Assembly (NCBI RefSeq): GCF_000524475.1
Contig: NZ_BAVQ01000003.1
Location: 310,001 to 374,000, forward strand
DNA: 64,000 bases
Direction of reading: 5' to 3'
Origin: Tomitella biformata AHU 1821
Lineage (GTDB): Bacteria > Actinomycetota > Actinomycetes > Mycobacteriales > Mycobacteriaceae
The notes below the pieces were generated by a model. That model did no database searches, was not told the origin of the DNA, and saw only the letters and a program-made list of their open reading frames with translations. The translations under genes and the position numbers were made by a program. Each line of letters opens with the position of its first letter. Position 1 is the stretch's first letter. Below are positions 1-64,000 of the stretch, one piece after another.

Positions 1-1
1 G

Positions 2-409
2 GTGCACGGCTCAGTCACCGCGACCGCACCCACCGAGAGCCGTGCTCGACGCGTCGAGTACTCCCCCGATCTCGACGGAAAGGCGGACCCCGGCGAGGTC
101 GTGTGGTCCTGGGTGCAATTCGAGGACGACCCCAGCCAGGGCAAGGACCGGCCGGTGCTCGTCGTCGGCCGCGAGGGCCCCCACCTGCTGGGGCTGATGC
201 TCTCGAGCCAGGCCCGACGCGATGGCGAACAGGGCTGGCACGCCCTGGGCTCTGGCCCGTGGGACGCCGCGGGCCGGCCCAGTTGGCTGCGGTTCGACCG
301 TGTCCTGGACGTGCCCGAGACCGGCATTCGGCGCGAGGGCGCGGTGCTCGACCCCACCCGCTTCGACCGCGTCGCGGTAGTGCTGCGGGCGGATTACGGG
401 TGGGCCTGA
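2..409 (+). CDS. PemK/MazF-family toxin-like protein (5' end may be cut by window edge)
   Basis: The 135-residue frame opens with a GTG at the second base of the window, so the true start may lie upstream. The middle segment (GEVVWSWVQFEDD, then KDRPVLVVGR) resembles the first strands of the PemK/MazF fold, where a Gly-Asp/Glu-Val-Val-Trp entry and an RPVLVV strand are typical; these proteins are usually ribosome-independent mRNA interferases. The C-terminal part (LRFDRVLDVPE ... LDPTRFDRV) fits the late strands of that fold. No antitoxin is visible, but it would normally lie upstream, outside the window. A solitary PemK-like gene beside rpsT is, from memory, common in Mycobacteriales, so it may be a domesticated housekeeping member rather than an active toxin. 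Family call moderately sure, function uncertain. Confidence 0.65.
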   Translation: MHGSVTATAPTESRARRVEYSPDLDGKADPGEVVWSWVQFEDDPSQGKDRPVLVVGREGPHLLGLMLSSQARRDGEQGWHALGSGPWDAAGRPSWLRFDRVLDVPETGIRREGAVLDPTRFDRVAVVLRADYGWA

Positions 410-431
410 GCCCTCGTCCGCCGGCCGCGGT

Positions 432-461
432 TTGGGGATAGTCGACAGCGGCTGGTATTCT
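432..461 (+). promoter_or_regulatory. Putative sigma-70-type promoter of rpsT
   Basis: TTGGGG at 432-437 and TATTCT at 456-461 are separated by 18 bases and lie about 100 bases before the rpsT start codon. This matches the group 1 sigma layout (TTGACA-like, TAnnnT) reasonably well. It is a visual match only. Confidence 0.4.
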
Positions 462-561
462 CGTACTTTGGCGCTGTCACTTGGACCCTCAATGGGTTCG
501 GTGATGCCCGTCGACAGACGTCAGAGTAGTTTCCGGTAAGCCAAGACAGAGGTATTTACGC

Positions 562-828
562 GTGGCCAACATCAAGTCCCAGGTGAAGCGCAACCGCACC
601 AACGAGCTCGCACGAGTTCGCAACCAGTCGGTGCGGTCGTCCCTGCGCACCGCCATCCGCAAGTTCCGCGGCGCAGTGGAGGCCGGCGACAAGACCGTCG
701 CCACCGAGCTGCTCGTGTCGACCAGCCGTGAGCTGGACAAGGCTGTTGCCAAGGGCGTTGTCCACCGCAACCAGGCCGCCAACAAGAAGTCCTCGATGGC
801 AAAGGCCGCTAACAGCCTGAACGCCTGA
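562..828 (+). CDS. rpsT: 30S ribosomal protein S20
   Basis: This 88-residue basic protein begins [15 protein letters not shown] and has the usual S20 length and Lys/Arg/Ala-rich helical composition. S20 binds 16S rRNA early in small-subunit assembly and helps stabilise the 5' domain. The start is a GTG at 562. The gene is transcribed alone, divergent in sense from the long minus-strand chain that ends with holA, and is closed by a strong hairpin 39 bases after the stop. The rpsT-holA neighbourhood is the standard mycobacterial arrangement. Identification is secure. Confidence 0.97.
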
Positions 829-866
829 TCGCCAACTGTCGACGGACAGGCGACCACAGATCTTCA

Positions 867-900
867 CAGGAACCGCCCGGATCACTCCGGGCGGTTCCTG
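867..900 (+). terminator. Hairpin terminator after rpsT
   Basis: Fourteen-base arms (867-880 and 887-900, CAGGAACCGCCCGG and its complement) pair perfectly around a six-base loop. Only a weak T-containing tail (CTTTGCTG) follows, as is common in actinobacteria. It could also stop readthrough from the minus-strand holA. Confidence 0.8.
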
Positions 901-978
901 CTTTGCTGTCCACATGTGGGCGAAAGGCGTTCCGCCACTTCCCTATCCGCTTGTCGCGGTCGGTGGGCAAAGCGCGGC

Positions 979-1953
979 TTAGCGGCGCCCCTGCAGGTTC
1001 GCGACCGCGCCGACCGCCCGCTCCAGCGCGTACTCGGGGTCCGCAGCCATGCCCTTCACCTCACCATTGAGCCGGGCCACCACCTGCAGCGCGGCGCCGA
1101 TCGACTCGGGGGCCCAGCCCCGGAGCTCGTTCTGCGCCTTCTTGATCTTCCACGGCGGCAGGCCCAGGGGACCCGCGAGCTTGAACGGGTCACCGCGCCC
1201 GGCCGAGCCGACGCGGGCGATCGTGTGCACGGCGTCGGCGAGCGCATCGGCGAGCAGCACGTGCGCGGTGCCGCTGAGCATCGCCCAGCGCAACGACTCG
1301 AGCGCGCCCGCACGGTCCCCTGCCACGGCCTTGTCCGCCACCTCGAACCCGGTGACCTCCGCCTTGCCGGCGTAATATCGGCGCACCGCGGCCTCGTCGA
1401 GGCGTCCGTCCGTGTCCGCGACTAACTGTGAGCTGGCCGCGGCCAGCTCACGCAGGTCCGAGCCCACCGAGTCGAGCACCGCCTGGACCACCTCTGGGGA
1501 GACCCGCACCCCGGCCGCCTTGAACTCGGCTCGTACGAAGGTGCCCAGAGCGTTGGACTTGATCTTGGCGCACGGGTGGACGCGCGCGCCCAGCTTCTCC
1601 AACGCCGACACCATGGCCTTGGTGCGGCCGCCGCCTGTGTGCAGGACAACGAGGACGATGCCGTCCGGCAGGTCGCCAGCCGTCGAAAGCACCAGTGCCG
1701 CAGGGTCTTTACCTGCCTCGGCCGCAGCCTCGAAGACCACCACCCGGTCCTCGGAGAACAGCGAGGGGCTCAGCAACTCCGCCATTTCCGGCACCGCGAT
1801 ATCGCCGGCGCGCATGCGGTTCACCGACACATCCTCGGCGGAAGGCGCACCGGCGCGGGTGTGCGCGATGATCTGCGCCACGGCACGCTCGATGAGCAGT
1901 TCCTCTTCCCCCAGAACGAGGTGCAATCGGTCCTGACTCCCGGTGTCGTTCAC
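979..1953 (-). CDS. holA: DNA polymerase III subunit delta
   Basis: The 324-residue protein has the HolA layout: an N-terminal AAA+-like domain beginning LHLVLGEEELLIERAV, a middle region with LVVLHTGGGRTKAMVSALEKLGA, and a C-terminal collar domain with GLPPWKIKKAQNEL. Delta is the clamp-loader wrench that opens the beta sliding clamp. Like other delta subunits it has no Walker A motif. I chose the GTG at 1951-1953 because residues before it are unlike the family; the open frame continues upstream but antisense-like. It is the last gene of the minus-strand chain, 65 bases after comEC, as in M. tuberculosis Rv2413c. Length fits the family (about 320). Confidence 0.93.
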   Translation of the reverse strand: MNDTGSQDRLHLVLGEEELLIERAVAQIIAHTRAGAPSAEDVSVNRMRAGDIAVPEMAELLSPSLFSEDRVVVFEAAAEAGKDPAALVLSTAGDLPDGIVLVVLHTGGGRTKAMVSALEKLGARVHPCAKIKSNALGTFVRAEFKAAGVRVSPEVVQAVLDSVGSDLRELAAASSQLVADTDGRLDEAAVRRYYAGKAEVTGFEVADKAVAGDRAGALESLRWAMLSGTAHVLLADALADAVHTIARVGSAGRGDPFKLAGPLGLPPWKIKKAQNELRGWAPESIGAALQVVARLNGEVKGMAADPEYALERAVGAVANLQGRR

Positions 1954-2018
1954 CCCGCCATGGTCCCACGAGCCCCTGACAATCTGGGCATCGGCGCCGA
2001 CCGCCACCGGTGGCCCAC

Positions 2019-3575
2019 TCACACCCAATGCGTGGGCACCCAGACCGCCCCGAACGCCAGCACCGCACCCACGACCATCCAGCGGGCCCGGGCGCTGGCC
2101 AGCCACGCCGTCGCCACCAGCCCCGCGCCGATCAGCAGCGTTGCGCCAAGCCAGCCGTCTGGCACTGCGATCCGCGCCCCGGGCAGACCCGCGCACCAGC
2201 GCGCCGTCCCCAGCAGCCACCACACCGCCGGCCCCGCGAGTCGGATCATCACCTCCGCGGCGAGGGGCCACACCAGGCCCACCGTGCTGGCCAACGCCCC
2301 CAGGATCGTTGCCGGCACCACCGCGGGGGTGGCCAGCACGTTCGCCAGGACCGCGACGAGGCTCACCTGCCCGGAGATGGCGGCGACCACGGGGATCGAC
2401 ACCAGATGCGCCGCCGCCGCCACTGCGAGGACCTCCGCCAACCCACGCGGGCAGCCCCATAACTTGAGACGGTCCGACCAGGTCGGCGCGATCATCACCA
2501 GGGCCGCGGTGGCGAACACCGACAGCGCGAACCCCGCGTCCACGGCCAGCGCCGGGCTGACGGCCAACAGCACCAGCACCGCAGCGGCCAACGCGGGCAT
2601 CGCCTGCCTGCGGCGGCCCGTCACGAGGGCCACCAGCGCGATCAGACCCATCACCGCGGCCCGCAGGACGCTGGGCGAAGGCCGGACCACGATGACAAAG
2701 CCGACAAGCGCCACCGCGGTGAGGACTGCCGCCGGCCGCGGTCCCAGTGGCCGCACCACCAGGAGCACCGCTCCGCAGACCAGCGCGAAGTTGCTGCCGG
2801 AGACCGCGGTCAGGTGTGTCAGTCCGGCTGCCTTGAAGTCGTCCCGAATCGGCTCCGGCAACGCGGAGACGTCGCCCAGCACCAGCCCTGGCAACAGCCC
2901 GGCACCGTCATGATCGAGCACGTCTGCGCTCAACCTTGCGAACTGGGCCCGGACGCTGCCCGCCCCCCGCTGCAGCCGAGACGGCTCACTCACCTCCTCC
3001 GGCGGCTTGTCCGCCCGGATGGTCGCCACGCTCAGGTCCGCGCGCAGTGGCGCGTCGAAGCGGCCCAGGAAACCCACGCGCTGGCCGGGCAGCAGGTCCG
3101 CCCAGCCCTCGACCGGGGCGAAGACGAGCACCGAGCCTGTCGTCGGAGTCTCGGCCCCGCGGCGGCGGACGGACTCCAGATCACCGCGGACCAGGACTAT
3201 CCCGCGCCCATCGAAGCCCGCCGCGGCCAGCGGGCGGGGGTCGTCGACGATGGTCAGCACGCCGCGGCTGCGAGTGCCAGCCAGGTCCCGGGCCACCGTG
3301 TCCGCCGCGCCCACCCGCAGCGCGGTGGCGAACGCGAAACCGGTGCAGCACAGCAGGACGGCGGCGATGAGCAGAAATAGCGTGCGCCGATCCGGCCGGC
3401 CCATTCGAGCGGCCAGCAGCGCTGCCACCACGCCCACGGTGCCCAGCACCGCCAGCGCCGCCGCGCACACCGTGCCGACCATGATGCCCAGGGCCACCAC
3501 CAGCCAGCTCCCGGCAGCGGTGACGGCCAGGCGCACATCTAGCGGCCGGTGGATCTCGGCCGCGGCCAAGCTCAC
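2019..3575 (-). CDS. comEC: ComEC/Rec2-family membrane protein (DNA channel type)
   Basis: This 518-residue polytopic protein has two N-terminal hydrophobic segments (about 17-55 and 66-84), an extracytoplasmic OB-like domain (about 95-190), and then the ComEC permease core. The signature GLTHLTAVSGSN (about 251-262) and the preceding LLPGLVLGD (227-235) are diagnostic. ComEC forms the inner-membrane channel for single-stranded DNA uptake in competent bacteria. The C-terminal metallo-beta-lactamase-like domain of full ComEC (700-800 residues) is absent; the protein ends after its last membrane helix. The same short form occurs, from memory, in mycobacteria (Rv2414c, about 514 residues), so this is not a local truncation. 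Its GTG start overlaps the comEA stop by four bases (GTGA). Confidence 0.88.
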   Translation of the reverse strand: MSLAAAEIHRPLDVRLAVTAAGSWLVVALGIMVGTVCAAALAVLGTVGVVAALLAARMGRPDRRTLFLLIAAVLLCCTGFAFATALRVGAADTVARDLAGTRSRGVLTIVDDPRPLAAAGFDGRGIVLVRGDLESVRRRGAETPTTGSVLVFAPVEGWADLLPGQRVGFLGRFDAPLRADLSVATIRADKPPEEVSEPSRLQRGAGSVRAQFARLSADVLDHDGAGLLPGLVLGDVSALPEPIRDDFKAAGLTHLTAVSGSNFALVCGAVLLVVRPLGPRPAAVLTAVALVGFVIVVRPSPSVLRAAVMGLIALVALVTGRRRQAMPALAAAVLVLLAVSPALAVDAGFALSVFATAALVMIAPTWSDRLKLWGCPRGLAEVLAVAAAAHLVSIPVVAAISGQVSLVAVLANVLATPAVVPATILGALASTVGLVWPLAAEVMIRLAGPAVWWLLGTARWCAGLPGARIAVPDGWLGATLLIGAGLVATAWLASARARWMVVGAVLAFGAVWVPTHWV

Positions 3576-4558
3576 AAGGTCACCAGCTCCCGCAGCGAGG
3601 CGAGCCGGGCCGGTCCGATTCCCCGGACGTCGGCAAGCTCGTCAACGGAGGTGAACCGGCCGTTGGCGGACCGCCAGTCCACGATGGATTGCGCGGTCAC
3701 CGGACCCACTCCGGGCAAGGTCTCCAGCTCGCCCACCGTCGCGGTGTTGAGGTTGACCACGCCGCCGGCCGGGATGGCCCCGGTGCTCGCCCCCGGCGCG
3801 GCGGAGCCGCCGGCCCCGGAGAGGGTGGCGCTGCCCAACTGGGGCGGTCCGCCATCGGTCGACGCGATCCCGACCAGGACTTGGTCGCCGTCCGCGAGCC
3901 GCTGCGCCAGGTTCAGACTGTGCAGGTCGGCGCCGTCCAAGGCTCCGCCCGCGGCCTCGATGGCGTCCGCCACCCGCGCGCCGGTGTCCAGCCGCACCAG
4001 CCCGCTCATCCCGACGAGGCCCTGCACACTGACGACGATCTCCTCCGGCACCGCCGCCGGGCCGCTGATCTCCCCTGGCTCCCCCGGCTCGCCCAGGTCG
4101 GTGGTCAGTCCGGTGGCGACCGGCTGGGGCACTTCTGGCAGTTCCGGCACCGGCACCGAGGCGGGCTGGTCGCGGGCGACGCCGACGCCCGCGATCGCTG
4201 CGACCACCAGTCCCAGGAGTGCCAGCACCACCAGCCCCCGGCCGCCGATGGCGAAGCGCGCGCCGCGCCAGCGCGCCGGCGCCCAGGCCGCCCAGCGCGA
4301 CGGCAGGTCCGGCGCTGGCTCGACTGCGGCCAACTCCACCGATGGCGGGGCCAGTCGCGGCGATCGGGCTGCCCCAAGCCAGGCGGGTGTCGCGGGGCTC
4401 CTCGGCACCGCCGCCTGCACCTCCGGGTCGACCGGCGTGGGGTCGCCGTCGGGCAAGGCCGGCTCGCCACTCGGGTCCGCTGGCCCGGCCTCTGCGGACA
4501 TAGCCGCGAGCCGGGAGCGGGATCGTTGCGAGGAAGTGGTGGGCCGCATGGTCGTCAC
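3572..4558 (-). CDS. comEA: ComEA-family SLBB and helix-hairpin-helix DNA-binding protein
   Basis: The 328-residue protein has a cytoplasmic Pro/Ala-rich N-terminus (1-100), one membrane helix (about 108-127), a Pro/Glu-rich linker, an SLBB domain (about 173-231) and a C-terminal paired helix-hairpin-helix domain (267-328) with VNLNTA, LPGVGP and VRGIGPARL. ComEA binds double-stranded DNA outside the membrane and hands it to ComEC. The first codon is GTG at 4558; an ATG three codons later and another at residue 20 are alternatives. It overlaps comEC by four bases, so the two are surely co-translated. No other competence genes lie in the window, and natural transformation is not established for most relatives. 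Confidence 0.9.
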   Translation of the reverse strand: MTTMRPTTSSQRSRSRLAAMSAEAGPADPSGEPALPDGDPTPVDPEVQAAVPRSPATPAWLGAARSPRLAPPSVELAAVEPAPDLPSRWAAWAPARWRGARFAIGGRGLVVLALLGLVVAAIAGVGVARDQPASVPVPELPEVPQPVATGLTTDLGEPGEPGEISGPAAVPEEIVVSVQGLVGMSGLVRLDTGARVADAIEAAGGALDGADLHSLNLAQRLADGDQVLVGIASTDGGPPQLGSATLSGAGGSAAPGASTGAIPAGGVVNLNTATVGELETLPGVGPVTAQSIVDWRSANGRFTSVDELADVRGIGPARLASLRELVTL

Positions 4559-4648
4559 GCTAGCGGCGGGCGGCCACCGGCCTCTCGAAAATTACGCCTA
4601 CGGCGGCACCCTGTGGAAACTCCCCCAGGGTGTGGATAACTCGCCGGC

Positions 4649-5518
4649 TCAGGCGGTTTCGCTGTCCTTTTTGTCAGTGCGGGTGAGCACCGAGACGCCC
4701 GCGGAGCCGGCACCCAGGTGCAGGCCCAGGACGGGTCCGAACTCGCCCCGGAACACCTGTGTGTCCGCACCGATTCTGTTGCGTATCTCCTGCTCAAGGA
4801 GGGTCGCGCGGTCGGGAGCATGCCAGTGCTGAACGGCTAGCTCGACGTCCTGCGGGTCGATGCCCTCCCCGATCTCGGCGACCACCAGGTCAACCAGCTT
4901 TGCCAACGCCTTGCTGGGGATCCGGGTCTTCTCCCGCAATTCCAGATTTCCCCCGCCGAGGCGCAGCAACGGCCGCATCGACAATGCCGTCGAGAGGAAG
5001 GCGGCGGCCGTGCCGATTCGCCCGCCCTTGCGCAAGCTCTCGACCCGGTGGATGTAAACCATGCTGAAGGCCCGCTCGCACGCCTCGAGGGCGCACTGGT
5101 AAACCTCGTCCAACTTCGCGCCGCCAGTGGCGAGCCGGGCGGCCGAGACCGCCGCGAGCCCGATGGCCATCCCGGCGGCGCCGGAGTCCACCACCCGCAC
5201 GTCAGGCCCTAGTGACTCTGCCGCCTGCCGGGCCGCGTCCCAGGTCCCCGACAGGTGCCGGGACATGTGCACGGCGACCACACCGTCGCCGCCGCTATCG
5301 GCGAGCGCCGCCGTGTAGGCCCGCTCCAGCTCTCCCGGCGAGGCGCCCGACGAGGTGAGGGTCTCACCCTTCGGCGCCTGCGCGGGGATCTCGTCGACGC
5401 CCTCGCGGAAGTCCTCCAGGCCCATCAGGATGTGCAGGGGGACGACGCGGATGTCGTGGGCTTGCGCCAACTCGGCGGACAGCCCAGCGGTGGAATCGGT
5501 CACAACGATGACGGTCAC
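4649..5518 (-). CDS. DegV family fatty-acid-binding protein
   Basis: The 289-residue protein starts [13 protein letters not shown], the classic DegV opening, and carries SSGASPGEL and [12 protein letters not shown], the loops that hold the ligand carboxylate. DegV (FakB-type) proteins bind one long-chain fatty acid in a deep cavity; in Firmicutes they present it to the kinase FakA. No FakA lies nearby. M. tuberculosis Rv2417c occupies the same position. The GTG start shares four bases with the octT stop, so it is translationally coupled. A role in acyl supply for the adjacent octanoyltransferase is possible but is only inference. Confidence 0.9.
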
Positions 5519-6288
5519 GAGTCCACCGTATGTGCTGCGCCCAGGCCCCCCGCCGCCGCCGTCGAAGTTGACAGCGCATCCAGCACCGCCGTGGCCACCG
5601 CCTCATGCCCCTCGAAGCCCCAGTGGATGCCGTCGGGATTGCCGCGACCTGCGAGCACGTGGTCGCCGACGGCCGCCCCGAGGTCCACCAGCGGCACATT
5701 CTTCTCCGTCGCCCAGCCGGTCAGCGCCCGAACCGTCGCGGGACGGCCCTTGTGCACGCGGCCGTACGCGTCGCAGATGTGCACCGATGGCAGCGTCGCC
5801 AGCACAGGCAACTCCGGCCGCAGATGCTCGAGCGCCTCCCGGCACTTCTCCAGGTACTCCGCGCTCAGGTGCGGCGGCAGTGCGAGGGGCCAGCCCAGCG
5901 GGGCCAGCCGGGGCTGCAGCCAGGAATACGCGTCGCGCACGGCGCGCCGCGCACTCTCGGGCCGCACGTAGCGGATCTGTTCGCGCAGTGCGGTCGGCAG
6001 CGGCGAGGGCAGGGAGTCCATGCCACTCACGCCGAACACCACCGCGCCCGCCTTGGGCACCGCGGCCCACACGCGGGGGTCCTGGGTCAGCGCCCACCAG
6101 GCATCACGCGAGGTCCACCCGATACGGGCGATCAACTCCACGCGCCAGCCCAGCTTGGCCGCCACGATGTTGGGCCAGATCTGCGGATGGTCCGCGGACA
6201 GTCCGCCCTTGGGCCCGAAGTAGGAGAGAGAGTCCGCGATGACGAGCAGCACGGGCCGGTCGTCGCCGGAATCATGGTTAGAGGACAT
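5515..6288 (-). CDS. octT: Diglucosylglycerate octanoyltransferase (SGNH fold)
   Basis: The 257-residue protein has an SGNH-hydrolase-like fold: VIADSLSY near the N-terminus (16-23) supplies the nucleophile block and DGIHW (219-223) supplies the Asp/His pair. Its position directly downstream of gpgP, between gpgP and degV, matches Rv2418c, characterised as OctT, which octanoylates diglucosylglycerate early in methylglucose lipopolysaccharide (MGLP) synthesis. MGLPs are cytoplasmic polysaccharides that modulate fatty-acid synthesis in Mycobacteriales. The ATG lies inside the end of gpgP (11-base overlap). The specific function rests on synteny and family; without them it would be called a GDSL/SGNH hydrolase. 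Confidence 0.8.
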
Positions 6289-6922
6289 CGTCCACCCCGG
6301 GTGCGGCGGCGTTCCACACGTCGAGACGCCAGTGGTCGTAGTGCTGGCCGTGGTGGCTGCTCAGCTCCGCCCAACTGGTGTTGCCGATGCCGCCGATGGC
6401 GGGCCAGCGGTCCACCGGAAGATCCAGCAGCGCGGAGGTCAGCGCCGCGATGAGCCCCCCGTGCGCGATGAGGACGACGGGCCGGTCATCCCAATCTGGC
6501 AGCTCCGTCTCGAGTTCCCGCACCGTCGCCAGCGCGCGGGCCGCGACCTGCACCCGGCTCTCGCCGCCGGGCGGCGCCCAGTTCGCGTCGGCGCGCCAGA
6601 TCTTGCGGGCGCCGGGGTAGCCGGCGTCCACCTCTTGGTGGGTGTGGCCCTGCCAGTCGCCCAGATGGGTCTCGCGCAGGCGTGGGTCGGTACGCACAGC
6701 CATTCCGCAGGCCTGACCGATGGCCAGCGCGGTGTCATGCGCGCGGCGCAGGTCCGAGGACACCAGTAGCCGCGGCTTCATCGCCGCGACCACCTCGGCG
6801 ACGCGTCGGGCCTGGCTGCGGCCCAGCTCGGACAGCTCTGTGTCCAGTTGGCCCTGCATCCGGCTACCGGCGTTATGCTCGGTCTGGCCATGGCGCAGCA
6901 ACACCAGCCTGCGAGTTGTCAC
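6278..6922 (-). CDS. gpgP: Glucosyl-3-phosphoglycerate phosphatase (histidine phosphatase)
   Basis: The 214-residue protein carries the histidine-phosphatase signature [10 protein letters not shown] (8-17, phospho-His 11), the acid block LRETHLGDW (82-90) and the second catalytic His in LIAHGG (His154). Rv2419c in the same position dephosphorylates glucosyl-3-phosphoglycerate to glucosylglycerate, the second step of MGLP synthesis; it was once annotated as phosphoglycerate mutase. I chose the GTG at 6920-6922, which overlaps the rsfS stop as GTGA and places the RHG motif at the usual depth; a longer frame upstream has no family similarity. It is followed at once by octT, the next MGLP gene. 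Confidence 0.85.
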
Positions 6923-7323
6923 AGAGCGGACTCCACCTGACCCGCGGCTTCTAGGCCCTCGATCTCGATGACGGGGCAGTCCTTCCACAGCCGCTCGAGC
7001 GCGTAGTACTCGCGCTCCTCGTCGTGCTGGATGTGCACGACGATGTCGATGTAGTCCAGCAGCGCCCAGCGGCCCTCGCGGACGCCCTCGCGCCGGGCGG
7101 GACGATGCCCCGCGTCACGGAGCTTGTCCTCAATGTTGTCGATGATCGCGCCGACCTGGCGCTCGTTCGAGGCGGAGGCGATCAGGAAGCAATCGGTGAT
7201 CACCAGATGATCGGAGACATCCAGGACGATAACGTCCGTCCCCTTCTTCTCCGCTGCGGCGAGCGCCGCGATCCGCGCCATCTCCCTGGCTACGTCGGAT
7301 GCTGTCACAGCTTCGTCTCCCAT
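6919..7323 (-). CDS. rsfS: Ribosome silencing factor RsfS
   Basis: The 134-residue protein is a clear RsfS/YbeB/iojap member, with GTDVIVLDVSDHLVITDCFLI (written as two blocks around residues 28-48) and the C-terminal GRWALLDYIDIVVHI block. RsfS binds ribosomal protein uL14 on the free large subunit and blocks subunit joining in starvation. The nadD-rsfS-gpgP order is standard in Mycobacteriales. It follows nadD by 40 bases and overlaps gpgP by four. The ATG at 7323 is used here; a GTG five codons later is an alternative. Confidence 0.95.
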   Translation of the reverse strand: MGDEAVTASDVAREMARIAALAAAEKKGTDVIVLDVSDHLVITDCFLIASASNERQVGAIIDNIEDKLRDAGHRPARREGVREGRWALLDYIDIVVHIQHDEEREYYALERLWKDCPVIEIEGLEAAGQVESAL

Positions 7324-7363
7324 GCGTTGTATTTCAAAAGTCGTTGGTCAGGCCGGATACGAG

Positions 7364-8047
7364 TCAGTGTGGGCTCGGGTCCGAGGTCCGTCTCGAGCCA
7401 TCCGGGCGCACCGCGTCCGCAGGTCGATAGAGATTCCGCTTGGCGATGTACTGCACCACGCCGTCCGGAACCAGGTACCACACGGGTCTGGCCTGCGCTG
7501 CCCGCTTGCGGCACTCCGTCGAGGATATCGCCAAGGCGGGGATCTCCACCACACTGACCGCGTCAGCGGGACGTCCCTGGAGCTTTTCCTCGAGCTGTTC
7601 CACGTCCAAGTCGTAGCCCGGGCGGGTGACGCCGACGAACTTCGCCAGGTCGAATAGCTCCTCCCAGCGCTGCCAGGTGAGGATTGAGGAGATCGCGTCG
7701 GCGCCGGTGATGAAGTACAGCTCTGCATCCTCGTGCTGTCGCCGCAGGTCACGGAGGGTGTCCGCCGTGTATGTGGTGCCGGGTCGGTCGATGTCGACGC
7801 GGCTGACGGAGAACTGTGGGTTCGACGCCGTCGCGATGACCGTCATCAGGTACCGGTCCTCGGGATGGCTAACCGCGCGGCCCGCCTTCTGCCACGGGTT
7901 TCCGGTGGGGACGAAGATCACCTCGTCGAGATCGAAAAGGTCGGCCACCTCGCTGGCCGCCACGAGGTGTCCATGGTGGATCGGATCGAAGGTGCCGCCC
8001 ATCACACCCAGTCGGCGCTTCCCGGTTTCGGCCGTTGCCTGTTGCAT
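7364..8047 (-). CDS. nadD: Nicotinate-nucleotide adenylyltransferase
   Basis: This 227-residue enzyme transfers AMP from ATP to nicotinate mononucleotide, the penultimate step of NAD synthesis. It shows the nucleotidyltransferase motif [12 protein letters not shown] (17-28), the substrate loop TGNPWQK (48-54), GADA (115-118) and ISSTECR (174-180), the late ATP-binding motif. Length fits the family (about 200-220) with a short extra C-terminal tail. It is 22 bases downstream of the vWA gene and 40 bases upstream of rsfS in the same minus-strand chain. Confidence 0.96.
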
Positions 8048-8069
8048 GAGAGTGGAGCTTACGGCCCAC

Positions 8070-9515
8070 TCAGATTGGCAGCAGCCGCGAGATCACCTCG
8101 GTGAGCTGCTCGGCGTTGCGGCACTCGTACATCGGCACGATCGTGCCGTAGGTCATCGCCGCCGAATCGCCGGTCCCCCACTGGGACGCGGGCTCGGGAT
8201 TGAGCCAATGCGACTGCCGGGCCGCGTCCCGCATCCGCTCGAGTGCGTCGGTGTTGACGGCGCGGTAGTTGTTGCGCCCATCGCCCAGGATCAGCAGGGA
8301 GCTGCGCCGGGTCAACGAGTGCGCGTACCGCTCCGCGAACACTCCGAGTGCGTGCCCATAGTCGGAGTGCCCGTCGTAGGTGATCAACTCGGCCTCGCGC
8401 ACCATCCGTGACATCGCGACGCCTAGATCCGCGCCGGCCGAGAAGAATTCCGTGACCTCGTCGGTGGAGTCGATGAACGCGAAGATCCGCACCCGCGAGA
8501 ACTGCTCGCGCAGCGCGTGCACCAGCTGGAGCGTGAAGTGGCTGAAGCCGGCGACCGAGCCGGACACGTCGCACAGCACCACGAGCTCTGGGCGGGCGGC
8601 GCGCGGCTTGCGCATCACCAGATCGATCGGCACGCCGCCGGTGCCCATGGACTTGCGCAGAGTGCGGCGCAGGTCGATCGCGCCCGAGCGGGACCGGCGC
8701 CGACGCGCGGCCAGCCTGGTCGCCAGGGCGCGGGCCAGCGGCACCATCGTCTTGCGCAGCTTCTGCAGGTCCGCGTCGGAGGCACGAAGGAAGTCGACCT
8801 GCTCCGCGATCTTCGGCACCCCGTAATTCGCGACGCGGTCGCGGCCGAGCCGCTCCGCGCTGCGGCGACGAGTCTCCCCGTCGACCATGCGGCGCAGCCG
8901 GCCAAGCCGTTCGATGGCCGTGCGCAGCGCCACCTCGTTCTCATGCACCGCACGGTGCTCATCCTCGTCCGATTTCGGGCCCAACATGCCGCTGAGCATC
9001 TTCTCGAGGATGTTGTCGCCGGACAGGCCCCGCAGCGCCTGGTAGGCGGAGAAGGACTCCCCCGACATCGACTCATAGCGCCCGAGCTGGTCGACCATCT
9101 CCGCGATGAGCTGCTCCAGCGCCTCGCGGCCCTCCGGGGTGTCATCCGACAACAGCTCCGCCAGCAAGGCCTCCAGTCCTTCGAGGTCCAGCTCGCCGTC
9201 CGGGGTCCGCGGCAGCTCCGCCTCCGGGCCTTCACCGTCCGCAGCCAGGCTGTGCCGGGCGCCGATCGCGGCCGGGAACCACAGGTCGAACAGCGCGTCG
9301 AAGGTGTCGCGGTGCACGGGCTTGCGCAGGAGCGCACTCGCCAGGCCCTCGCGCAGCACGTCGCGGTCGAGCAGGTCCAGGACCTCGAGCACCCGACCTG
9401 CATCCACGGTCTCCGAGGGGCCCACGGAGATGCCCTTGCCGCGCAAGGCTCCGATGAAGCCAACGAGATGGCCGGGGATGCCGTGGGGGGCGAGTGGTCC
9501 GGTGCTAGTGGTCAT
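8070..9515 (-). CDS. VWA domain-containing protein (CoxE-like)
   Basis: The 481-residue protein has a helical N-terminal half (about 1-270) and a C-terminal von Willebrand A domain whose metal-ion site begins LCDVSGSV (314-321), followed later by a Thr and Asp that would complete the MIDAS. The VWA-plus-MoxR pair is a recurrent two-gene module in which the AAA+ ATPase and the VWA protein act together as a metal-insertion or protein-remodelling chaperone; the client is unknown here. The upstream MoxR gene ends 8 bases before it. Rv2425c and Rv2426c hold the same positions. The family is sure; the role is not. Confidence 0.88.
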
Positions 9516-9523
9516 CGCGGGCC

Positions 9524-10405
9524 TCAGTTAAGCCTGAGCTCGGCGGCCGCGCGTACCTGGTCGCTCTGGTGTTTGAGGATCACACCGAGCGTGGCGCGCA
9601 CCGCCGCATCGTCGATGGTGTCCAGGCCGAGCGCCAGCAGCGTGCGCCCCCAGTCGATGGTCTCGGAGACCGACGGCACCTTCTTCAGCTGCATGCCGCG
9701 CAGCACCCGGATGGTGCGCACCAGCTGCTCGGCCAGCACCGACGGCAGGTCCGGCACGCGGCTGAGCAGGATGCGACGCTCGAGGTCCTCGTCCGGGAAG
9801 TCCAAGTGCAGGAAGAGGCAGCGGCGCTTGAGCGCCTCCGACAGCTCGCGGGTCGCGTTGGAGGTGAGCACCGTGAACGGCTGCGTCTTCGCCTGGATCG
9901 TCCCGAGCTCCGGGATGGTGATGGCGAAGTCGCTGAGCACCTCGAGCAGCAGGCCCTCGATCTCGACGTCCGCCTTGTCAGTCTCATCAATGAGCAGCAC
10001 GGCGGGGACCTCGCTGCGGATCGCGGTCAGCAGCGGGCGCGAGAGTAGGAACTCCTCGCTGAACACGTCATCGCGGGTGGCGTCCCACGAGTGGTCGGTC
10101 GCGGACTGGATGCGCAGGATCTGCTTGGCGTGGTTCCACTCGTACAGCGCGCGGGCCTCGTCGACGCCCTCGTAGCACTGCAGGCGCACCAGCTCCGAGC
10201 CGGTGCACTGCGCCACCGCGCGCGCCAGCTCCGTCTTGCCGACACCCGCGGGCCCCTCGATCAGCAGCGGCTTGCCCAACCGGTCCGCGAGAAACACAGT
10301 GGTGGCCGTGGCGATATCGGCCAGATAGCCGGTCTCCGCGAGCCGCGCTGAGACATCCTCGACGCTGGCGAACAGGGGCTCTCTGGTTGGTGCTACGCGG
10401 TCCAC
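9524..10405 (-). CDS. MoxR-family AAA+ ATPase
   Basis: The 293-residue ATPase shows Walker A GPAGVGKT (51-58), Walker B LLIDET (137-142) and sensor 1 TSNAT, followed by the MoxR lid with LKRRCLFLHLDFP. MoxR ATPases work with VWA proteins encoded next door, as here, to mature or activate partner enzymes. It starts with an ATG 37 bases after the proA stop and is separated by 8 bases from the VWA gene, so the two are co-transcribed with proA upstream. M. tuberculosis Rv2426c is the positional counterpart. Confidence 0.9.
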   Translation of the reverse strand: MDRVAPTREPLFASVEDVSARLAETGYLADIATATTVFLADRLGKPLLIEGPAGVGKTELARAVAQCTGSELVRLQCYEGVDEARALYEWNHAKQILRIQSATDHSWDATRDDVFSEEFLLSRPLLTAIRSEVPAVLLIDETDKADVEIEGLLLEVLSDFAITIPELGTIQAKTQPFTVLTSNATRELSEALKRRCLFLHLDFPDEDLERRILLSRVPDLPSVLAEQLVRTIRVLRGMQLKKVPSVSETIDWGRTLLALGLDTIDDAAVRATLGVILKHQSDQVRAAAELRLN

Positions 10406-10442
10406 GCGGGTGCCTCTCGGTTGTGGGTGTGGGGGGAAGTGA

Positions 10443-11744
10443 CTAGGCCGGCCGGGTGTGGCCGTCGCCTATCACGATCCACTTGGTGGAGGTGAGCTCC
10501 GGCAGCCCCATCGGGCCGCGGGCATGCAGCTTTTGGGTGGAGATGCCGATCTCCGCGCCCATGCCGAATTGCTCGCCGTCGGTGAAGGCCGTCGACGCGT
10601 TGACCATCACCGCGGCCGCGTCCACCCGGGAGGTGAACTCGCGGGAGGCCGCCAGATCGCTCGTGATGATGGCCTCGGTGTGCCCGGTGCCGAACTGGTC
10701 GATGTGGGCGATCGCCTCATCGATGCCGTCGACCACCTTGACCGCCACATCCAGCGACAGGTACTCGGTGGACCAGTCGTCGTCGGTGGCGGGGACCATG
10801 CCGGGCAGGTCGCCATGCATGGTCACGGAGTGCATCTGGAGGGTCTGAGCCAAGCCGGGCAGCATCTCGTCCGCGATGGCCTTGTCGATCAGGACTGTCT
10901 CGACCGTGTTGCAAACGCTGGGCCGACGGGTTTTGGCGTTGACGATGATCTTCTCCGCCATCGTCAGGTCCGCGGCTTTGTCCACGTAGATGTGCACCAC
11001 ACCGGTGCCAGTCTCGATCGTCGGCACCAGGGCGTCCCGCACGACGGCCGCGATCAGCCCGGCGCCGCCGCGCGGGATCACCACGTCGACGAGTCCGCGT
11101 GCGCGGACCAAGTGCAGCACGCTGGCACGGTCCTCGCTGGGCAGCAGCTGCACCACATCCGCGGGCACGCCACTAGCAATGAGCGAGTCCCGGATGATCC
11201 GCACGAGCTCCATGTTGGAGTGCGTCGCGGACGACGAGCCGCGCAGCAGCACGGCGTTCCCGGACTTGAAGGTCAGGCCGAAGCCGTCGACCGTGACGTT
11301 GGGCCGCGCCTCGTACACGATGCCGACCACGCCGAGCGGCACACGGACCTGCTTGGCCTCCAGCCCGTTGGGCAGCTGGGAGCCGCGCACGATCTCGCCG
11401 ATGGGATCGGGCAGCCCGGCGACCTGACGCAGCCCGCTGGCGATGCCCGCGACCCGATCGGCGTCCAGGCGCAGCCGGTCTAGTTGCGCCTCCTCCGTGC
11501 CGAGCGCGGCGGCAGCGGTGATGTCGGCGTTGTTCGCGGCGAGGATCGTGTCGGTGGCGGCCACGAGGGCATCCGCCGCAGCGAGCAGCGCCGCGTCCTT
11601 GTCCCCGCTCGTCAGCTGCGCCAGCGTTTTCGATGCGGCCTTGGCGCGATGCGCCGCGGCGTGCACCTCGATGCGGAGCGGGTCCAGTGCCGAGTCGAGG
11701 TCGACGGCCACGGTGGATTCAGAGGATTGCGCGCCTGCGGTCAT
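10443..11744 (-). CDS. proA: Gamma-glutamyl phosphate reductase
   Basis: The 433-residue enzyme performs the NADPH reduction of gamma-glutamyl phosphate to glutamate semialdehyde, the second step of proline synthesis. The aldehyde-dehydrogenase fold is clear: [10 protein letters not shown] (142-151), [12 protein letters not shown] (160-171) and the catalytic cysteine in [11 protein letters not shown] (Cys278). I chose the ATG at 11742-11744; 15 upstream residues are in frame but unlike the family. It is the first gene of the long minus-strand chain ending at holA, so its promoter should lie in 11745-11872, where TAGATA occurs on the minus strand. proB lies about 6 kb away in a different operon. 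Confidence 0.96.
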
Positions 11745-11872
11745 GGGTCCAGGGTATCTAACGCCGACTGGCGCTAATATCCTCGTCACATTCCAGCCGC
11801 TTCCCCGCCGGTCCGACCCGCTTCGACGCGGCCTCGCCCCGCGATGTCAGGGTCTCAGGGCACTATGGCCCC

Positions 11873-14242
11873 ATGGACATCGACGGGAACCTCGACAGCG
11901 GGCACGGCGCCCAGGGACTGAGCGCTCAAGGACTGAGCGCTCAGGGACAAGACGGCGCGGGAGATCCGTGGCTGTCGGCACCGCCGTTCCTGGACGAGGC
12001 CCCATTTCCCGACGAGGCCCCATTTCCGGACGACGAGCTGAGCGATCCCTTCTTCGCCAACCCCGCCGTGGTGGCCGAGCCCGCGGACATCCCGGCGGCG
12101 GAGCCGTTCGCGAAGGCACCGGCACCGCGGCCGCGGCCGGTCCTCGACCCGGCGGTCCTGCGGGAGCAGGCCGAGGAGCTGCTCAAGCAGCTGGCCGGGC
12201 CCGACGCGACGCTGCGCGAGGACCAGTGGGTCGCGATCGAGGCCCTCGTGGCGCACCGCCGTCGGGCCCTGGTCGTCCAGCGGACGGGTTGGGGCAAGTC
12301 CGCTGTCTACTTCATCGCCGCGAAGCTGCTGCGCGCGCAGGGCTCCGGGCCGACGGTGATCGTCTCCCCCCTGCTGGCGCTGATGCGCAACCAGGTCACC
12401 GCCGCCGAGCGCGCGGGCGTGCGGGCGGCGACGATCAACTCCGGCAACGTCACCGAGTGGGACCAGATTCACGAGTCCATCGCCGCCGGCGAGGTCGACG
12501 TGCTGCTGGTCAGCCCCGAGCGGCTCAACAACCCGGACTTCCGCGACCAGGTCCTGCCGCAGCTCGCGGAGAACGCTGGGCTGGTCGTGGTCGATGAGGC
12601 GCACTGCGTCTCCGACTGGGGCCACGACTTCCGGCCGGACTATCGCCGGATCCGCACGCTCGTCGGGGAACTCGGCGCGGACACCCCGGTCCTGGCGACG
12701 ACCGCGACGGCGAACAACCGTGTCGTCACGGACATCGCCACCCAACTGGGGGTCGGCTCCGGCGGCTCAGGCGAGGAACAAGCGCTAGTGCTGCGCGGCG
12801 GGCTAGACCGCGAGTCTCTCCACCTGTCCGTGGTCAAGATCCCGGACTCGCGGAACCGCGCGGCCTGGCTGATTGAGAACCTGGCGTCGCTGCCTGGCGC
12901 CGGCATCATCTACACGCTCACCGTCTCCGCGGCGGAGGACCTGGCCGCCGTGCTGTCCGCGCAGGGGCATCAGGTGGCCGCCTACACCGGCCGCACCGAT
13001 CCCGCCGAGCGCGAGGCGCTCGAGGGCGATCTGCTCGCCAACCGGGTCAAGGCCCTCGTCGCGACCTCGGCCCTCGGCATGGGCTTCGACAAGCCCGACC
13101 TGGGGTTCGTCATCCACCTCGGCGCGCCGTCCTCCCCCATCTCCTATTACCAGCAGGTCGGCCGTGCCGGCCGCGCCACCGAGCGCGCGGAGGTGGTGCT
13201 GCTACCCGGCCCCGAGGACAAGGACATCTGGCGCTACTTCGCGTCGGTGGCCTTCCCGCCCGAGACGGTGGTGCGCGGGGTCATCGACGCGCTGACCGAG
13301 AGCCCCCAGTCCACTCCCGCACTCGAGTCGCGTGTCGATTTGGGCCGCAGCCGCCTGGAGATGGTGCTGAAGGTGCTCGATGTGGACGGCGCCGTCCGCC
13401 GGGTACGCGGCGGCTGGGTGGCGACGGGACAGCCGTGGGAGTACGACGGCGACCGCTACGACAACCTCGCCCAAGCGCGCCGCGCGGAGGAGCAGGCGAT
13501 GCTGGACTATCAGTCCACCACTGAGTGCCGGATGGCATTCCTCCGCCGACAACTGGACGACCCCGGTCTGACCGGCGACGACAATTGCGGGCGCTGCGAC
13601 AACTGCACCGGCGCCTACCGCTCGGCGGAGATCGACCAGGCCGCGGTCCAAGAGGCTCGGGCCCGGCTCGATCGGCCCGGTATCGACGTTCCGCCTCGCA
13701 AGCAATGGCCCACCGGCCTGGCACATCTGGGTATCCCGCTGAAGGGCAAGATCGCCGACGGCCCCGCGGAGGGCCGCGCGCTCGGACGCCTCACCGACCT
13801 GGGCTGGGGCCAACGTCTGCGAGCGCTCCTCTCCGGCCCAGACCAACCGGCCTCCGAGCAGTTGGTGGCGGGCTGCGTCGAGGTGCTCAAGACCTGGGGC
13901 TGGGCCACTCGCCCGGACTCGATCATGGCGGTGGAATCGTTGACCCATCCGGTGCTCGTTCGCACACTCACAGAACGGTTGTCCACGCTCGGCAGACTGA
14001 CAGATTTGGGGACTCTCCACCGCCGGCCCGAGCACCCTCCGGTGACCGCGATCAACTCCGCATTCCGAGTGGCGCAGCTGAGCGAGTCCTGGGAAACCCC
14101 CCAGAATTTGCCGTCCGGAGCCACAATCTTGCTGGTCACAGAACTGCTCGAGTCCGGCTGGACTATGACAATGGCCGCTCGCGAATTGCGGTCGGCCGGA
14201 GCCGCCGCGGTGCTTCCTCTTACTCTCGCCACCCAGAACTGA
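11873..14242 (+). CDS. recQ: RecQ-family ATP-dependent DNA helicase
   Basis: The 789-residue protein has a low-complexity acidic/Pro-rich N-terminus (1-90), then a DExH helicase core: Walker A variant RTGWGKS (137-143), SPLLALMRNQ (165-174), DEAHCVSDWGHDFRPDY (241-257, the RecQ-specific aromatic-rich loop) and QQVGRAGRA in the second RecA domain. A zinc-binding RecQ-Ct region follows, with TECRMAFL and CGRCDNC. Such 3'-5' helicases unwind forks and recombination intermediates. The C-terminal part is not an HRDC domain that I can recognise, and the long form is typical of actinobacterial RecQ-like proteins. It is not in the proA-proB interval of M. tuberculosis as I recall it. The ATG at 11873 has no strong ribosome-binding site. 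Confidence 0.9.
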   Translation: MDIDGNLDSGHGAQGLSAQGLSAQGQDGAGDPWLSAPPFLDEAPFPDEAPFPDDELSDPFFANPAVVAEPADIPAAEPFAKAPAPRPRPVLDPAVLREQAEELLKQLAGPDATLREDQWVAIEALVAHRRRALVVQRTGWGKSAVYFIAAKLLRAQGSGPTVIVSPLLALMRNQVTAAERAGVRAATINSGNVTEWDQIHESIAAGEVDVLLVSPERLNNPDFRDQVLPQLAENAGLVVVDEAHCVSDWGHDFRPDYRRIRTLVGELGADTPVLATTATANNRVVTDIATQLGVGSGGSGEEQALVLRGGLDRESLHLSVVKIPDSRNRAAWLIENLASLPGAGIIYTLTVSAAEDLAAVLSAQGHQVAAYTGRTDPAEREALEGDLLANRVKALVATSALGMGFDKPDLGFVIHLGAPSSPISYYQQVGRAGRATERAEVVLLPGPEDKDIWRYFASVAFPPETVVRGVIDALTESPQSTPALESRVDLGRSRLEMVLKVLDVDGAVRRVRGGWVATGQPWEYDGDRYDNLAQARRAEEQAMLDYQSTTECRMAFLRRQLDDPGLTGDDNCGRCDNCTGAYRSAEIDQAAVQEARARLDRPGIDVPPRKQWPTGLAHLGIPLKGKIADGPAEGRALGRLTDLGWGQRLRALLSGPDQPASEQLVAGCVEVLKTWGWATRPDSIMAVESLTHPVLVRTLTERLSTLGRLTDLGTLHRRPEHPPVTAINSAFRVAQLSESWETPQNLPSGATILLVTELLESGWTMTMAARELRSAGAAAVLPLTLATQN
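11915..11944 (+). repeat. 15-bp tandem repeat in recQ N-terminus
   Basis: Two copies of GGACTGAGCGCTCAA/G lie head to tail (11915-11929, 11930-11944) and encode a GLSAQ duplication. Each contains the palindrome TGAGCGCTCA. Because the unit is a multiple of three, copy-number change would stay in frame. Confidence 0.85.
11993..12028 (+). repeat. 18-bp tandem repeat in recQ N-terminus
   Basis: Two copies of GACGAGGCCCCATTTCCC/G (11993-12010, 12011-12028) differ at one base and encode DEAPFP twice. It is a second, independent in-frame expansion within about 50 bases of the first. Confidence 0.85.
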
Positions 14243-14321
14243 CCCAAATTGTGATGAGCATCACCAAGAGTGGCTGACCAGCGGTTAGGTCCACTTTTCA
14301 GGTGACGTTTCGATAACGGGG

Positions 14322-14349
14322 CTGACTTACCCCTAGCACTCTGGATACG
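14322..14349 (+). promoter_or_regulatory. Possible promoter of ectABC
   Basis: CTGACT (14322-14327) and GATACG (14344-14349) are spaced by 16 bases, which would put the transcript start within about 10 bases of the ectA ATG. TACGTT (14346-14351) is an alternative -10. The 118-base gap between recQ and ectA holds no other obvious control element. Weak visual evidence. Confidence 0.3.
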
Positions 14350-14360
14350 TTCGAAGGTGA

Positions 14361-14882
14361 ATGAAGCCCAACGAACCGGAAATACCCGCCCCATCCGCTC
14401 CAACAGCAGTGACGTTCCAGGTGCCGTCAATATCAGATGGCCGCCGCCTGTGGGAGATCGCGCGCGATTCGCGCGAGCTGGACCTGAATTCCAGTTACGC
14501 CTACGTCTTATGGTGCCGCGATTTCCAGAACACGTCGATTGTCGCGTTGGTGGATGGCAGGGTCTGCGGCTTCGTGACCGGTTACATCCGGCCCGAACGG
14601 CCCGACACGCTAGTAGTCTGGCAGGTCGCGGTGGACGCAGAGCAGCGCGGCAAGCGCATCGCTGGCCAACTGCTCGACGGCCTCCTCGACAGGCTCGCAC
14701 CAGACGTCTCCCGCATGGAGACCACGATCAGCCCCGGCAACGCGGCATCGATCGCATTGTTCACTGGCACCGCGGGCCGCCGCGGACTTGAGATCAAGTC
14801 CGAGCCCCTATTCGGGCCGGCCGATTTCCCGGACAGCCACGAGCCCGAGGATCTTTACATCCTCGCGGCCCCACCGCGCTGA
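14361..14882 (+). CDS. ectA: L-2,4-diaminobutyrate acetyltransferase (ectoine synthesis)
   Basis: This 173-residue GNAT acetyltransferase uses acetyl-CoA to make N-gamma-acetyl-diaminobutyrate, the second committed step to ectoine. It carries the EctA-typical [13 protein letters not shown] block (43-55), the CoA-binding region [17 protein letters not shown] and [13 protein letters not shown]. The N-terminal 20 residues are Pro-rich and variable. A GAAGG sequence lies just before the ATG with short spacing. It is the first gene of ectABC and is separated from ectB by 89 bases, a gap wide enough for a second promoter. Confidence 0.94.
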
Positions 14883-14971
14883 CCCCCCAGAAATTGTCCA
14901 TCGATTTCCTCGGTGGCCGATTAACCAATTCATCAAGTAGATATTCGCATCAGCGAAGAGGATACGACGAG

Positions 14972-16234
14972 ATGACCATGCAATCAGATATGTCCATTTT
15001 CCCGCGCCGGGAATCCGAAGTCCGCGGCTATATCCGCAACTGGCCGACTGTCTTCGACACGTCCAAGGGAAGCTGGATCCGTGACGAGAACGGCCGCGAC
15101 TACCTCGACTTTTTCGCCGGCGCCGGCTCCTTGAACTACGGGCACAACAACCCCATCTTCAAGGAAGCGTTGATCGACTACATTTCCCGCGACGGCATCA
15201 CCCACGCCCTCGACATGGCGACGATGGCCAAGCGTGATTTCCTCGGCGCGATCGAGGATCGCCTGCTGACGCCTCGCAACCTGGACTACAAGGTCCAGTT
15301 CCCGGGCCCGACCGGGACCAACGCCGTCGAGGCCGCGCTGAAGCTGGCCCGCAAGGTCACCGGCCGCGAGTCGATCATCAGCTTCACCAACGCGTTCCAC
15401 GGGATGACCCTCGGCTCCCTGTCGGTCACCGGCAACTCAATGAAGCGTGCGGGCGCAGGCATCCCGCTGGTCCACGCCACCCCCATGCCGTTCGACAACT
15501 ACTTCGACGGCGTCAGCGAGGACTTCCACTGGTTCTCCCGTGTGCTGGACGACTCCGGCTCCGGGTTGAACAAGCCGGCAGCCGTGATCGTCGAGACGGT
15601 CCAGGGTGAGGGCGGCATCAACGTCGCCCGCCCCGAATGGCTGCGGGCGCTGGCGGAACTGTGCGCCGACCGCGATATCCTGATGATCGTCGACGACGTG
15701 CAGATGGGCTGCGGCCGCACCGGCGGCTTCTTCTCCTTCGAAGAGGCCGGCATCACCCCCGACATCGTCACGCTCTCGAAGTCCATCGGCGGCTACGGGC
15801 TGCCCCTGGCGCTGACCCTGTTCAAGTCTGAGCTCGATGTGTGGACGCCCGGCGAGCACAACGGCACGTTCCGTGGCAACAACCCGGCTTTCATCACCGC
15901 CACGGCCGCGCTGAACACTTACTGGTCCGACGACGTGCTCGAGAAGGACACCCTCCGCAAGGGCGAGCTGGTACGGGAGCAACTGCAGAACGTGGCAGAC
16001 ACCCTCCCGGGCCTGAGCACCCGGGGCCGCGGACTGGCCCAGGGCCTGCGCTTCGAGCAGGCCGACTACGCCGCCAAGGTCTGCCGCGCTGCCTTCGAGG
16101 CCGGCCTGCTGGTGGAGACGTCCGGCCCGTCCGACGAGGTAGTCAAGCTGCTCCCCGCGCTGACCACCACGGACGAGGAACTCAGCCACGGCCTGTCCAT
16201 TCTGGCCGAGTCCGTGGCCAAGGTCATGGCCTAA
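14972..16234 (+). CDS. ectB: Diaminobutyrate-2-oxoglutarate transaminase
   Basis: The 420-residue class III PLP aminotransferase converts aspartate semialdehyde and glutamate to 2,4-diaminobutyrate, the entry step of ectoine synthesis. Key features are [16 protein letters not shown] (112-127), the PLP-ring Asp in [13 protein letters not shown] (239-251) and the Schiff-base lysine in [10 protein letters not shown] (Lys270). I chose the ATG at 14972, preceded by GAAGAGGA nine bases away; a longer frame from 14894 adds 26 unrelated residues. It is followed after 40 bases by ectC. Confidence 0.96.
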
Positions 16235-16274
16235 CACCACCGACTCCCAGCCCCTGACCGAGAGGACAGATCAC

Positions 16275-16673
16275 ATGATTGTGCGCACCACCGCCGAGAT
16301 CACCGGCACCGACCGCGAGGTCACCCCCGAGAACGGCAATTGGGTCAGCAAGCGGATCGTGCTGGGCGGAGACCGCGTCGGGTTCTCCTTCCACGAGACG
16401 ACCATCAAGGCCGGCACCGACAACGAGTTCCATTACGCCAACCACGTCGAGGCCGTGTGGCTCGTCGAGGGCGAGGGCGAGCTCATCGACCTCACCGAGG
16501 GCGGCAAGACCTACCCCCTGGCGCCCGGCACCATGTACCTGCTCAACGGGCACGAGCGCCATCGGGTCCTCGCCCGCACCCAGCTACGTATGCTGTGCGT
16601 GTTCAACCCGCCGGTCGTGGGCACCGAGGTGCATGACGCCGATGGCGTCTATCCCCTGGTAACCGTCGACTAG
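16275..16673 (+). CDS. ectC: Ectoine synthase
   Basis: This 132-residue cupin closes N-gamma-acetyl-diaminobutyrate to ectoine by water elimination. MIVRTTAEITGTDREV is the family opening, and FHYANHVEAVWLVEGEGEL carries the metal-site His/Glu pattern; HERHRVLARTQLRMLCVFNPP is the conserved C-terminal strand pair (written here in blocks around residues 92-112). A GAGAGGA sequence lies 7-13 bases before the ATG. No ectoine hydroxylase (ectD) follows: the next gene is a hydroxyacid dehydrogenase, so this locus alone would give ectoine but not hydroxyectoine. No ask_ect aspartokinase or ectR is present either. Confidence 0.95.
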   Translation: MIVRTTAEITGTDREVTPENGNWVSKRIVLGGDRVGFSFHETTIKAGTDNEFHYANHVEAVWLVEGEGELIDLTEGGKTYPLAPGTMYLLNGHERHRVLARTQLRMLCVFNPPVVGTEVHDADGVYPLVTVD

Positions 16674-16691
16674 CAGTCGGGCTTCCCAGAG

Positions 16692-16734
16692 ACGGAGTCG
16701 GTCATGGCACAGTTTGTGCCATGACCGACTCCGT
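16692..16734. repeat. Perfect 20-bp inverted repeat spanning the start codon of the hydroxyacid dehydrogenase
   Basis: Arms 16692-16711 and 16715-16734 are exact reverse complements of 20 bases around the 3-base loop GTT; a G-T wobble extends it by one pair. The right arm contains the ATG at 16721 and the first four and a half codons of the next gene. In RNA this hairpin would bury the start codon. It sits 18 bases after the ectC stop, so it can also serve as the ectABC terminator. No U-tract follows. Confidence 0.9.
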
Positions 16735-17662
16735 TCTCATTCCGGTGCCCGTATTCATCGGCCCCGAGCCGCAGGACTGGCTGCGCGAAGCCGTGATCGC
16801 TGGCGGCGGCGTCGAGGTGCCGTTGACAGCTGCGCAGGCTGTGGTCTGGTTCGGGTTCCCCCACAACTTCCCCGCGCTGCCGCGCACCGTCCGTTGGGTG
16901 CAGCTCCCCTTCGCCGGTATCGAGTCCTGGATGGACGCGGGACTGCTCGACGCGAGCCGGACCTGGACGAACGGCGCCGGGGTCTATGCGGACACCGTCG
17001 CCGAGCATGCACTGGCACTGCTGCTCATGGGAGTGCGCGGGCTGCACACCGCTGCCACCATCCAGTCCTGGGATCCCACCCGCGTCGGACCTGCCATCGG
17101 CACGCTGCGCGGGGCCATCATCGGCGTCCTCGGCGCAGGCGGCATCGGCCGGGCGCTGATCCTCATGCTCCGTGCGTTGGGCGCGGAGGCCATCGCGATC
17201 AACCGCTCCGGCCGGGCGGTCCGGATCGAGGGTCAGCCGGCCATCGAGACTATCCCGGTGGAGTTGCTGGACTCGGCGCTGCGCCGATGCGACCACCTAG
17301 TCCTCGCGGCCCCCGGCACCGCGGCGACGCGCAACCTGGTGGGCGCGAGGCAGCTCGGCCTGCTCCGCCCACACAGCTGGATAATCAATGTCGCCCGCGG
17401 GACCCTGATCGACACCGAAGCGCTCACACTGGCCCTCACCGAACAGCGCATCGGCGGCGCCGCCCTCGACGTCACCGAGCCCGAGCCCCTTCCCGACGGC
17501 CATCCCCTGTGGGCCCTGCCGAATGTGATCATCACCCCGCATGTCGCGAACCCGCCACACGGCATCGCCACACTGCTGGCCGCCAGGATCACCGAGAACG
17601 TCGTACGATTCGGTGCGGGCCGCGAATTGCTGGGCGTGGTTGATCCCCAGCTGGGGTATTAG
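16721..17662 (+). CDS. D-isomer-specific 2-hydroxyacid dehydrogenase, NAD-binding
   Basis: The 313-residue protein has the D-2-hydroxyacid dehydrogenase fold: NAD-binding GVLGAGGIG (135-143), the catalytic Arg in NVARGTLID (Arg226), the catalytic Glu within DVTEPEPL (250-257) and the catalytic His in TPHVAN (His274). Such enzymes interconvert 2-keto and D-2-hydroxy acids; the substrate cannot be read from sequence. The N-terminal substrate domain is short (start to about 95). The ATG at 16721 lies in a long hairpin and lacks a Shine-Dalgarno sequence; a GTG at 16745, outside the tight stem, is an alternative. It converges on proB with a 44-base gap. Actinobacterial relatives often sit beside proB-obg, so a link to ectoine is not implied. 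Confidence 0.88.
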   Translation: MTDSVLIPVPVFIGPEPQDWLREAVIAGGGVEVPLTAAQAVVWFGFPHNFPALPRTVRWVQLPFAGIESWMDAGLLDASRTWTNGAGVYADTVAEHALALLLMGVRGLHTAATIQSWDPTRVGPAIGTLRGAIIGVLGAGGIGRALILMLRALGAEAIAINRSGRAVRIEGQPAIETIPVELLDSALRRCDHLVLAAPGTAATRNLVGARQLGLLRPHSWIINVARGTLIDTEALTLALTEQRIGGAALDVTEPEPLPDGHPLWALPNVIITPHVANPPHGIATLLAARITENVVRFGAGRELLGVVDPQLGY

Positions 17663-17706
17663 CTAAGCCAGCCTTGCCGAGCCTGCCCGCGGGACGCGCA
17701 GCCTGA

Positions 17707-18807
17707 TCAGAGCTTGACGAGGTCGTCCGCGTGCACCACGGGGCGGATGCTCTCGCCAGGCAGCTCATGGGACTGGTGACCAATCATCGGCGGCAACTCA
17801 GCCGAGTCATAGGAGACCACGCCGCGGGCGATCACGGTGTGGTCGGGCGCGAGCAGCTCCACCACGTCGCCCTCGGAGAACCGTCCGTTGACCTCGGTGA
17901 TCCCCGCGGCGAGCAGGGAGCTGCGACGTTGGACGACGGCCCGCACGGCGCCGGCGTCCAGGTGCAGGGCACCCGAGGAATCGGCGGCGTGCCGCACCCA
18001 GAACCTGCGTGCGGTCATCCTGCTGTCGCGAGGGCCGAACACCGTGCCGACGCTGCAGGCGCCGGACAGTGCCGCCTCCGCATCCGCGGCGGCCGCGAGC
18101 AGCACCGGAATGCCCCCGTCGGCGGCCAGTTTCGCCGCAGACAGCTTCGACGCCATGCCACCGGTGCCCAGCGACCCGCCAGCGCCGGCGACGACGCCAT
18201 CCAGGTCCTCCGGGCCCAGCACCTCGCCGACGAAATTCGCGTGGCCCTTGCGGGGATCGGCGTCATAGAGCCCGTCGACGTCGGATAGCAGCACTAGCGC
18301 GTCCGCCCCGACCAGGTGCGCGACCAGAGCGGCGAGCCGATCGTTGTCGCCGAACTTGATCTCCGAGGTTGCGGTCGTGTCGTTCTCGTTGACCACCGCG
18401 ATCGCCTTGAGCGAGCGCAGCCGGTCGAGCGTGCGCTGCGCGTTGCGGTGGGTGTCGCGGCGCGCGAAGTCGCCGGCAGTCAGCAAGACCTGGGCGACGA
18501 CGCGGTTGTAGCGGGCGAAGGAGGTCGACCATTCGTTAACCAGCGCCAACTGCCCGACGGCCGCTGCCGCCTGCTTCGTCGCGAGGTCCCGCGGCCGCTT
18601 GGCCAACCCCAAGGGCGCGATGCCCGCGCTGACCGCGCCAGAGGACACGATCACCACATCGGAGCCCCGGCGCATGCGCCGCTCGATGGCATCGGCGAGC
18701 ATCCCCAGCCGGACGGCGTCGAGGCCGCCGTCCAGGCTGGTCAACGCGGACGAGCCGATTTTCACCACCACACTGCGCGCGGCGGCGATATCCTCCCGGA
18801 TCGTCAC
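17707..18807 (-). CDS. proB: Glutamate 5-kinase with PUA domain
   Basis: The 366-residue enzyme phosphorylates glutamate at the start of proline synthesis and is normally feedback-inhibited by proline. The amino-acid kinase domain shows [11 protein letters not shown] (12-22), SSGAVSAG (55-62), [18 protein letters not shown] (138-155) and [11 protein letters not shown]; a PUA domain follows from about residue 280 ([13 protein letters not shown]). The GTG start overlaps the obg stop by four bases (GTGA), so it is translationally coupled to the ribosome-assembly GTPase upstream. The obg-proB pair is standard in actinobacteria. Confidence 0.96.
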
Positions 18808-20264
18808 AGATCCCCCGTTTCCAGCCCCTCAAGGCCGCGACGGACCCGGCTGGAGTGCTTGCGCTCATCTGCAGTGGTGCGCTCCACCTGGTCCATACGA
18901 GCATCAGTGCCGCGGCCGGTCATGGTGATGTCGACACCGGCGGGCGTCTGCGGCTCCCACTCAAAACTCATGTCGCTGATGGTCACGCCGCAGCCGGGCT
19001 TCGCGCCCAGCTTGTGCAGTTCGTCCTCGACGCCGAGCCGGGCCAGCCTGTCCGCGAGGTAGCCGACGGCCTCATCGTTCGAGAACTGAGTCTGGCGGAC
19101 CCACCGCTCGGGACGGATGCCCCGCACGATGAACGAGCCGGGCTCGTCAGCGTCCTTCTCGACGCTGAACGCGCTCTCGTCGCGGGGGATCGGGCGGATG
19201 ACCGGGCGCGACGGCTCGGGCGGCGGATTGTCGATGCGGTACTGCTCGACCATCGCGGCGAGCGCGTACGTCAGCGGCTTGAGCCCGGCGCGGGAGACGG
19301 CCGAGATCGTGAACACCGGCCAGCCGCGGGACTCGAACTCCTCGGTGACGAACTCGGCGAGCTCTGCGGCCTCGGGCACGTCGGCCTTGTTGAGGATGAC
19401 CACGCGCGGACGGGTTGCGAGATCGCTCAGTCCCCAGTCGCCGGAGAGCAACGGCTTATAGGCCGCCAACTCCGCCTCGAGCGCGTCGACGTCGGAGATC
19501 GGGTCGCGGCCCGGCTCCAGCGTCGCGCAGTCCACGACGTGGGCCATGACCGCACACCGCTCCAGGTGGCGCAGGAAGTCCAGGCCAAGGCCCTTGCCCT
19601 CGGAGGCGCCGGGGATCAGACCGGGCACGTCGGCGATAGTGAAGGTTGTCTCACCGCTGGAGACCACGCCCAGGTTCGGGACGAGTGTGGTGAACGGGTA
19701 GTCGCCGATCTTCGGCTTGGCCGCGGAGAGCACCGAGACCAGCGAGGACTTGCCTGCCGACGGGAAGCCGACCAGGCCGACATCTGCCACCGACTTCAGC
19801 TCGAGGGTCAGGTCCTGCTCGACACCCTCTTCACCGAGGAGCGCGAAGCCGGGGGCCTTACGGGCGCGGGAGGCGAGCGCGGCGTTGCCGAGGCCGCCCC
19901 GACCACCCTGGGCGGCGACGAATTCGGTGCCGACGCCGACGAGGTCCGCGAGCACCTCGCCGTCCTTGCCGATAACCATCGTGCCGTCGGGCACGGGCAG
20001 GATTAGGTCCTCGCCGCGGGCGCCGTCCCTGTTGGAGCCTGCGCCGGGCCTGCCGTTGGTGCCTCGGGCGTGCGGGCGGAAGTGGAAGTCGAGCAGCGTG
20101 TGCACGCCGTCGTCGACTCGCAGGATCACGGAGCCGCCGCGTCCGCCGTTGCCTCCGTCGGGGCCACCGAGGGGCTTGAACTTCTCTCGGTGCACCGAGG
20201 AGCAACCGTGTCCGCCGCTGCCGGCGCTGATGTGTAGGACGACACGGTCCACAAAGCGTGACAT
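18804..20264 (-). CDS. obgE: GTPase Obg/CgtA
   Basis: The 486-residue protein has the three Obg domains: the Gly-rich N-terminal Obg fold (1-160, with [12 protein letters not shown] and repeated Gly triplets), the G domain with GFPSAGKSS (166-174), DVPGL and NKAD, and a C-terminal OCT domain (about 375-450) ending in a charged tail. Obg associates with the 50S subunit and links ribosome maturation to nucleotide pools and stress. It is downstream of rplU-rpmA, as in most bacteria, but a strong hairpin lies between rpmA and obg, so part of the ribosomal-protein message probably stops first. Confidence 0.97.
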
Positions 20265-20328
20265 CGTGTGTCCTCCTCTCGATGCTGTTGGTCGTGAAGG
20301 TGTTGCGGGAAATCTTGAAAAACAGAAA

Positions 20329-20368
20329 ACAGGGACGGACGGGGTTACTTCACCCTGCCCGCCCCTGT
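20329..20368 (-). terminator. Rho-independent-type terminator between rpmA and obgE
   Basis: Seventeen-base arms (20329-20345, 20352-20368) surround a six-base loop. Read on the minus strand two imperfections become G-U pairs and one A-C mismatch remains, which argues for minus-strand use. The downstream minus-strand sequence is T-rich (TTTTCTGTTTTTC), unusual for this window. It lies 29 bases after the rpmA stop and probably attenuates transcription into obgE-proB. Confidence 0.75.
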
Positions 20369-20396
20369 TCTGGAGCTGAATTTGGTTGAGAGCGAA

Positions 20397-20663
20397 TTAC
20401 GCCTCGACCAGTACCGGCACCACGATATTGACGGTCTTGCGACCGCGCTTGGTGCCGAACTCGACCGCGCCGGCGGACAGCGCAAAGAGCGTGTCATCCT
20501 TGCCGCGGCCGACGTTCACGCCGGGGTGGAAGTGCGTGCCACGCTGGCGAACGATGATCTCGCCAGCGTTGACTTCCTGGCCGCCGAAGCGCTTGACGCC
20601 AAGACGCTGGGAGTTGGAATCGCGCCCGTTCCGAGTGCTAGATGCACCCTTTTTACTTGCCAT
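20397..20663 (-). CDS. rpmA: 50S ribosomal protein L27
   Basis: The 88-residue protein begins [20 protein letters not shown], the conserved L27 N-terminus that reaches the peptidyl-transferase centre, and carries [15 protein letters not shown]. No N-terminal cleavage extension as in Staphylococcus is present. It is 61 bases downstream of rplU on the minus strand. Confidence 0.98.
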
Positions 20664-20724
20664 AGCTGGTTCCTCCTGGAAAAAGTTCGAGGTTCAGGTG
20701 GGCCGTTGCCAGCCCGATCCCCTA

Positions 20725-21033
20725 CTACTTGTTGATGCCGGTTACCTTGACAACCGTCAGCTTCTGGCGGTGGCCTTGACGCTTGTGGTAGCCGGTCTTG
20801 TTCTTGAACTTGTGGATGCGGATCTTCGGGCCCTTGGTGTGCTCGACGATTTCGCCGGTCACCGAGGCCTTTGCCAGCGCATCCGCGTCAATGGTCAGGT
20901 CGGCTCCGTCGACGACAAGTGCGACCGGAAGCTCGATTGAGGCGCCAGGCTTCACCTCGAGCTTCTCGACCTTGACGAGGTCACCAACGGCGACTTTGTA
21001 CTGCTTGCCGCCGGTCTTGACGATCGCGTACAT
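20725..21033 (-). CDS. rplU: 50S ribosomal protein L21
   Basis: The 102-residue protein begins [14 protein letters not shown] and ends [17 protein letters not shown], both signatures of bL21, which binds 23S rRNA near L20. It is the first gene of the rplU-rpmA-obgE-proB series. The 130 bases upstream must hold the promoter; minus-strand GTGACA (21138-21143) and TGTAGC (21113-21118) are weak -35 and -10 candidates with 19-base spacing. Confidence 0.98.
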
Positions 21034-21164
21034 CGAGGGCTACCCCTTGCTTGTTGAATAACTAATTGCCGTCGCACGTGCTGTGCGACTCACTGGTATT
21101 GGCCGCCCTGCGGCTACACTGCGCATTTGCATGCGAGTGTCACCGCGCAGCAGCGACTTTTCAA

Positions 21165-21219
21165 GGTTACGGGACGCACACTCTGATGGTCAAACCCGCA
21201 GCGTGTGCGTCCCGTAACC
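21165..21219 (-). terminator. Hairpin after rne
   Basis: Seventeen-base perfect arms (GGTTACGGGACGCACAC and its complement, 21165-21181 and 21203-21219) flank a 21-base loop. It starts 11 bases after the rne stop on the minus strand. No U-tract follows. It separates rne from the rplU promoter region. Confidence 0.7.
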
Positions 21220-21229
21220 CGGGTGGAGA

Positions 21230-24200
21230 TTAGGGCGCGACCGGGGGTCCGGCCTGGCGCCCTGCAGCGCGTCGTCGTGGCCGCCGGACAGCAGCCGCCG
21301 CCGTGGCCGCTGCATCGCCGGAGGGCGCTGCAGGCGCTGTCACAGCAGGCGCGGCTACCGGAGCGGCAACGGGCTGAGCTGCGGGAACAATAACCTCGGA
21401 GCGAACTGGCTCCGCCGTCGGCTGCGCATGCTCCACCGGTGCGGACGCGGGCCGAGCGGCCCGCCTCGAGCGCCGACGAGCAGGCGGACCCGACTCCGCG
21501 GCCGGGGCCGCTGGCGCCTGCTTGGGCTCCTCCGCCTTCACCACAGGCTCGGGGACTGTGGCAGGAACCACAGCCTTCGCCGCAGGCCTCTCGGGCTGCG
21601 ATCCGCGACGGTTGCCGGACGGCGCCTGCTGGGTCCGCTTACGCGGGCCTGCGCTGCGGGCGACCGCGGCCTCGATCTTGGCCATCGCGTCGAGCTTCGC
21701 CTCCGACTTGGCGTCGGCCGCCGACTGCTCAGCGGCAGACCGCTGGGCGGTCGAGGGCTGGGTGGTCGAGGGCTGGGCGGTCGAGGGCTGGACCTGTGCC
21801 GGCGCTTCATCTGCGTCGGCCTCGTGAGCCGCCTCCGCCTGGCTTCCCGCCGAGCCTGCCGACCGCTGCCCACGCCGACCGCGTTCACGCCTGCTGGGAC
21901 GGTCTTGGCCGGTCGACTCAGGTGCTGCCTGCTGGCCGCTTGCCGAGCCGGGCTCGATCTCATGCTCGGCGCTGTCGGCGGCCGATTCCGCGCCGTCCTC
22001 GCCATCGGGGTGCTCGTGCTCGGCCATCGCCTTGAACATCGGATGCTCGGCTGGGCTGTGCCCAGCCGCCTTCTCCTCAGCCGTCTCCACCGCGGGGGTG
22101 TCGTTGCCCTTGCCGCGGCGGGCACGGCGCGTGCCGGACTCGCCCCTGCTGGACCTGCCGGAGTCCGCCTCGGACTCCGAGACGATCGGGTCGGCGTGGA
22201 TCATCAGGCCGCGCCCGTGGCAGTGCTCGCAGTTGGTCGAGAACGCCTCGATCAGGCCGGTGCCCATGCGCTTGCGCGTCATCTGCACCAAGCCCAGCGA
22301 GGTCACCTCGGACACCTGGTGGCGGGTGCGATCCCGGCCAAGCGCCTCGGTGAGCCGACGCAGGACCAGGTCCCGGTTCGACTCGAGGACCATGTCGATG
22401 AAGTCGACCACGATCATGCCGCCGATGTCCCGCAGGCGCATCTGGCGCACGACCTCCTCGGCCGCCTCCAGGTTGTTGCGCGTGACGGTCTCCTCGAGGT
22501 TGCCGCCGGAACCGGTGTACTTGCCCGTGTTCACGTCGACGACAGTCATGGCCTCGGTGCGGTCGATGACCAGCGTGCCGCCGGAGGGCAGCCACACCTT
22601 GCGGTCGAGCGCCTTCACCAGCTGCTCGTCGATCCGGTACGCGCCGAAGGCGTCGGTCGAGCCGCCGCGGCGGTCGTGCCGCTCGACGCGCTCCATCAGG
22701 TCGGGCGCCACGCGTCCGATATAGGACGAGACGGTGTCCCAGGCCTGATCACCGTCGATGACCAGCTTCGCGAAGTCCTCGTTGAACAGGTCGCGGACGA
22801 CCTTGACCAGCAGGTCCGGCTCCTCGTAGAGGGCCTTCGGCGAGTTGGACTTATTCGCCTTCTCCTCGTCGGCCAGCTTCTGGATGGACTCCCAGAGCTT
22901 CTGCAGGCGGTCGACGTCGCGCGCCAGCTCATCCTCGCTGACACCCTCGGACGCGGTGCGGATGATAACGCCCGCGTTCGCCGGCACGATCTGCTTCAGG
23001 ATCGCCTTCAGGCGCGCCCGCTCGGTGTCCGGCAGCTTGCGGCTGATCCCGGTGGACGAGCCGCCGGGAACGTAGACCAGGAACCGGCCCGCCATGCTGA
23101 TCTGCGTGGTCAGGCGGGCTCCCTTGTGCCCCACCGGATCCTTGCTGACCTGCACCAGAACCTGGTCGCCGGGCCGCAGCGCTTGCTCGATCTTGCGCGA
23201 CGAGCCGCCCAGGCCGGCAGCGGCCCAGTCGACCTCGCCGGCGTAGAGCACGCCATTGCGGCCGCGGCCGATGTCGATGAATGCGGCCTCCATGCTCGGC
23301 AGCACGTTCTGGACGCGGCCGACGTACACGTTGCCGACGATCGACGGGGTGGCCGCGCTGGTGACAAAGTGCTCGACGAGCACCTTGTCCTCGAGCACGC
23401 CGACCTGGGTGACAACGCCGCCACCGTGACTGTTGGCCTTCTCGCGCACCACCATCACACGGTCGACGGCCTCGCGGCGCGCCAAGAACTCCGACTCGCT
23501 CAGGATTGGCGGACGTCGGCGACCGGCCTCGCGGCCATCGCGACGGCGCTGCCGCTTCGCCTCGAGACGCGTGGAGCCGCTGATGCCCTGGACCTCGTCG
23601 CGCGGAGTCCTCTTGTTGCGGGGCTCACGCTCGTGGACCACGGTGTTCGGCGGATCGTCCTGTGACGTCTCGTCGTCGTCTCCCCCGCCGGAGCGGCGGC
23701 GACGGCGACGGCGGCGACGGCGGCTGCCGTTCCCGTCGTCATCGCCAGACGAATCCGAGTCCTCGTCAGAGGACTGCTCGTCGGACCCTGTCTCTTCTAC
23801 GGACTCTGCGGGCTCCGTGTGGTCGGCGCCCGAGGTATCGGCGGGCGCGCTGTCCACGGTCTCCGTCGAATCGCTGCTGCTACTGCTGGCCCCGCTGGAC
23901 CGGCTGGAGCGTCGCGAGCGGCGACGGCCCGTACGCGGCGCCGCCTCCTCCGCGTCGTCCGTGTTGGCCTCCCCGTCCTGGCCCTGCTCGACGCCCGCCT
24001 CATCGGAGGTGGACTCCGGCGCATCCAGCTCAGTCTGTGCCACGACGTCGGAGTGGTCAGCGTCCTCATCCGAATAGTGATCGGAATCCGAGCCATCCTC
24101 AGAGTGCTGCTCGCCGCGGCCACGACCGCGGCCACGACGGCCACGACGGCGCCGGCGCGAACGCGAGCTTTCCGAATCGTCCGAATCCGAATCATCCGAA

Positions 24201-24841
24201 TCGGAGCCGTCGGCGTCCGAGCTGTCGGCGTCATCCGCATCGGGACCGGCGGCGGCCGGTACGTCGATCTCCACGGCAGGAGCCTCCGGGGTGGCGGTGC
24301 TCGTGAGCTCAGCAGGCTCCCCTGTGGGCTCCTCTGTGGTCTCTCCTGAAGGCTCCACCAGCTTCTCGACAGGTGCCGTCACGGCTGGCGTCTTCTCCGC
24401 CGTGGGCTCGGTGAAGGCGAGCGGCGCAGTCTTCTTCGCGGGCGCCCGCTTCTTGGGCGCGGCCACGCCCTTGGCAGGCTCGGGCGGCAGGAACAGCGGC
24501 TGCTCGAATGCCGGCGTGGCGGCAGGGGCCTCAGTCTTGACGGCCTTGGCAGCCTTAGGTGCCTTGGCTGTCTTCGGGGCCGGCTCCGCTGCAGGCGTTT
24601 GCTCCGCCGCGGGGGGCGCCACGTCGCCTGCGAGTGCGGATTGCACCCGCAGTGCGGCCGCGCGCTCCACGCTGGAGTGTGCGGTCTTGACCTGCTCGCC
24701 GAGAGCGGCGAGCTCAGCCAGTACCTGCTTGCTGGTCACGCCCAGCAGTTTCGCCAGAGCATGCACGCGCAACTTCTGTGGTATTTCCACGGCGGCATTC
24801 TCGGTGGTGGTCAGTTCATCGGGCGGCACTTGATCGGCCAC
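21230..24841 (-). CDS. rne: Ribonuclease E/G family protein, long actinobacterial form
   Basis: At 1203 residues this is long for the family (M. tuberculosis about 950). Residues 20-60 (LRVHALAKLLGVTSKQVLAE) look like an IF2-N-type or winged-helix-like domain that also opens mycobacterial RNase E. An Ala/Pro region and then a very acidic Ser/Asp/Glu stretch with RRRRRGRRGRGRGRG patches run to about residue 440. The catalytic core follows: an S1-like domain near 500 (VGNVYVGRVQNVLPS), catalytic aspartates in VDVNTGKYTG (near 767) and DFIDM (near 812), and the zinc-link CEHCHGRG (near 875). The C-terminal 300 residues are low-complexity scaffold with Gln/Pro/Ser repeats. It processes rRNA and tRNA and starts mRNA decay. 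It follows ndk but has its own 379-base upstream gap. Confidence 0.95.
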   Translation of the reverse strand: MADQVPPDELTTTENAAVEIPQKLRVHALAKLLGVTSKQVLAELAALGEQVKTAHSSVERAAALRVQSALAGDVAPPAAEQTPAAEPAPKTAKAPKAAKAVKTEAPAATPAFEQPLFLPPEPAKGVAAPKKRAPAKKTAPLAFTEPTAEKTPAVTAPVEKLVEPSGETTEEPTGEPAELTSTATPEAPAVEIDVPAAAGPDADDADSSDADGSDSDDSDSDDSESSRSRRRRRGRRGRGRGRGEQHSEDGSDSDHYSDEDADHSDVVAQTELDAPESTSDEAGVEQGQDGEANTDDAEEAAPRTGRRRSRRSSRSSGASSSSSDSTETVDSAPADTSGADHTEPAESVEETGSDEQSSDEDSDSSGDDDGNGSRRRRRRRRRRSGGGDDDETSQDDPPNTVVHEREPRNKRTPRDEVQGISGSTRLEAKRQRRRDGREAGRRRPPILSESEFLARREAVDRVMVVREKANSHGGGVVTQVGVLEDKVLVEHFVTSAATPSIVGNVYVGRVQNVLPSMEAAFIDIGRGRNGVLYAGEVDWAAAGLGGSSRKIEQALRPGDQVLVQVSKDPVGHKGARLTTQISMAGRFLVYVPGGSSTGISRKLPDTERARLKAILKQIVPANAGVIIRTASEGVSEDELARDVDRLQKLWESIQKLADEEKANKSNSPKALYEEPDLLVKVVRDLFNEDFAKLVIDGDQAWDTVSSYIGRVAPDLMERVERHDRRGGSTDAFGAYRIDEQLVKALDRKVWLPSGGTLVIDRTEAMTVVDVNTGKYTGSGGNLEETVTRNNLEAAEEVVRQMRLRDIGGMIVVDFIDMVLESNRDLVLRRLTEALGRDRTRHQVSEVTSLGLVQMTRKRMGTGLIEAFSTNCEHCHGRGLMIHADPIVSESEADSGRSSRGESGTRRARRGKGNDTPAVETAEEKAAGHSPAEHPMFKAMAEHEHPDGEDGAESAADSAEHEIEPGSASGQQAAPESTGQDRPSRRERGRRGQRSAGSAGSQAEAAHEADADEAPAQVQPSTAQPSTTQPSTAQRSAAEQSAADAKSEAKLDAMAKIEAAVARSAGPRKRTQQAPSGNRRGSQPERPAAKAVVPATVPEPVVKAEEPKQAPAAPAAESGPPARRRSRRAARPASAPVEHAQPTAEPVRSEVIVPAAQPVAAPVAAPAVTAPAAPSGDAAATAAAAVRRPRRRAAGRQAGPPVAP
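21742..21791 (-). repeat. 15-bp tandem repeat in rne C-terminal tail
   Basis: About 3.3 copies of a 15-base unit (plus strand GCTGGGCGGTCGAGG, one base varied in copy two) encode a repeated QPSTA/T pentapeptide in the disordered RNase E tail. Copy number changes would keep the frame. Confidence 0.85.
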
Positions 24842-25180
24842 GTGGTCTCCTCGACCCCCGGGCGCGTCGATCCCCTAGTTCGGGTATGCAGCGCGGCCAC
24901 GCGAGGGCAGCTTCTAGGTGGGCTCACACCTGTAGGTGCGAGATCTTTTGGTCTCACGCCACGTTGACTTCACGCGACGCCTGGCTGGACAACCTAGGTG
25001 CGTTCTCGCCATCAAGCATGCTCAGCGAGGTAGAGGTGTTTCCTCGACCTGCGCGACCGCGATGACCGAGAATGACCTTCGGCGACATCCGGCTGCTGCG
25101 CGTACAGCAATTGCGCGGCAACTCTCGCAAGTATCCCACATATTCGCGTGACCACTGACCAAATATGGACCAGCGTCCTC
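24842..25180 (-). other. Intergenic region upstream of rne (leader/promoter), no gene seen
   Basis: This gap of more than 300 bases between ndk and rne holds no credible coding sequence on either strand. It probably contains the rne promoter and a long 5' leader. One weak minus-strand candidate is TTGCGA (25125-25130) and TGTACG (25101-25106) with an 18-base spacer, giving a leader of about 250 bases. Short inverted repeats occur near 24920-24960 (AGGTG...CACCT and GAGA...TCTC). Autoregulation of RNase E through its leader is known in enterobacteria; here it is only a possibility. Confidence 0.5.
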
Positions 25181-25201
25181 AAAAGCCCTGCGTGGCAGGG
25201 C
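25181..25201 (-). terminator. Terminator after ndk
   Basis: On the minus strand GCCCTGC-CAC-GCAGGGC (25185-25201) forms a 7-bp stem with a 3-base loop followed by TTTT. It lies 20 bases after the ndk stop and separates ndk from rne. Confidence 0.75.
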
Positions 25202-25220
25202 CCCCACCTCAGCCGACGAG

Positions 25221-25634
25221 TCAGCCGAGTTCCGGGAACCAGATGCCGATCTCGCGCGCGGCGGATTCCGGGGAATCGGAGCCGTGGACGAGGTTTTCCT
25301 GCGTCAGCGTGCCCAGATCACCACGGATGGAGCCGGGGACAGCCTTCTCCACGGGGTCGGTGCCGCCGGCGAGCTGGCGGAAGGCGGCGATCGCGCGCGG
25401 CCCCTCGAGCACCAGCGCGACCAGTGGCCGCGCGGTGATGAAGTCCAGGAGTCCGTCGTAGAACGGTTTGCCCTCGTGCTCGGCATAGTGCGCGGCCGCG
25501 ACCTCGGTTGTCGCCGTGCGCATCTCGAGCGCGACAAGGGTGAGGCCCTTGCGCTCGATACGGCCAAGGATTTCGCCGACATGTCCGCGTGCCACCGCGT
25601 CGGGCTTGATGAGTACCAGGCTTCGCTCAGTCAC
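25221..25634 (-). CDS. ndk: Nucleoside diphosphate kinase
   Basis: The 137-residue enzyme transfers the gamma phosphate between nucleoside triphosphates and diphosphates. It begins [17 protein letters not shown] and carries the phospho-histidine in [12 protein letters not shown] (His117). The GTG start has no Shine-Dalgarno sequence; instead TAGTCT lies seven bases upstream, the layout of a leaderless actinobacterial transcript. It has its own terminator, so it appears monocistronic despite following DUF4233. Confidence 0.97.
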
Positions 25635-25641
25635 GCGGATG

Positions 25642-25647
25642 AGACTA
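25642..25647 (-). promoter_or_regulatory. Putative -10 box for a leaderless ndk transcript
   Basis: Minus-strand TAGTCT matches TAnnnT and ends seven bases before the ndk GTG, where an actinobacterial transcript would begin at or next to the start codon. It also lies in the loop of a short hairpin (GCGGAT...ATCCGC, 25636-25653). Confidence 0.45.
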
Positions 25648-25688
25648 TCCGCATAGCCGCCAGGTCACGAAATCGGCGTGGCGCGAGG

Positions 25689-26108
25689 TCAGCCGTCCTG
25701 GCCGAAATCGCGCTGACCGGGCAACAGCCCATGCGCCTCGCGCTCCTTCATGTCGCTGCGCAGATACAGCAGATAACCCCACAACGCCGCGAACACCAGG
25801 CCACACACACCCAGCGCGGGATGGACCCACCACGCCGCGACGGCCAGCACCTGCAGGGCGATATTGTACGGGATGGCCCAGCTGCGCCCCTGGAAACCGG
25901 CCCCGACGAACATCAGCAGGCCCAACACGGCGACGTACGTGAGCTTCGCCGACTTGAGATCCTCCGAGAGGTAGCTGACCACGGGGAGCGCCAGCATGAC
26001 GATGATCGCCTGCAGCACCAGCGTCCCGGCCATGACGCCGCGGAACATCTTCCACGGATCCTTCAGCGGGGGGTTGAATTCTTCGGCCACTGTCAGCTCC
26101 TCGCTCAT
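25689..26108 (-). CDS. DUF4233 family membrane protein
   Basis: The 139-residue protein has a charged N-terminus (LKDPWKMFRGVMAGTLVLQ), four hydrophobic segments (about 27-46, 56-70, 79-94, 97-116) and a short charged cytoplasmic tail. It matches the DUF4233 membrane proteins that sit between folC and ndk throughout Mycobacteriales (Rv2446c). The function is unknown. Its ATG overlaps the folC stop by four bases (ATGA), so translation is coupled. Confidence 0.85.
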   Translation of the reverse strand: MSEELTVAEEFNPPLKDPWKMFRGVMAGTLVLQAIIVMLALPVVSYLSEDLKSAKLTYVAVLGLLMFVGAGFQGRSWAIPYNIALQVLAVAAWWVHPALGVCGLVFAALWGYLLYLRSDMKEREAHGLLPGQRDFGQDG

Positions 26109-27652
26109 GAGGGTTCCCTTCCCAGCAGAGTGCGGGCCACGCCCACGGTGACGACGGAGCCGGTGACGATGACACCCGCGCCGGAGACCGCCTCGCCGGG
26201 CTCGGCGACCTCCTCGGCCAAGCCGATGGCGGTCTCGAGCGCCTCGGACATCGACTGTGCCACGTGGACGCGCTCCTCGCCGAATGCGGCGATGGCCAAC
26301 TCCGCGAGGTCATCGGGATGCAGGCAGCGCGGCGAGCCGTTGAAGGTGACCACGACCTCGTCGAGCACCGGCTCCAGCGACTCCAGGATGCCGGCGACGT
26401 CCTTGTCCCCCATCACCGCGACGACGCCGACGAGCTTGCGGAAGTCGAACTCGTCCGACAGCGCGGCCGCCAGCGCGCGGGCCCCGTGCGGGTTGTGGGC
26501 GGCGTCGAGCAGCACCGTCGGCGCGTTGCGCACCCGCTCGAGCCGGCCGGGGTTCACGAGCGACGCGAAGGCCGCGCGCACCGCGTCGATGTCGAGCTTG
26601 CGGTCCTTGCCAGCGCCGAAGAACGCCTCGACGGCGGCGAGCGCGACCACGGCGTTGTGCGCCTGGTGCTCCCCGTGCAGCGGCAGGAAGATCTCGTCGT
26701 ACTCCCCACCGAGGCCCTGCAGCCGCAGCTGCTGGCCGCCGATGGCGACCTGCCGGCCGAGCACCATGAACTCCGAGCCCTCGCGCGCCACGGCCGCGTC
26801 GACCTGCACGGCGCGGCGCAGCAGCACCTCCAGCACCTCGGGCTGCTGCTCGGCGAGGATCGCGACGGAGTCGGCCTTGATGATGTCGGCCTTCTCCCCT
26901 GCGATGCCGGTGAGCTCGGTGCCGAGGTACTCGGTGTGGTCGATGCTGATGGGGGTGAGCACGGCGACCCGGCTGTCGATGACGTTGGTCGCGTCCCAGC
27001 GCCCGCCCAGGCCCGTCTCGATGACCGCGACGTCGACGGGGGCGTCCGCGAAGCCCGCGTAAGCCATCGCGGTGAGGACCTCGAACTTGCTCATCTTAGG
27101 ACCACCCGCCGCCGTCGACTGCTTGTCGACCATGCCGATGTACGGCTCGAGGTCGCGGTAGACCTCGACATAGCGCTCCGGGCTGATCGGCGCGGAGTCG
27201 ATGGCGATCCGCTCGGTCACCACCTGCAGGTGCGGGCTGGTGGTGCGTCCGACCCGCAGGTGCAGGTGCGTCATCAGCGCGTCGATCATGCGGGTGACCG
27301 ACGTCTTGCCGTTGGTTCCGGCGATGTGGATCGTCGGGTACGAGTTCTGCGGCGAGCCCAGCAGATCCAGCAGCGCCGCGATCCGGGTGAGCGACGGCTC
27401 GATCTTCGTCTCGGGCCAGCGCTGGTCCAGCTCCGCCTCGACCTGCGCCAGCTCGGCGAGCGCCTCCGGCGTCGGCGGCTCCACAGGGATCGCGTCCTCG
27501 TAGAGCGCCTCGTCGGTGAAGTCCTCGATGGACAGCCCGGACTCGGCCAGGGCCTTGGCGGCCAGCGAGTCGGTGCTGAGCACGTCGGCGACGCTGTCGT
27601 CCCCGGTGAGCTCGTCGGGATCGAGATCGTCGGGTGTGCGGTCGTCGGACAT
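26105..27652 (-). CDS. folC: Bifunctional folylpolyglutamate / dihydrofolate synthase
   Basis: The 515-residue Mur-ligase-like enzyme adds glutamates to folates and may also make dihydrofolate. After an acidic 60-residue extension the ATP loop HIAGTNGKTSVT (109-120) appears, then TSPHL, ETGLGGRWDATNV and the C-terminal DAAHNPHGA and MGDKD motifs. I chose the ATG at 27650-27652, which overlaps the last base of the valS stop; a GTG one codon earlier is possible. It lies between valS and DUF4233 in a tightly coupled minus-strand operon. Confidence 0.95.
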   Translation of the reverse strand: MSDDRTPDDLDPDELTGDDSVADVLSTDSLAAKALAESGLSIEDFTDEALYEDAIPVEPPTPEALAELAQVEAELDQRWPETKIEPSLTRIAALLDLLGSPQNSYPTIHIAGTNGKTSVTRMIDALMTHLHLRVGRTTSPHLQVVTERIAIDSAPISPERYVEVYRDLEPYIGMVDKQSTAAGGPKMSKFEVLTAMAYAGFADAPVDVAVIETGLGGRWDATNVIDSRVAVLTPISIDHTEYLGTELTGIAGEKADIIKADSVAILAEQQPEVLEVLLRRAVQVDAAVAREGSEFMVLGRQVAIGGQQLRLQGLGGEYDEIFLPLHGEHQAHNAVVALAAVEAFFGAGKDRKLDIDAVRAAFASLVNPGRLERVRNAPTVLLDAAHNPHGARALAAALSDEFDFRKLVGVVAVMGDKDVAGILESLEPVLDEVVVTFNGSPRCLHPDDLAELAIAAFGEERVHVAQSMSEALETAIGLAEEVAEPGEAVSGAGVIVTGSVVTVGVARTLLGREPS

Positions 27653-30366
27653 CACTTGCCACCCAGCTCTGCCAGGCGCGCGGTGAGCCGCTCGACCTCT
27701 TCGCCCGCCAGGGTCTGGCGGGCCTTGATCTTGTCGACGACGACGTCGGGCGCCTTCGCCAAGAACGCCTCGTTGGCCAACTTCGCGGCGGTGCCCTCGA
27801 GCTCTTTCTCCGCGGCGGCGAGGTCCTTCGTCATGCGGCGCTTCTCCGCCTCGACGTCGACCGTGCCGGAGGTGTCCAGATCGACGACGATCGTCGCGCT
27901 CGTCAACCGCACCTCGACCGAGGCGCTGGCCTCGAAGCCCTCCTCCTCGACGGTGACGCGGACCAGCGAGCGGATCGCATCCGCATGGGCGCCCAGGCCC
28001 GCGGCCTCGAGTCCGCCGAGCCGGGCGGGGACCTTCTGGCTGGGCTTGAGGCCCTGGTCGGAGCGGAAGCGGCGCAGCTCGGTGATGAGCTTCTGCACAT
28101 CCGCGACGCGCTGCGCGGCGGCCTCATCGGTGGCGATGCCGGACGCGGCGGGCCAGTCCGCGACGACGACGGACTCGCCGCCCGCGAGGACCTTCCACAG
28201 CGTCTCGGTGACGAACGGCATCACGGGGTGCAGCATCCGCAGCAGCGCGTCGAGCACGTTGCCGAGCACGGCCCGCGTGGAGACGGCGCGGGGGTCGGAG
28301 AGATCGCCTTCCGGCCCGCCGAACTGGACCTTCGCCAGCTCGAGGTACCAGTCGCACACCTCGTCCCACGCGAAGTGGAACAGAGTCTCGGAGGCCTTGC
28401 CGAACTCGTAGCGGTCGAAGGCGTCATCGACCTGACCGCGGACCTGCTCGAGGCGGTCGAGGATCCACAGGTCGGCGTCGGTCAGCTCCGCGCGGGCGGG
28501 CAGCTCGGCCGGGGCCGCGCCGTTCATCAGCGCGAACTTGGTGGCGTTGAACAGCTTGTTCGCGAAGTTGCGGGAAGATTGCGCGTTGCCCTCGCCGACC
28601 GAAAGGTCCGAGCCGGGGTTCGCGCCGCGGGCCAGGGTGAAGCGCAGCGCGTCCGCGCCGAACTGCTCGACCCAGTCCAGGGGGTCGATGCCATTGCCCT
28701 TGGACTTCGACATCTTGCTGCCGTGCTCGTCGCGGACCAGTCCGTGCAGGAACACGTCCTGGAACGGGATCTGGCCGGCCGGGCCCAGCAGGGCGTCAGT
28801 GCCAGCGTCTTCCTTCGCGACGTACGTGCCGAACATCATCATCCGGGCGACCCAGAAGAACAGGATGTCGTAGCCGGTGACCAGCACGGATGTGGGGTAG
28901 AACTTGGCCAGGTCGGCCGTCGCATCGGGCCAGCCCATCGTGGAGAACGGCCACAGCGCGGACGAGAACCAGGTGTCCAGGACGTCGGGGTCCTGCGTGT
29001 AGCCGTCGGGCGCGGTCTCGCCGGGCGCGAGGCACACGGTCTCGCCCTCGGGGCCGTACCAGATCGGGATGCGGTGGCCCCACCACAGCTGGCGGGAGAT
29101 GCACCAGTCGTGCATGTTGTCGACCCAGTCGAACCAGCGCGGCTCGAGGGAGTTCGGGTGGATGACGGTGTTGCCCTCGCGGACCGCGTCGCCGGAGGCC
29201 TTCGCGAGCTCCTCGACCTTGACCCACCATTGCATCGACAGGCGCGGCTCGATCGGCTCGCCGCTGCGCTCGGAGTGCCCGACGCTGTGCAGGTACGGGC
29301 GCTTCTCCGCCACGAGTCGGCCCTGCTCGGCGAGCGCCTCGCGGACCTTCACTCGCGCCTCGAAGCGGTCCATTCCGTCGAATTGCGTTCCGGTGCCGGT
29401 AATCTCAGCCGTCTTGCCCATGATGGTGGGCATCGGCAGGGAGTGCCGCATGCCCATCTCGAAGTCGTTGGGGTCGTGCGCCGGGGTGATCTTCACGGCG
29501 CCGGTGCCGAACTCAGGGTCGACGTAGTCGTCGGCGATGACCGGGATCTGGCGGTCCTGGAACGGGTGCGCCAGCGTGGTGCCGACGAGGTGCTTATAGC
29601 GCTCATCCTCGGGATGCACCGCGATCGCGGTGTCGCCGAGCATCGTCTCCATGCGGGTGGTCGCGACGACGATGTGCGGCTCGTTATCGTCCAGGGAGCC
29701 GTAGCGGAAGCTGACCAGCTCGCCCTCGACGTCCTCGTACTTGACCTCGATGTCGGAGATCGCGGTCTGCAGCACCGGGGACCAGTTGACCAGGCGCTCG
29801 GCCCGGTAGATCAGGCCCTCGTCGTAGAGACGCTTGAAGATGGTCTGCACGGCGCGCGAGAGGCCCTCGTCGAGGGTGAAGCGCTCGCGGGACCAGTCGA
29901 CGCTGTCGCCCAGCTGGCGCATCTGCTCGCCGATGGCGCCGCCGGACTCGGCCTTCCACTCCCAGACCTTCGCGATGAACTCGTCGCGCGTCAGGTCGTC
30001 GCGGGCGATGCCCTGGGCGGCCAACTGCTTCGCCACGACGGACTGCGTAGCGATGCCCGCGTGGTCCATGCCCGGCAGCCACAGCACCTCGTAGCCCTGC
30101 ATCCGCTTGCGGCGGGCCAGGATGTCCATCAGCGTGTGGTCGAGCGCGTGGCCCATGTGCAGGCTGCCTGTGACGTTGGGCGGCGGCAGCACGATGGAGA
30201 ACGGCGGCTTGTCGCTGGTGGCGTCGGCGGTGAAGTATCCGGCATCCACCCAGCCCTTATAGAGCTCGGCCTCTACCGCCCCCGGTTCCCAACTCTTGGC
30301 CAAGGCGTCGGCGCCGGAGTTGTCGGGCTGGGCGGGCTGAGTCTGATCTGAAGCTGCACTGGTCAC
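27652..30366 (-). CDS. valS: Valine-tRNA ligase
   Basis: The 904-residue class I synthetase charges tRNA-Val. The HIGH-type motif is [15 protein letters not shown] (61-75), the editing domain follows ([18 protein letters not shown] region), and the KMSKS motif is [10 protein letters not shown] near residue 552. The anticodon-binding domain and the C-terminal coiled coil ([20 protein letters not shown]) are present, so the gene is complete. The GTG start is preceded by TAGAAT at six bases, suggesting a leaderless transcript that continues into folC and DUF4233. Confidence 0.98.
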
Positions 30367-30372
30367 CCTGTG

Positions 30373-30378
30373 ATTCTA
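30373..30378 (-). promoter_or_regulatory. Putative -10 box for a leaderless valS transcript
   Basis: Minus-strand TAGAAT, a near-ideal actinobacterial -10, ends six bases before the valS GTG. No Shine-Dalgarno sequence is present. No good -35 is seen at 16-19 bases upstream. Confidence 0.5.
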
Positions 30379-30456
30379 GGCAAGGCGTCCAGCCGGGCCG
30401 ACCCCGCCTGCTCCCGGCACCGTGAACGGGCACCGGAGCCGCGGCCGGCCACACCG

Positions 30457-31086
30457 TCAGTTGCCGCTTCCCGCACCCGAATTGCCGTTGAGCAGACCCT
30501 CGAGCGTCTCGGGATCCACGGAACTGGACAACATGTCCTCCAGCGAGGCGAACTCGACGTCTGCCGGGGCCCGGAGCAGGCCCATGTCACCGGTGTACTT
30601 CTCACACTTGAGGTTGTTCACCGCTGCCTCGTCTTGCAGGTCCAGGGGGCTCACGACCTGCTCGCCCTCTCCCGCGGTGCTCACATCCATCTTCAGGCCG
30701 ACGGTGGTGTCGGGTGCCCACATGTAGAGATTGTCGCCCTCGCGGACCATCTGGATCGGGCCGTCCTCGGATATGCCCTCGAACCGGAAAAACGCTTCAC
30801 CCTGGATGATCATCTTCCCGTCGACCCCGGCCTCGGAGAACTCGCAGACGACGGAGTCCTTGCCGCCCATCGCCCCCTCGAGGAGCTTGCGGTTCTTCTC
30901 GCCGATGGAGTCGTCCGCCCCAGCGCCGTCCTCGGCCACCCCATCCGCGGTCACCGCGTCCTCGACCACCGTGCCCGACGCGGAGTCGCCGCCCCCACTG
31001 GATCCGCAGGCCGCGGTGAAGCCGCCCATCAGAACAGCCGCCCCGACAACCGCCAGGACCTTGCCGGACTTGCCCATCACACGCAT
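30457..31086 (-). CDS. Putative lipoprotein of unknown function
   Basis: The 209-residue protein starts with a basic segment, a hydrophobic stretch (10-22) and a lipobox FTAAC (23-27), so it should be lipidated at Cys27 and anchored outside the membrane. A Gly/Ser linker and acidic region (28-65) precede a folded part with alternating strands (KMIIQGEAFFRFEG ... MVREGDNLYMWAPD), reminiscent of small beta-rich lipoproteins. The start chosen is the ATG at 31086; the frame is open further upstream but without signal-peptide features. I do not recognise the family. It lies between valS and mobA, separated from mobA by 124 bases, and looks monocistronic. Confidence 0.75.
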   Translation of the reverse strand: MRVMGKSGKVLAVVGAAVLMGGFTAACGSSGGGDSASGTVVEDAVTADGVAEDGAGADDSIGEKNRKLLEGAMGGKDSVVCEFSEAGVDGKMIIQGEAFFRFEGISEDGPIQMVREGDNLYMWAPDTTVGLKMDVSTAGEGEQVVSPLDLQDEAAVNNLKCEKYTGDMGLLRAPADVEFASLEDMLSSSVDPETLEGLLNGNSGAGSGN

Positions 31087-31210
31087 TGCCGTGGTTCCCA
31101 CTTGACCGCCTCGTTTTGAATGCACCGCGCCAGCTCCGCCGAGCCGACCGCCCCCAGCCCAACAGTGCGCCGGGTGATCAGCACCATATCCCGCCGGCAG
31201 CCGGGCCAGG

Positions 31211-31786
31211 CTAGTTCGACAACCCACGCGCGCGATCCGCGTCGGCCGCTGTGTTCACGTTGAACGCGGCCACGCTGTCGGCCAAGGCGACGCGCCGCAC
31301 GGTGCGGCCCGCGATCAGGTCCTGGAGCCGGCGCTGCCCCGCCGCGAGCAAGTCCGCCGCGGGCGACGCGAGGCGCGCGCGATAGAGCGCCACCAGGGGC
31401 TCGTCGCGCCCCTCGGCGGTGCCGATAACCGCGTCGACGTCCGCCCGCTCGGCGAGCAGCTGCCTGATCGCCGCCGCGGTCAGCAAGGGAGTGTCGGTCG
31501 CGGCGGCGAACGCCCACTCGAAACCCGCTGCCCGCGCCGCCGCGAGCCCGGTGGCGAGACCGCGCAGCGGCCCCTGATCAGGCACCGGGTCTCGGACGAT
31601 GCCGGCGGCGACGGCGGGCAGCTGTTGACCGGGCGCGGCCACCACGATCACGTGCGGCAGCACCACGCGGAGCATCGCCACGACCGTCTCGAGCATCGTG
31701 GACTCGCCCCACGGCAGCGTCGCCTTGTCCACGCCCATCCGTGTGGAGCGCCCGCCGGCGAGCACGATCCCGCAGACGTCCGTCAC
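31211..31786 (-). CDS. mobA: Molybdenum cofactor guanylyltransferase-like NTP transferase
   Basis: The 191-residue protein begins with the MobA nucleotide-binding motif LAGGRSTRMGVDKATL (9-24) and has the later FAAATDTPLLTAAAI block. MobA attaches GMP to molybdopterin to make the bis-MGD cofactor used by DMSO-reductase-family enzymes such as the FdhF-type protein encoded just beyond. The GTG start overlaps the stop of the upstream GNAT gene by four bases. M. tuberculosis Rv2453c is the positional counterpart. A related CMP/CTP transferase role cannot be excluded, but the fdhF-fdhD context favours MobA. Confidence 0.85.
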   Translation of the reverse strand: MTDVCGIVLAGGRSTRMGVDKATLPWGESTMLETVVAMLRVVLPHVIVVAAPGQQLPAVAAGIVRDPVPDQGPLRGLATGLAAARAAGFEWAFAAATDTPLLTAAAIRQLLAERADVDAVIGTAEGRDEPLVALYRARLASPAADLLAAGQRRLQDLIAGRTVRRVALADSVAAFNVNTAADADRARGLSN

Positions 31787-32400
31787 CGCGGTTCGCGCCA
31801 CATCGTCCACAGGGATGGGCCGCCTGGCAGCGCGATCTCTTGGACGACCTGGAACCCGAAGCGCTCGTAGAACGGGATGTTGGCGTGCTTGGAGGACTCG
31901 AGATACGCCGGGAGGCCCGCCCCGTCGCACTTGTCCATCCGGGATTGGAGCAGCGCCTTGCCGAAGCCGCCGCCGCGTCCGGCCGGGTCGGTGCCGATTG
32001 CCGAGAGGTACCAGTGCGGGGTGTTCGGGTGCACCGAGTCGAGGGCCTTGTCCATCGCCTGCCCCCGGCGGGCATAGCGGCCGAGGGCGCGCGTCATCCC
32101 GGGCAGCATCCGGATCTTCGCCACCAGCGACGGCTCCCAGCCATGCGGCGGATCCCAGGCCGCCGCGCCCATCACCCGGCCGGCGGCGTCCCGGGTGACC
32201 TCGGCCCCGCCACCGGCGAGGTGGTGGTGGCGCAGTTGCGTCGCGAACATCCGCTCGAGGCTGCGCAGTCGGGTGCGCGGGTCCGGCAGCATCCACGACA
32301 TCGCGGGATCGTCGTCAAAGGCCATCGCCAGCACACGCGCGGCGGCGGGAATCTCCGAAGTGCGGAGAGGACTCGGCTGGGGGGAGGACTTTGGGGTCAC
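31783..32400 (-). CDS. GNAT family N-acetyltransferase
   Basis: The 205-residue protein has the GNAT fold with the acetyl-CoA loop GTDPAGRGGGFGKALL (about 138-153) and the C-terminal FYERFGFQVV block typical of small-molecule acetyltransferases. The substrate is unknown. It is the first gene of a two-gene minus-strand unit with mobA (GTGA overlap) and is divergent from fdhF across 77 bases, so it may share regulation with the molybdoenzyme module. The start is GTG at 32398-32400. Confidence 0.8.
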   Translation of the reverse strand: MTPKSSPQPSPLRTSEIPAAARVLAMAFDDDPAMSWMLPDPRTRLRSLERMFATQLRHHHLAGGGAEVTRDAAGRVMGAAAWDPPHGWEPSLVAKIRMLPGMTRALGRYARRGQAMDKALDSVHPNTPHWYLSAIGTDPAGRGGGFGKALLQSRMDKCDGAGLPAYLESSKHANIPFYERFGFQVVQEIALPGGPSLWTMWREPR

Positions 32401-32477
32401 CCGTCCAGCTTGGCACGGTCGCCGCCTCTCAGAAAGTGATAGCTGCTATTTTTGGCAAAAAGGGCCAAGATGGTGCA

Positions 32478-34823
32478 ATGACGTGGAATGGTCCCCAGGA
32501 AGATATTGACGAGTCCCAGCTCAAGGTCACTGGCGCGAAGGAGTGGGCCGCAGGCGTGACCGCGGTCGGCGTGTCCATGAAACGCGACCTCGAGCAGATG
32601 GGGCCGGTCCGCACTGCCCGCACCCTGCTGCGGCTCAACCAGCGCGACGGTTTCGACTGCCCGGGCTGCGCATGGCCGGAGACCCTCGGCGGCCGCAAGA
32701 TCGCCGAGTTCTGCGAAAACGGCGCGAAGGCCGTCGCGGAGGAGGCCACCCGCCGCCGCGTGCGCCCGTCGTTCTTCGAGGAGCACTCCATCGAGGAGCT
32801 CCGCGGCAAGACCGACTATTGGCTGGGCCAGCAGGGTCGCATCACCCACCCGATGGTGCTGCGCGCTGGCGCGAGCCACTACGTCCCCATCTCCTGGCCC
32901 GCGGCGTTCACGATGATCGCCGACGAGCTCAAGGCGCTCGACAGCCCGGACGAGGCGCTCTTCTACACCTCCGGCCGCACTAGCAACGAGGCCGCGTACC
33001 TCTACCAGCTGCTCGTGCGCAGCTACGGCACGAACAACCTTCCGGACTGCTCCAACATGTGCCATGAGTCCTCCGGCACCGCGCTCACCGACTCGCTGGG
33101 CATCGGCAAGGGCTCCGTCACCGTCGACGACGTTGAGAACGCCGACCTGATCGTCATCGCCGGCCAGAACCCGGGCACCAACCACCCCCGCATGCTCTCC
33201 GTGTTGGAGGCCGCGAAGGGCAAGGGCGCCGAGATCATCGCCATCAACCCGCTGCCTGAGGCCGGGCTGATCCGATTCAAGGACCCACAGAAGGTCAAGG
33301 GCGTGCTCGGCCGCGGCACTCCCCTGTCCGACCAGTTCCTGCAGGTGCGCCTCGGCGGCGACCTCGCGCTGTTCCAGGGTGTCGGCCGCATCCTCATCGA
33401 GGCCGAGGACGCGAACCCCGGCACCGTGCTGGACCGCGACTTCATCGAATCGCACTGCGCCGGCTACGAGGAGTACGCCGCGCACATGCGGGCGGTGGAC
33501 TTCGACGCCGTGCAGGAGGGCACCGGCCTGACGCTGCCCCAGATCCGCGGGCTGGCCGACGCGCTGATGCGGTCCAAGCGCACCATCTTCTGCTGGGCGA
33601 TGGGCCTGACCCAGCACGCCGACGCGGTGAACACCATCAACGAGGCCGTCAACCTGCTGCTGCTGCGCGGGATGATCGGCAAGCCGGGCGCCGGGGTGTG
33701 CCCCGTGCGCGGGCACTCCAACGTGCAGGGCGACCGCACGATGGGCATCTGGGAGCAGATGCCCGACGAGTTCCACGACGCGCTCGACGCCGAGTTCACC
33801 ATCACGACCCCGCGCGCGCACGGCTACGACACGGTCCAGGCGATCCGGGCCATGCGCGACGGCAAGGCGTCGGTGTTCATCGGCATGGGCGGCAACTTCG
33901 CGTCCGCGACGCCCGACACCGCCGTGACCGAGGACGGGCTGCGCCAGTGCGCGCTGACGGTGCAGATCTCCACCAAGCTCAACCGCAGCCACGTGGTGCA
34001 CGGCCGCACCGCACTGATCCTGCCGACGTTGGGCCGCACCGAGCGGGACAGCCAGGCCAGCGGCGACCAGCAGGTCTCCGTCGAGGACTCGATGTCGATG
34101 GTGCATCTCTCCCGCGGGCGCCTCGACCCGGCCAGCCCCTACCTGCGCAGCGAGGTCTCGATCGTCGCCCGTCTCGCCATCGCCCTGCTCGGCCCTGACC
34201 ACCCCGCGCCCTGGGCCCAGTTCGAGGATGACTACGACGCTATCCGCGACTCCATCTCGCGCGTCGTCCCCGGCTTCGATGACTTCAACACGCGGGTGCG
34301 CCAGCCCGACGGCTTCGTGCTGCCCAACCCGCCGCGCGATGCCCGCGAGTTCCACACCCACACGGGCAAGGCGAACTTCACGACCAGCCCCATGGACTGG
34401 GTGCGCACCCCCAAGGGCCGCGTCATCCTGCAGACGATGCGCAGCCACGACCAGTACAACACCACCATCTACGGCCTGGAGGACCGCTACCGCGGGATCA
34501 GCGGCGGCCGCAGGGTGGTCTTCGTCAACGCCGAGGACATCGCCGAGTTGGGCTTGGCCGACGGTCAGCTGGTCGACTTGGTCTCCGAGTGGGAGATTCC
34601 CAACCCCGACGGCGCCGGCACACACATGGAGGAGCGGCGGGTCCACGAGTTCCGAGTCGTCGAGTACTCCACCCCGCGGGGCAATGCCGCCGCCTACTAC
34701 CCGGAGACCAATCCCCTGGTCCCTCTCGACCATGTGGCGGCGCGGTCCAATACCCCGGTCTCCAAGGCCGTGGTAGTCCGTCTTGAGCCCTCCATGCCTG
34801 GGCCCTCCACGCAGGTCGGCTAG
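32478..34823 (+). CDS. fdhF: FdhF/YdeP family molybdopterin oxidoreductase
   Basis: The 781-residue protein belongs to the formate-dehydrogenase-alpha-like branch (YdeP, M. tuberculosis Rv2900c). Near the N-terminus only FDCPGC (59-64) is seen, so a complete Fe4S4 motif as in classical FdhF is not obvious. NMCHESSG (193-200) places Cys195 where the molybdenum-ligand residue of related enzymes lies; there is no in-frame UGA, so no selenocysteine. Further cofactor-binding blocks are GQNPGTNHPRM and RGHSNVQGDRTMG. Whether formate is the real substrate is open; YdeP-type proteins have been tied to acid resistance. I chose the ATG at 32478. It is followed with no gap by fdhD. Confidence 0.88.
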   Translation: MTWNGPQEDIDESQLKVTGAKEWAAGVTAVGVSMKRDLEQMGPVRTARTLLRLNQRDGFDCPGCAWPETLGGRKIAEFCENGAKAVAEEATRRRVRPSFFEEHSIEELRGKTDYWLGQQGRITHPMVLRAGASHYVPISWPAAFTMIADELKALDSPDEALFYTSGRTSNEAAYLYQLLVRSYGTNNLPDCSNMCHESSGTALTDSLGIGKGSVTVDDVENADLIVIAGQNPGTNHPRMLSVLEAAKGKGAEIIAINPLPEAGLIRFKDPQKVKGVLGRGTPLSDQFLQVRLGGDLALFQGVGRILIEAEDANPGTVLDRDFIESHCAGYEEYAAHMRAVDFDAVQEGTGLTLPQIRGLADALMRSKRTIFCWAMGLTQHADAVNTINEAVNLLLLRGMIGKPGAGVCPVRGHSNVQGDRTMGIWEQMPDEFHDALDAEFTITTPRAHGYDTVQAIRAMRDGKASVFIGMGGNFASATPDTAVTEDGLRQCALTVQISTKLNRSHVVHGRTALILPTLGRTERDSQASGDQQVSVEDSMSMVHLSRGRLDPASPYLRSEVSIVARLAIALLGPDHPAPWAQFEDDYDAIRDSISRVVPGFDDFNTRVRQPDGFVLPNPPRDAREFHTHTGKANFTTSPMDWVRTPKGRVILQTMRSHDQYNTTIYGLEDRYRGISGGRRVVFVNAEDIAELGLADGQLVDLVSEWEIPNPDGAGTHMEERRVHEFRVVEYSTPRGNAAAYYPETNPLVPLDHVAARSNTPVSKAVVVRLEPSMPGPSTQVG

Positions 34824-35642
34824 ATGGGCCGGATCACCGCCCGCCGAAAGGTCACTCGCTACACCGACCACGGCGCCACCATCCGCGAGGATCACCTCGC
34901 GGTGGAGGAGCCGATGCAGATCCGCATCGGCTCTGAGCCCCTCGCCGTGACCATGCGCACCCCGGGCCACGACATCGACCTGGTGCATGGGTTCCTGCTC
35001 GCCGAGGGCATCGTCACCGCCCGCGAAGAGATCCGCGAGGTCCGCTACTGCGCCGGCGCGGACGTGGACGGTGTCAACACCTACAACGTGTTGGAGGTGC
35101 ACCTCGACGGCCCGGCGTCGGCGCGCGAGCGGCGCCAGCGCAACTTCCTCGCGAACTCCGCGTGCGGCGTCTGCGGCACGTCGTCGATCGACGAGGTCGA
35201 GCGGACCAGCTCGCACTCCCCCGCCGACGACCCCGTCACCGTGGACCACCGACTGCTGTTGGCGTTGCCGGACCGTCTCCGGAGCCACCAGAGGATCTTC
35301 GACTCCACCGGCGGGCTGCACGCCGCGGGCCTGTTCACCGCGGCCGGCGACCTGGTCGCCGCGCGGGAGGACGTCGGCCGGCACAACGCCGTGGACAAGA
35401 CGCTCGGCTGGGCGTTGAAGGAGGGCCGGGTCCCGCTGACGGGCTCGATGCTGATGCTCAGCGGGCGCGCCTCATTCGAGCTGGTGCAGAAGGCCTCGAT
35501 GGCGGGCGTCGCGGTGGTCGTCGCAGTGTCGGCACCCTCGTCGCTGGCGGTGGAGCTGGCCGAGCGGTCAGGGATCACCCTCGTCGGCTTCGTGCGCGGC
35601 TCGAGCCTGAACGTCTACAGCCGGCCGGACCGCGTCCTCTAG
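34824..35642 (+). CDS. fdhD: Formate dehydrogenase accessory sulfurtransferase FdhD
   Basis: The 272-residue protein delivers sulfur from a cysteine desulfurase to the bis-MGD cofactor before insertion into formate-dehydrogenase-type enzymes. The signature SACGVCGTSS (112-121) carries the two catalytic cysteines, 114 and 117, and FDSTGGLHAAGLF and DVGRHNAVDK are conserved. Its ATG follows the fdhF stop directly, without a spacer, so the two are translated together. It converges on clpX with a long inverted repeat between. Confidence 0.94.
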   Translation: MGRITARRKVTRYTDHGATIREDHLAVEEPMQIRIGSEPLAVTMRTPGHDIDLVHGFLLAEGIVTAREEIREVRYCAGADVDGVNTYNVLEVHLDGPASARERRQRNFLANSACGVCGTSSIDEVERTSSHSPADDPVTVDHRLLLALPDRLRSHQRIFDSTGGLHAAGLFTAAGDLVAAREDVGRHNAVDKTLGWALKEGRVPLTGSMLMLSGRASFELVQKASMAGVAVVVAVSAPSSLAVELAERSGITLVGFVRGSSLNVYSRPDRVL

Positions 35643-35655
35643 CGCCCGTCAAACG

Positions 35656-35723
35656 AGTTCGCTCCAGCTGTTCGACTCCGCTGCGATTGCAAGGGCGGCG
35701 GACTCAAATACCTGGAGCGAACT
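35656..35723. terminator. Nested inverted repeat between convergent fdhD and clpX
   Basis: Outer arms of 12 bases pair perfectly (35656-35667 and 35712-35723, AGTTCGCTCCAG). Inside, GACTCCGCTGC and GCGGCGGACTC can pair with one mismatch and one wobble. No U-tract is present. Its place between two convergent stop codons suggests a bidirectional terminator. Confidence 0.65.
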
Positions 35724-35743
35724 AGCGGTATCGACGCGGGAGG

Positions 35744-37021
35744 CTAGGCGCTCTTCTCCTGGCGCTCGTCGTCCGCCGCGCGGGGCACGATGGTTGGGTT
35801 CACGTTGTCGCGCACCGTCTCGCCGGTCACGACAACCTTGGCGACGTCGTCGCGGCCGGGAATGTCGTACATCACGGGGAGCAGGACCTCCTCCATGATC
35901 GCGCGCAGGCCGCGGGCGCCGGTACCCCGCAGGATCGCCTGGTCAGCGACGGCATCGAGCGCGTCGTCGGTGAACTCCAGCTCCACGTCGTCCATGTCGA
36001 ACATCCGGACATACTGCTTGACCAGCGCGTTCTTCGGCTCGGACAGGATCTTGACCAGCGATTCCTTGTCCAGGTTCGTCACCGAGGCGATGACCGGCAG
36101 CCGGCCGATGAACTCGGGGATCAGGCCGAACTTGATCAGGTCCTCCGGCATGACGTCGGCAAAGCGGTCGACCTTGTCCATCTCGGACTTCGAGCGGACC
36201 TCCGCGCCGAAGCCGATGCCGGTGCTGCCCGCGCGGTCGGCCACGATCTTGTCGAGCCCCGCGAACGCGCCGGCGACGATGAACAGCACATTCGTCGTGT
36301 CGATCTGGATGAATTCCTGGTGCGGGTGCTTGCGCCCGCCCTGCGGCGGGACGCTGGCCTGCGTGCCCTCGAGGATCTTCAGCAGCGCCTGCTGCACGCC
36401 CTCGCCGGACACGTCGCGGGTGATCGACGGGTTCTCCGACTTGCGGGCGATCTTGTCGACCTCGTCGATGTAGATGATGCCGTGCTCGGCCCGCTTGACG
36501 TCATAGTCCGCGGCCTGGATCAGCTTGAGCAGGATGTTCTCAACGTCCTCGCCCACGTAGCCGGCTTCGGTGAGCGCGGTGGCGTCGGCGATCGCGAACG
36601 GCACGTTCAGCATCTTCGCCATGGTCTGCGCCAGGTACGTCTTGCCGCAGCCGGTGGGGCCGAGCATCAAGATGTTGGACTTGGCCAGCTCGACCGTCTC
36701 GCCCTTGACGTCGCGGAACTTGTCGGTGGCCTGGATGCGCTTGTAGTGGTTGTAGACAGCCACGGCGAGGGTCCGTTTGGCGGTGTCCTGGCCGATGACG
36801 TACTTCTCCAGGAATCCGTGGATCTCCGAGGGCTTGGGCAGCTCGTCGAGCTTGACGTCGTTGGTCTCCGCCAGCTCTTCCTCGATGATCTCGTTGCACA
36901 GGTCGATGCACTCATCACAGATGTAGACGCCGGGCCCAGCGATCAGCTTCTTGACCTGCTTCTGACTTTTGCCACAGAAGGAGCACTTGAGCAAATCGCC
37001 ACCATCACCGATGCGTGCCAT
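35744..37021 (-). CDS. clpX: ATP-dependent Clp protease ATP-binding subunit ClpX
   Basis: The 425-residue AAA+ unfoldase has the N-terminal zinc-binding domain (Cys13, 16, 35, 38), Walker A GPTGCGKT (121-128), Walker [10 protein letters not shown] and the IGF loop in STGIGFGAE that docks into ClpP. It feeds substrates to ClpP1P2 encoded just upstream. I chose the ATG at 37021 because GGGAGA lies nine bases before it; seven extra in-frame residues upstream are not typical. A 285-base gap with a hairpin separates it from clpP2, so it likely has its own promoter. Confidence 0.98.
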
Positions 37022-37237
37022 GTTCGACGTCTCCCACTTCACTAGTTCACAACTGCTCTAGTTCGCCATTGGATCTATCTCGCGCCCGCCCGGGGCCCCT
37101 TGGATTGCCTCCACAGACTCATCCCGGTGTCCTGACGACGGTACCCGCTCCCGCCGCACTCGGTCGGGATTCGACGGCCGAGTCGGTCCCCGGCACGTCC
37201 GCCAGCGCCCGGCCAGCAACACTGGCCCCAGACGCCA

Positions 37238-37285
37238 CATCGCCGGCCTACCCCGCCAGTTTCCTGGCGGACGGGGCCGGCGATG
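37238..37285 (-). terminator. Hairpin after clpP2
   Basis: CATCGCCGG (37238-37246) pairs with CCGGCGATG (37277-37285), and inside CCCC/GGGG and GCCAG/CTGGC pairs close on a TTTC loop. It begins 22 bases after the clpP2 stop on the minus strand and probably ends the clpP1P2 message before clpX. Confidence 0.65.
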
Positions 37286-37306
37286 CAGCCGCACTGACGA
37301 GAGGTC

Positions 37307-37924
37307 TTACTTCTGCGCCGACGCCTTGCGGTACTCGAGCACGTTGTCGATGATCCCGTACTCCTTGGCCTGCGCGGCCGTGAGGATCTTGTCGCGGTCG
37401 GTGTCGATGCGGATCTGCTCCGCCTCGCGGCCCGTGTGGCGGGCGAGGGTCTCCTCCATGAGGCGGCGCATGCGCTCGATCTCGGCGGCCTGGATCTCCA
37501 GGTCGGAGACCTGGCCCTGGATGCCCTCCGTCGCGGGCTGGTGGATCAGGATGCGCGCGTTCGGCAGGGCCATGCGCTTGCCCGGCGTGCCGGCGGCGAG
37601 CAGCACCGCGGCGGCCGAGGCGGCCTGGCCGAGGCACACCGTCGAGATGTCCGCGCGGACGTACTGCATCGTGTCGTAGATCGCCATCAGCGAGGTGAAC
37701 GAGCCGCCGGGCGAGTTGATGTACATCGTGATGTCGCGGTCCGGGTCCAGGGACTCGAGCACCAGCAGCTGCGCCATGATGTCGTTCGCCGAGGCGTCGT
37801 CCACCTGCGTGCCGAGGAAGATGATGCGCTCCTCGAACAGTTTGTTGTACGGGTTGGACTCCTTCATGCCGTAGCTGGAGTGCTCCACGAAGGAGGGAAG
37901 GATGTAGCGGGAGGAAATTGTCAT
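37307..37924 (-). CDS. clpP2: ATP-dependent Clp protease proteolytic subunit ClpP2
   Basis: The 205-residue serine protease subunit has catalytic Ser103 in LGQAASAAA, His128 in ILIHQPA and the Asp in the late TDRD segment. In mycobacteria ClpP1 and ClpP2 form a mixed tetradecamer that is essential. The N-terminus [18 protein letters not shown] is the ClpP2 type. ATG at 37922-37924 is used; a GTG one codon earlier is possible. It is 57 bases downstream of clpP1. Confidence 0.97.
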
Positions 37925-37981
37925 CACGTGCTCCGTGTCTTCAAGAGGGAGGGACTGGCTGGAAGGGTGTGGCCGGATCTC

Positions 37982-38593
37982 TTAGTGAGAGCCGGTGCCG
38001 CCTGCCTGCCGGGCCCTGCTGACGACGTGGTCGACAAAGCCGTACTCGAGCGCCTGCTCGGCGGTGAACCAGCGGTCGCGGTCCGCGTCGGCCGTGACCT
38101 GCTCGATCGACTTGCCGGTGAACTGCGCGTTGAGCTCGTTCATCTCCCGCTTGGTCAGGGAGAACTGCTCCGCCTGGATCGCGATGTCGGCGGCCGAGCC
38201 GCCGATGCCCGCGGAGGGCTGGTGCATCATGATGCGCGCGTGCGGCAGGGCGTAGCGCTTGCCCTTGGCACCGGCGGCCAGGAGGAACTGGCCCATCGAG
38301 GCCGCGAGGCCCATCGCGTAGGTGGCGACGTCGCACTCGGCAAACTGCATGGTGTCGAAGATCGCCATGCCCGCGGTGACCGAGCCGCCGGGAGAGTTGA
38401 TGTACAGCTTGATGTCGCGCGTCGGGTCCTCAGCGGACAGCAGCAAGATCTGGGCGCAAAGCCGATTCGCAATCTCGTCGTCAACCTGCGATCCGAGGAA
38501 GATGATCCGCTCCTGGAGCAACCGCTCAAAGACGGAATCGCTGAGATTGAGTCCGGCAGTGCCTGACCGCATGGCGGAATTCTGCAAACTCAC
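37982..38593 (-). CDS. clpP1: ATP-dependent Clp protease proteolytic subunit ClpP1
   Basis: The 203-residue subunit has Ser99 in MGLAASMGQ and His124 in IMMHQPSAG. I chose the GTG at 38593 because AAAGG lies seven bases upstream and the resulting N-terminus aligns with that of M. tuberculosis ClpP1 as I recall it; an ATG at 38614 with its own AGGA is a real alternative that adds seven residues. It is preceded by a region with a ClgR-type box and a long hairpin, and followed by clpP2. Confidence 0.96.
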   Translation of the reverse strand: MSLQNSAMRSGTAGLNLSDSVFERLLQERIIFLGSQVDDEIANRLCAQILLLSAEDPTRDIKLYINSPGGSVTAGMAIFDTMQFAECDVATYAMGLAASMGQFLLAAGAKGKRYALPHARIMMHQPSAGIGGSAADIAIQAEQFSLTKREMNELNAQFTGKSIEQVTADADRDRWFTAEQALEYGFVDHVVSRARQAGGTGSH

Positions 38594-38639
38594 GGGCGTG
38601 CCTTTCCAGTGCATCGGTGGTTCCTGTCATTGACCCTAA

Positions 38640-38681
38640 CGAACGTGGGCGGCACCGTAGTCCCGGTACCGCCCACGTTCG
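38640..38681 (-). terminator. Long hairpin between tig and clpP1
   Basis: CGAACGTGGGCGG (38640-38652) pairs with its complement at 38669-38681, and the stem continues inwards for five more pairs including one wobble, leaving a six-base loop. It lies 44 bases after the tig stop. It can end the tig transcript, but it also overlaps the ClgR-like box, so it may have a regulatory role at the clpP1P2 promoter. Confidence 0.65.
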
Positions 38682-38690
38682 CTGACAGCG
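38680..38690 (-). promoter_or_regulatory. ClgR-type operator upstream of clpP1P2
   Basis: CGCTGACAGCG fits the core CGCYNANRGCG described for ClgR, the activator of clp genes in Corynebacterium and Mycobacterium. It lies about 87-97 bases upstream of the clpP1 start. Only the core matches fully; the AT-rich flanks of the consensus are partial. Confidence 0.55.
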
Positions 38691-38725
38691 TGAAGTTCTT
38701 GCGCGAAGGCAAGGGGTGAAAAGTC

Positions 38726-40096
38726 CTACTCTGCGGCGGCTTCAGACTCCGCAGCGGCATCCTCGGACTTCGCCGGGTTCAGGCCCAGGAGGTCGGAGAT
38801 GTCGATGGCCGTGCCATCGGTGTCGGTGGCCTTGACCAGCTGCACGATCTCGGCGAGCGCCTTGCTGCGGCGGACCTCGGCGTAGAGCACGCCCAGGCGA
38901 CCAGAGGTCTGGAGCTGCTGGGCCAGCTGGTCCGGCGCGATGTTGCCGCGACGGGCCTCGAACAGGAGGCGCTCGGTCAGCTCGTCCTGGCCGACCGTGA
39001 TCTCCTTCTCGTCGGCGAAGGTGTCCAGCAGCAGCTGGGCCTTGATCGCCTTGGTGGCCGACTCCTTGGCCTCGGTCTCGAACTGCTCGCGGCTCGAGCC
39101 CTGCGCCTCAAGGAGGCGGTCCAGCTCGGCGTCGTTGTGGTCCAGGCTGTGGACGACCTCGTGGATCTGGTTGTCGGTCTCGGCCTGCACGATGCCCTCG
39201 GGCACCTCGAACTCGACGGTCTCCAGCAGGTGGTCCAGCACCTTGTCCCGCAGCTCGCCGGCCTGCTCGCTGCGCTTGGACTGGCCCACGCGCGCCTTCA
39301 GGTCCTCGCGGAGCTCGTCGAGGGTGTCGAACTCGCTCGCCAGCTGGGCGAACTCGTCGTCAGCCTCGGGCAGCTCACGGTTCTTGACGCTGTTCACGGT
39401 GACCGCGACAACTGCGTCCTCGCCCGCACGCTCACCGGCGACAAGCTTGGTGGTGAACTCGGTGGTGCCGCCAGCCTCGACGCCCAGGAGGACCTCGTCC
39501 AGGCCCTCGATCAGCTGGCCGGAGCCAACCTCGTGGGACAGCCCGTCTGCGGTGGCCTCCGGGACGGCCTCGCCGTCGATGGTGGCGGCCAGGTCGATGG
39601 AGACGAAGTCGCCATCGACGATGCCGCGCTCGACACCCACGAGGGTGCCGAAGCGTGCGCGCAGCGCCTCGAGCTGCTCGTCGACGGCCTCGTCGGTCAC
39701 AGAGACAGAATCGACGGTGACGTCGATCTCGGCGAAATCGGGCAGCGTGATCTCGGGGCGGACGTCAACCTCGGCCGTGAACGCGATGTGGTCGCCGTCC
39801 TCGATCTTGGTGACCTCGATGTCCGGCTGGCCGAGGGCCTTGATGTCGTCGTTGGCGACGGCCTCGGAGTAGCGGGTCGGGACCACGTTCTGCAGAACCT
39901 GCTCGATGACCGAACCGCGGCCGACGCGGGACTCGATCAGCTTGGCGGGGGCCTTGCCGGGACGGAATCCGGGGATCCGAACCTGCTGGGCGAGCTGGGC
40001 GTAGACGGCGTCGAAGTCCGGCTTGAGTTCCGCGAAGGGCACCTCAACATTGATCCGGACTCGCGTCGGGCTGAGCTGCTCGACGGTGCTCTTCAA
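38726..40096 (-). CDS. tig: Trigger factor
   Basis: The 456-residue ribosome-associated chaperone has the N-terminal ribosome-binding domain with the GFRPGKAP signature, a central FKBP-type prolyl isomerase domain (about 160-245, GDFVSIDL ... GSGQLIEGLDEVLLG) and a helical C-terminal domain ending in an Ala/Glu-rich acidic tail. The start is the TTG at 40094-40096: a perfect AAGGAG lies seven bases before it and translation from there gives the family N-terminus KSTVEQLSPTRV. The longer frame upstream is not similar. It is upstream of clpP1P2, the usual order. Confidence 0.95.
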   Translation of the reverse strand: MKSTVEQLSPTRVRINVEVPFAELKPDFDAVYAQLAQQVRIPGFRPGKAPAKLIESRVGRGSVIEQVLQNVVPTRYSEAVANDDIKALGQPDIEVTKIEDGDHIAFTAEVDVRPEITLPDFAEIDVTVDSVSVTDEAVDEQLEALRARFGTLVGVERGIVDGDFVSIDLAATIDGEAVPEATADGLSHEVGSGQLIEGLDEVLLGVEAGGTTEFTTKLVAGERAGEDAVVAVTVNSVKNRELPEADDEFAQLASEFDTLDELREDLKARVGQSKRSEQAGELRDKVLDHLLETVEFEVPEGIVQAETDNQIHEVVHSLDHNDAELDRLLEAQGSSREQFETEAKESATKAIKAQLLLDTFADEKEITVGQDELTERLLFEARRGNIAPDQLAQQLQTSGRLGVLYAEVRRSKALAEIVQLVKATDTDGTAIDISDLLGLNPAKSEDAAAESEAAAE

Positions 40097-40201
40097 GGAC
40101 TTGCTCCTTCGTCGTTCCGCGCTCCCGGAACCGGGCCACGCTGGTATTTCCGTATTGCCTGCCACCCAAGGATGGGTTCCAGGGGCCAACATCTCAAACA
40201 G

Positions 40202-40275
40202 TCGGGGTGACAGGAATTGAACCTGCGACCCTCCGCTCCCAAAGCGGATGCGCTACCAAGCTGCGCCACACCCCG
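40202..40275 (-). tRNA. tRNA-Pro (anticodon TGG)
   Basis: The minus-strand sequence from CGGGGTG to CACCCCG plus discriminator A folds as a 74-base cloverleaf: 7-bp acceptor stem, GCGC D stem with TTGG loop, TCCGC-TTTGGGA-GCGGA anticodon arm and GCAGG-TTCAATT-CCTGT T arm. The loop reads TT-TGG-GA, so the anticodon is TGG. CCA is not encoded. It lies upstream of tig. Confidence 0.95.
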
Positions 40276-40353
40276 TTCTCAGCAAGAACAGGTTGACCCT
40301 GAACTCGCCTCGTCGATCGTACGGTGCCCAATACTACTGGTACCCCCCGGGAG

Positions 40354-40381
40354 TTGATTCGCCGCCCAGGTTCGGTACAGT
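40354..40381 (+). promoter_or_regulatory. Promoter of tRNA-Gly
   Basis: TTGATT (40354-40359) and TACAGT (40376-40381) with a 16-base spacer give a good sigma-70-type promoter whose start would lie about 30 bases before the mature tRNA-Gly. Confidence 0.6.
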
Positions 40382-40420
40382 TTCCTCTCGCAGGCCCCGA
40401 TATGGCAGCCTGTGATTCAT

Positions 40421-40493
40421 GTCGGCGTAGCTCAGCTGGTAGAGCACCTGCCTTCCAAGCAGGATGTCGCGAGTTCGAACCTCGTCGCCGACT
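40421..40493 (+). tRNA. tRNA-Gly (anticodon TCC)
   Basis: The sequence from GTCGGCG to CGCCGAC plus T folds as a 73-base cloverleaf with D arm GCTC-AGCTGGTA-GAGC, anticodon arm CCTGC-CTTCCAA-GCAGG and T arm GCGAG-TTCGAAC-CTCGT. The anticodon is TCC. CCA is not encoded. A strong hairpin follows within eight bases. Confidence 0.96.
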
Positions 40494-40500
40494 CTCCACG

Positions 40501-40546
40501 CGAAACCCCCGGTCCACCGCCGCATGGCGGCTGGCCGGGGGTTTCG
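40501..40546 (+). terminator. Terminator after tRNA-Gly
   Basis: CGAAACCCCCGG (40501-40512) pairs perfectly with 40535-40546, and an inner CCGCC/GGCGG stem extends it. It closes the tRNA-Gly transcript. Confidence 0.85.
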
Positions 40547-40584
40547 TCATTAGCAGTGTGCCAACCGCCCCTCGAAAGGCCTCC

Positions 40585-41286
40585 GTGGAAATCCTCATCC
40601 TGCTCGTTGTCGTCGCCGCGGTCATCGGCTTCATCTACACGAACAAGAATAAGAAGGTGCAGTCCGACCAGGTCACGGACGAGCTCGCCGACGCCCACCG
40701 GTGGACCGAGCGTCTCGGCGGCCAGGTGCTGGCCCTCGACGGCGACGACGAGGCCTCGCGGCGGGCGATGGCCGACGCCTCCGAGCGGTTCACCGCCGCC
40801 TCCTCCCAACTGGAGCAGGCGAGCACTGTCCGCCAGGCCCGCCTCGCCCGCGACAGCGCCCTCGAGGGCCTCTATTACGTGCGCGCCGCCCGCCTCGCGA
40901 TGGGCGTTGAGGCCGGCCCACCGCTGCCGGGCCTCGACGGCCAGGACATCGCCGGCGCCGTGACCGAGCAGCGCGAGGTGGAGTTCGAGGGCCGATCCGT
41001 GGCAGCCTCGCCCACCGCCACCGCGCAGACTCCCAACTATTATCCGGGCGGCCGCGTCGCCGGGCGCCCCGTCCCCGCCGGCTGGTACTCCGAGCCGTGG
41101 TGGCGTCCCGCTCTTGTGGCCGGCGCATGGGGAGTTGGCTCGATGCTGCTGTTCTCGACGATGTTCTCGGGCATGAGCGGGGTGGGCTATGACGCCCAGG
41201 CATTCGAGGAGGGCTACGGCGATGGATACCAGGACGGCCTCGACGGCATGGGAGACATGGGCGACTTCGGCGGCGGGGATTTCTAG
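40585..41286 (+). CDS. Membrane protein of unknown function (DUF1542-like)
   Basis: The 233-residue protein has an N-terminal membrane helix (VEILILLVVVAAVIGFIY), a charged helical region (about 20-110: DELADAHRWTERLGGQV ... SSQLEQASTVRQARLARDSALEG) likely to be coiled coil, a Pro/Gly-rich linker with PNYYPGG, a WYSEPWW motif and a second hydrophobic segment (ALVAGAWGVGSMLLFSTMF), then a Gly/Asp-rich tail. It resembles actinobacterial proteins labelled DUF1542; I cannot assign a function. The GTG at 40585 has AAAGG five bases upstream. It is followed at once by a frameshifted relative, which suggests duplication. Confidence 0.75.
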   Translation: MEILILLVVVAAVIGFIYTNKNKKVQSDQVTDELADAHRWTERLGGQVLALDGDDEASRRAMADASERFTAASSQLEQASTVRQARLARDSALEGLYYVRAARLAMGVEAGPPLPGLDGQDIAGAVTEQREVEFEGRSVAASPTATAQTPNYYPGGRVAGRPVPAGWYSEPWWRPALVAGAWGVGSMLLFSTMFSGMSGVGYDAQAFEEGYGDGYQDGLDGMGDMGDFGGGDF

Positions 41287-41729
41287 ATGAGCTCACGGAC
41301 CGCGAGAGCCAGAGCCAGCGCGGACCTGGACCGCCTGGCCGCCGAGATCGACGCCCTGCCGTTCTCCCCCGAGATTGAGCAGGCCACGTCCTGCCTGATC
41401 CTCGGGGCGGCCGCGGTGGGATTCGGCGGCACGGACGAGCAAGTCGAGAATGGCGCGCAACTCGCCATCGCCGGGCTGCACCTGACCCGCCTGGCCCGCG
41501 TCGGACTCGGCCAGGACCCCGGCCCGATGCCCCCGCGGCTCGCGCCGGCCCCAAAGAGGTCGCGCCGCACCCCGCACTACTACCCAGGCCCCACGGCGGA
41601 CTCCGAGTGGCCAATCCCCCCGGCTGGTACTCAGACCCCTGGTGGCACGCCGTGATGACCACCGGCAACGAGGGCGGCGGGCCGGGACTGGGCTCGATGA
41701 TGCTCTTCGACGACGAGTTCCCGAGCTGA
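41287..41729 (+). pseudogene. Frameshifted partial paralogue of the upstream membrane-protein gene
   Basis: The ATG at 41287 directly follows the stop of the previous gene and opens a 122-residue frame with GLHLTRLARVGLG and TPHYYPG, which parallel LYYVRAARLAMG and TPNYYPG upstream. It then runs into unrelated sequence and stops at 41655. The expected continuation, NPPGWYSDPWW ... GLGSMMLFDDEFPS, sits in another frame and ends at 41729. The switch lies between about 41585 and 41625, close to a run of six C (41614-41620 region). A single-base indel, programmed frameshift or sequencing error could explain it. The N-terminal membrane helix is missing from this copy. Confidence 0.6.
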
Positions 41730-41736
41730 GCTGGCC

Positions 41737-41794
41737 TCTGTTGTGCACCTGCGCGGCTGGAATCGCAAATTCACCTGCACAGATGCACAACAGA
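41737..41794. terminator. Inverted repeat between convergent genes (before nei)
   Basis: TCTGTTGTGCA (41737-41747) pairs perfectly with 41784-41794. With five mismatches or wobbles the pairing continues inwards so each arm is about 26 bases, leaving a loop of about six. It lies between the frameshifted gene and the convergent nei stop, as expected of a bidirectional terminator. Confidence 0.65.
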
Positions 41795-41802
41795 CGAGCG
41801 AA

Positions 41803-42597
41803 TCAGGGCTGACAGGTGGGGCACCAGAACAGGTTGCGCGCCTGCAGCACCGAGTGCAGGACCGTGGCCCCGCAGAGCCGGCAGGGGCTGCCCGCGCGGC
41901 GGTAGACGTAGGTGCGCGGCTTGCCCTTGGCGTAGGCCGGATCCCCGTAGTCGTCCTGCGGCCGCACCACGACGATGCCGCCCTCCTCGACCCCGATGCG
42001 CATGAGCTCCACCAGATCGGCCCAGATCGCGTCCCACTCGTCGCGGCGCAGGTCCTTGCCCGCGCGGAGCGGGTGCACGTGGTGGCGGAAGAGGACCTCG
42101 GCGCGGTAGATGTTGCCGACCCCGGCGATGACCTTCTGATCCATCAGCAGTGTGCCGATAGCCGTGCGGGACTTGCTGATCCGAGCCCAGGCCCGCTCGG
42201 GGTCCGCGTCGGCGCGCAGCGGGTCCGGACCGAGGCGGGCCTGCAGCGCGAATAGCTCCGCCTCGCCGATGACGTCGCAGCGGATGGGGCCGACGAGGTC
42301 CGTGCCGACGCGCTCGCCGATCATCCGCATCCGCACCTGGCCGACGGGCTGCGCCATCGGCACGGGCTGCTCCGCGAACGTGCCGTAGATGCCGAGGTGG
42401 ATGTGCACCATGAGGTCGCCGTCGTAGAAGTGCACAAGGTTCTTACCCCACGCCTCGGCATGCTCGAAGACCCGGCCGTCGACTAACCTCGCCCCCGCAG
42501 AGAATCGGCCCTGCGGGCTCGAGACCAGGACGGGGGCGTCGGCGAATGCACGCTGATGGATCCCAGCGAGCCGGTGCAGCGTGTGACCCTCAGGCAT
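41803..42597 (-). CDS. nei: Fpg/Nei family DNA glycosylase
   Basis: The 264-residue base-excision-repair enzyme starts MPEGHTLHRLA, giving the catalytic N-terminal Pro (after Met removal) and Glu. The helix-two-turn-helix region reads LLMDQKVIAGVGNIYRAEVLF, and a zinc finger CRLCG ... FWCPTC closes the protein. The MPEGHT start and the HHVHPLR segment point to the Nei1 type (Rv2464c), which removes oxidised pyrimidines. It is 16 bases downstream of rpiB, the same pairing as in M. tuberculosis. Confidence 0.93.
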   Translation of the reverse strand: MPEGHTLHRLAGIHQRAFADAPVLVSSPQGRFSAGARLVDGRVFEHAEAWGKNLVHFYDGDLMVHIHLGIYGTFAEQPVPMAQPVGQVRMRMIGERVGTDLVGPIRCDVIGEAELFALQARLGPDPLRADADPERAWARISKSRTAIGTLLMDQKVIAGVGNIYRAEVLFRHHVHPLRAGKDLRRDEWDAIWADLVELMRIGVEEGGIVVVRPQDDYGDPAYAKGKPRTYVYRRAGSPCRLCGATVLHSVLQARNLFWCPTCQP

Positions 42598-42613
42598 TTA
42601 AACGCTCAGGTAT

Positions 42614-43087
42614 TTAGGCGCCGGGGACTACTGGCGCGTCGCCCGTGCGCTCGTACTCGGAGATGATGTCGATGCGGCGCTGGTGGCGCTCCTCGTTAGA
42701 CCACGGCGTGGCGAGGAACGCGTCGATGATGGCCTTGGACTCCTCGAGGGAATGCATGCGGCCGCCGATGCTGAGCACCTGCGCGTTGTTGTGCTCGCGG
42801 GCGAGCTGCGCGGTCTCGACGGACCAGGCCAGTGCGCAGCGGATGCCGGGCACCTTGTTGGCGGCCATCTGCTCGCCGTTGCCGCTGCCGCCGATGACGA
42901 TCCCGAGGCTGCCCTCGTCGGCCGCGACCTTGCGGGCGGCGTCGATGCAGAACGCGGGGTAGTCATCCACCGCGTCGTAGGCGAAGGCGCCGCAGTCGAC
43001 GGGCTCGTGGCCGCTAGCAGCGAGGTGCTCGATGAGCTGGTTCTTCAACTCGAAGCCGGCATGGTCAGTCCCAAGGTAAACGCGCAT
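42614..43087 (-). CDS. rpiB: Ribose-5-phosphate isomerase B
   Basis: The 157-residue RpiB interconverts ribose-5-phosphate and ribulose-5-phosphate in the pentose phosphate pathway. It has MRVYLGTDHAGFELK, the phosphate-binding GIVIGGSGNGEQMAANK and HNNAQVLSIGGR. The Glu in SGNGEQ is the mycobacterial-type catalytic base in place of the Cys of E. coli RpiB. It begins the rpiB-nei minus-strand pair and is divergent from the flavoprotein gene at 43214. Confidence 0.95.
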   Translation of the reverse strand: MRVYLGTDHAGFELKNQLIEHLAASGHEPVDCGAFAYDAVDDYPAFCIDAARKVAADEGSLGIVIGGSGNGEQMAANKVPGIRCALAWSVETAQLAREHNNAQVLSIGGRMHSLEESKAIIDAFLATPWSNEERHQRRIDIISEYERTGDAPVVPGA

Positions 43088-43213
43088 GGCGGCAATTGTG
43101 TCATGCCCGGGGACTAGACACCGTTAGTAGGCTGGCCATAGAACACTTCAGCTACAGCCGCGACCCAGAGTGGTCTTCCCGCTCTGAGCCACGACGGAAT
43201 CGAGTGCAGCGCT

Positions 43214-44449
43214 ATGGCCGAGAATCAGAACCCCGGAGTGGTCATCGTCGGCGGAGGACTCGCCGGCGCGAAAACCGCGGAGGCCTTGCGCGAGCAGGGC
43301 TTCACCGGCGCGGTCACCCTGATCGGCGGCGAGCGGCACCTGCCCTATGAGCGGCCCCCGCTGTCCAAGGAGCACCTGGCCGGCGCGAAGCAGCTGCCGG
43401 ACTTCACGGTCCACGACGCCGACTGGTATCGGGAGCACTCCATCGACCTGCGTCTAGGCGTGCGAGCCACGGCGATCGAGACCCTCGCGCGGCGCGTCAC
43501 GCTCGATGACGGCCAGGCGCTCGACTACTCCGCACTGGTGCTGGCGACCGGTTCGAGCTCGCGGCGCCCGCCGATTCCCGGCTCGGACGCCGAGGGGGTC
43601 CACTACCTGCGCACTATCGAGGAGTCTGACGCGGTGCTCGCCGCCCTGACGGACGGCGCGCGACTGGCTGTGGTCGGCGGCGGCTGGATCGGCTTGGAGG
43701 TCGCGGCCAGCGCACGTGGGCGCGGGGTCGAGGTCACCGTCGTCGAGGCATCCGTGCTGCCGCTGCTGGCGGCGATGGGCCCCGAGCTAGCGCAGGTGTT
43801 CGCGGACCTGCACCGCCAGCACGGCGTGGACCTGCGCCTGGACGCGAAGGTCGCGGCAATCACAGTCGCCGGCGGCCGGGCCACCGGGCTCCAACTGGCC
43901 GACGGCACCCTGATCGAGGCCGACGCGGTGCTGGTCGCCGTCGGCGCGGCCGCGAATATCGAGCTGGCACAGGACGCCGGGCTCACCCTCGCGGCGGGCG
44001 GCATCGAGGTCGACGCAGGCCTGCGCACCAGCGCGCCGGATGTGTACGCGGTGGGCGATATCGCCGCCGCCGCGCATCCGTTGTTCGGCACGCGGATCCG
44101 CACCGAGCACTGGGCGAACGCGCTGAACCAGCCGGCCGTCGCGGCGGCGAACATCCTGGGCGGCGCAGCCGAGTACGCGAATCTGCCGTACTTCTTCACC
44201 GACCAGTACGACCTCGGCATGGAGTACTCCGGGCACTCGGCCGGCTACACCCAGGTGGTGCTGCGCGGGGATGCCGCCGCCCGGGAGTTCATCGCCTTCT
44301 GGCTCGACGAGAATCACCGCGTCCTCGCGGGCATGAACGTGAACATCTGGGATTCGACCGACGACATCAAGGCGCTCATCAGCGCCCGCAAGCCCGTGGA
44401 CCCGCAGCGGCTCGCGGACGTGTCCGTGCCGCTGGGTGAACAGCTCTAA
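43214..44449 (+). CDS. FAD-dependent ferredoxin/rubredoxin reductase
   Basis: The 411-residue flavoprotein has an N-terminal FAD motif VVIVGGGLAGAKTAE (9-23), an internal NAD(P)H motif LAVVGGGWIGLEVA and the late FAD block DVYAVGDIA. A C-terminal reductase domain follows (LPYFFTDQYDLGMEYSGH), as in BphA4/rubredoxin-type ferredoxin reductases. Such proteins pass electrons from NADH to small Fe-S or rubredoxin partners for oxygenases or P450s; no partner gene is adjacent. It is transcribed alone, divergent from rpiB and convergent with the DsbA-like gene. Confidence 0.9.
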   Translation: MAENQNPGVVIVGGGLAGAKTAEALREQGFTGAVTLIGGERHLPYERPPLSKEHLAGAKQLPDFTVHDADWYREHSIDLRLGVRATAIETLARRVTLDDGQALDYSALVLATGSSSRRPPIPGSDAEGVHYLRTIEESDAVLAALTDGARLAVVGGGWIGLEVAASARGRGVEVTVVEASVLPLLAAMGPELAQVFADLHRQHGVDLRLDAKVAAITVAGGRATGLQLADGTLIEADAVLVAVGAAANIELAQDAGLTLAAGGIEVDAGLRTSAPDVYAVGDIAAAAHPLFGTRIRTEHWANALNQPAVAAANILGGAAEYANLPYFFTDQYDLGMEYSGHSAGYTQVVLRGDAAAREFIAFWLDENHRVLAGMNVNIWDSTDDIKALISARKPVDPQRLADVSVPLGEQL

Positions 44450-44456
44450 CCGCGAG

Positions 44457-44511
44457 TTGACCGACGTTGTCGAGGCCTCGCCCGAGTGGGCAGGTCAACA
44501 ACGTCGGTCAA
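44457..44511. terminator. Inverted repeat between convergent flavoprotein and DsbA-like genes
   Basis: TTGACCGACGTTGT (44457-44470) pairs perfectly with 44498-44511, and CCT-C-GCCC/GGGC-AGG pairs inside. It begins eight bases after the flavoprotein stop and ends ten bases before the opposite stop. Confidence 0.7.
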
Positions 44512-44520
44512 ATGGCGGCT

Positions 44521-45180
44521 TTAGTCGAACGCCGGGTCCTCGTTGCGGGACCGCTTGAGCTCGAAGAAGTGCGGGTATGCGGCCAACGCGACGACGCCGT
44601 CCCACAGCTTGCCGGCCTCTTCCCCGCGCGGGATGCGGGAGAGCACGGGGCCGAAGAATGCGGTGCCGTTCACGTGGATGGTGGGCGTGCCGACGTCCGG
44701 GCCCACCTTGTCCATGCCCGCGTGGTGGCTCACGCGCAGCGCGGCGTCGAACTCGTCCGTGTCGGCTGCGGCGGCCAGCTCGGCGGGCAGGTCCAGTTCC
44801 GCGAGGGATTCCCGGATGACGACGTCGAAGTCCTTGTTGTCGCCGTCGTGGATCCGCGTGCCCATGGCCGTGTAGAGCGGGCGCAGGATCTCGTCGCCGA
44901 ACTTCTCCGCGGCCGCGATCGCGACGCGCACCGGGCGCATCGCCGGCACGAGCATCGTGCGGTAGTCCTCCGAGATGTCCTTGCCCTCGTTGAGCACCGC
45001 GAGGCTCATCACGTGGAAGTGGACGTCGATGGGGCGGACCTTCTCAACCTCGAGGACCCACCGCGAGGTGATCCAGCACCACGGGCACAGCGGGTCGAAC
45101 CAGAGGTCGGCGCGGTCGAGGGTGGTCCCTGGGGTGAGCTCAGGGGTGATCGCGTCGGGGGCGATTGCGGTGTCCGTCAT
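44521..45180 (-). CDS. DsbA-like mycothiol-dependent oxidoreductase (Rv2466c family)
   Basis: The 219-residue thioredoxin-fold protein has the active site DPLCPWCW (Cys32, Cys35), an inserted helical domain and the cis-Pro region [10 protein letters not shown]. Rv2466c, in the same place next to pepN, is a mycothiol-dependent oxidoreductase/nitroreductase induced by oxidative stress through SigH. The ATG at 45180 is preceded by AAGGAG nine bases away. The gene is divergent from pepN, and a SigH-like promoter lies in the 114-base gap. A long open frame that continues upstream antisense to pepN is not part of this gene. Confidence 0.9.
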
Positions 45181-45216
45181 CAGCTGTGTCTCCTTGGAAA
45201 GTCCGGTGCTCACTGC

Positions 45217-45243
45217 AACACCACTCCCGGCACTTATCTTCCC
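45217..45243 (-). promoter_or_regulatory. Possible SigH-type promoter for the Rv2466c-like gene
   Basis: On the minus strand GGGAAG (45238-45243) and GTGTT (45217-45221) leave 19 bases between GGAA and GTT. This resembles the SigH promoter (GGAA, 16-20 bases, GTT) known to control Rv2466c in M. tuberculosis. The predicted start would be about 27 bases before the ATG. Confidence 0.45.
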
Positions 45244-45294
45244 GCGCCATGATGGGATAGAGATCGACCGTCGCCCGCCCGAAGGAGAACCACT

Positions 45295-47871
<2,577 letters not shown>

Positions 47872-47873
47872 AC

Positions 47874-47926
47874 AGACAAAAGCTAGCGCCCGCAACCGAT
47901 CCGGTTGCGGGCGCTGGCTTTTGTCT
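47874..47926. terminator. 25-bp hairpin between convergent pepN and DUF5130 genes
   Basis: Arms 47874-47898 and 47902-47926 pair over 25 bases with a single U-G wobble around a 3-base loop. The arms carry AAAA/TTTT near their bases, so either strand has a short U-run inside the stem. It begins two bases after the pepN stop and should terminate both directions. Confidence 0.85.
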
Positions 47927-47940
47927 AGAGTCGAACCGCG

Positions 47941-48426
47941 TTAGACGGCGACCGGGCGAACGGCCGCGGACATCACGCGGACGGCACTCACGAGGCCGTC
48001 GATCAGGTCCTGCTGCTTGAACGAGGCGAGCGCGGCGGACACGCCGAGCTGCGCGACACGATCGTTGAAGCGGGTCCCGAGGGCATCGCCGCCGAGGATC
48101 TCAATCTGCTTCTCGTTGGGCGAGACCGCGATCAACACCGTGCGCGCCGGGTCCGGCAGCGTCGAGTGCATCTCGCGCGCGGCGTCCGCGGGGTCGCCGC
48201 TGATCTCACCGATGTAGATCGTCCACAGGATGCCGGTGCGACGGGTCGCCTCGGTCAGCGCGTGGTCCATGCGCACCCGGTCCTCCATGGAGAACGGGGA
48301 CTTGTCATAGGGCTCGTCGCCCGGGTGGGACACACCGGACACGCGACCGCTGGCGGTCACCACGAAGCCGAGAGGCAGCGTCTCCTGCCGGACGGGCACG
48401 AAGACCGCCTGATCACCAATTGCCAC
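47941..48426 (-). CDS. DUF5130 family protein
   Basis: The 161-residue protein begins VAIGDQAVFVPVRQETLPLG and contains PFSMEDRVRMDHALTEATRR and DPARTVLIAVSPNEKQIEI, a layout like TPM/DUF5130 proteins of Mycobacteriales, which have no proven function. I chose the GTG at 48426 because GGAGGAG lies six bases before it; the longer frame starting further upstream overlaps the previous gene heavily. It shares 14 bases with the end of ctaJ, so the two are coupled. This pair is conserved in mycobacteria. Confidence 0.8.
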   Translation of the reverse strand: MAIGDQAVFVPVRQETLPLGFVVTASGRVSGVSHPGDEPYDKSPFSMEDRVRMDHALTEATRRTGILWTIYIGEISGDPADAAREMHSTLPDPARTVLIAVSPNEKQIEILGGDALGTRFNDRVAQLGVSAALASFKQQDLIDGLVSAVRVMSAAVRPVAV

Positions 48427-48652
48427 TTGCTGCTCCTCCACTAGTGCCTGCCGCGATTGCATGCGCGCCAGTGTGGGCCCGCCACGGGGCCTCGTCGACT
48501 GCGCCCCACCAGATCGGCTCCTCGTCCCACGGCTCGCCAAGCTTGTGCAGCCTCAGCGCGGGCACGCGGGCCGCCATCGCGAACCCGCCGATGACAGCAA
48601 GGATCAACAGCGGTGCGCCTGCATAGATCAGCAATGTCTCCCAAATGGTCAC
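48413..48652 (-). CDS. ctaJ: Small membrane protein, probable aa3-type cytochrome oxidase subunit CtaJ
   Basis: The 79-residue protein has one membrane helix (about 5-28, TLLIYAGAPLLILAVIGGFAMA) followed by LGEPWDEEPIWWGA. The ET-LLI-GxPL start and the (G)xPW-xEP-WW motif match CtaJ, a small accessory subunit found in the mycobacterial III2IV2 respiratory supercomplex, as I remember it. The downstream DUF5130 gene overlaps its 3' end. It would be easy to miss because of its length. Recognition is by motif and context, not by alignment. Confidence 0.7.
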   Translation of the reverse strand: MTIWETLLIYAGAPLLILAVIGGFAMAARVPALRLHKLGEPWDEEPIWWGAVDEAPWRAHTGAHAIAAGTSGGAASGNW

Positions 48653-48711
48653 ATGAAGACGTTAACCCACCGGCCCTCGATTGTGGTAGCGGAGTCCCCA
48701 TCCCGGGAGTT

Positions 48712-49287
48712 TTAGGCCGCGCCCTCGCCCAGATAGGGCAGCCACTGAGGGTCCGGCGCCACGGCCCCCGCCAGTAGGCCGAAGTGCCGTCCACGCGGGG
48801 CGCTCGGCGCGGCCGGCAGCCGCCAGCCGAGCTCTTCGAGCAGCCGGTCCGCCTTCCGCCTGTTGCAGGGTCCGCAGCAGGCCACGCAGTTCTCCCAGCC
48901 ATGGCCACCACCGCGGCTGCGCGGGACCACGTGGTCGATGGTGTCCGCCCGCGCCCCGCAGTACACGCAGCGGTGGCGGTCGCGGCCCATTAACCCAGCC
49001 CGCGTCATAGGCGCACGGGCCCGGAACGGGACATGCACGTAGACGCACAGCTGGATCACGGACGGCGCGGGCACCACGCGATGCTCGGAGTGCAGCAGCC
49101 GACCCTCGGCCTCCCCCGCCACTAATTCCGCCTTCCCGCCCACCAGCAGCACGACGGCACGGTGGAAGGCGACGGCCCCCAGCGGCTCCCAACTGGCATT
49201 GAGGAGCAGCACCCGCCGACGGCCCGAGGCCGTCTGAGCCGGGTGCGCACCTGTCCGCGGGTCGACGCGGTTGCCGTTATTTCCCAT
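48712..49287 (-). CDS. HNH endonuclease family protein
   Basis: The 191-residue protein has a C-terminal HNH/McrA-like nuclease domain: [33 protein letters not shown] (zinc cysteines and the DH...N..H core, read in blocks around 105-140). The N-terminal part [13 protein letters not shown] is typical of a family conserved in actinobacteria near glbO (Rv2469c). It is not linked to a methylase or restriction subunit here; the biological target is unknown. It is divergent from glbO. Confidence 0.88.
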
Positions 49288-49386
49288 CAGATACTCCCAG
49301 CGGCATTATTGCCGAAGATGGGCCTGTTCGTCAGCGCTTCCGCGCCCGTCGGTCGGCGACGACGGACGACCAGGCATTATGGGGGC

Positions 49387-49788
49387 ATGAGCGAATCACA
49401 GGTGCCGTCGACTTTCTACGACGAGATCGGCGGGGCGCCCACCTTCCAGGCGCTGGTCCACCGCTTCTACCAAGAGGTCGCCAAGGACGAGATCCTCAAG
49501 CCGATGTACCCCGAGGACGACCTCGTGGGTGCGGAGCGACGCCTCCGGATGTTCCTGGAGCAGTACTGGGGCGGCCCGCAAACCTATAACGACGAGCGCG
49601 GGCACCCGCGACTGCGGATGCGGCACGTGCACTACTCCATCGGCCCGATCGAGCGCGACGCGTGGCTGCGGTGCATGCAGGTGGCGCTGGCCAGCATCGA
49701 CGACCAGACGATCGACGCCCCGCACCGCCAGGCGTTCATGAATTACATCAACATGGCCGCCGAGTCCCTTATGAACGCGCCGCTCTAG
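49387..49788 (+). CDS. glbO: Group II truncated haemoglobin GlbO
   Basis: The 133-residue globin has Tyr28 (B10), Tyr41 (CD1), proximal His80 (F8) and Trp93 (G8). Each is offset by five from the corresponding residue of M. tuberculosis trHbO (23, 36, 75, 88), which makes the assignment firm. The protein binds oxygen tightly and may act in redox or NO chemistry. I chose the ATG at 49387; the frame is open upstream but unrelated. Its stop codon directly abuts the stop of the convergent gene. Confidence 0.95.
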
Positions 49789-50481
49789 CTAGCTGATCAG
49801 CAGCGGTATCTCGCCGCCCACGCGCAGGCACACAGAGCCGTAGCGGGCGTCTAGTCGCAGCCAGGAGCGGGTGGCGCGCACGCGCACCGGCTCGTCGGCC
49901 GCGACCTTGGCCAGATCGACCTGGCCGGTCGCCGAGTCTTGGGCCGCGCCGGGTATGAAGCCCATCGCGGTGAGCGCGAACAGGCTCCGCAGCGGCACCT
50001 CCACCTGGTGTCCCCCGCCGTCCACTTCCAGCACGATCTGGTCCAGCAGCGAGCGCGGCGGGCCGGTGACGGTGCTGTTCTCCCGGGCCAGCTCCGCGCC
50101 CTGCGCCGAGAGCTCGACGAGGGTCCGGGCGGGGACGTCGTCGACGTGCTCGAAGCCATGCTCCGGTGGCAGCGAGCCCCGCCAGGAGGCGTCCATCGGG
50201 AAGCCCGGATCCACCCTGCCCCCCTCGGTTTTCGCCTGGAGCGCGGCGAGCAGGTGCTCGGCCCCCACGCAGAAGTCGGCGGGCTGGATCTGCGCGTCGA
50301 ACACGCGGCCCGCGAGGGTGTCGAACCCGGAGGTGGTGGTCCACGCCGCGAGGGCCCCGTCCGCGCGGCGCTTGAACCGCACCAGCGCGTCCGGGTCCAC
50401 CCGCACGGCGTGGCCGAGGAATACGGCCAGGTCGGCGCGCGCCGCCTCGCTGGGCACGTGCAGGAACCTGTCGTCAATCAC
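49789..50481 (-). CDS. Conserved protein of unknown function (Rv2474c-like position)
   Basis: The 230-residue soluble protein starts MIDDRFLHVPSEAARADLAVFLGHAVRVDP and has a C-terminal beta-rich region (RVRATRSWLRLDARYGSVCLRVGGEIPLLIS, read as strands after 200). No signal peptide or membrane helix is seen and I recognise no catalytic motif. Its GTG start overlaps the thioesterase stop by eight bases, so it is coupled to that gene. The same position in M. tuberculosis holds a conserved hypothetical gene. Confidence 0.75.
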   Translation of the reverse strand: MIDDRFLHVPSEAARADLAVFLGHAVRVDPDALVRFKRRADGALAAWTTTSGFDTLAGRVFDAQIQPADFCVGAEHLLAALQAKTEGGRVDPGFPMDASWRGSLPPEHGFEHVDDVPARTLVELSAQGAELARENSTVTGPPRSLLDQIVLEVDGGGHQVEVPLRSLFALTAMGFIPGAAQDSATGQVDLAKVAADEPVRVRATRSWLRLDARYGSVCLRVGGEIPLLIS

Positions 50482-50893
50482 GGCTGTACTCCTTCAGATA
50501 GGCCTTCTCGTCCGCGGTGAGCCGGCGCAGGCCCTGTGTCTCCACGTCGAACGCGGCGAGCTGCGCGCGGCTGACCACGGCGGCGGGCGTCGACTCGTCC
50601 TGGCCCGCCGCCCGGATCTCCGCGATGATCGTGAAGTCCGCGGCCCGCACCCGGGTCGTGTGCTGGACCACGTGCAGCGGGTTGTCCTCGTACACCAGCT
50701 GCCCGCGGTACTTCACGTTGAGCTCCACGATAAACATGCCGGAGCGCAGCCCGTCCGTCGGCCGGTCGGGGCCGAACAGGAACGGGATGCGCGCCTCCTC
50801 CAGGAGGGTGATCGCGGCGGCGTGGTTGATGTGCTGGAACGAGTCCATATCCGACCACCGCGCTCGGACTTCCTGCCGGTGTCCCACCTGCAT
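50474..50893 (-). CDS. Acyl-CoA thioesterase (4HBT hotdog fold)
   Basis: The 139-residue protein has the hotdog signature RWSDMDSFQHINHAAAITLLEEAR (12-35), in which Asp15 or Asp17 and the following His/Asn pocket match 4-hydroxybenzoyl-CoA-type thioesterases. It probably hydrolyses an acyl-CoA; the substrate is unknown. AGGAGG lies before the ATG at 50893. It follows gdh by 37 bases and corresponds to Rv2475c. Confidence 0.88.
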   Translation of the reverse strand: MQVGHRQEVRARWSDMDSFQHINHAAAITLLEEARIPFLFGPDRPTDGLRSGMFIVELNVKYRGQLVYEDNPLHVVQHTTRVRAADFTIIAEIRAAGQDESTPAAVVSRAQLAAFDVETQGLRRLTADEKAYLKEYSRD

Positions 50894-50930
50894 CGATCAT
50901 CCCCTCCTGGAGTTCTTGCCGTGCCAAGGT

Positions 50931-53900
50931 CTAGCTCGCCGTGTGGCTGCCCACGTGGATCATGCTGCGGAACTGTCGTGCGGCCACGGACAGGGTCGCC
51001 AGGTCCTGATTTCCCAGCGCCATGATGTCCGTCAACGCCGCGCGGGCCCGGCTCAGCCGCGCCTCGTTGTGCTGTTCCCAGTCCCTGATCTTCTGCTCGG
51101 CGGAGTCGGCGGCGGCGGCGGACTCCAGCACGTCGATGCACAGTGCGCGCATCGCCGCGTAGAGGTCCTCACGCAGCGTCAACCGCGCCAGCGCATGCCA
51201 GCGGTCGCCGCGATCCAATCGGGACACGGCCACCAGCAGAGCATCGAGCTGCAGGTGCCCGGACAGCGCGAAGTACAGTCGCGCCACCGCCTCCGCATCC
51301 CGGTTGGTCACATCGGCGATGGTGCAGATATCGAGCAGCGGGAACCGGTCCAGCAGCCCGAAGACCGTCGTGGCGAGCGCCGCCGGGGCGCCCTTCTCGA
51401 CGGCGGCGTCCACATTGCCCTGCACCCGGGCGCGGCCCGAGCCGATCACCAGCTCGGGGACCAGGTCCGCGAGCGTGGCGACGGTCTCCGTGAACCGCGA
51501 TGTCTCCGCCGCGATGGCGAGGGGCTGCGGCCGGTTGGTCAGGAACCAGCGCGAGGCCCGGTCCAGCAACCTGCGCGTCTCCATCTTCATCTCGTCGGCC
51601 ATCGTCGAGGAGATGTCCGCGGAGTCGATCTCGGCCCACACGTCGTTGATCAGGAAGATCTCCGAGACCGCGGCGAAGGCGCGCACCGAGTCCTCGGCGC
51701 TGACCCCGGCGAGCTCGCGGAGCCGGAACGCATACGTGATGCCGCCGCCGTCGACGACCTGGTTGGTCAGGACTGTCGCCAGGATCTCCCGACGCAGCGG
51801 GTGGTCGGCGATGACATCGGCGAAGCGCTCGCGCAGCGGGGTTGGGAAGTACTCGGGCAGGTGGCCGGAAAGGGCCGCGATGTCCGGCACATCGCCGTCG
51901 AGCAGGAGGCCCTTCATCGTCAGCTTCACATGCGCCAGGAGCACGGACAGCTCCGGCGAGGTGATACCGAGGCCCGCGGCCTCGCGCCGGTTGAACTCCG
52001 CCTCCGACGGGAGCCCCTCGAGCTCGCGGTTGAGCCCGTGCTCGCGCTCAAGCTCGATGATCAGCCGCTCGTGGACCCGCATCATCGACGTGGAGCGCGC
52101 GCGCTCGACGCCGAGGACCCGGTTCTGGCTGCGGTTGTCGGCGAGTACCAGGTCGGAGACCTCCTCGGTCATCGACGCGAGCAGCTCGTCGCGCTTGCCG
52201 CGCTCGAGCTGTCCTGCCCCGATGGCGTGCTCAAGCAGGATCTTGATGTTGACCTCGCGGTCGGAGCTGTCGACGCCGGCCGAGTTGTCGATGGCATCGG
52301 TGTTGATCTTGCGGCCCTCGAGCGCGAACTCGATGCGGCCGAGCTGGGTCACGCCCAGGTTGCCGCCCTCGCCGATCACGCGAACGCGCATGTCGCGCCC
52401 ATCCACCCGGACGCCGTCGTTGGCCTTGTCGCCGACCTCGGCGTGAGTCTCGCTGTGCGCCTTGATGTAGGTGCCGATGCCGCCGTTCCAGAACAGGTCG
52501 ACGGGCGCGCGGAGCACCGCCCGCATCAGCTCGGGCGCGGAGAGCTCGAGGACGCCGTCGGCCAAGCCCAGCGCGGTGCGCATCTGGGGGCTGATCGGGA
52601 TCGATTTGAGCGAGCGGTCCCACACGCCGCCGCCCTTGCTGATCAGGCGCGTGTCGTAGTCCGCCCAGGACGAGCGGGGCAGGTCATACAGGCGCTGGCG
52701 CTCGACGAAGCCGCTGCGCGCGTTGGGGTCTGGGTCGATGAAGATGTGCCGGTGGTCGAAGGCCGCGACGAGCCGGGTGTGCTCGCTGCGCAGCATGCCA
52801 TTGCCGAACACGTCGCCGCTCATGTCTCCTACGCCGACGGCGGTGAACTCCTGCGTCTGGGTGTCCAGACCCAGCTCCCAGAAGTGGCGCTTGACGGACT
52901 CCCACGCGCCGCGGGCCGTGATGGCCATCTGCTTGTGGTCGTAGCCGCTGGAGCCGCCCGACGCGAAGGCGTCGGCCAGCCAGAAATCGTAGTCCTCGGA
53001 GACGCCGTTCGCGATGTCCGAGAACGCGGCGGTGCCCTTGTCCGCGGCCACCACCAGGTAGGTGTCGTCGCCGTCGCGGCGCACCACGCGCGCTGGCGGG
53101 ACGACCTCGCCGGTGCCGCGCGCGAGGTTGTCGGTGACGTCCAGCAGCCCCGCGATGAACTTGCGGTAGCAGTGCACGCCCTCGTTGCGGAACGCGTCGC
53201 GGTCCGCCGCCTCGTCGCCGGTGGGCACGGGCGCCTTCTTCACCACGAAGCCACCCTTGGCGCCGAGCGGCACGATGACGGCGTTCTTCACGGCCTGCGC
53301 CTTGACCAGGCCCAGCACCTCCGTGCGGAAGTCCTCCAACCGGTCGGACCAGCGCAGCCCGCCGCGAGCGACCTTGCCGAAGCGCAGGTGCACACCCTCG
53401 ATGCGGGGCGAGTACACGTAGATCTCATATAGCGGCCGCGGCTCGGGGAGCTCGGGGATCTCCTGGGCGGCGAGCTTGAGGGAGAGTTGCGAGCGAGACT
53501 CGCCGTTCTCGTCGAGCATGAAATAGTTGGTGCGCACCGTTCCCCGGATCAGGTGCAGGTACGCGCGCAGGACGCGGTCGGTGTCGATGCTGATGATCGA
53601 CTTGAGCTCTGCGGCGATCTCGGCCGCGATCTCGTCGGCCCGCGCCGCGTCCGCGGACACGTCGAGGTCCGGATCGAACTGGGCGTGGAATAGCTCGCTG
53701 AGCGAGGCCACCACCTGCGGGTTGGAGCACAGCACGTTCTGGATATGCGTCTGGCTATAGGCGAAGCCGGCCTGCCGCAGGTACTTCCCGTATGCGCGCA
53801 GCACCATGGCCTGGCGCCAGGTCAGCCCGGCGCGCATAACCAGTTCATTGAAGCGGTCAGTCTCGGCGCGGCGTTCCCAGACGGCGACGAAGTTCTCAAT

Positions 53901-55877
53901 GAACCGCTCGCCGACCTCGCCCATCGGCGTGATGTCGGTGCGCTCACGCAGGTCCGGCACGACGGTGATCGCGAACGAGTAGACCCAGCAGCGGGTGCCG
54001 TCCGGACGGGTGAGCGGGTAGGGCCGCTCGAAGATGACGTCGACGCCGAGGCTCTGCAGCACCGGCAGCACCTGGCTCAGGGAGATGCCCTCGTCGGCGA
54101 TGTACATCATGAAGCGCCACTGGCCCTCGCGCCCGCGGGGATCGCGACGCCAGGCGACCTCCATGTCGTGCGCCGCGAGCGCCTCCAGCCGGACGATGTC
54201 CTCCAGCGCGTCGTCCGCGATGAAGTCCTCTTTATAGGAGTCCGGGAAGGCCTTGCCGTACTGGGTGATCAGCGCCCGCTGGATGCCGTGCTCGACGGTG
54301 CGCGCGGCCTCCGCCAGGGAGTCGTCCCAGCTGCGGGTCTGCTCGGTGAGCAGGTCTTGGATGCGGACCCGGTTCTCTTCGCTGAGGTCGGGGGCTTGGT
54401 CGTTGTCCCACGCGTTGGGGGTCTGCACCGTGTAGTGCACCATCGCCAGCGAGGACTCGCTGACGCGCGCGTTGTACTCCGCGCTGATGCCGCCGAGCTC
54501 CGCTACGAGGATCGCGCGCATACGCAGGCGCACAGCCGTGGTGTAGCGGTCGCGGGGCAGGTAGACCAGGGCCGAGACGAAGCGGCCGTTGCGGTCTGCG
54601 CGCAGGAACAGCCGGACGCCGCGGTTGATGCCGAGCGAGAGGACCTCGTTGACGATGTTCAGCAGCGCGGTGGTGCCGGTCGCGAACATCTCGGTGCGCG
54701 GGTAGGACTCGATGATCTCCAGGACGGACTGGCCGCTGTAGCTGTCGGCGGAATAGCCGGAGCGTTCGAGCACCTGGTGTGTGCGACGGCTGAGCACCGG
54801 GATGTCGAAGACGCTGCGGTGCAGCGAGGTCACGGTGAACACGCCGAGGAAGCGGTGCTCGCCGATCTGCCGGTTCTGCTCGTCAAAGATGCGGATCGCC
54901 ACGTAGAAGGGGTGCACCGCGTGCAGCGCGAGGGCGGAGGACTGCCCCTGCGTGAGCATCAGCAGGCGCGTGGCGCTGGACTCGTCGGCGGCGTGTAGCC
55001 GGAAGCGACGGTCTGCCATCTCGCCGGAGTGCAGCACGCCGAGGCCGCTGGCGTCGACGGCCGATTGCTCGGTGGTCAGCCCGCCGTCGCGGTCCGCGGC
55101 GACCTCGGTGACGCGGTAGCGGCGGTAGCCGAGGATCGCGAGGTTCCCATCGGCCATCCAGCGCAGCAGCTCCGCGCACTCGGCGGCCTCGTCGCCAGTC
55201 GCGACACCGATGCCGTTGCCGGCGTCGAGGTCGGCCGCGATGGCGGTCATCTTTGCGCGCATCGCGGTGGTGTCGTCCACCACCCAGCTGATGTCGGCGA
55301 GCAGCTCGCGGACGCGCAGCTCCAGCTGTGGCAGCAGGGCGCGCGGGGTGCCGGTCAACTCGAGATGGATCCAAGACTCGGGGATGCCCTGGGCGGCCTC
55401 GGCGACGTCGCCGATCTCGCCGTGGATCCGGCCGAGCTGGCCGTCCTCGTCGCGCTCGACGAGGAGGATCGGGTGCACGATGTGGTCTACACCGATACCG
55501 CTGCTGCCGAGCAGTGCGGTGAGGGACTCGACCAGGAACGGCGCGTCGTCGGTCACGACCTGCAGGATGGACGCCGTCTCGATGTAGTCGCCCACGTTCG
55601 GGAGGGGGCCGACCTTCGCGGAGGAGCTGACGGCCGAGTCATAGGAGACGACCTTTTGCCCATTGCCGGTCTCGTCGGTCCAGATGCGCACGAGCGCGGA
55701 GCCCGGGGTGCGGACGGCCGCCAACGCGCTGTGGGTGGCGGCGAGCTCGTCGGCCCGCTTGCCCTGCGTGGAGCGGCGCCCGTGGGTCTGCGTTTGTCGA
55801 TACAGCCGGGCCAACGCCCGGGCCCCAAACTCGGGCGAGACGTTCGCGCCAGTGTGACCGTCGACCTGCTCTGCCAT
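50931..55877 (-). CDS. gdh: NAD-dependent glutamate dehydrogenase, ~180 kDa type
   Basis: The 1648-residue protein is a full-length member of the large NAD-GDH class that deaminates glutamate to 2-oxoglutarate. The N-terminal third holds ACT-like regulatory segments; the catalytic domain near 800-1150 has RGGLRWSDR, KGGFVVKKAP and DMSGDVFGNGML. In mycobacteria the homologue (Rv2476c) is controlled by the FHA protein GarA. I chose the ATG at 55877 with GGAGGG about eight bases upstream; 19 extra in-frame residues upstream overlap a promoter-like area. It is first in the run gdh, thioesterase, hypothetical. Confidence 0.96.
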   Translation of the reverse strand: MAEQVDGHTGANVSPEFGARALARLYRQTQTHGRRSTQGKRADELAATHSALAAVRTPGSALVRIWTDETGNGQKVVSYDSAVSSSAKVGPLPNVGDYIETASILQVVTDDAPFLVESLTALLGSSGIGVDHIVHPILLVERDEDGQLGRIHGEIGDVAEAAQGIPESWIHLELTGTPRALLPQLELRVRELLADISWVVDDTTAMRAKMTAIAADLDAGNGIGVATGDEAAECAELLRWMADGNLAILGYRRYRVTEVAADRDGGLTTEQSAVDASGLGVLHSGEMADRRFRLHAADESSATRLLMLTQGQSSALALHAVHPFYVAIRIFDEQNRQIGEHRFLGVFTVTSLHRSVFDIPVLSRRTHQVLERSGYSADSYSGQSVLEIIESYPRTEMFATGTTALLNIVNEVLSLGINRGVRLFLRADRNGRFVSALVYLPRDRYTTAVRLRMRAILVAELGGISAEYNARVSESSLAMVHYTVQTPNAWDNDQAPDLSEENRVRIQDLLTEQTRSWDDSLAEAARTVEHGIQRALITQYGKAFPDSYKEDFIADDALEDIVRLEALAAHDMEVAWRRDPRGREGQWRFMMYIADEGISLSQVLPVLQSLGVDVIFERPYPLTRPDGTRCWVYSFAITVVPDLRERTDITPMGEVGERFIENFVAVWERRAETDRFNELVMRAGLTWRQAMVLRAYGKYLRQAGFAYSQTHIQNVLCSNPQVVASLSELFHAQFDPDLDVSADAARADEIAAEIAAELKSIISIDTDRVLRAYLHLIRGTVRTNYFMLDENGESRSQLSLKLAAQEIPELPEPRPLYEIYVYSPRIEGVHLRFGKVARGGLRWSDRLEDFRTEVLGLVKAQAVKNAVIVPLGAKGGFVVKKAPVPTGDEAADRDAFRNEGVHCYRKFIAGLLDVTDNLARGTGEVVPPARVVRRDGDDTYLVVAADKGTAAFSDIANGVSEDYDFWLADAFASGGSSGYDHKQMAITARGAWESVKRHFWELGLDTQTQEFTAVGVGDMSGDVFGNGMLRSEHTRLVAAFDHRHIFIDPDPNARSGFVERQRLYDLPRSSWADYDTRLISKGGGVWDRSLKSIPISPQMRTALGLADGVLELSAPELMRAVLRAPVDLFWNGGIGTYIKAHSETHAEVGDKANDGVRVDGRDMRVRVIGEGGNLGVTQLGRIEFALEGRKINTDAIDNSAGVDSSDREVNIKILLEHAIGAGQLERGKRDELLASMTEEVSDLVLADNRSQNRVLGVERARSTSMMRVHERLIIELEREHGLNRELEGLPSEAEFNRREAAGLGITSPELSVLLAHVKLTMKGLLLDGDVPDIAALSGHLPEYFPTPLRERFADVIADHPLRREILATVLTNQVVDGGGITYAFRLRELAGVSAEDSVRAFAAVSEIFLINDVWAEIDSADISSTMADEMKMETRRLLDRASRWFLTNRPQPLAIAAETSRFTETVATLADLVPELVIGSGRARVQGNVDAAVEKGAPAALATTVFGLLDRFPLLDICTIADVTNRDAEAVARLYFALSGHLQLDALLVAVSRLDRGDRWHALARLTLREDLYAAMRALCIDVLESAAAADSAEQKIRDWEQHNEARLSRARAALTDIMALGNQDLATLSVAARQFRSMIHVGSHTAS

Positions 55878-55939
55878 ATTCCAAACCCTCCGCCGCAGCG
55901 CGCACGTGCGCCTGCATCGATCTTGCATCTGCAAAAACA

Positions 55940-55978
55940 GCCTGCGACCCGAGGCTATGTGGCCGTCGGGTCGCAGGC
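55940..55978 (-). terminator. Rho-independent-type terminator upstream of gdh
   Basis: GCCTGCGACCCGA (55940-55952) pairs perfectly with 55966-55978 around a 13-base loop that can pair further (GGC/GCC). On the minus strand TGTTTTTGC follows. It closes the ettA-thioesterase message before gdh. Confidence 0.85.
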
Positions 55979-56045
55979 GTTAAAACTCCCGGCAATCAAG
56001 ATTGCGCGGACGCCGTGGCCCACAGTGCGCGGGCCATGCTCAAGA

Positions 56046-56450
56046 TCACACGGCTACGAGGTTCTCCCCCAACAGCTTTCGCGCGCCATCGGGCAGCGGG
56101 ATCGCCTTACCGGCCTCGAGGTCCACCAGGACGATCACCGAATTCAAGGTGGCGTACAGCACGCCGTCTAGGCCCAGAATCCGCTGGCGCATCGTGAAGG
56201 AGGTGTTCCCGATCTTGGTGACCGCGACCTCCACATTGATCGTCTTGGCCGAGTAAAGCAGCGAGCGCTCAAAGTCGACCTCCACGCGCCGCACCACCAC
56301 CGAGCCGACTCTGATCCCGGCGTCCGCCCACCGCCCGAAGTAGCGCAGCCGTGCCTCTTGCGCGTACTCCAGGTAGTAGACATTGTTGATGTGGCCGAGG
56401 ACATCGCAATCGCCCCAGCGCAGCTGTATCTCGCAGTCGTATACGGACAT
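56046..56450 (-). CDS. Acyl-CoA thioesterase (4HBT hotdog fold), second copy
   Basis: The 134-residue protein begins MSVYDCEIQLRWGDCDVLGHINNVYYLEYAQ (in blocks), with the catalytic Asp of WGDCD and the HINNVYYL helix of YbgC-type thioesterases. I chose the ATG at 56450, six bases after the ettA stop, preceded by GGAG inside ettA. It is related to the thioesterase at 50474 only at fold level. Its coupling to ettA is probably positional rather than functional. Confidence 0.87.
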   Translation of the reverse strand: MSVYDCEIQLRWGDCDVLGHINNVYYLEYAQEARLRYFGRWADAGIRVGSVVVRRVEVDFERSLLYSAKTINVEVAVTKIGNTSFTMRQRILGLDGVLYATLNSVIVLVDLEAGKAIPLPDGARKLLGENLVAV

Positions 56451-56455
56451 GTGCG

Positions 56456-58129
56456 TCAGCTCCGGGTGAGCTTGCGGTGCGAGGAGCGGTTCGGGCGCGA
56501 CGGGTCGATGCCCAGGCGCTCGGTCTTGTTCTCCTCGTAGGCCTCGAAGTTGCCCTCGAACCAGTACCACTTGCCGGCCTCATGATCGCCCTCCCACGCC
56601 AGGATGTGGGTACAGGTGCGGTCCAGGAACCAACGGTCGTGCGAGATCACGACGGCGCAGCCCGGGAACTGCTCGAGTGCGTTCTCCAGCGAGCCGAGGG
56701 TCTCGATGTCGAGGTCGTTTGTCGGCTCATCAAGCAGGATCAGGTTGCCGCCCTCTTTCAGGGTCAGCGCTAGGTTCAGGCGGTTGCGCTCGCCACCGGA
56801 GAGCACTCCCGCCGGCTTCTGCTGGTCCGGGCCCTTGAACCCGAACGCGCTCACGTAGGCGCGCGAGGGCATCTCGTTCTGGCCCACCTGGATGAAGTCC
56901 AAGCCGTCCGAGACGATCTGGAAGACCGACTTCTTCGGGTCGAGGTTCTCGCGGTTCTGGTCGACGTAGCTCAGCTTGACCGTCTCGCCGACCTTGACAA
57001 CGCCGCTGTCCGGCTCCTCGAGCCCGACGATGGTCTTGAACAGCGTGGTCTTGCCCACGCCGTTGGGGCCGATGACGCCGACGATGCCGTTGCGCGGCAG
57101 CGTGAACGAGAGGTCCTTAATCAGCTCGCGGTCGCCGAAGCCCTTATGCAGGCCCTCCACCTCCACGACAACACTGCCCAGTCGCGGCGGCGTTGGAATC
57201 TGGATCTCCTCGAAGTCCAGCTTCTGCAACTTATCGGCCTCGGCGGCCATCTCCTCGTAGCGGGCCAGACGCGACTTGCTCTTCGCCTGGCGGGCCTTGG
57301 CGCCGGAGCGCACCCAGGCCAGCTCGTCCTTGAGCCGCTTCTGCAGCTTCTGGTCCTTCTTGCCCTGCACCTCGAGGCGTTCGGCCTTCTTCTCCAGGTA
57401 GGTGGAGTAGTTGCCCTCGTACGGGTGCAGCTGGCCGCGGTCGACCTCGCAAATCCACTGCGCGACGTGGTCCAGGAAGTACCGGTCGTGTGTGACCGCC
57501 AGGACGGCGCCCTTGTAGTCGGCGAGGTGCTGCTCGAGCCAGAGCACGCTCTCCGCGTCAAGGTGGTTTGTGGGCTCATCGAGGAGCAGCAGGTCAGGCG
57601 TGCTCAGCAGCAGCTTGCACAGCGCGACGCGGCGGCGCTCACCTCCGGAGAGGTGGGTGACGGGCGATTCCGGCGGCGGGCAGCGCAGCGCCGCCATGGC
57701 CTGCTCAAGCTGCGAGTCCATGTCCCACGCGTCGGCGTGGTCCAGCTCCTCCTGCAGCGCGCCCATCTCTTCCATGAGCTCGTCTGTGTAGTCGGTGGCC
57801 ATCAGCTCGGCGACCTCGTTGAAGCGGTCGAGCTTGACCTTGATCTCGCCCATCCCCTCCTCGACGTTGCCGCGGACGGTCTTCTCCTCGTTGAGGTGGG
57901 GCTCCTGCATCAGGATGCCGACCGTGGCGCTCGGGTCCAGGAACGCCTCGCCGTTGCTCGGCTGGTCCAGCCCGGCCATGATCTTGAGGATGCTCGACTT
58001 GCCGGCGCCGTTGGGGCCGACGACGCCGATCTTCGCGCCTGGGTAGAAGCTCATCGTGACGTCGTCAAGGATGACCTTGTCCCCGTGCGCCTTGCGCACC
58101 TTCTTCATCGTGTAAATAAACTCAGCCAC
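56456..58129 (-). CDS. ettA: Energy-dependent translational throttle protein EttA (ABC-F)
   Basis: The 557-residue protein has two ATP-binding cassettes with Walker A GPNGAGKSS (38-46) and GPNGVGKTT, signatures LSGGERRR and LSGGERNR, and a charged linker, but no membrane domain, as in ABC-F factors. EttA binds the ribosomal E site and gates the first steps of elongation by ATP/ADP ratio. I chose the GTG at 58129 because GGGAG lies seven bases before it and it gives the usual AEFIYTMKKVRKAHG N-terminus; a TTG two codons upstream is possible. Rv2477c is the counterpart. Confidence 0.97.
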   Translation of the reverse strand: MAEFIYTMKKVRKAHGDKVILDDVTMSFYPGAKIGVVGPNGAGKSSILKIMAGLDQPSNGEAFLDPSATVGILMQEPHLNEEKTVRGNVEEGMGEIKVKLDRFNEVAELMATDYTDELMEEMGALQEELDHADAWDMDSQLEQAMAALRCPPPESPVTHLSGGERRRVALCKLLLSTPDLLLLDEPTNHLDAESVLWLEQHLADYKGAVLAVTHDRYFLDHVAQWICEVDRGQLHPYEGNYSTYLEKKAERLEVQGKKDQKLQKRLKDELAWVRSGAKARQAKSKSRLARYEEMAAEADKLQKLDFEEIQIPTPPRLGSVVVEVEGLHKGFGDRELIKDLSFTLPRNGIVGVIGPNGVGKTTLFKTIVGLEEPDSGVVKVGETVKLSYVDQNRENLDPKKSVFQIVSDGLDFIQVGQNEMPSRAYVSAFGFKGPDQQKPAGVLSGGERNRLNLALTLKEGGNLILLDEPTNDLDIETLGSLENALEQFPGCAVVISHDRWFLDRTCTHILAWEGDHEAGKWYWFEGNFEAYEENKTERLGIDPSRPNRSSHRKLTRS

Positions 58130-58286
58130 TGACAAACTCCCAGTTCTCGACTATCCGCGCACGTCTAACCGGGCTCGCGCCCAAGGTCCAACCCGTCACC
58201 CTACCGCCTAGGCCCCAGAACGCTCCCGAGTGCGCCCGTGACCATGGGATTCGCACACGGGAACGTCCGGTGACGGGCCAGGCCGA

Positions 58287-58802
58287 TCACGCTGGCGCAG
58301 GCTCCAACCCGTCGATCTCCGCGACCTCCGCGGGCTCCGCCTCCGGCTCGGTGGGGTCGGGCTCCGGACCGAGGCCGCCGGGACCGTCGGCCGTCGACTG
58401 CTCGGCCACCGCGGCCTCCTCGTCCGCGGTTGGCCCCACCTTGGCGGCCTTCTGGATCTGGCAGATGCAGCGTGCGAGGTCCGGGCCGATGGCGATAGCC
58501 CGCATCTCCAGGTCGCTGCGCGCGGTGCCGTCCTTCGCGGTGTACTGGCTGCTGCTCATTTGGCCGTGCACGATTACCGGCGAGCCCATGCCGATGGCCG
58601 CGCCGACCCCCACCACGAGCCGCCGCCAGCAGCTCACCGTCAGGTACAGCGTGCTGCCGTCCTGCCAAGTGTCAGAGCCCGGCGACCGATATCGCACCGT
58701 GCTGGCCATCCGGAAGCTGATGACCTCCTCACCGCCCTGCGTGGACCTGCGTCGCGGCTGGGTGATCACCGTGCCGATCACCGTCGAATATGTCTCGTAC
58801 AT
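58287..58802 (-). CDS. ssb: Single-stranded DNA-binding protein (second SSB type)
   Basis: The 171-residue protein has an OB fold (about 1-110: MYETYSTVIGTVITQP, FRMASTVRYRSP, GSPVIVHGQM) and an acidic Pro/Glu tail. The tail lacks the DDDLPF-type tip of the main replicative SSB, so this is likely the paralogue (Rv2478c, SsbB) used in recombination or competence-related DNA handling. The ATG at 58802 has GAGGGG upstream. It precedes ettA by 157 bases. Confidence 0.9.
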   Translation of the reverse strand: MYETYSTVIGTVITQPRRRSTQGGEEVISFRMASTVRYRSPGSDTWQDGSTLYLTVSCWRRLVVGVGAAIGMGSPVIVHGQMSSSQYTAKDGTARSDLEMRAIAIGPDLARCICQIQKAAKVGPTADEEAAVAEQSTADGPGGLGPEPDPTEPEAEPAEVAEIDGLEPAPA

Positions 58803-58945
58803 GTCATGCCGTCCCCTCGGTCGTTCCCGCCTGGGCGGGAGCCGGCGGCGTGCGTGCCGCCTGGAGAGAACGATGCCGGGGGCCACGGAGCGCAAGCCCC
58901 TAATTCGGGCTAGTTTCGGGACTCCTGTGGAGAGCGGGCCAAATG

Positions 58946-58978
58946 TGGAGAACCAGCGCTTTACGCGCTGGTTCTCCA
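58946..58978 (-). terminator. Hairpin after the CopD-CtaG gene
   Basis: TGGAGAACCAGCGC (58946-58959) pairs perfectly over 14 bases with 58965-58978 around TTTAC. It lies 21 bases after the stop at 59000 on the minus strand. Confidence 0.75.
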
Positions 58979-58999
58979 GAGAATTGTCGGTGCCACGTG

Positions 59000-61063
59000 C
59001 TAGCCGCGGTTCCTCTGCTCCTCGGCATCGCGACGGGCCAGTTCCTGGAACATGCGGTTGTGTGCCACGAGCTCCTCATCGTGGTCGCGCAGCGCCCGCC
59101 GATCGTGTTGCTTGGCCTCGCGGTCGTCCGCGCGGAACCACTGCACGGCCAGCGCGGTCATGATCAGCAGCAGTGGCAGCTCGCCGGCCGCCCAGGTGAT
59201 GCCGCCGCCGGTCTTCTGGTCGGCGAGGAGATCCGGCACCCACGGCAGGGCCAGGCGGTTGTAGAACTCCAGGCCCATCACGGTGTCCGTCATCATCAGC
59301 GCGATGCCGAAGAACGCATGCAGGGGCAGCGTCGCCATGACGATGCCCAGTCGCGTCACTGGGGCGAGCTTGCGCGGGGCCGGGTCCAGGCCCAGCACGA
59401 TCCAGTAGAACAGGTAGCCGCTGAGTAGGAAGTGGACGTTCATCAGCACGTGCCCGGTGTGCATCGGCACGATGATGTTGTAAATCCCGCCTAGGTACAG
59501 CCCGTAGAACCCGCCCACGAACAGCGTCGCCGCGACCACCGGATGGGTGATGAACTTGGAGAACTTGCTCTGCAGCCCGATCAGCAGCCACTCGCGGGGC
59601 CCGGGGATCCCGTTCTTGCCTGCGGGCCTGAGCGCGCGCAGCGCGAGCGTGATCGGCGTGCCGAGCACGAACAGCACCGGCACCAGCATCGACAGCGCCA
59701 TGTGCGCGCCCATGTGGACAGAGAACATCGCCGTCATGTATTTGCCGACGCCCGAGGAGGTGGTGATCAGCAGGGCTGCGCACCCCAGGCCCCAGGAGAT
59801 TGTGCGGCCCATTTTCCAGGCGTCGCCGCGCTGACGCAGACGCCGCACGCCCAGCAGGTAGACGACGAACAGCACGATGGCGGCGGTGCCGAAGATCAGG
59901 TCGAAGCGCCACTCGAACATCATCTTGCCGAGGGTGAACGGGCCGTTCAGGTCGTAGCCGAGGGCCATCGCGGTGTCCGAGGGGACCGCTGCCCCCTGCT
60001 CTGGCGTCGGGGTGGGGGCCGCGCCGAGCGCGACGGCCAGGCCGAAGGTCGCCGCGAACACAATCGCCTCGACGCTCGCGAGGCGGATCAACGGGCCACG
60101 CGCGGTCGGGTCGTCCTGCAGTGCACGGACCGAGCTGCGCCGCTGCAGGTAGCCGATGATGCCCAACACCAGCAGCGCCGCGACCTTGCCGACGATGAGG
60201 AGTCCGTAGGTGGTGGTGAACAGGGCTCCCAGCGGCACCCGCACCAGGGCATTGACGATGCCGCTGAGCGCGACCACGACGAACGCGACCGTCGCCATGT
60301 GGGAGTAGCGCCGGATCACCACATCCGAGTAAGCCCCGCGGCGGCGCGCGTGCGCGAGCACCGCGAACAGCCCGCCCGCCCATAGCGAGGCCCCCACGAG
60401 GTGGAAGGCCAAGGAGTTGACGCCGTAGTCGTGCCCGCCGCCCGCAGCCGCATGGCCGGTGATGGCCAGCGGCAGGATCGAGAGGATGCTCCCGGCCAGC
60501 AGGAACGGCACCCAACCCCAGCGCAGCACAAGGCGGCTGAACACCGCGACGAGGATCGCAATGATTGCGACGGCCAGCCACGCGCCGGACTTATTGACCT
60601 GCTCCAGGCCATCGAGCGCGTTCGCGGGCTGCATCGCCTCGCTGATCTTCATGCCCGAGGCTGCCGAGAGCTCCATCGGCACCATCACCAGGGCGATCGC
60701 CGCCCAAATCGCCGACGCGGTCGAAGCCATCCGCACCGCCCGATACCCGTCGACGTCTAGGACACCGGACTTTTGCGGCGGCACCAGGAACGCCGCCAGC
60801 AGCAGGGAGCCGACGGCAACGACGGCGACGATCTCGCCCGCCGCCCGCAGGAACGGCAACCCCCGGTTCGTGATCTCGCCGGGGTCGGAGACGCCGAGCT
60901 GGGTCAAGGCCTCCGTCATCGACAGCCCCGCGAGCGCGACGGCGACGATGCCGGCGATCAGCGCACACAGGAAGAAGATTGCGGAGGTGCTCGAATCGCC
61001 GCGGCTGACCGGGGAACGGTCGGGCTCGGCGGTCTGCGGGGAAGCAAGGTCGGACGTGGCCAT
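59000..61063 (-). CDS. CopD-CtaG fusion membrane protein (copper / cytochrome oxidase assembly)
   Basis: The 687-residue protein has about 14 hydrophobic segments. The N-terminal half resembles CopD copper-resistance proteins (GHAAAGGGHDYGVNSLAFHLVGASLWAGGLFAVL, read in blocks near 220-250), and the C-terminal half resembles caa3-type CtaG (VHMGAHMALSMLVPVLFVLG, MHTGHVLMNVHFLLSGYLFYW). Such fusions (M. tuberculosis Rv0102) are thought to help copper delivery to cytochrome c oxidase. Several His/Met pairs in the membrane segments fit metal handling. I chose the ATG at 61063; 17 upstream in-frame residues are unlike the family. It is not a neighbour of ssb in M. tuberculosis. Confidence 0.88.
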   Translation of the reverse strand: MATSDLASPQTAEPDRSPVSRGDSSTSAIFFLCALIAGIVAVALAGLSMTEALTQLGVSDPGEITNRGLPFLRAAGEIVAVVAVGSLLLAAFLVPPQKSGVLDVDGYRAVRMASTASAIWAAIALVMVPMELSAASGMKISEAMQPANALDGLEQVNKSGAWLAVAIIAILVAVFSRLVLRWGWVPFLLAGSILSILPLAITGHAAAGGGHDYGVNSLAFHLVGASLWAGGLFAVLAHARRRGAYSDVVIRRYSHMATVAFVVVALSGIVNALVRVPLGALFTTTYGLLIVGKVAALLVLGIIGYLQRRSSVRALQDDPTARGPLIRLASVEAIVFAATFGLAVALGAAPTPTPEQGAAVPSDTAMALGYDLNGPFTLGKMMFEWRFDLIFGTAAIVLFVVYLLGVRRLRQRGDAWKMGRTISWGLGCAALLITTSSGVGKYMTAMFSVHMGAHMALSMLVPVLFVLGTPITLALRALRPAGKNGIPGPREWLLIGLQSKFSKFITHPVVAATLFVGGFYGLYLGGIYNIIVPMHTGHVLMNVHFLLSGYLFYWIVLGLDPAPRKLAPVTRLGIVMATLPLHAFFGIALMMTDTVMGLEFYNRLALPWVPDLLADQKTGGGITWAAGELPLLLIMTALAVQWFRADDREAKQHDRRALRDHDEELVAHNRMFQELARRDAEEQRNRG

Positions 61064-61191
61064 GCGTACTAGGGTAGGCGGCGCCCATCGCGGCGACTCA
61101 GGAAGGTGACGCACCTAATCAACACTTCGCGCGCAGAGCCCCACACGCGCCTAGTACACTGCCAAGTCGGTCCGCCACGCGCTGGCCAAAT

Positions 61192-61268
61192 GCCCTCGTA
61201 GCTCAGTTGGATAGAGCAAGAGCCTTCTAATCTCTAGGTCGCAGGTTCGATTCCTGCCGGGGGCACCA
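61192..61268 (+). tRNA. tRNA-Arg (anticodon TCT), CCA encoded
   Basis: The sequence GCCCTCG ... CGGGGGC-A plus an encoded CCA folds as a cloverleaf: D arm GCTC-AGTTGGATA-GAGC, anticodon loop CTTCTAA (anticodon TCT) and T arm GCAGG-TTCGATT-CCTGC. The last pair of the anticodon stem is C-T, an unpaired position. It marks the boundary between conserved DNA and the accessory-looking segment to the right. Confidence 0.93.
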
Positions 61269-61639
61269 CCTTTTCACGCAGGTCATACTATGTTTTCAAG
61301 AGTTTGACCGACGTGCGGTTCCCTTAGGATTCTTCTCGAGCACTCCTCCGACCTCGGTGGCGCTGGTTTCCCACAACCAGAACGGCCCCGGCCGCGTCAA
61401 CCTGCAGGATCTCGACGGCGAACTGGTCAAAGACGACACCGACTCCGGCCGCTCGGCGCATTCACAGGCTCTCGCCTCGCGCCCCACAGAGGACGTGAAA
61501 ACGAAAGCGTGGTCGCTGATCTTCAGTGGCTCGCGGACTACTCTGCCGCGCCGGTTGGTGATCGAGCAGCGTGATCATCTGGCACGGGACCTCCGGGCGC
61601 AGAGGTGCAACGAGCGGTAGGTGCACACGCATTGGCGGT
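61269..61639. other. Region after tRNA-Arg with no confident gene
   Basis: This 371-base stretch has one 87-codon plus-strand frame (GTG at 61357 to 61620) and a minus-strand frame of 63 codons; neither has recognisable motifs or a ribosome-binding site, and the predicted products look unnatural. It begins with a T-rich stretch that could end the tRNA transcript. It may be a remnant left by past integration at the tRNA, but no integrase or repeat was found here. Confidence 0.5.
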
Positions 61640-62347
61640 CTACCCGTTGGCTCCGTCACCGCCGTCCTGCGTCGATCCCGACCGGCCAGCCTCTGCCGGA
61701 GTCTGCTGGCGCCGAACCAGCAGCGGCGCCAGCAGGTAGAACATGCCCATCGCGACGCAGACCGCCAGCGTCAGGTAAGGCGTCACGAGGCCCATGACTC
61801 CGGCGACCAGGTACGTCGGTGGTGCGACGGCACTGCGTAACAGGATCGAGCGCCGGTCAGCACCCGTCAGCGGCTCGCGAAGCAGGTGCGGACGACGCAA
61901 CAGCAGGTGCCATTGCAGTCCGGCGAACACCGAGGAGGTCACCAGGAACGACCCGGCGTAGACGACGGCAGCGAGGTGACCACCGCTGGGTGCGTCGAGG
62001 TAGCTCGCCATGAGCGAGGTGGTGAACGGCAGCACCACGATGCACAACAGGAGCAGCAGGTTTAATACGAGGATCGAATGATCCACGCCCACAAGACGTC
62101 GCAGCATCGTGTGGTGGTTGGTCCACATGATGCCGATCGCGACGAAGGAGATGACATAGGCCACGTAGTTGGGCCACAGGTCGATTAGTCGGTGCCCGAG
62201 GCTGCCGGTGTCATCGGGCGCCGGCACCTGTAGGTCGAGGACCAGCAGGGTGATGGCGACCGCGATGACACCGTCGGAGAACGCTTCGATCCTGCTCTTG
62301 TCGATCGTGTCGGACTGTTCGGCAGCGGCCGAGTATTCGCGGCTCAT
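61640..62347 (-). CDS. TMEM175/DUF1211 family potassium-channel-like membrane protein
   Basis: The 235-residue protein has the family signature RIEAFSDGVIAVAITLLVLDL in its first helix (FSDGVIAV, 23-30) and six hydrophobic segments in all, the bacterial TMEM175 layout that assembles as a tetrameric K+-conducting channel. A hydrophilic tail rich in Gly/Asp ends the protein. It is 24 bases downstream of the SQR-like gene on the minus strand, so the two probably form an operon. Known bacterial TMEM175 proteins leak K+ and affect membrane potential; why one is paired with this flavoprotein is unknown. Confidence 0.88.
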   Translation of the reverse strand: MSREYSAAAEQSDTIDKSRIEAFSDGVIAVAITLLVLDLQVPAPDDTGSLGHRLIDLWPNYVAYVISFVAIGIMWTNHHTMLRRLVGVDHSILVLNLLLLLCIVVLPFTTSLMASYLDAPSGGHLAAVVYAGSFLVTSSVFAGLQWHLLLRRPHLLREPLTGADRRSILLRSAVAPPTYLVAGVMGLVTPYLTLAVCVAMGMFYLLAPLLVRRQQTPAEAGRSGSTQDGGDGANG

Positions 62348-62371
62348 AGGGTTTCAGCAACCGTCCTGAGC

Positions 62372-63514
62372 TCAGTAGCTTGTCCACTCCCGCCCGAACC
62401 ACCGGCGGGCGCGAAGGGTGCCGAAGTCGGCCTTGGCCGCACGCAATGACTGCGACGGTTCGTCGAACGTCCCGGTCGGCGGCTCGCCGCTTCGGAAAGT
62501 GACCTCGACCCTGCCGATGCGGTCTTGTCCGAACTCGACGTAGCAGATTCCGGTGCCGTCGTAGGTCGACGCCGAGACCAAGTTCCTATGGCGGGCGATC
62601 AGCCGATCGGCCACGACAGCGGCCTGGCGCTCGGAGAACACGCCGGCCTTGGGGGTGCCGACGCTGGTGACATCACCCACCGCATACACGTTGGGGTAGT
62701 GCGTCTCGAGCGTCAGCGGGTCGACCGGGATCCAGCCGTCGACGCACATCCCGGACTCGGCCACGACCGAGGGCACCCGATGCACGGGCACACCCAAGAA
62801 CAGGTCGAAGGGCATCTCGCCGCCATTGGCGAGCACCACGACTCGGCGCTGTGGGTCCAGGCTGCGCACGACGGCATCCGGGCACCAGTTGATCCCGCGC
62901 TCGGCGAACGCTGCGAGCAGCGCCTGTGACGCCGCCGGGGACGGTGGGACCGGGCTGCCGAGCGGCATCACCAGGGCAATCTCACTGGACTCGCGCAGGC
63001 CGCGGCCGACCAAGTAATCATGCAGCATCAACGCAGTCTCGCTCGGCGCGGGCGGGCACTTGAACGGCGTCGACGTCACGCCGATGATCACGCGACCGCC
63101 GCCGAAGGATTCCAGCACCTCCCGTGCCGCGAACGCGCCTTCCGGCGTGTAGTAGTCGTGTCCGGCCTCCGCCAGTCCCGGCGTCGCCGCAGGATCGAGA
63201 TCGGCGCCGAGTGCCACCACCATCACGTCCGCCTCGAAGCGCCCGGCGTCGGTCTCCACCGCGCGATTGACGGGATCTATGGCACGGATGACGCTCTGGA
63301 CGAACCGTACGCCCGGCTTGACCATGTCGCCGTAGGAGTGGTGCACCGCGTCGGCGGTGGTGCGCCCGAACATGACGTCGAGCTTCGAGAAGCCCATCAC
63401 GAATCCATCGGCCTGGTCTATCAGCACGATGTCCGCCTCGTCGCCCAACTCGTCCGACAGCAGGGTCGTCAGTTCCAGTCCGCCGAAACCCGCGCCTAGC
63501 ACAAGAACTCGCAT
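62372..63514 (-). CDS. Sulfide:quinone oxidoreductase-like flavoprotein (FCC/SQR family)
   Basis: The 380-residue protein has an N-terminal FAD motif VLVLGAGFGGLE (3-14), TSTPFKCPPAPSE (148-159, with Cys153 at a redox-cysteine position of SQR-type enzymes), NVYAVGDVTSVGTPKAGVFSE near the C-terminus and a tail WFGREW. These fit NAD(P)/FAD-dependent oxidoreductases of the SQR/flavocytochrome-c-sulfide-dehydrogenase group. SQRs oxidise sulfide to polysulfide and reduce quinone at the membrane. I cannot confirm the second and third catalytic cysteines, so a type II NADH-like or other quinone-linked role is possible. I chose the ATG at 63514, a typical Rossmann start; the frame is open further upstream. 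It probably leads an operon with the TMEM175 gene. Confidence 0.8.
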   Translation of the reverse strand: MRVLVLGAGFGGLELTTLLSDELGDEADIVLIDQADGFVMGFSKLDVMFGRTTADAVHHSYGDMVKPGVRFVQSVIRAIDPVNRAVETDAGRFEADVMVVALGADLDPAATPGLAEAGHDYYTPEGAFAAREVLESFGGGRVIIGVTSTPFKCPPAPSETALMLHDYLVGRGLRESSEIALVMPLGSPVPPSPAASQALLAAFAERGINWCPDAVVRSLDPQRRVVVLANGGEMPFDLFLGVPVHRVPSVVAESGMCVDGWIPVDPLTLETHYPNVYAVGDVTSVGTPKAGVFSERQAAVVADRLIARHRNLVSASTYDGTGICYVEFGQDRIGRVEVTFRSGEPPTGTFDEPSQSLRAAKADFGTLRARRWFGREWTSY

Positions 63515-63574
63515 GGGCACTCCGCTCCTATGGGCTTCCACAAGACGGCGGGGTCGCGCCGACCGGGCAACGCA

Positions 63575-63590
63575 GTATGTCGGACAATAC
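63575..63590. promoter_or_regulatory. Possible operator upstream of the SQR-like gene
   Basis: GTATGTCGGACAATAC holds the odd palindrome TGTCGGACA within GTAT...ATAC ends, 61-76 bases before the ATG. This resembles a repressor half-site pair. It is weak evidence and no regulator gene is in view. Confidence 0.25.
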
Positions 63591-63698
63591 TCCCTGTTAC
63601 CGCCTGTGGGAGGCAGAATCCTCCCGCGACCCATCTCAGGTTCCCGTGGGTACGAGTGGTTCCCGACCATGAGCAGGCCGTGGGGCAGCTCGTAGTGG

Positions 63699-64000
63699 GT
63701 GATTCGCCTGGCGGCCACAACGGAAGAACCACCGAACACTCCAGCCAAGCACGCGACATTCTCCATCGAGCACACCTACCCGGGTCCGCCCAGCCAGGCA
63801 TTCGCCGCCAGGGCGGACCCGGCGGTCAAGGCACGCTGGTTCGCCAGCCTCGTGACCGAGAACAAGCAGGACGACGGCCCGGACTTCACGTTCGCAGCGA
63901 CCCACCAGGACATCGCGGCGGACGCCCGCATCGTCTACCGAGTACGGGGTGTTCCTCGACGGGCTCGAGCAACCGGACTGGCGGGGAGGCCGGCACCCGG
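63699..64000 (+). pseudogene. Decayed SRPBCC (AHSA1-type) gene, cut by window edge
   Basis: Reading from about 63699, the frame gives HATFSIEHTYPGPPSQAFAARADPAVKARWF and DIAADARIVY, the N-terminal half of an SRPBCC/AHSA1-like protein. Directly after RIVY the frame shifts, and the overlapping frame gives TEYGVFLDGLEQPDWR, which matches the normal C-terminal end of that family. So about 30-40 residues of the middle are missing and the reading frame is broken. It runs off the window. SRPBCC proteins bind hydrophobic ligands and are often co-encoded with ArsR regulators; none is visible here. Confidence 0.55.

Follow-up and report, generated by a model that had tools for sequence, protein, structure and literature searches.

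A terminator-like hairpin behind ectABC overlies the putatively leaderless start of a hydroxyacid dehydrogenase gene in Tomitella biformata

In the transposase genes of IS10 and IS50 and at the early/late hairpins of phage T4 (for example, that of gene e), RNA entering from outside folds back and hides the start of the gene, and RNA from the inside promoter lacks one arm of the hairpin and is translated. At the other end of genes, a mycobacterial study describes I-shaped terminators, hairpins that have no U-tract and follow a stop codon at a distance of no more than 50 bp, and calls Rho-dependent termination dominant (PMC12288462). Termination at such U-less hairpins is disputed: another report states that the RNA polymerase of M. 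bovis needs a U-tract in vitro (PMC5335608). In E. coli, a terminator located a few bases past a stop codon is reported to be repressed by the ribosome and to work better farther away (PMC4824070). Leaderless mRNAs are produced by about a quarter of the genes of M. tuberculosis, in which the centre of the motif TANNNT precedes the transcript start by 7–12 bp and 27% of the mapped starts have no such motif (PMC3898074); they make up approximately one third of the mRNAs of C. glutamicum (PMC3890552). Finally, according to a figure legend in a review, ectoine catabolic clusters include a hydroxyacid dehydrogenase, hdhD, whose role is undefined (PMC5924519).

Here we describe a hairpin from Tomitella biformata AHU 1821 that lies between ectABC and a co-directional D-2-hydroxyacid dehydrogenase-type gene (HAD), in a stretch of 64,000 nt, referred to below as the window (Table 1). 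The start of ectB was chosen by us, no NCBIfam model matched the HAD protein above its own cut-off, and the convergent gene downstream of HAD is one that we take to be proB-like. The gene order ectC-HAD is present in other genera of the family, and at two loci (L006 and L011) HAD is likewise followed by a convergent proB-like gene; the order is therefore probably old. The four congeners yielded no HAD match at E ≤ 1e-60, and in two of them a convergent proB-like gene directly follows ectC. The protein relatives that carry names come from 21 loci and are mostly distant; in the flanks covered for the five close ones, from a Nocardia MAG and four Tsukamurella, there was no ectC.

Table 1. Features at the ectC-HAD boundary (positions in the window)
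Feature	Positions	Strand	Basis
ectA, diaminobutyrate acetyltransferase	14361..14882	+	TIGR02406 above cut-off
ectB, diaminobutyrate--2-oxoglutarate transaminase (start ATG 14972)	14972..16234	+	TIGR02407 above cut-off
ectC, ectoine synthase (stop TAG 16671-16673)	16275..16673	+	PF06339; NF009806 above cut-off
Left arm of hairpin	16692..16711	+	fold extends arm to 16689
Candidate -10 boxes CACAGT (16708-16713) and CAGTTT (16710-16715)	16708..16715	+	analogy with relatives, weak
Loop GTT	16712..16714	+	arm search and folding
Right arm of hairpin, with ATG 16721 and codons 2 to 4	16715..16734	+	fold extends to 16738
HAD, D-2-hydroxyacid dehydrogenase-type gene (start ATG 16721, proposed leaderless)	16721..17662	+	PF02826; start by comparison
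Convergent gene, presumably proB-like (neighbour only)	17707..18807	-	ORF, synteny

The hairpin begins 18 nt past the ectC stop codon, and its two arms are complementary at 20 of 20 positions around a 3-base loop. Folding of the region 16670-16760 resulted in 23 pairs, which join 16689-16711 with 16715-16738 and leave one bulge at 16734, at an energy of −53.9 kcal/mol compared with −24.6 ± 3.0 in 200 shuffles (z = −9.9), none of which folded as low as the native sequence. Arm complementarity and fold thus bear out the original prediction of a perfect 20-bp hairpin that buries the ATG at 16721, and the fold also supports its proposal that this start codon would be paired in RNA arriving from upstream. 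In a hairpin scan of 374 kb of the contig, the hairpin 16692-16734 reached a score of 20; three Markov copies of the same stretch contained one hairpin of score 13 and none of score 14 or more, which excludes chance. An origin from a repeat family was ruled out, as the palindrome is single-copy in the genome in a search that allowed up to 3 mismatches, and Rfam 15 gave no match at gathering score in 14200-18900. The stem is followed by TCTCATTC, which is not a U-tract, and no T-tailed terminator pattern was found in 16550-16900. The hairpin is thus not of the canonical U-tailed kind; as a strong stem-loop soon after a stop codon and without a U-tract, it shares these sequence features with the I-shaped class.

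The same scan revealed 41 hairpins with a score of at least 13. By crude gene calls, 39 of them are intergenic and 2 lie within genes, T-runs follow only a few, and most thus mark gene ends without T-runs. Four of the 41 cover a gene start by these calls; in the other three cases, the gene model was judged by eye to extend too far upstream, and the hairpin 16692-16734 is considered the only supported start-covering one. The absence of a similar case from the window, as originally claimed, therefore holds for position, as far as the 374 kb examined here are concerned, but not for strength: eight further window hairpins score 13 or more, one of them higher than that behind ectC. This strongest hairpin of the window (47874-47926, 25-base arms, score 23.5) is located between convergent genes by the crude calls. 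A perfect 30-base palindrome, GATCGCGCAGTGC-CATG-GCACTGCGCGATC (G000:C110:123177-123206), has no clear gene start tied to it.

To which of the two genes the hairpin belongs was addressed by comparison with relatives, whose loci are mostly the best-scoring matches among those listed; since two or three genera contribute many of them, the locus counts are not independent. A hairpin with a score of at least 11 within 160 nt of the ectC stop was present, among the matches listed, at 22 of the 31 distinct ectC ends that were classed as having no HAD next to them, a count in which four assignments are doubtful: L123, where HAD follows directly, and L078, whose locus also contains a HAD match, were counted as hits, and L007 and L130, with HAD about 1 kb downstream, as misses. 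In 19 of the 22 cases the hairpin starts 14–28 nt past the stop, a spacing that may be explained by the repression that ribosomes exert on closer terminators. All four congeners have a hairpin with arms of 17–19 bases, unlike those in the window, starting 20–27 nt past the ectC stop. In sliding 70-nt windows around ectC ends and HAD starts, the structure z-score peaked behind ectC, with a best mean of −2.78 in the absence of HAD (31 loci) and −1.60 in its presence (49 loci), both among the matches listed. Around the HAD genes that are remote from ectC (34 loci listed), z stayed between −0.4 and +0.2 with no such structure, and a single window of one locus fell below −3; likewise, the second HAD copies of the genus g27, which are also remote from ectC, have no hairpin with a score of 10 or more. 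These peaks and hairpins behind ectC, together with the flat profile around separate HAD genes, associate the structure with the 3′ end of ectABC, and the comparison indicates that the hairpin most likely belongs to ectABC. Since hairpins recur behind ectC without HAD, the original suggestion of an ectABC end signal is plausible. At the ectC-HAD junctions themselves, a short-loop hairpin with a score of at least 11 was found in 2 of 36 among the matches listed (the window locus and L015); most relatives thus manage without one. As to conservation, which had been proposed as a check, the exact arms occur at no other junction examined, but the position of the HAD start is conserved, and hairpins with other sequences recur there.

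The ATG at 16721 is the first ATG, GTG or TTG in the HAD frame. The motif scan confirmed that it is not preceded by a Shine-Dalgarno sequence, and the same is true for the GTG at 16745, residue 9 of HAD. For 35 distinct relatives in which ectC is followed by HAD, the start codon was picked by a promoter-blind rule and occurrences of TANNNT were then counted. The motif was present 6–8 nt upstream of the start in 30 of the 35 relatives (among the matches listed), compared with 2 occurrences in total at 31 other offsets and a background of 1 in 4550 in coding sequence. With hand-picked starts, the box was found in 31 of 35; of the remaining four, L006, L012 and L124 have a Shine-Dalgarno sequence and L013 has neither. 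HAD is thus most likely leaderless in most relatives, judging from the boxes, and the missing Shine-Dalgarno sequence in the window is not odd. The promoter-marked starts of the relatives correspond to residues −3 to 5 of the window protein, mostly to residue 3, and the GTG at 16745 is not preceded by a box. The boxes thus favour the ATG at 16721, which is the most likely start in T. biformata; the alternative start at the GTG, raised in the original prediction, was not supported. The weakest link of the leaderless reading is the window itself, as no TANNNT was found in 16600-16800, and no sigma-70-type promoter match in 16550-16900. Two candidate boxes at the hairpin tip, CACAGT and CAGTTT, precede the ATG by 7 nt and 5 nt, respectively, and both deviate from TANNNT.

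At many junctions of the relatives, the TAG or TAA stop codon of ectC forms the first half of the HAD box (TAGCGT, TAACGT, TAAGTT; loci L061, L065, L067, L069-L071, L080, L113-L116, L120-L122, L125-L129, and others), so that stop codon and promoter share bases. In the second HAD copies of g27 that stand apart from ectC (L154, L159, L161, L162, L165-L167, L169-L172), TAGGGT likewise precedes the ATG by 6 or so bases, which suggests that enzymes of this family commonly have leaderless starts.

A dyad that spans the HAD start was also found outside Tomitella. In G010, the sole genome of its genus in the comparison, 13-bp arms enclose TACCGT in the loop, and the centre of the dyad is about 8.5 nt before the ATG; in the window, this distance is 8 nt. 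In g27, 15 of 17 ectC-HAD junctions (among the matches listed) form a long dyad whose arms enclose the ATG and, in all of them except L158, a TANNNT box; the bases immediately before the box are taken up by the left arm. Pairs were counted for 12 of the 17 junctions, which share one register (L004, L060 and L074 are shifted, L084 and L111 have no dyad). Across these 12 junctions, 17 pairs are formed in 97.9% of the cells, and in three pairs both partners have changed (4 cells); no such double change was left when the partner was slid by 1–3 columns. The covariation is real but small, since 10 of the 17 pairs are invariant. Start-spanning hairpins at the ectC-HAD boundary are thus found in three genera, Tomitella, g7 and g27, with unrelated arm sequences, and either the arrangement recurred or it was kept while the sequence turned over. 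The g27 alignment A1 (16 loci) contains an invariant TGACC approximately 17 bases before TAGAGT; if this motif is a −35 element, as we presume, the left arm would fill the promoter spacer.

At the codon level, the coding half of the window hairpin alone is unremarkable and gives no sign of selection. When this half was resampled synonymously against the existing left arm, 12.8% of the resamples still reached at least 20 pairs, and in a wider energy test by synonymous resampling the window locus has a z-score of −0.84. This wider test was applied to 48 of the 49 ectC-linked loci. Five, all from g27, fell below −3, including L164, one of two loci (with L152) whose automatically picked start proved incorrect on visual inspection; the remaining g27 loci were weaker, and none of the 34 controls fell below −2. 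When the first 120 nt were resampled, 4 of 48 loci were below −2 (L122, −4.4; L111, −4.1; L084, −3.5; L012, −2.6), as was 1 of 34 controls. Over their first 120 coding bases, L084, L111 and L122 are hence unusually strongly structured, more so than synonymous codon choice accounts for (z from −3.5 to −4.4); L084 and L111 are the g27 junctions that lack a start-spanning dyad. Hairpins inside HAD in g23 and g6, suggested by the sliding-window z-scores, were unsupported by synonymous-codon resampling: most of these loci lie between −1.5 and +1.3 for the first 120 nt, and six g23 loci were less structured than expected in the wider test (+2.3 to +2.9). No rule is claimed for structure inside HAD in these two groups.

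The reading that we favour, and consider somewhat more probable than all others combined, is that a hairpin at the 3′ end of ectABC has been laid over a leaderless HAD start and insulates the two units. What the sequences show is the hairpin and where it lies, the repeated occurrence of such hairpins behind ectC, and the promoter boxes conserved among the relatives. Against this reading stand the missing TANNNT in the window, the many ectC-HAD junctions without a short-loop hairpin, the unremarkable codon-level results for the window locus and the dispute over termination at U-less hairpins. The palindrome would act as a U-poor, I-shaped terminator-like element that ends the ectABC transcript at the usual distance behind ectC, overlaid on the start of HAD. 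HAD would be transcribed from its own promoter into a leaderless mRNA with the A of the ATG at 16721 as first base. One arm would then be located upstream of the transcription start, and the HAD mRNA, beginning inside the right arm, could not fold the hairpin; RNA from 16721 onward indeed has ordinary structure (z = 0.12). HAD transcripts that begin downstream of 16715, which the original prediction had named as a refutation, would thus be the normal case. Both arms would be present only in run-on RNA from ectABC, which would be stopped or paused at the hairpin, and in any RNA that passes it the HAD start codon would be paired and translation blocked. Termination, the transcription start in T. 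biformata and this translational block are the steps that we infer. The narrower idea that the transcription start site gates a start-codon hairpin, which would be built at the end of the operon around the leaderless promoter of HAD, with the ATG open on HAD's own mRNA and shut on read-through RNA, is put forward tentatively, as we think it possible but doubtful. Concerning the question of whether the hairpin couples or uncouples the two units, which the original prediction had posed, the comparison favours uncoupling.

Several other explanations were weighed against this insulation. HAD might instead be read from the ectABC mRNA, with the hairpin as a start-codon switch that responds to heat, salt, a protein or the ribosome and couples HAD to ectoine synthesis. 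The great stability of the stem, in which the start codon and codons 2 to 4 are completely paired, and the several genera with HAD directly behind ectC would fit such a switch; however, about 20 perfect GC-rich pairs are probably too stable to open easily, HAD starts are marked by a promoter box of their own in 30 of 35 relatives, and the four congeners keep the hairpin without HAD, and we regard the switch as unlikely. If the hairpin is only the ectABC terminator and leaves HAD translation unaffected, its overlap with the start is a matter of geometry, since a hairpin that extends from 18 to 60 nt past the stop must overlap a gene that starts 47 nt past it. The codon-level results for the window locus agree with this, but dyads that span this start are found again in G010 and, with compensatory changes, in g27, and this account seems possible, though rather unlikely.

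A role of the dyad in DNA, as the binding site of a regulator at the HAD promoter and without any function in RNA, is suggested by the position of the dyad centre in the window and in G010, where a promoter box is expected. Usual operators are shorter than a perfect 43-bp palindrome, though, the window locus, G010 and g27 were found to have no half-site in common, and hairpins of the same class follow ectC where HAD is missing, all of which makes an operator quite improbable. Highly improbable is a functionless, recent inverted copy of the HAD start generated by template switching: the arms are exact, the palindrome is single-copy and other HAD junctions lack it, but it is located exactly where the congeners and many relatives carry ectC hairpins. 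That translation truly starts at the GTG, which would leave the hairpin in the 5′-untranslated region, is hardly credible; neither start codon has a Shine-Dalgarno sequence, but the box-marked starts of the relatives cluster around the ATG.

In compact, GC-rich genomes with many leaderless genes, RNA from upstream must be stopped without harm to a promoter that is only tens of bases away. A left arm placed before the transcription start would, if the insulation proposed here is true, be a simple solution, and start codons inside terminator-like stems would then mark leaderless genes and aid the annotation of start codons. The components are known: end hairpins without U-tracts, leaderless genes and fold-back silencing hairpins. 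A terminator laid over a leaderless start is undescribed in the literature searched, as judged by titles and the openings of abstracts, and so, at the same depth, is the joint occurrence of these components where one operon ends, with the tip of the hairpin occupied by the promoter region. No paper in the literature covered mentions ectoine, ectC and 2-hydroxyacid dehydrogenase together.

The hairpin resembles the I-shaped mycobacterial hairpins, such as TtsaD of M. tuberculosis, which are strong, GC-rich stems without a T-run, located at most 50 bp from a stop codon and between co-directional units (PMC5335608, PMC12288462). It differs from them in that the next gene starts with its right arm and in that termination is so far a prediction. 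The relatives of HAD, with TANNNT a few bases before an ATG or GTG and no Shine-Dalgarno sequence, match the leaderless mRNAs of actinobacteria (PMC3898074, PMC3890552), whereas the boxes of the window itself deviate from TANNNT and are placed at the hairpin tip. The proposed logic resembles the fold-back silencing of IS10 and T4, as here, too, outside RNA would hide the start and inside RNA would lack one arm. However, what the hairpins of IS10, IS50 and T4 conceal is the ribosome-binding site of a mobile or phage gene, whereas that behind ectC would cover a leaderless start between chromosomal genes and would serve, in addition, as the hairpin at the end of an operon.
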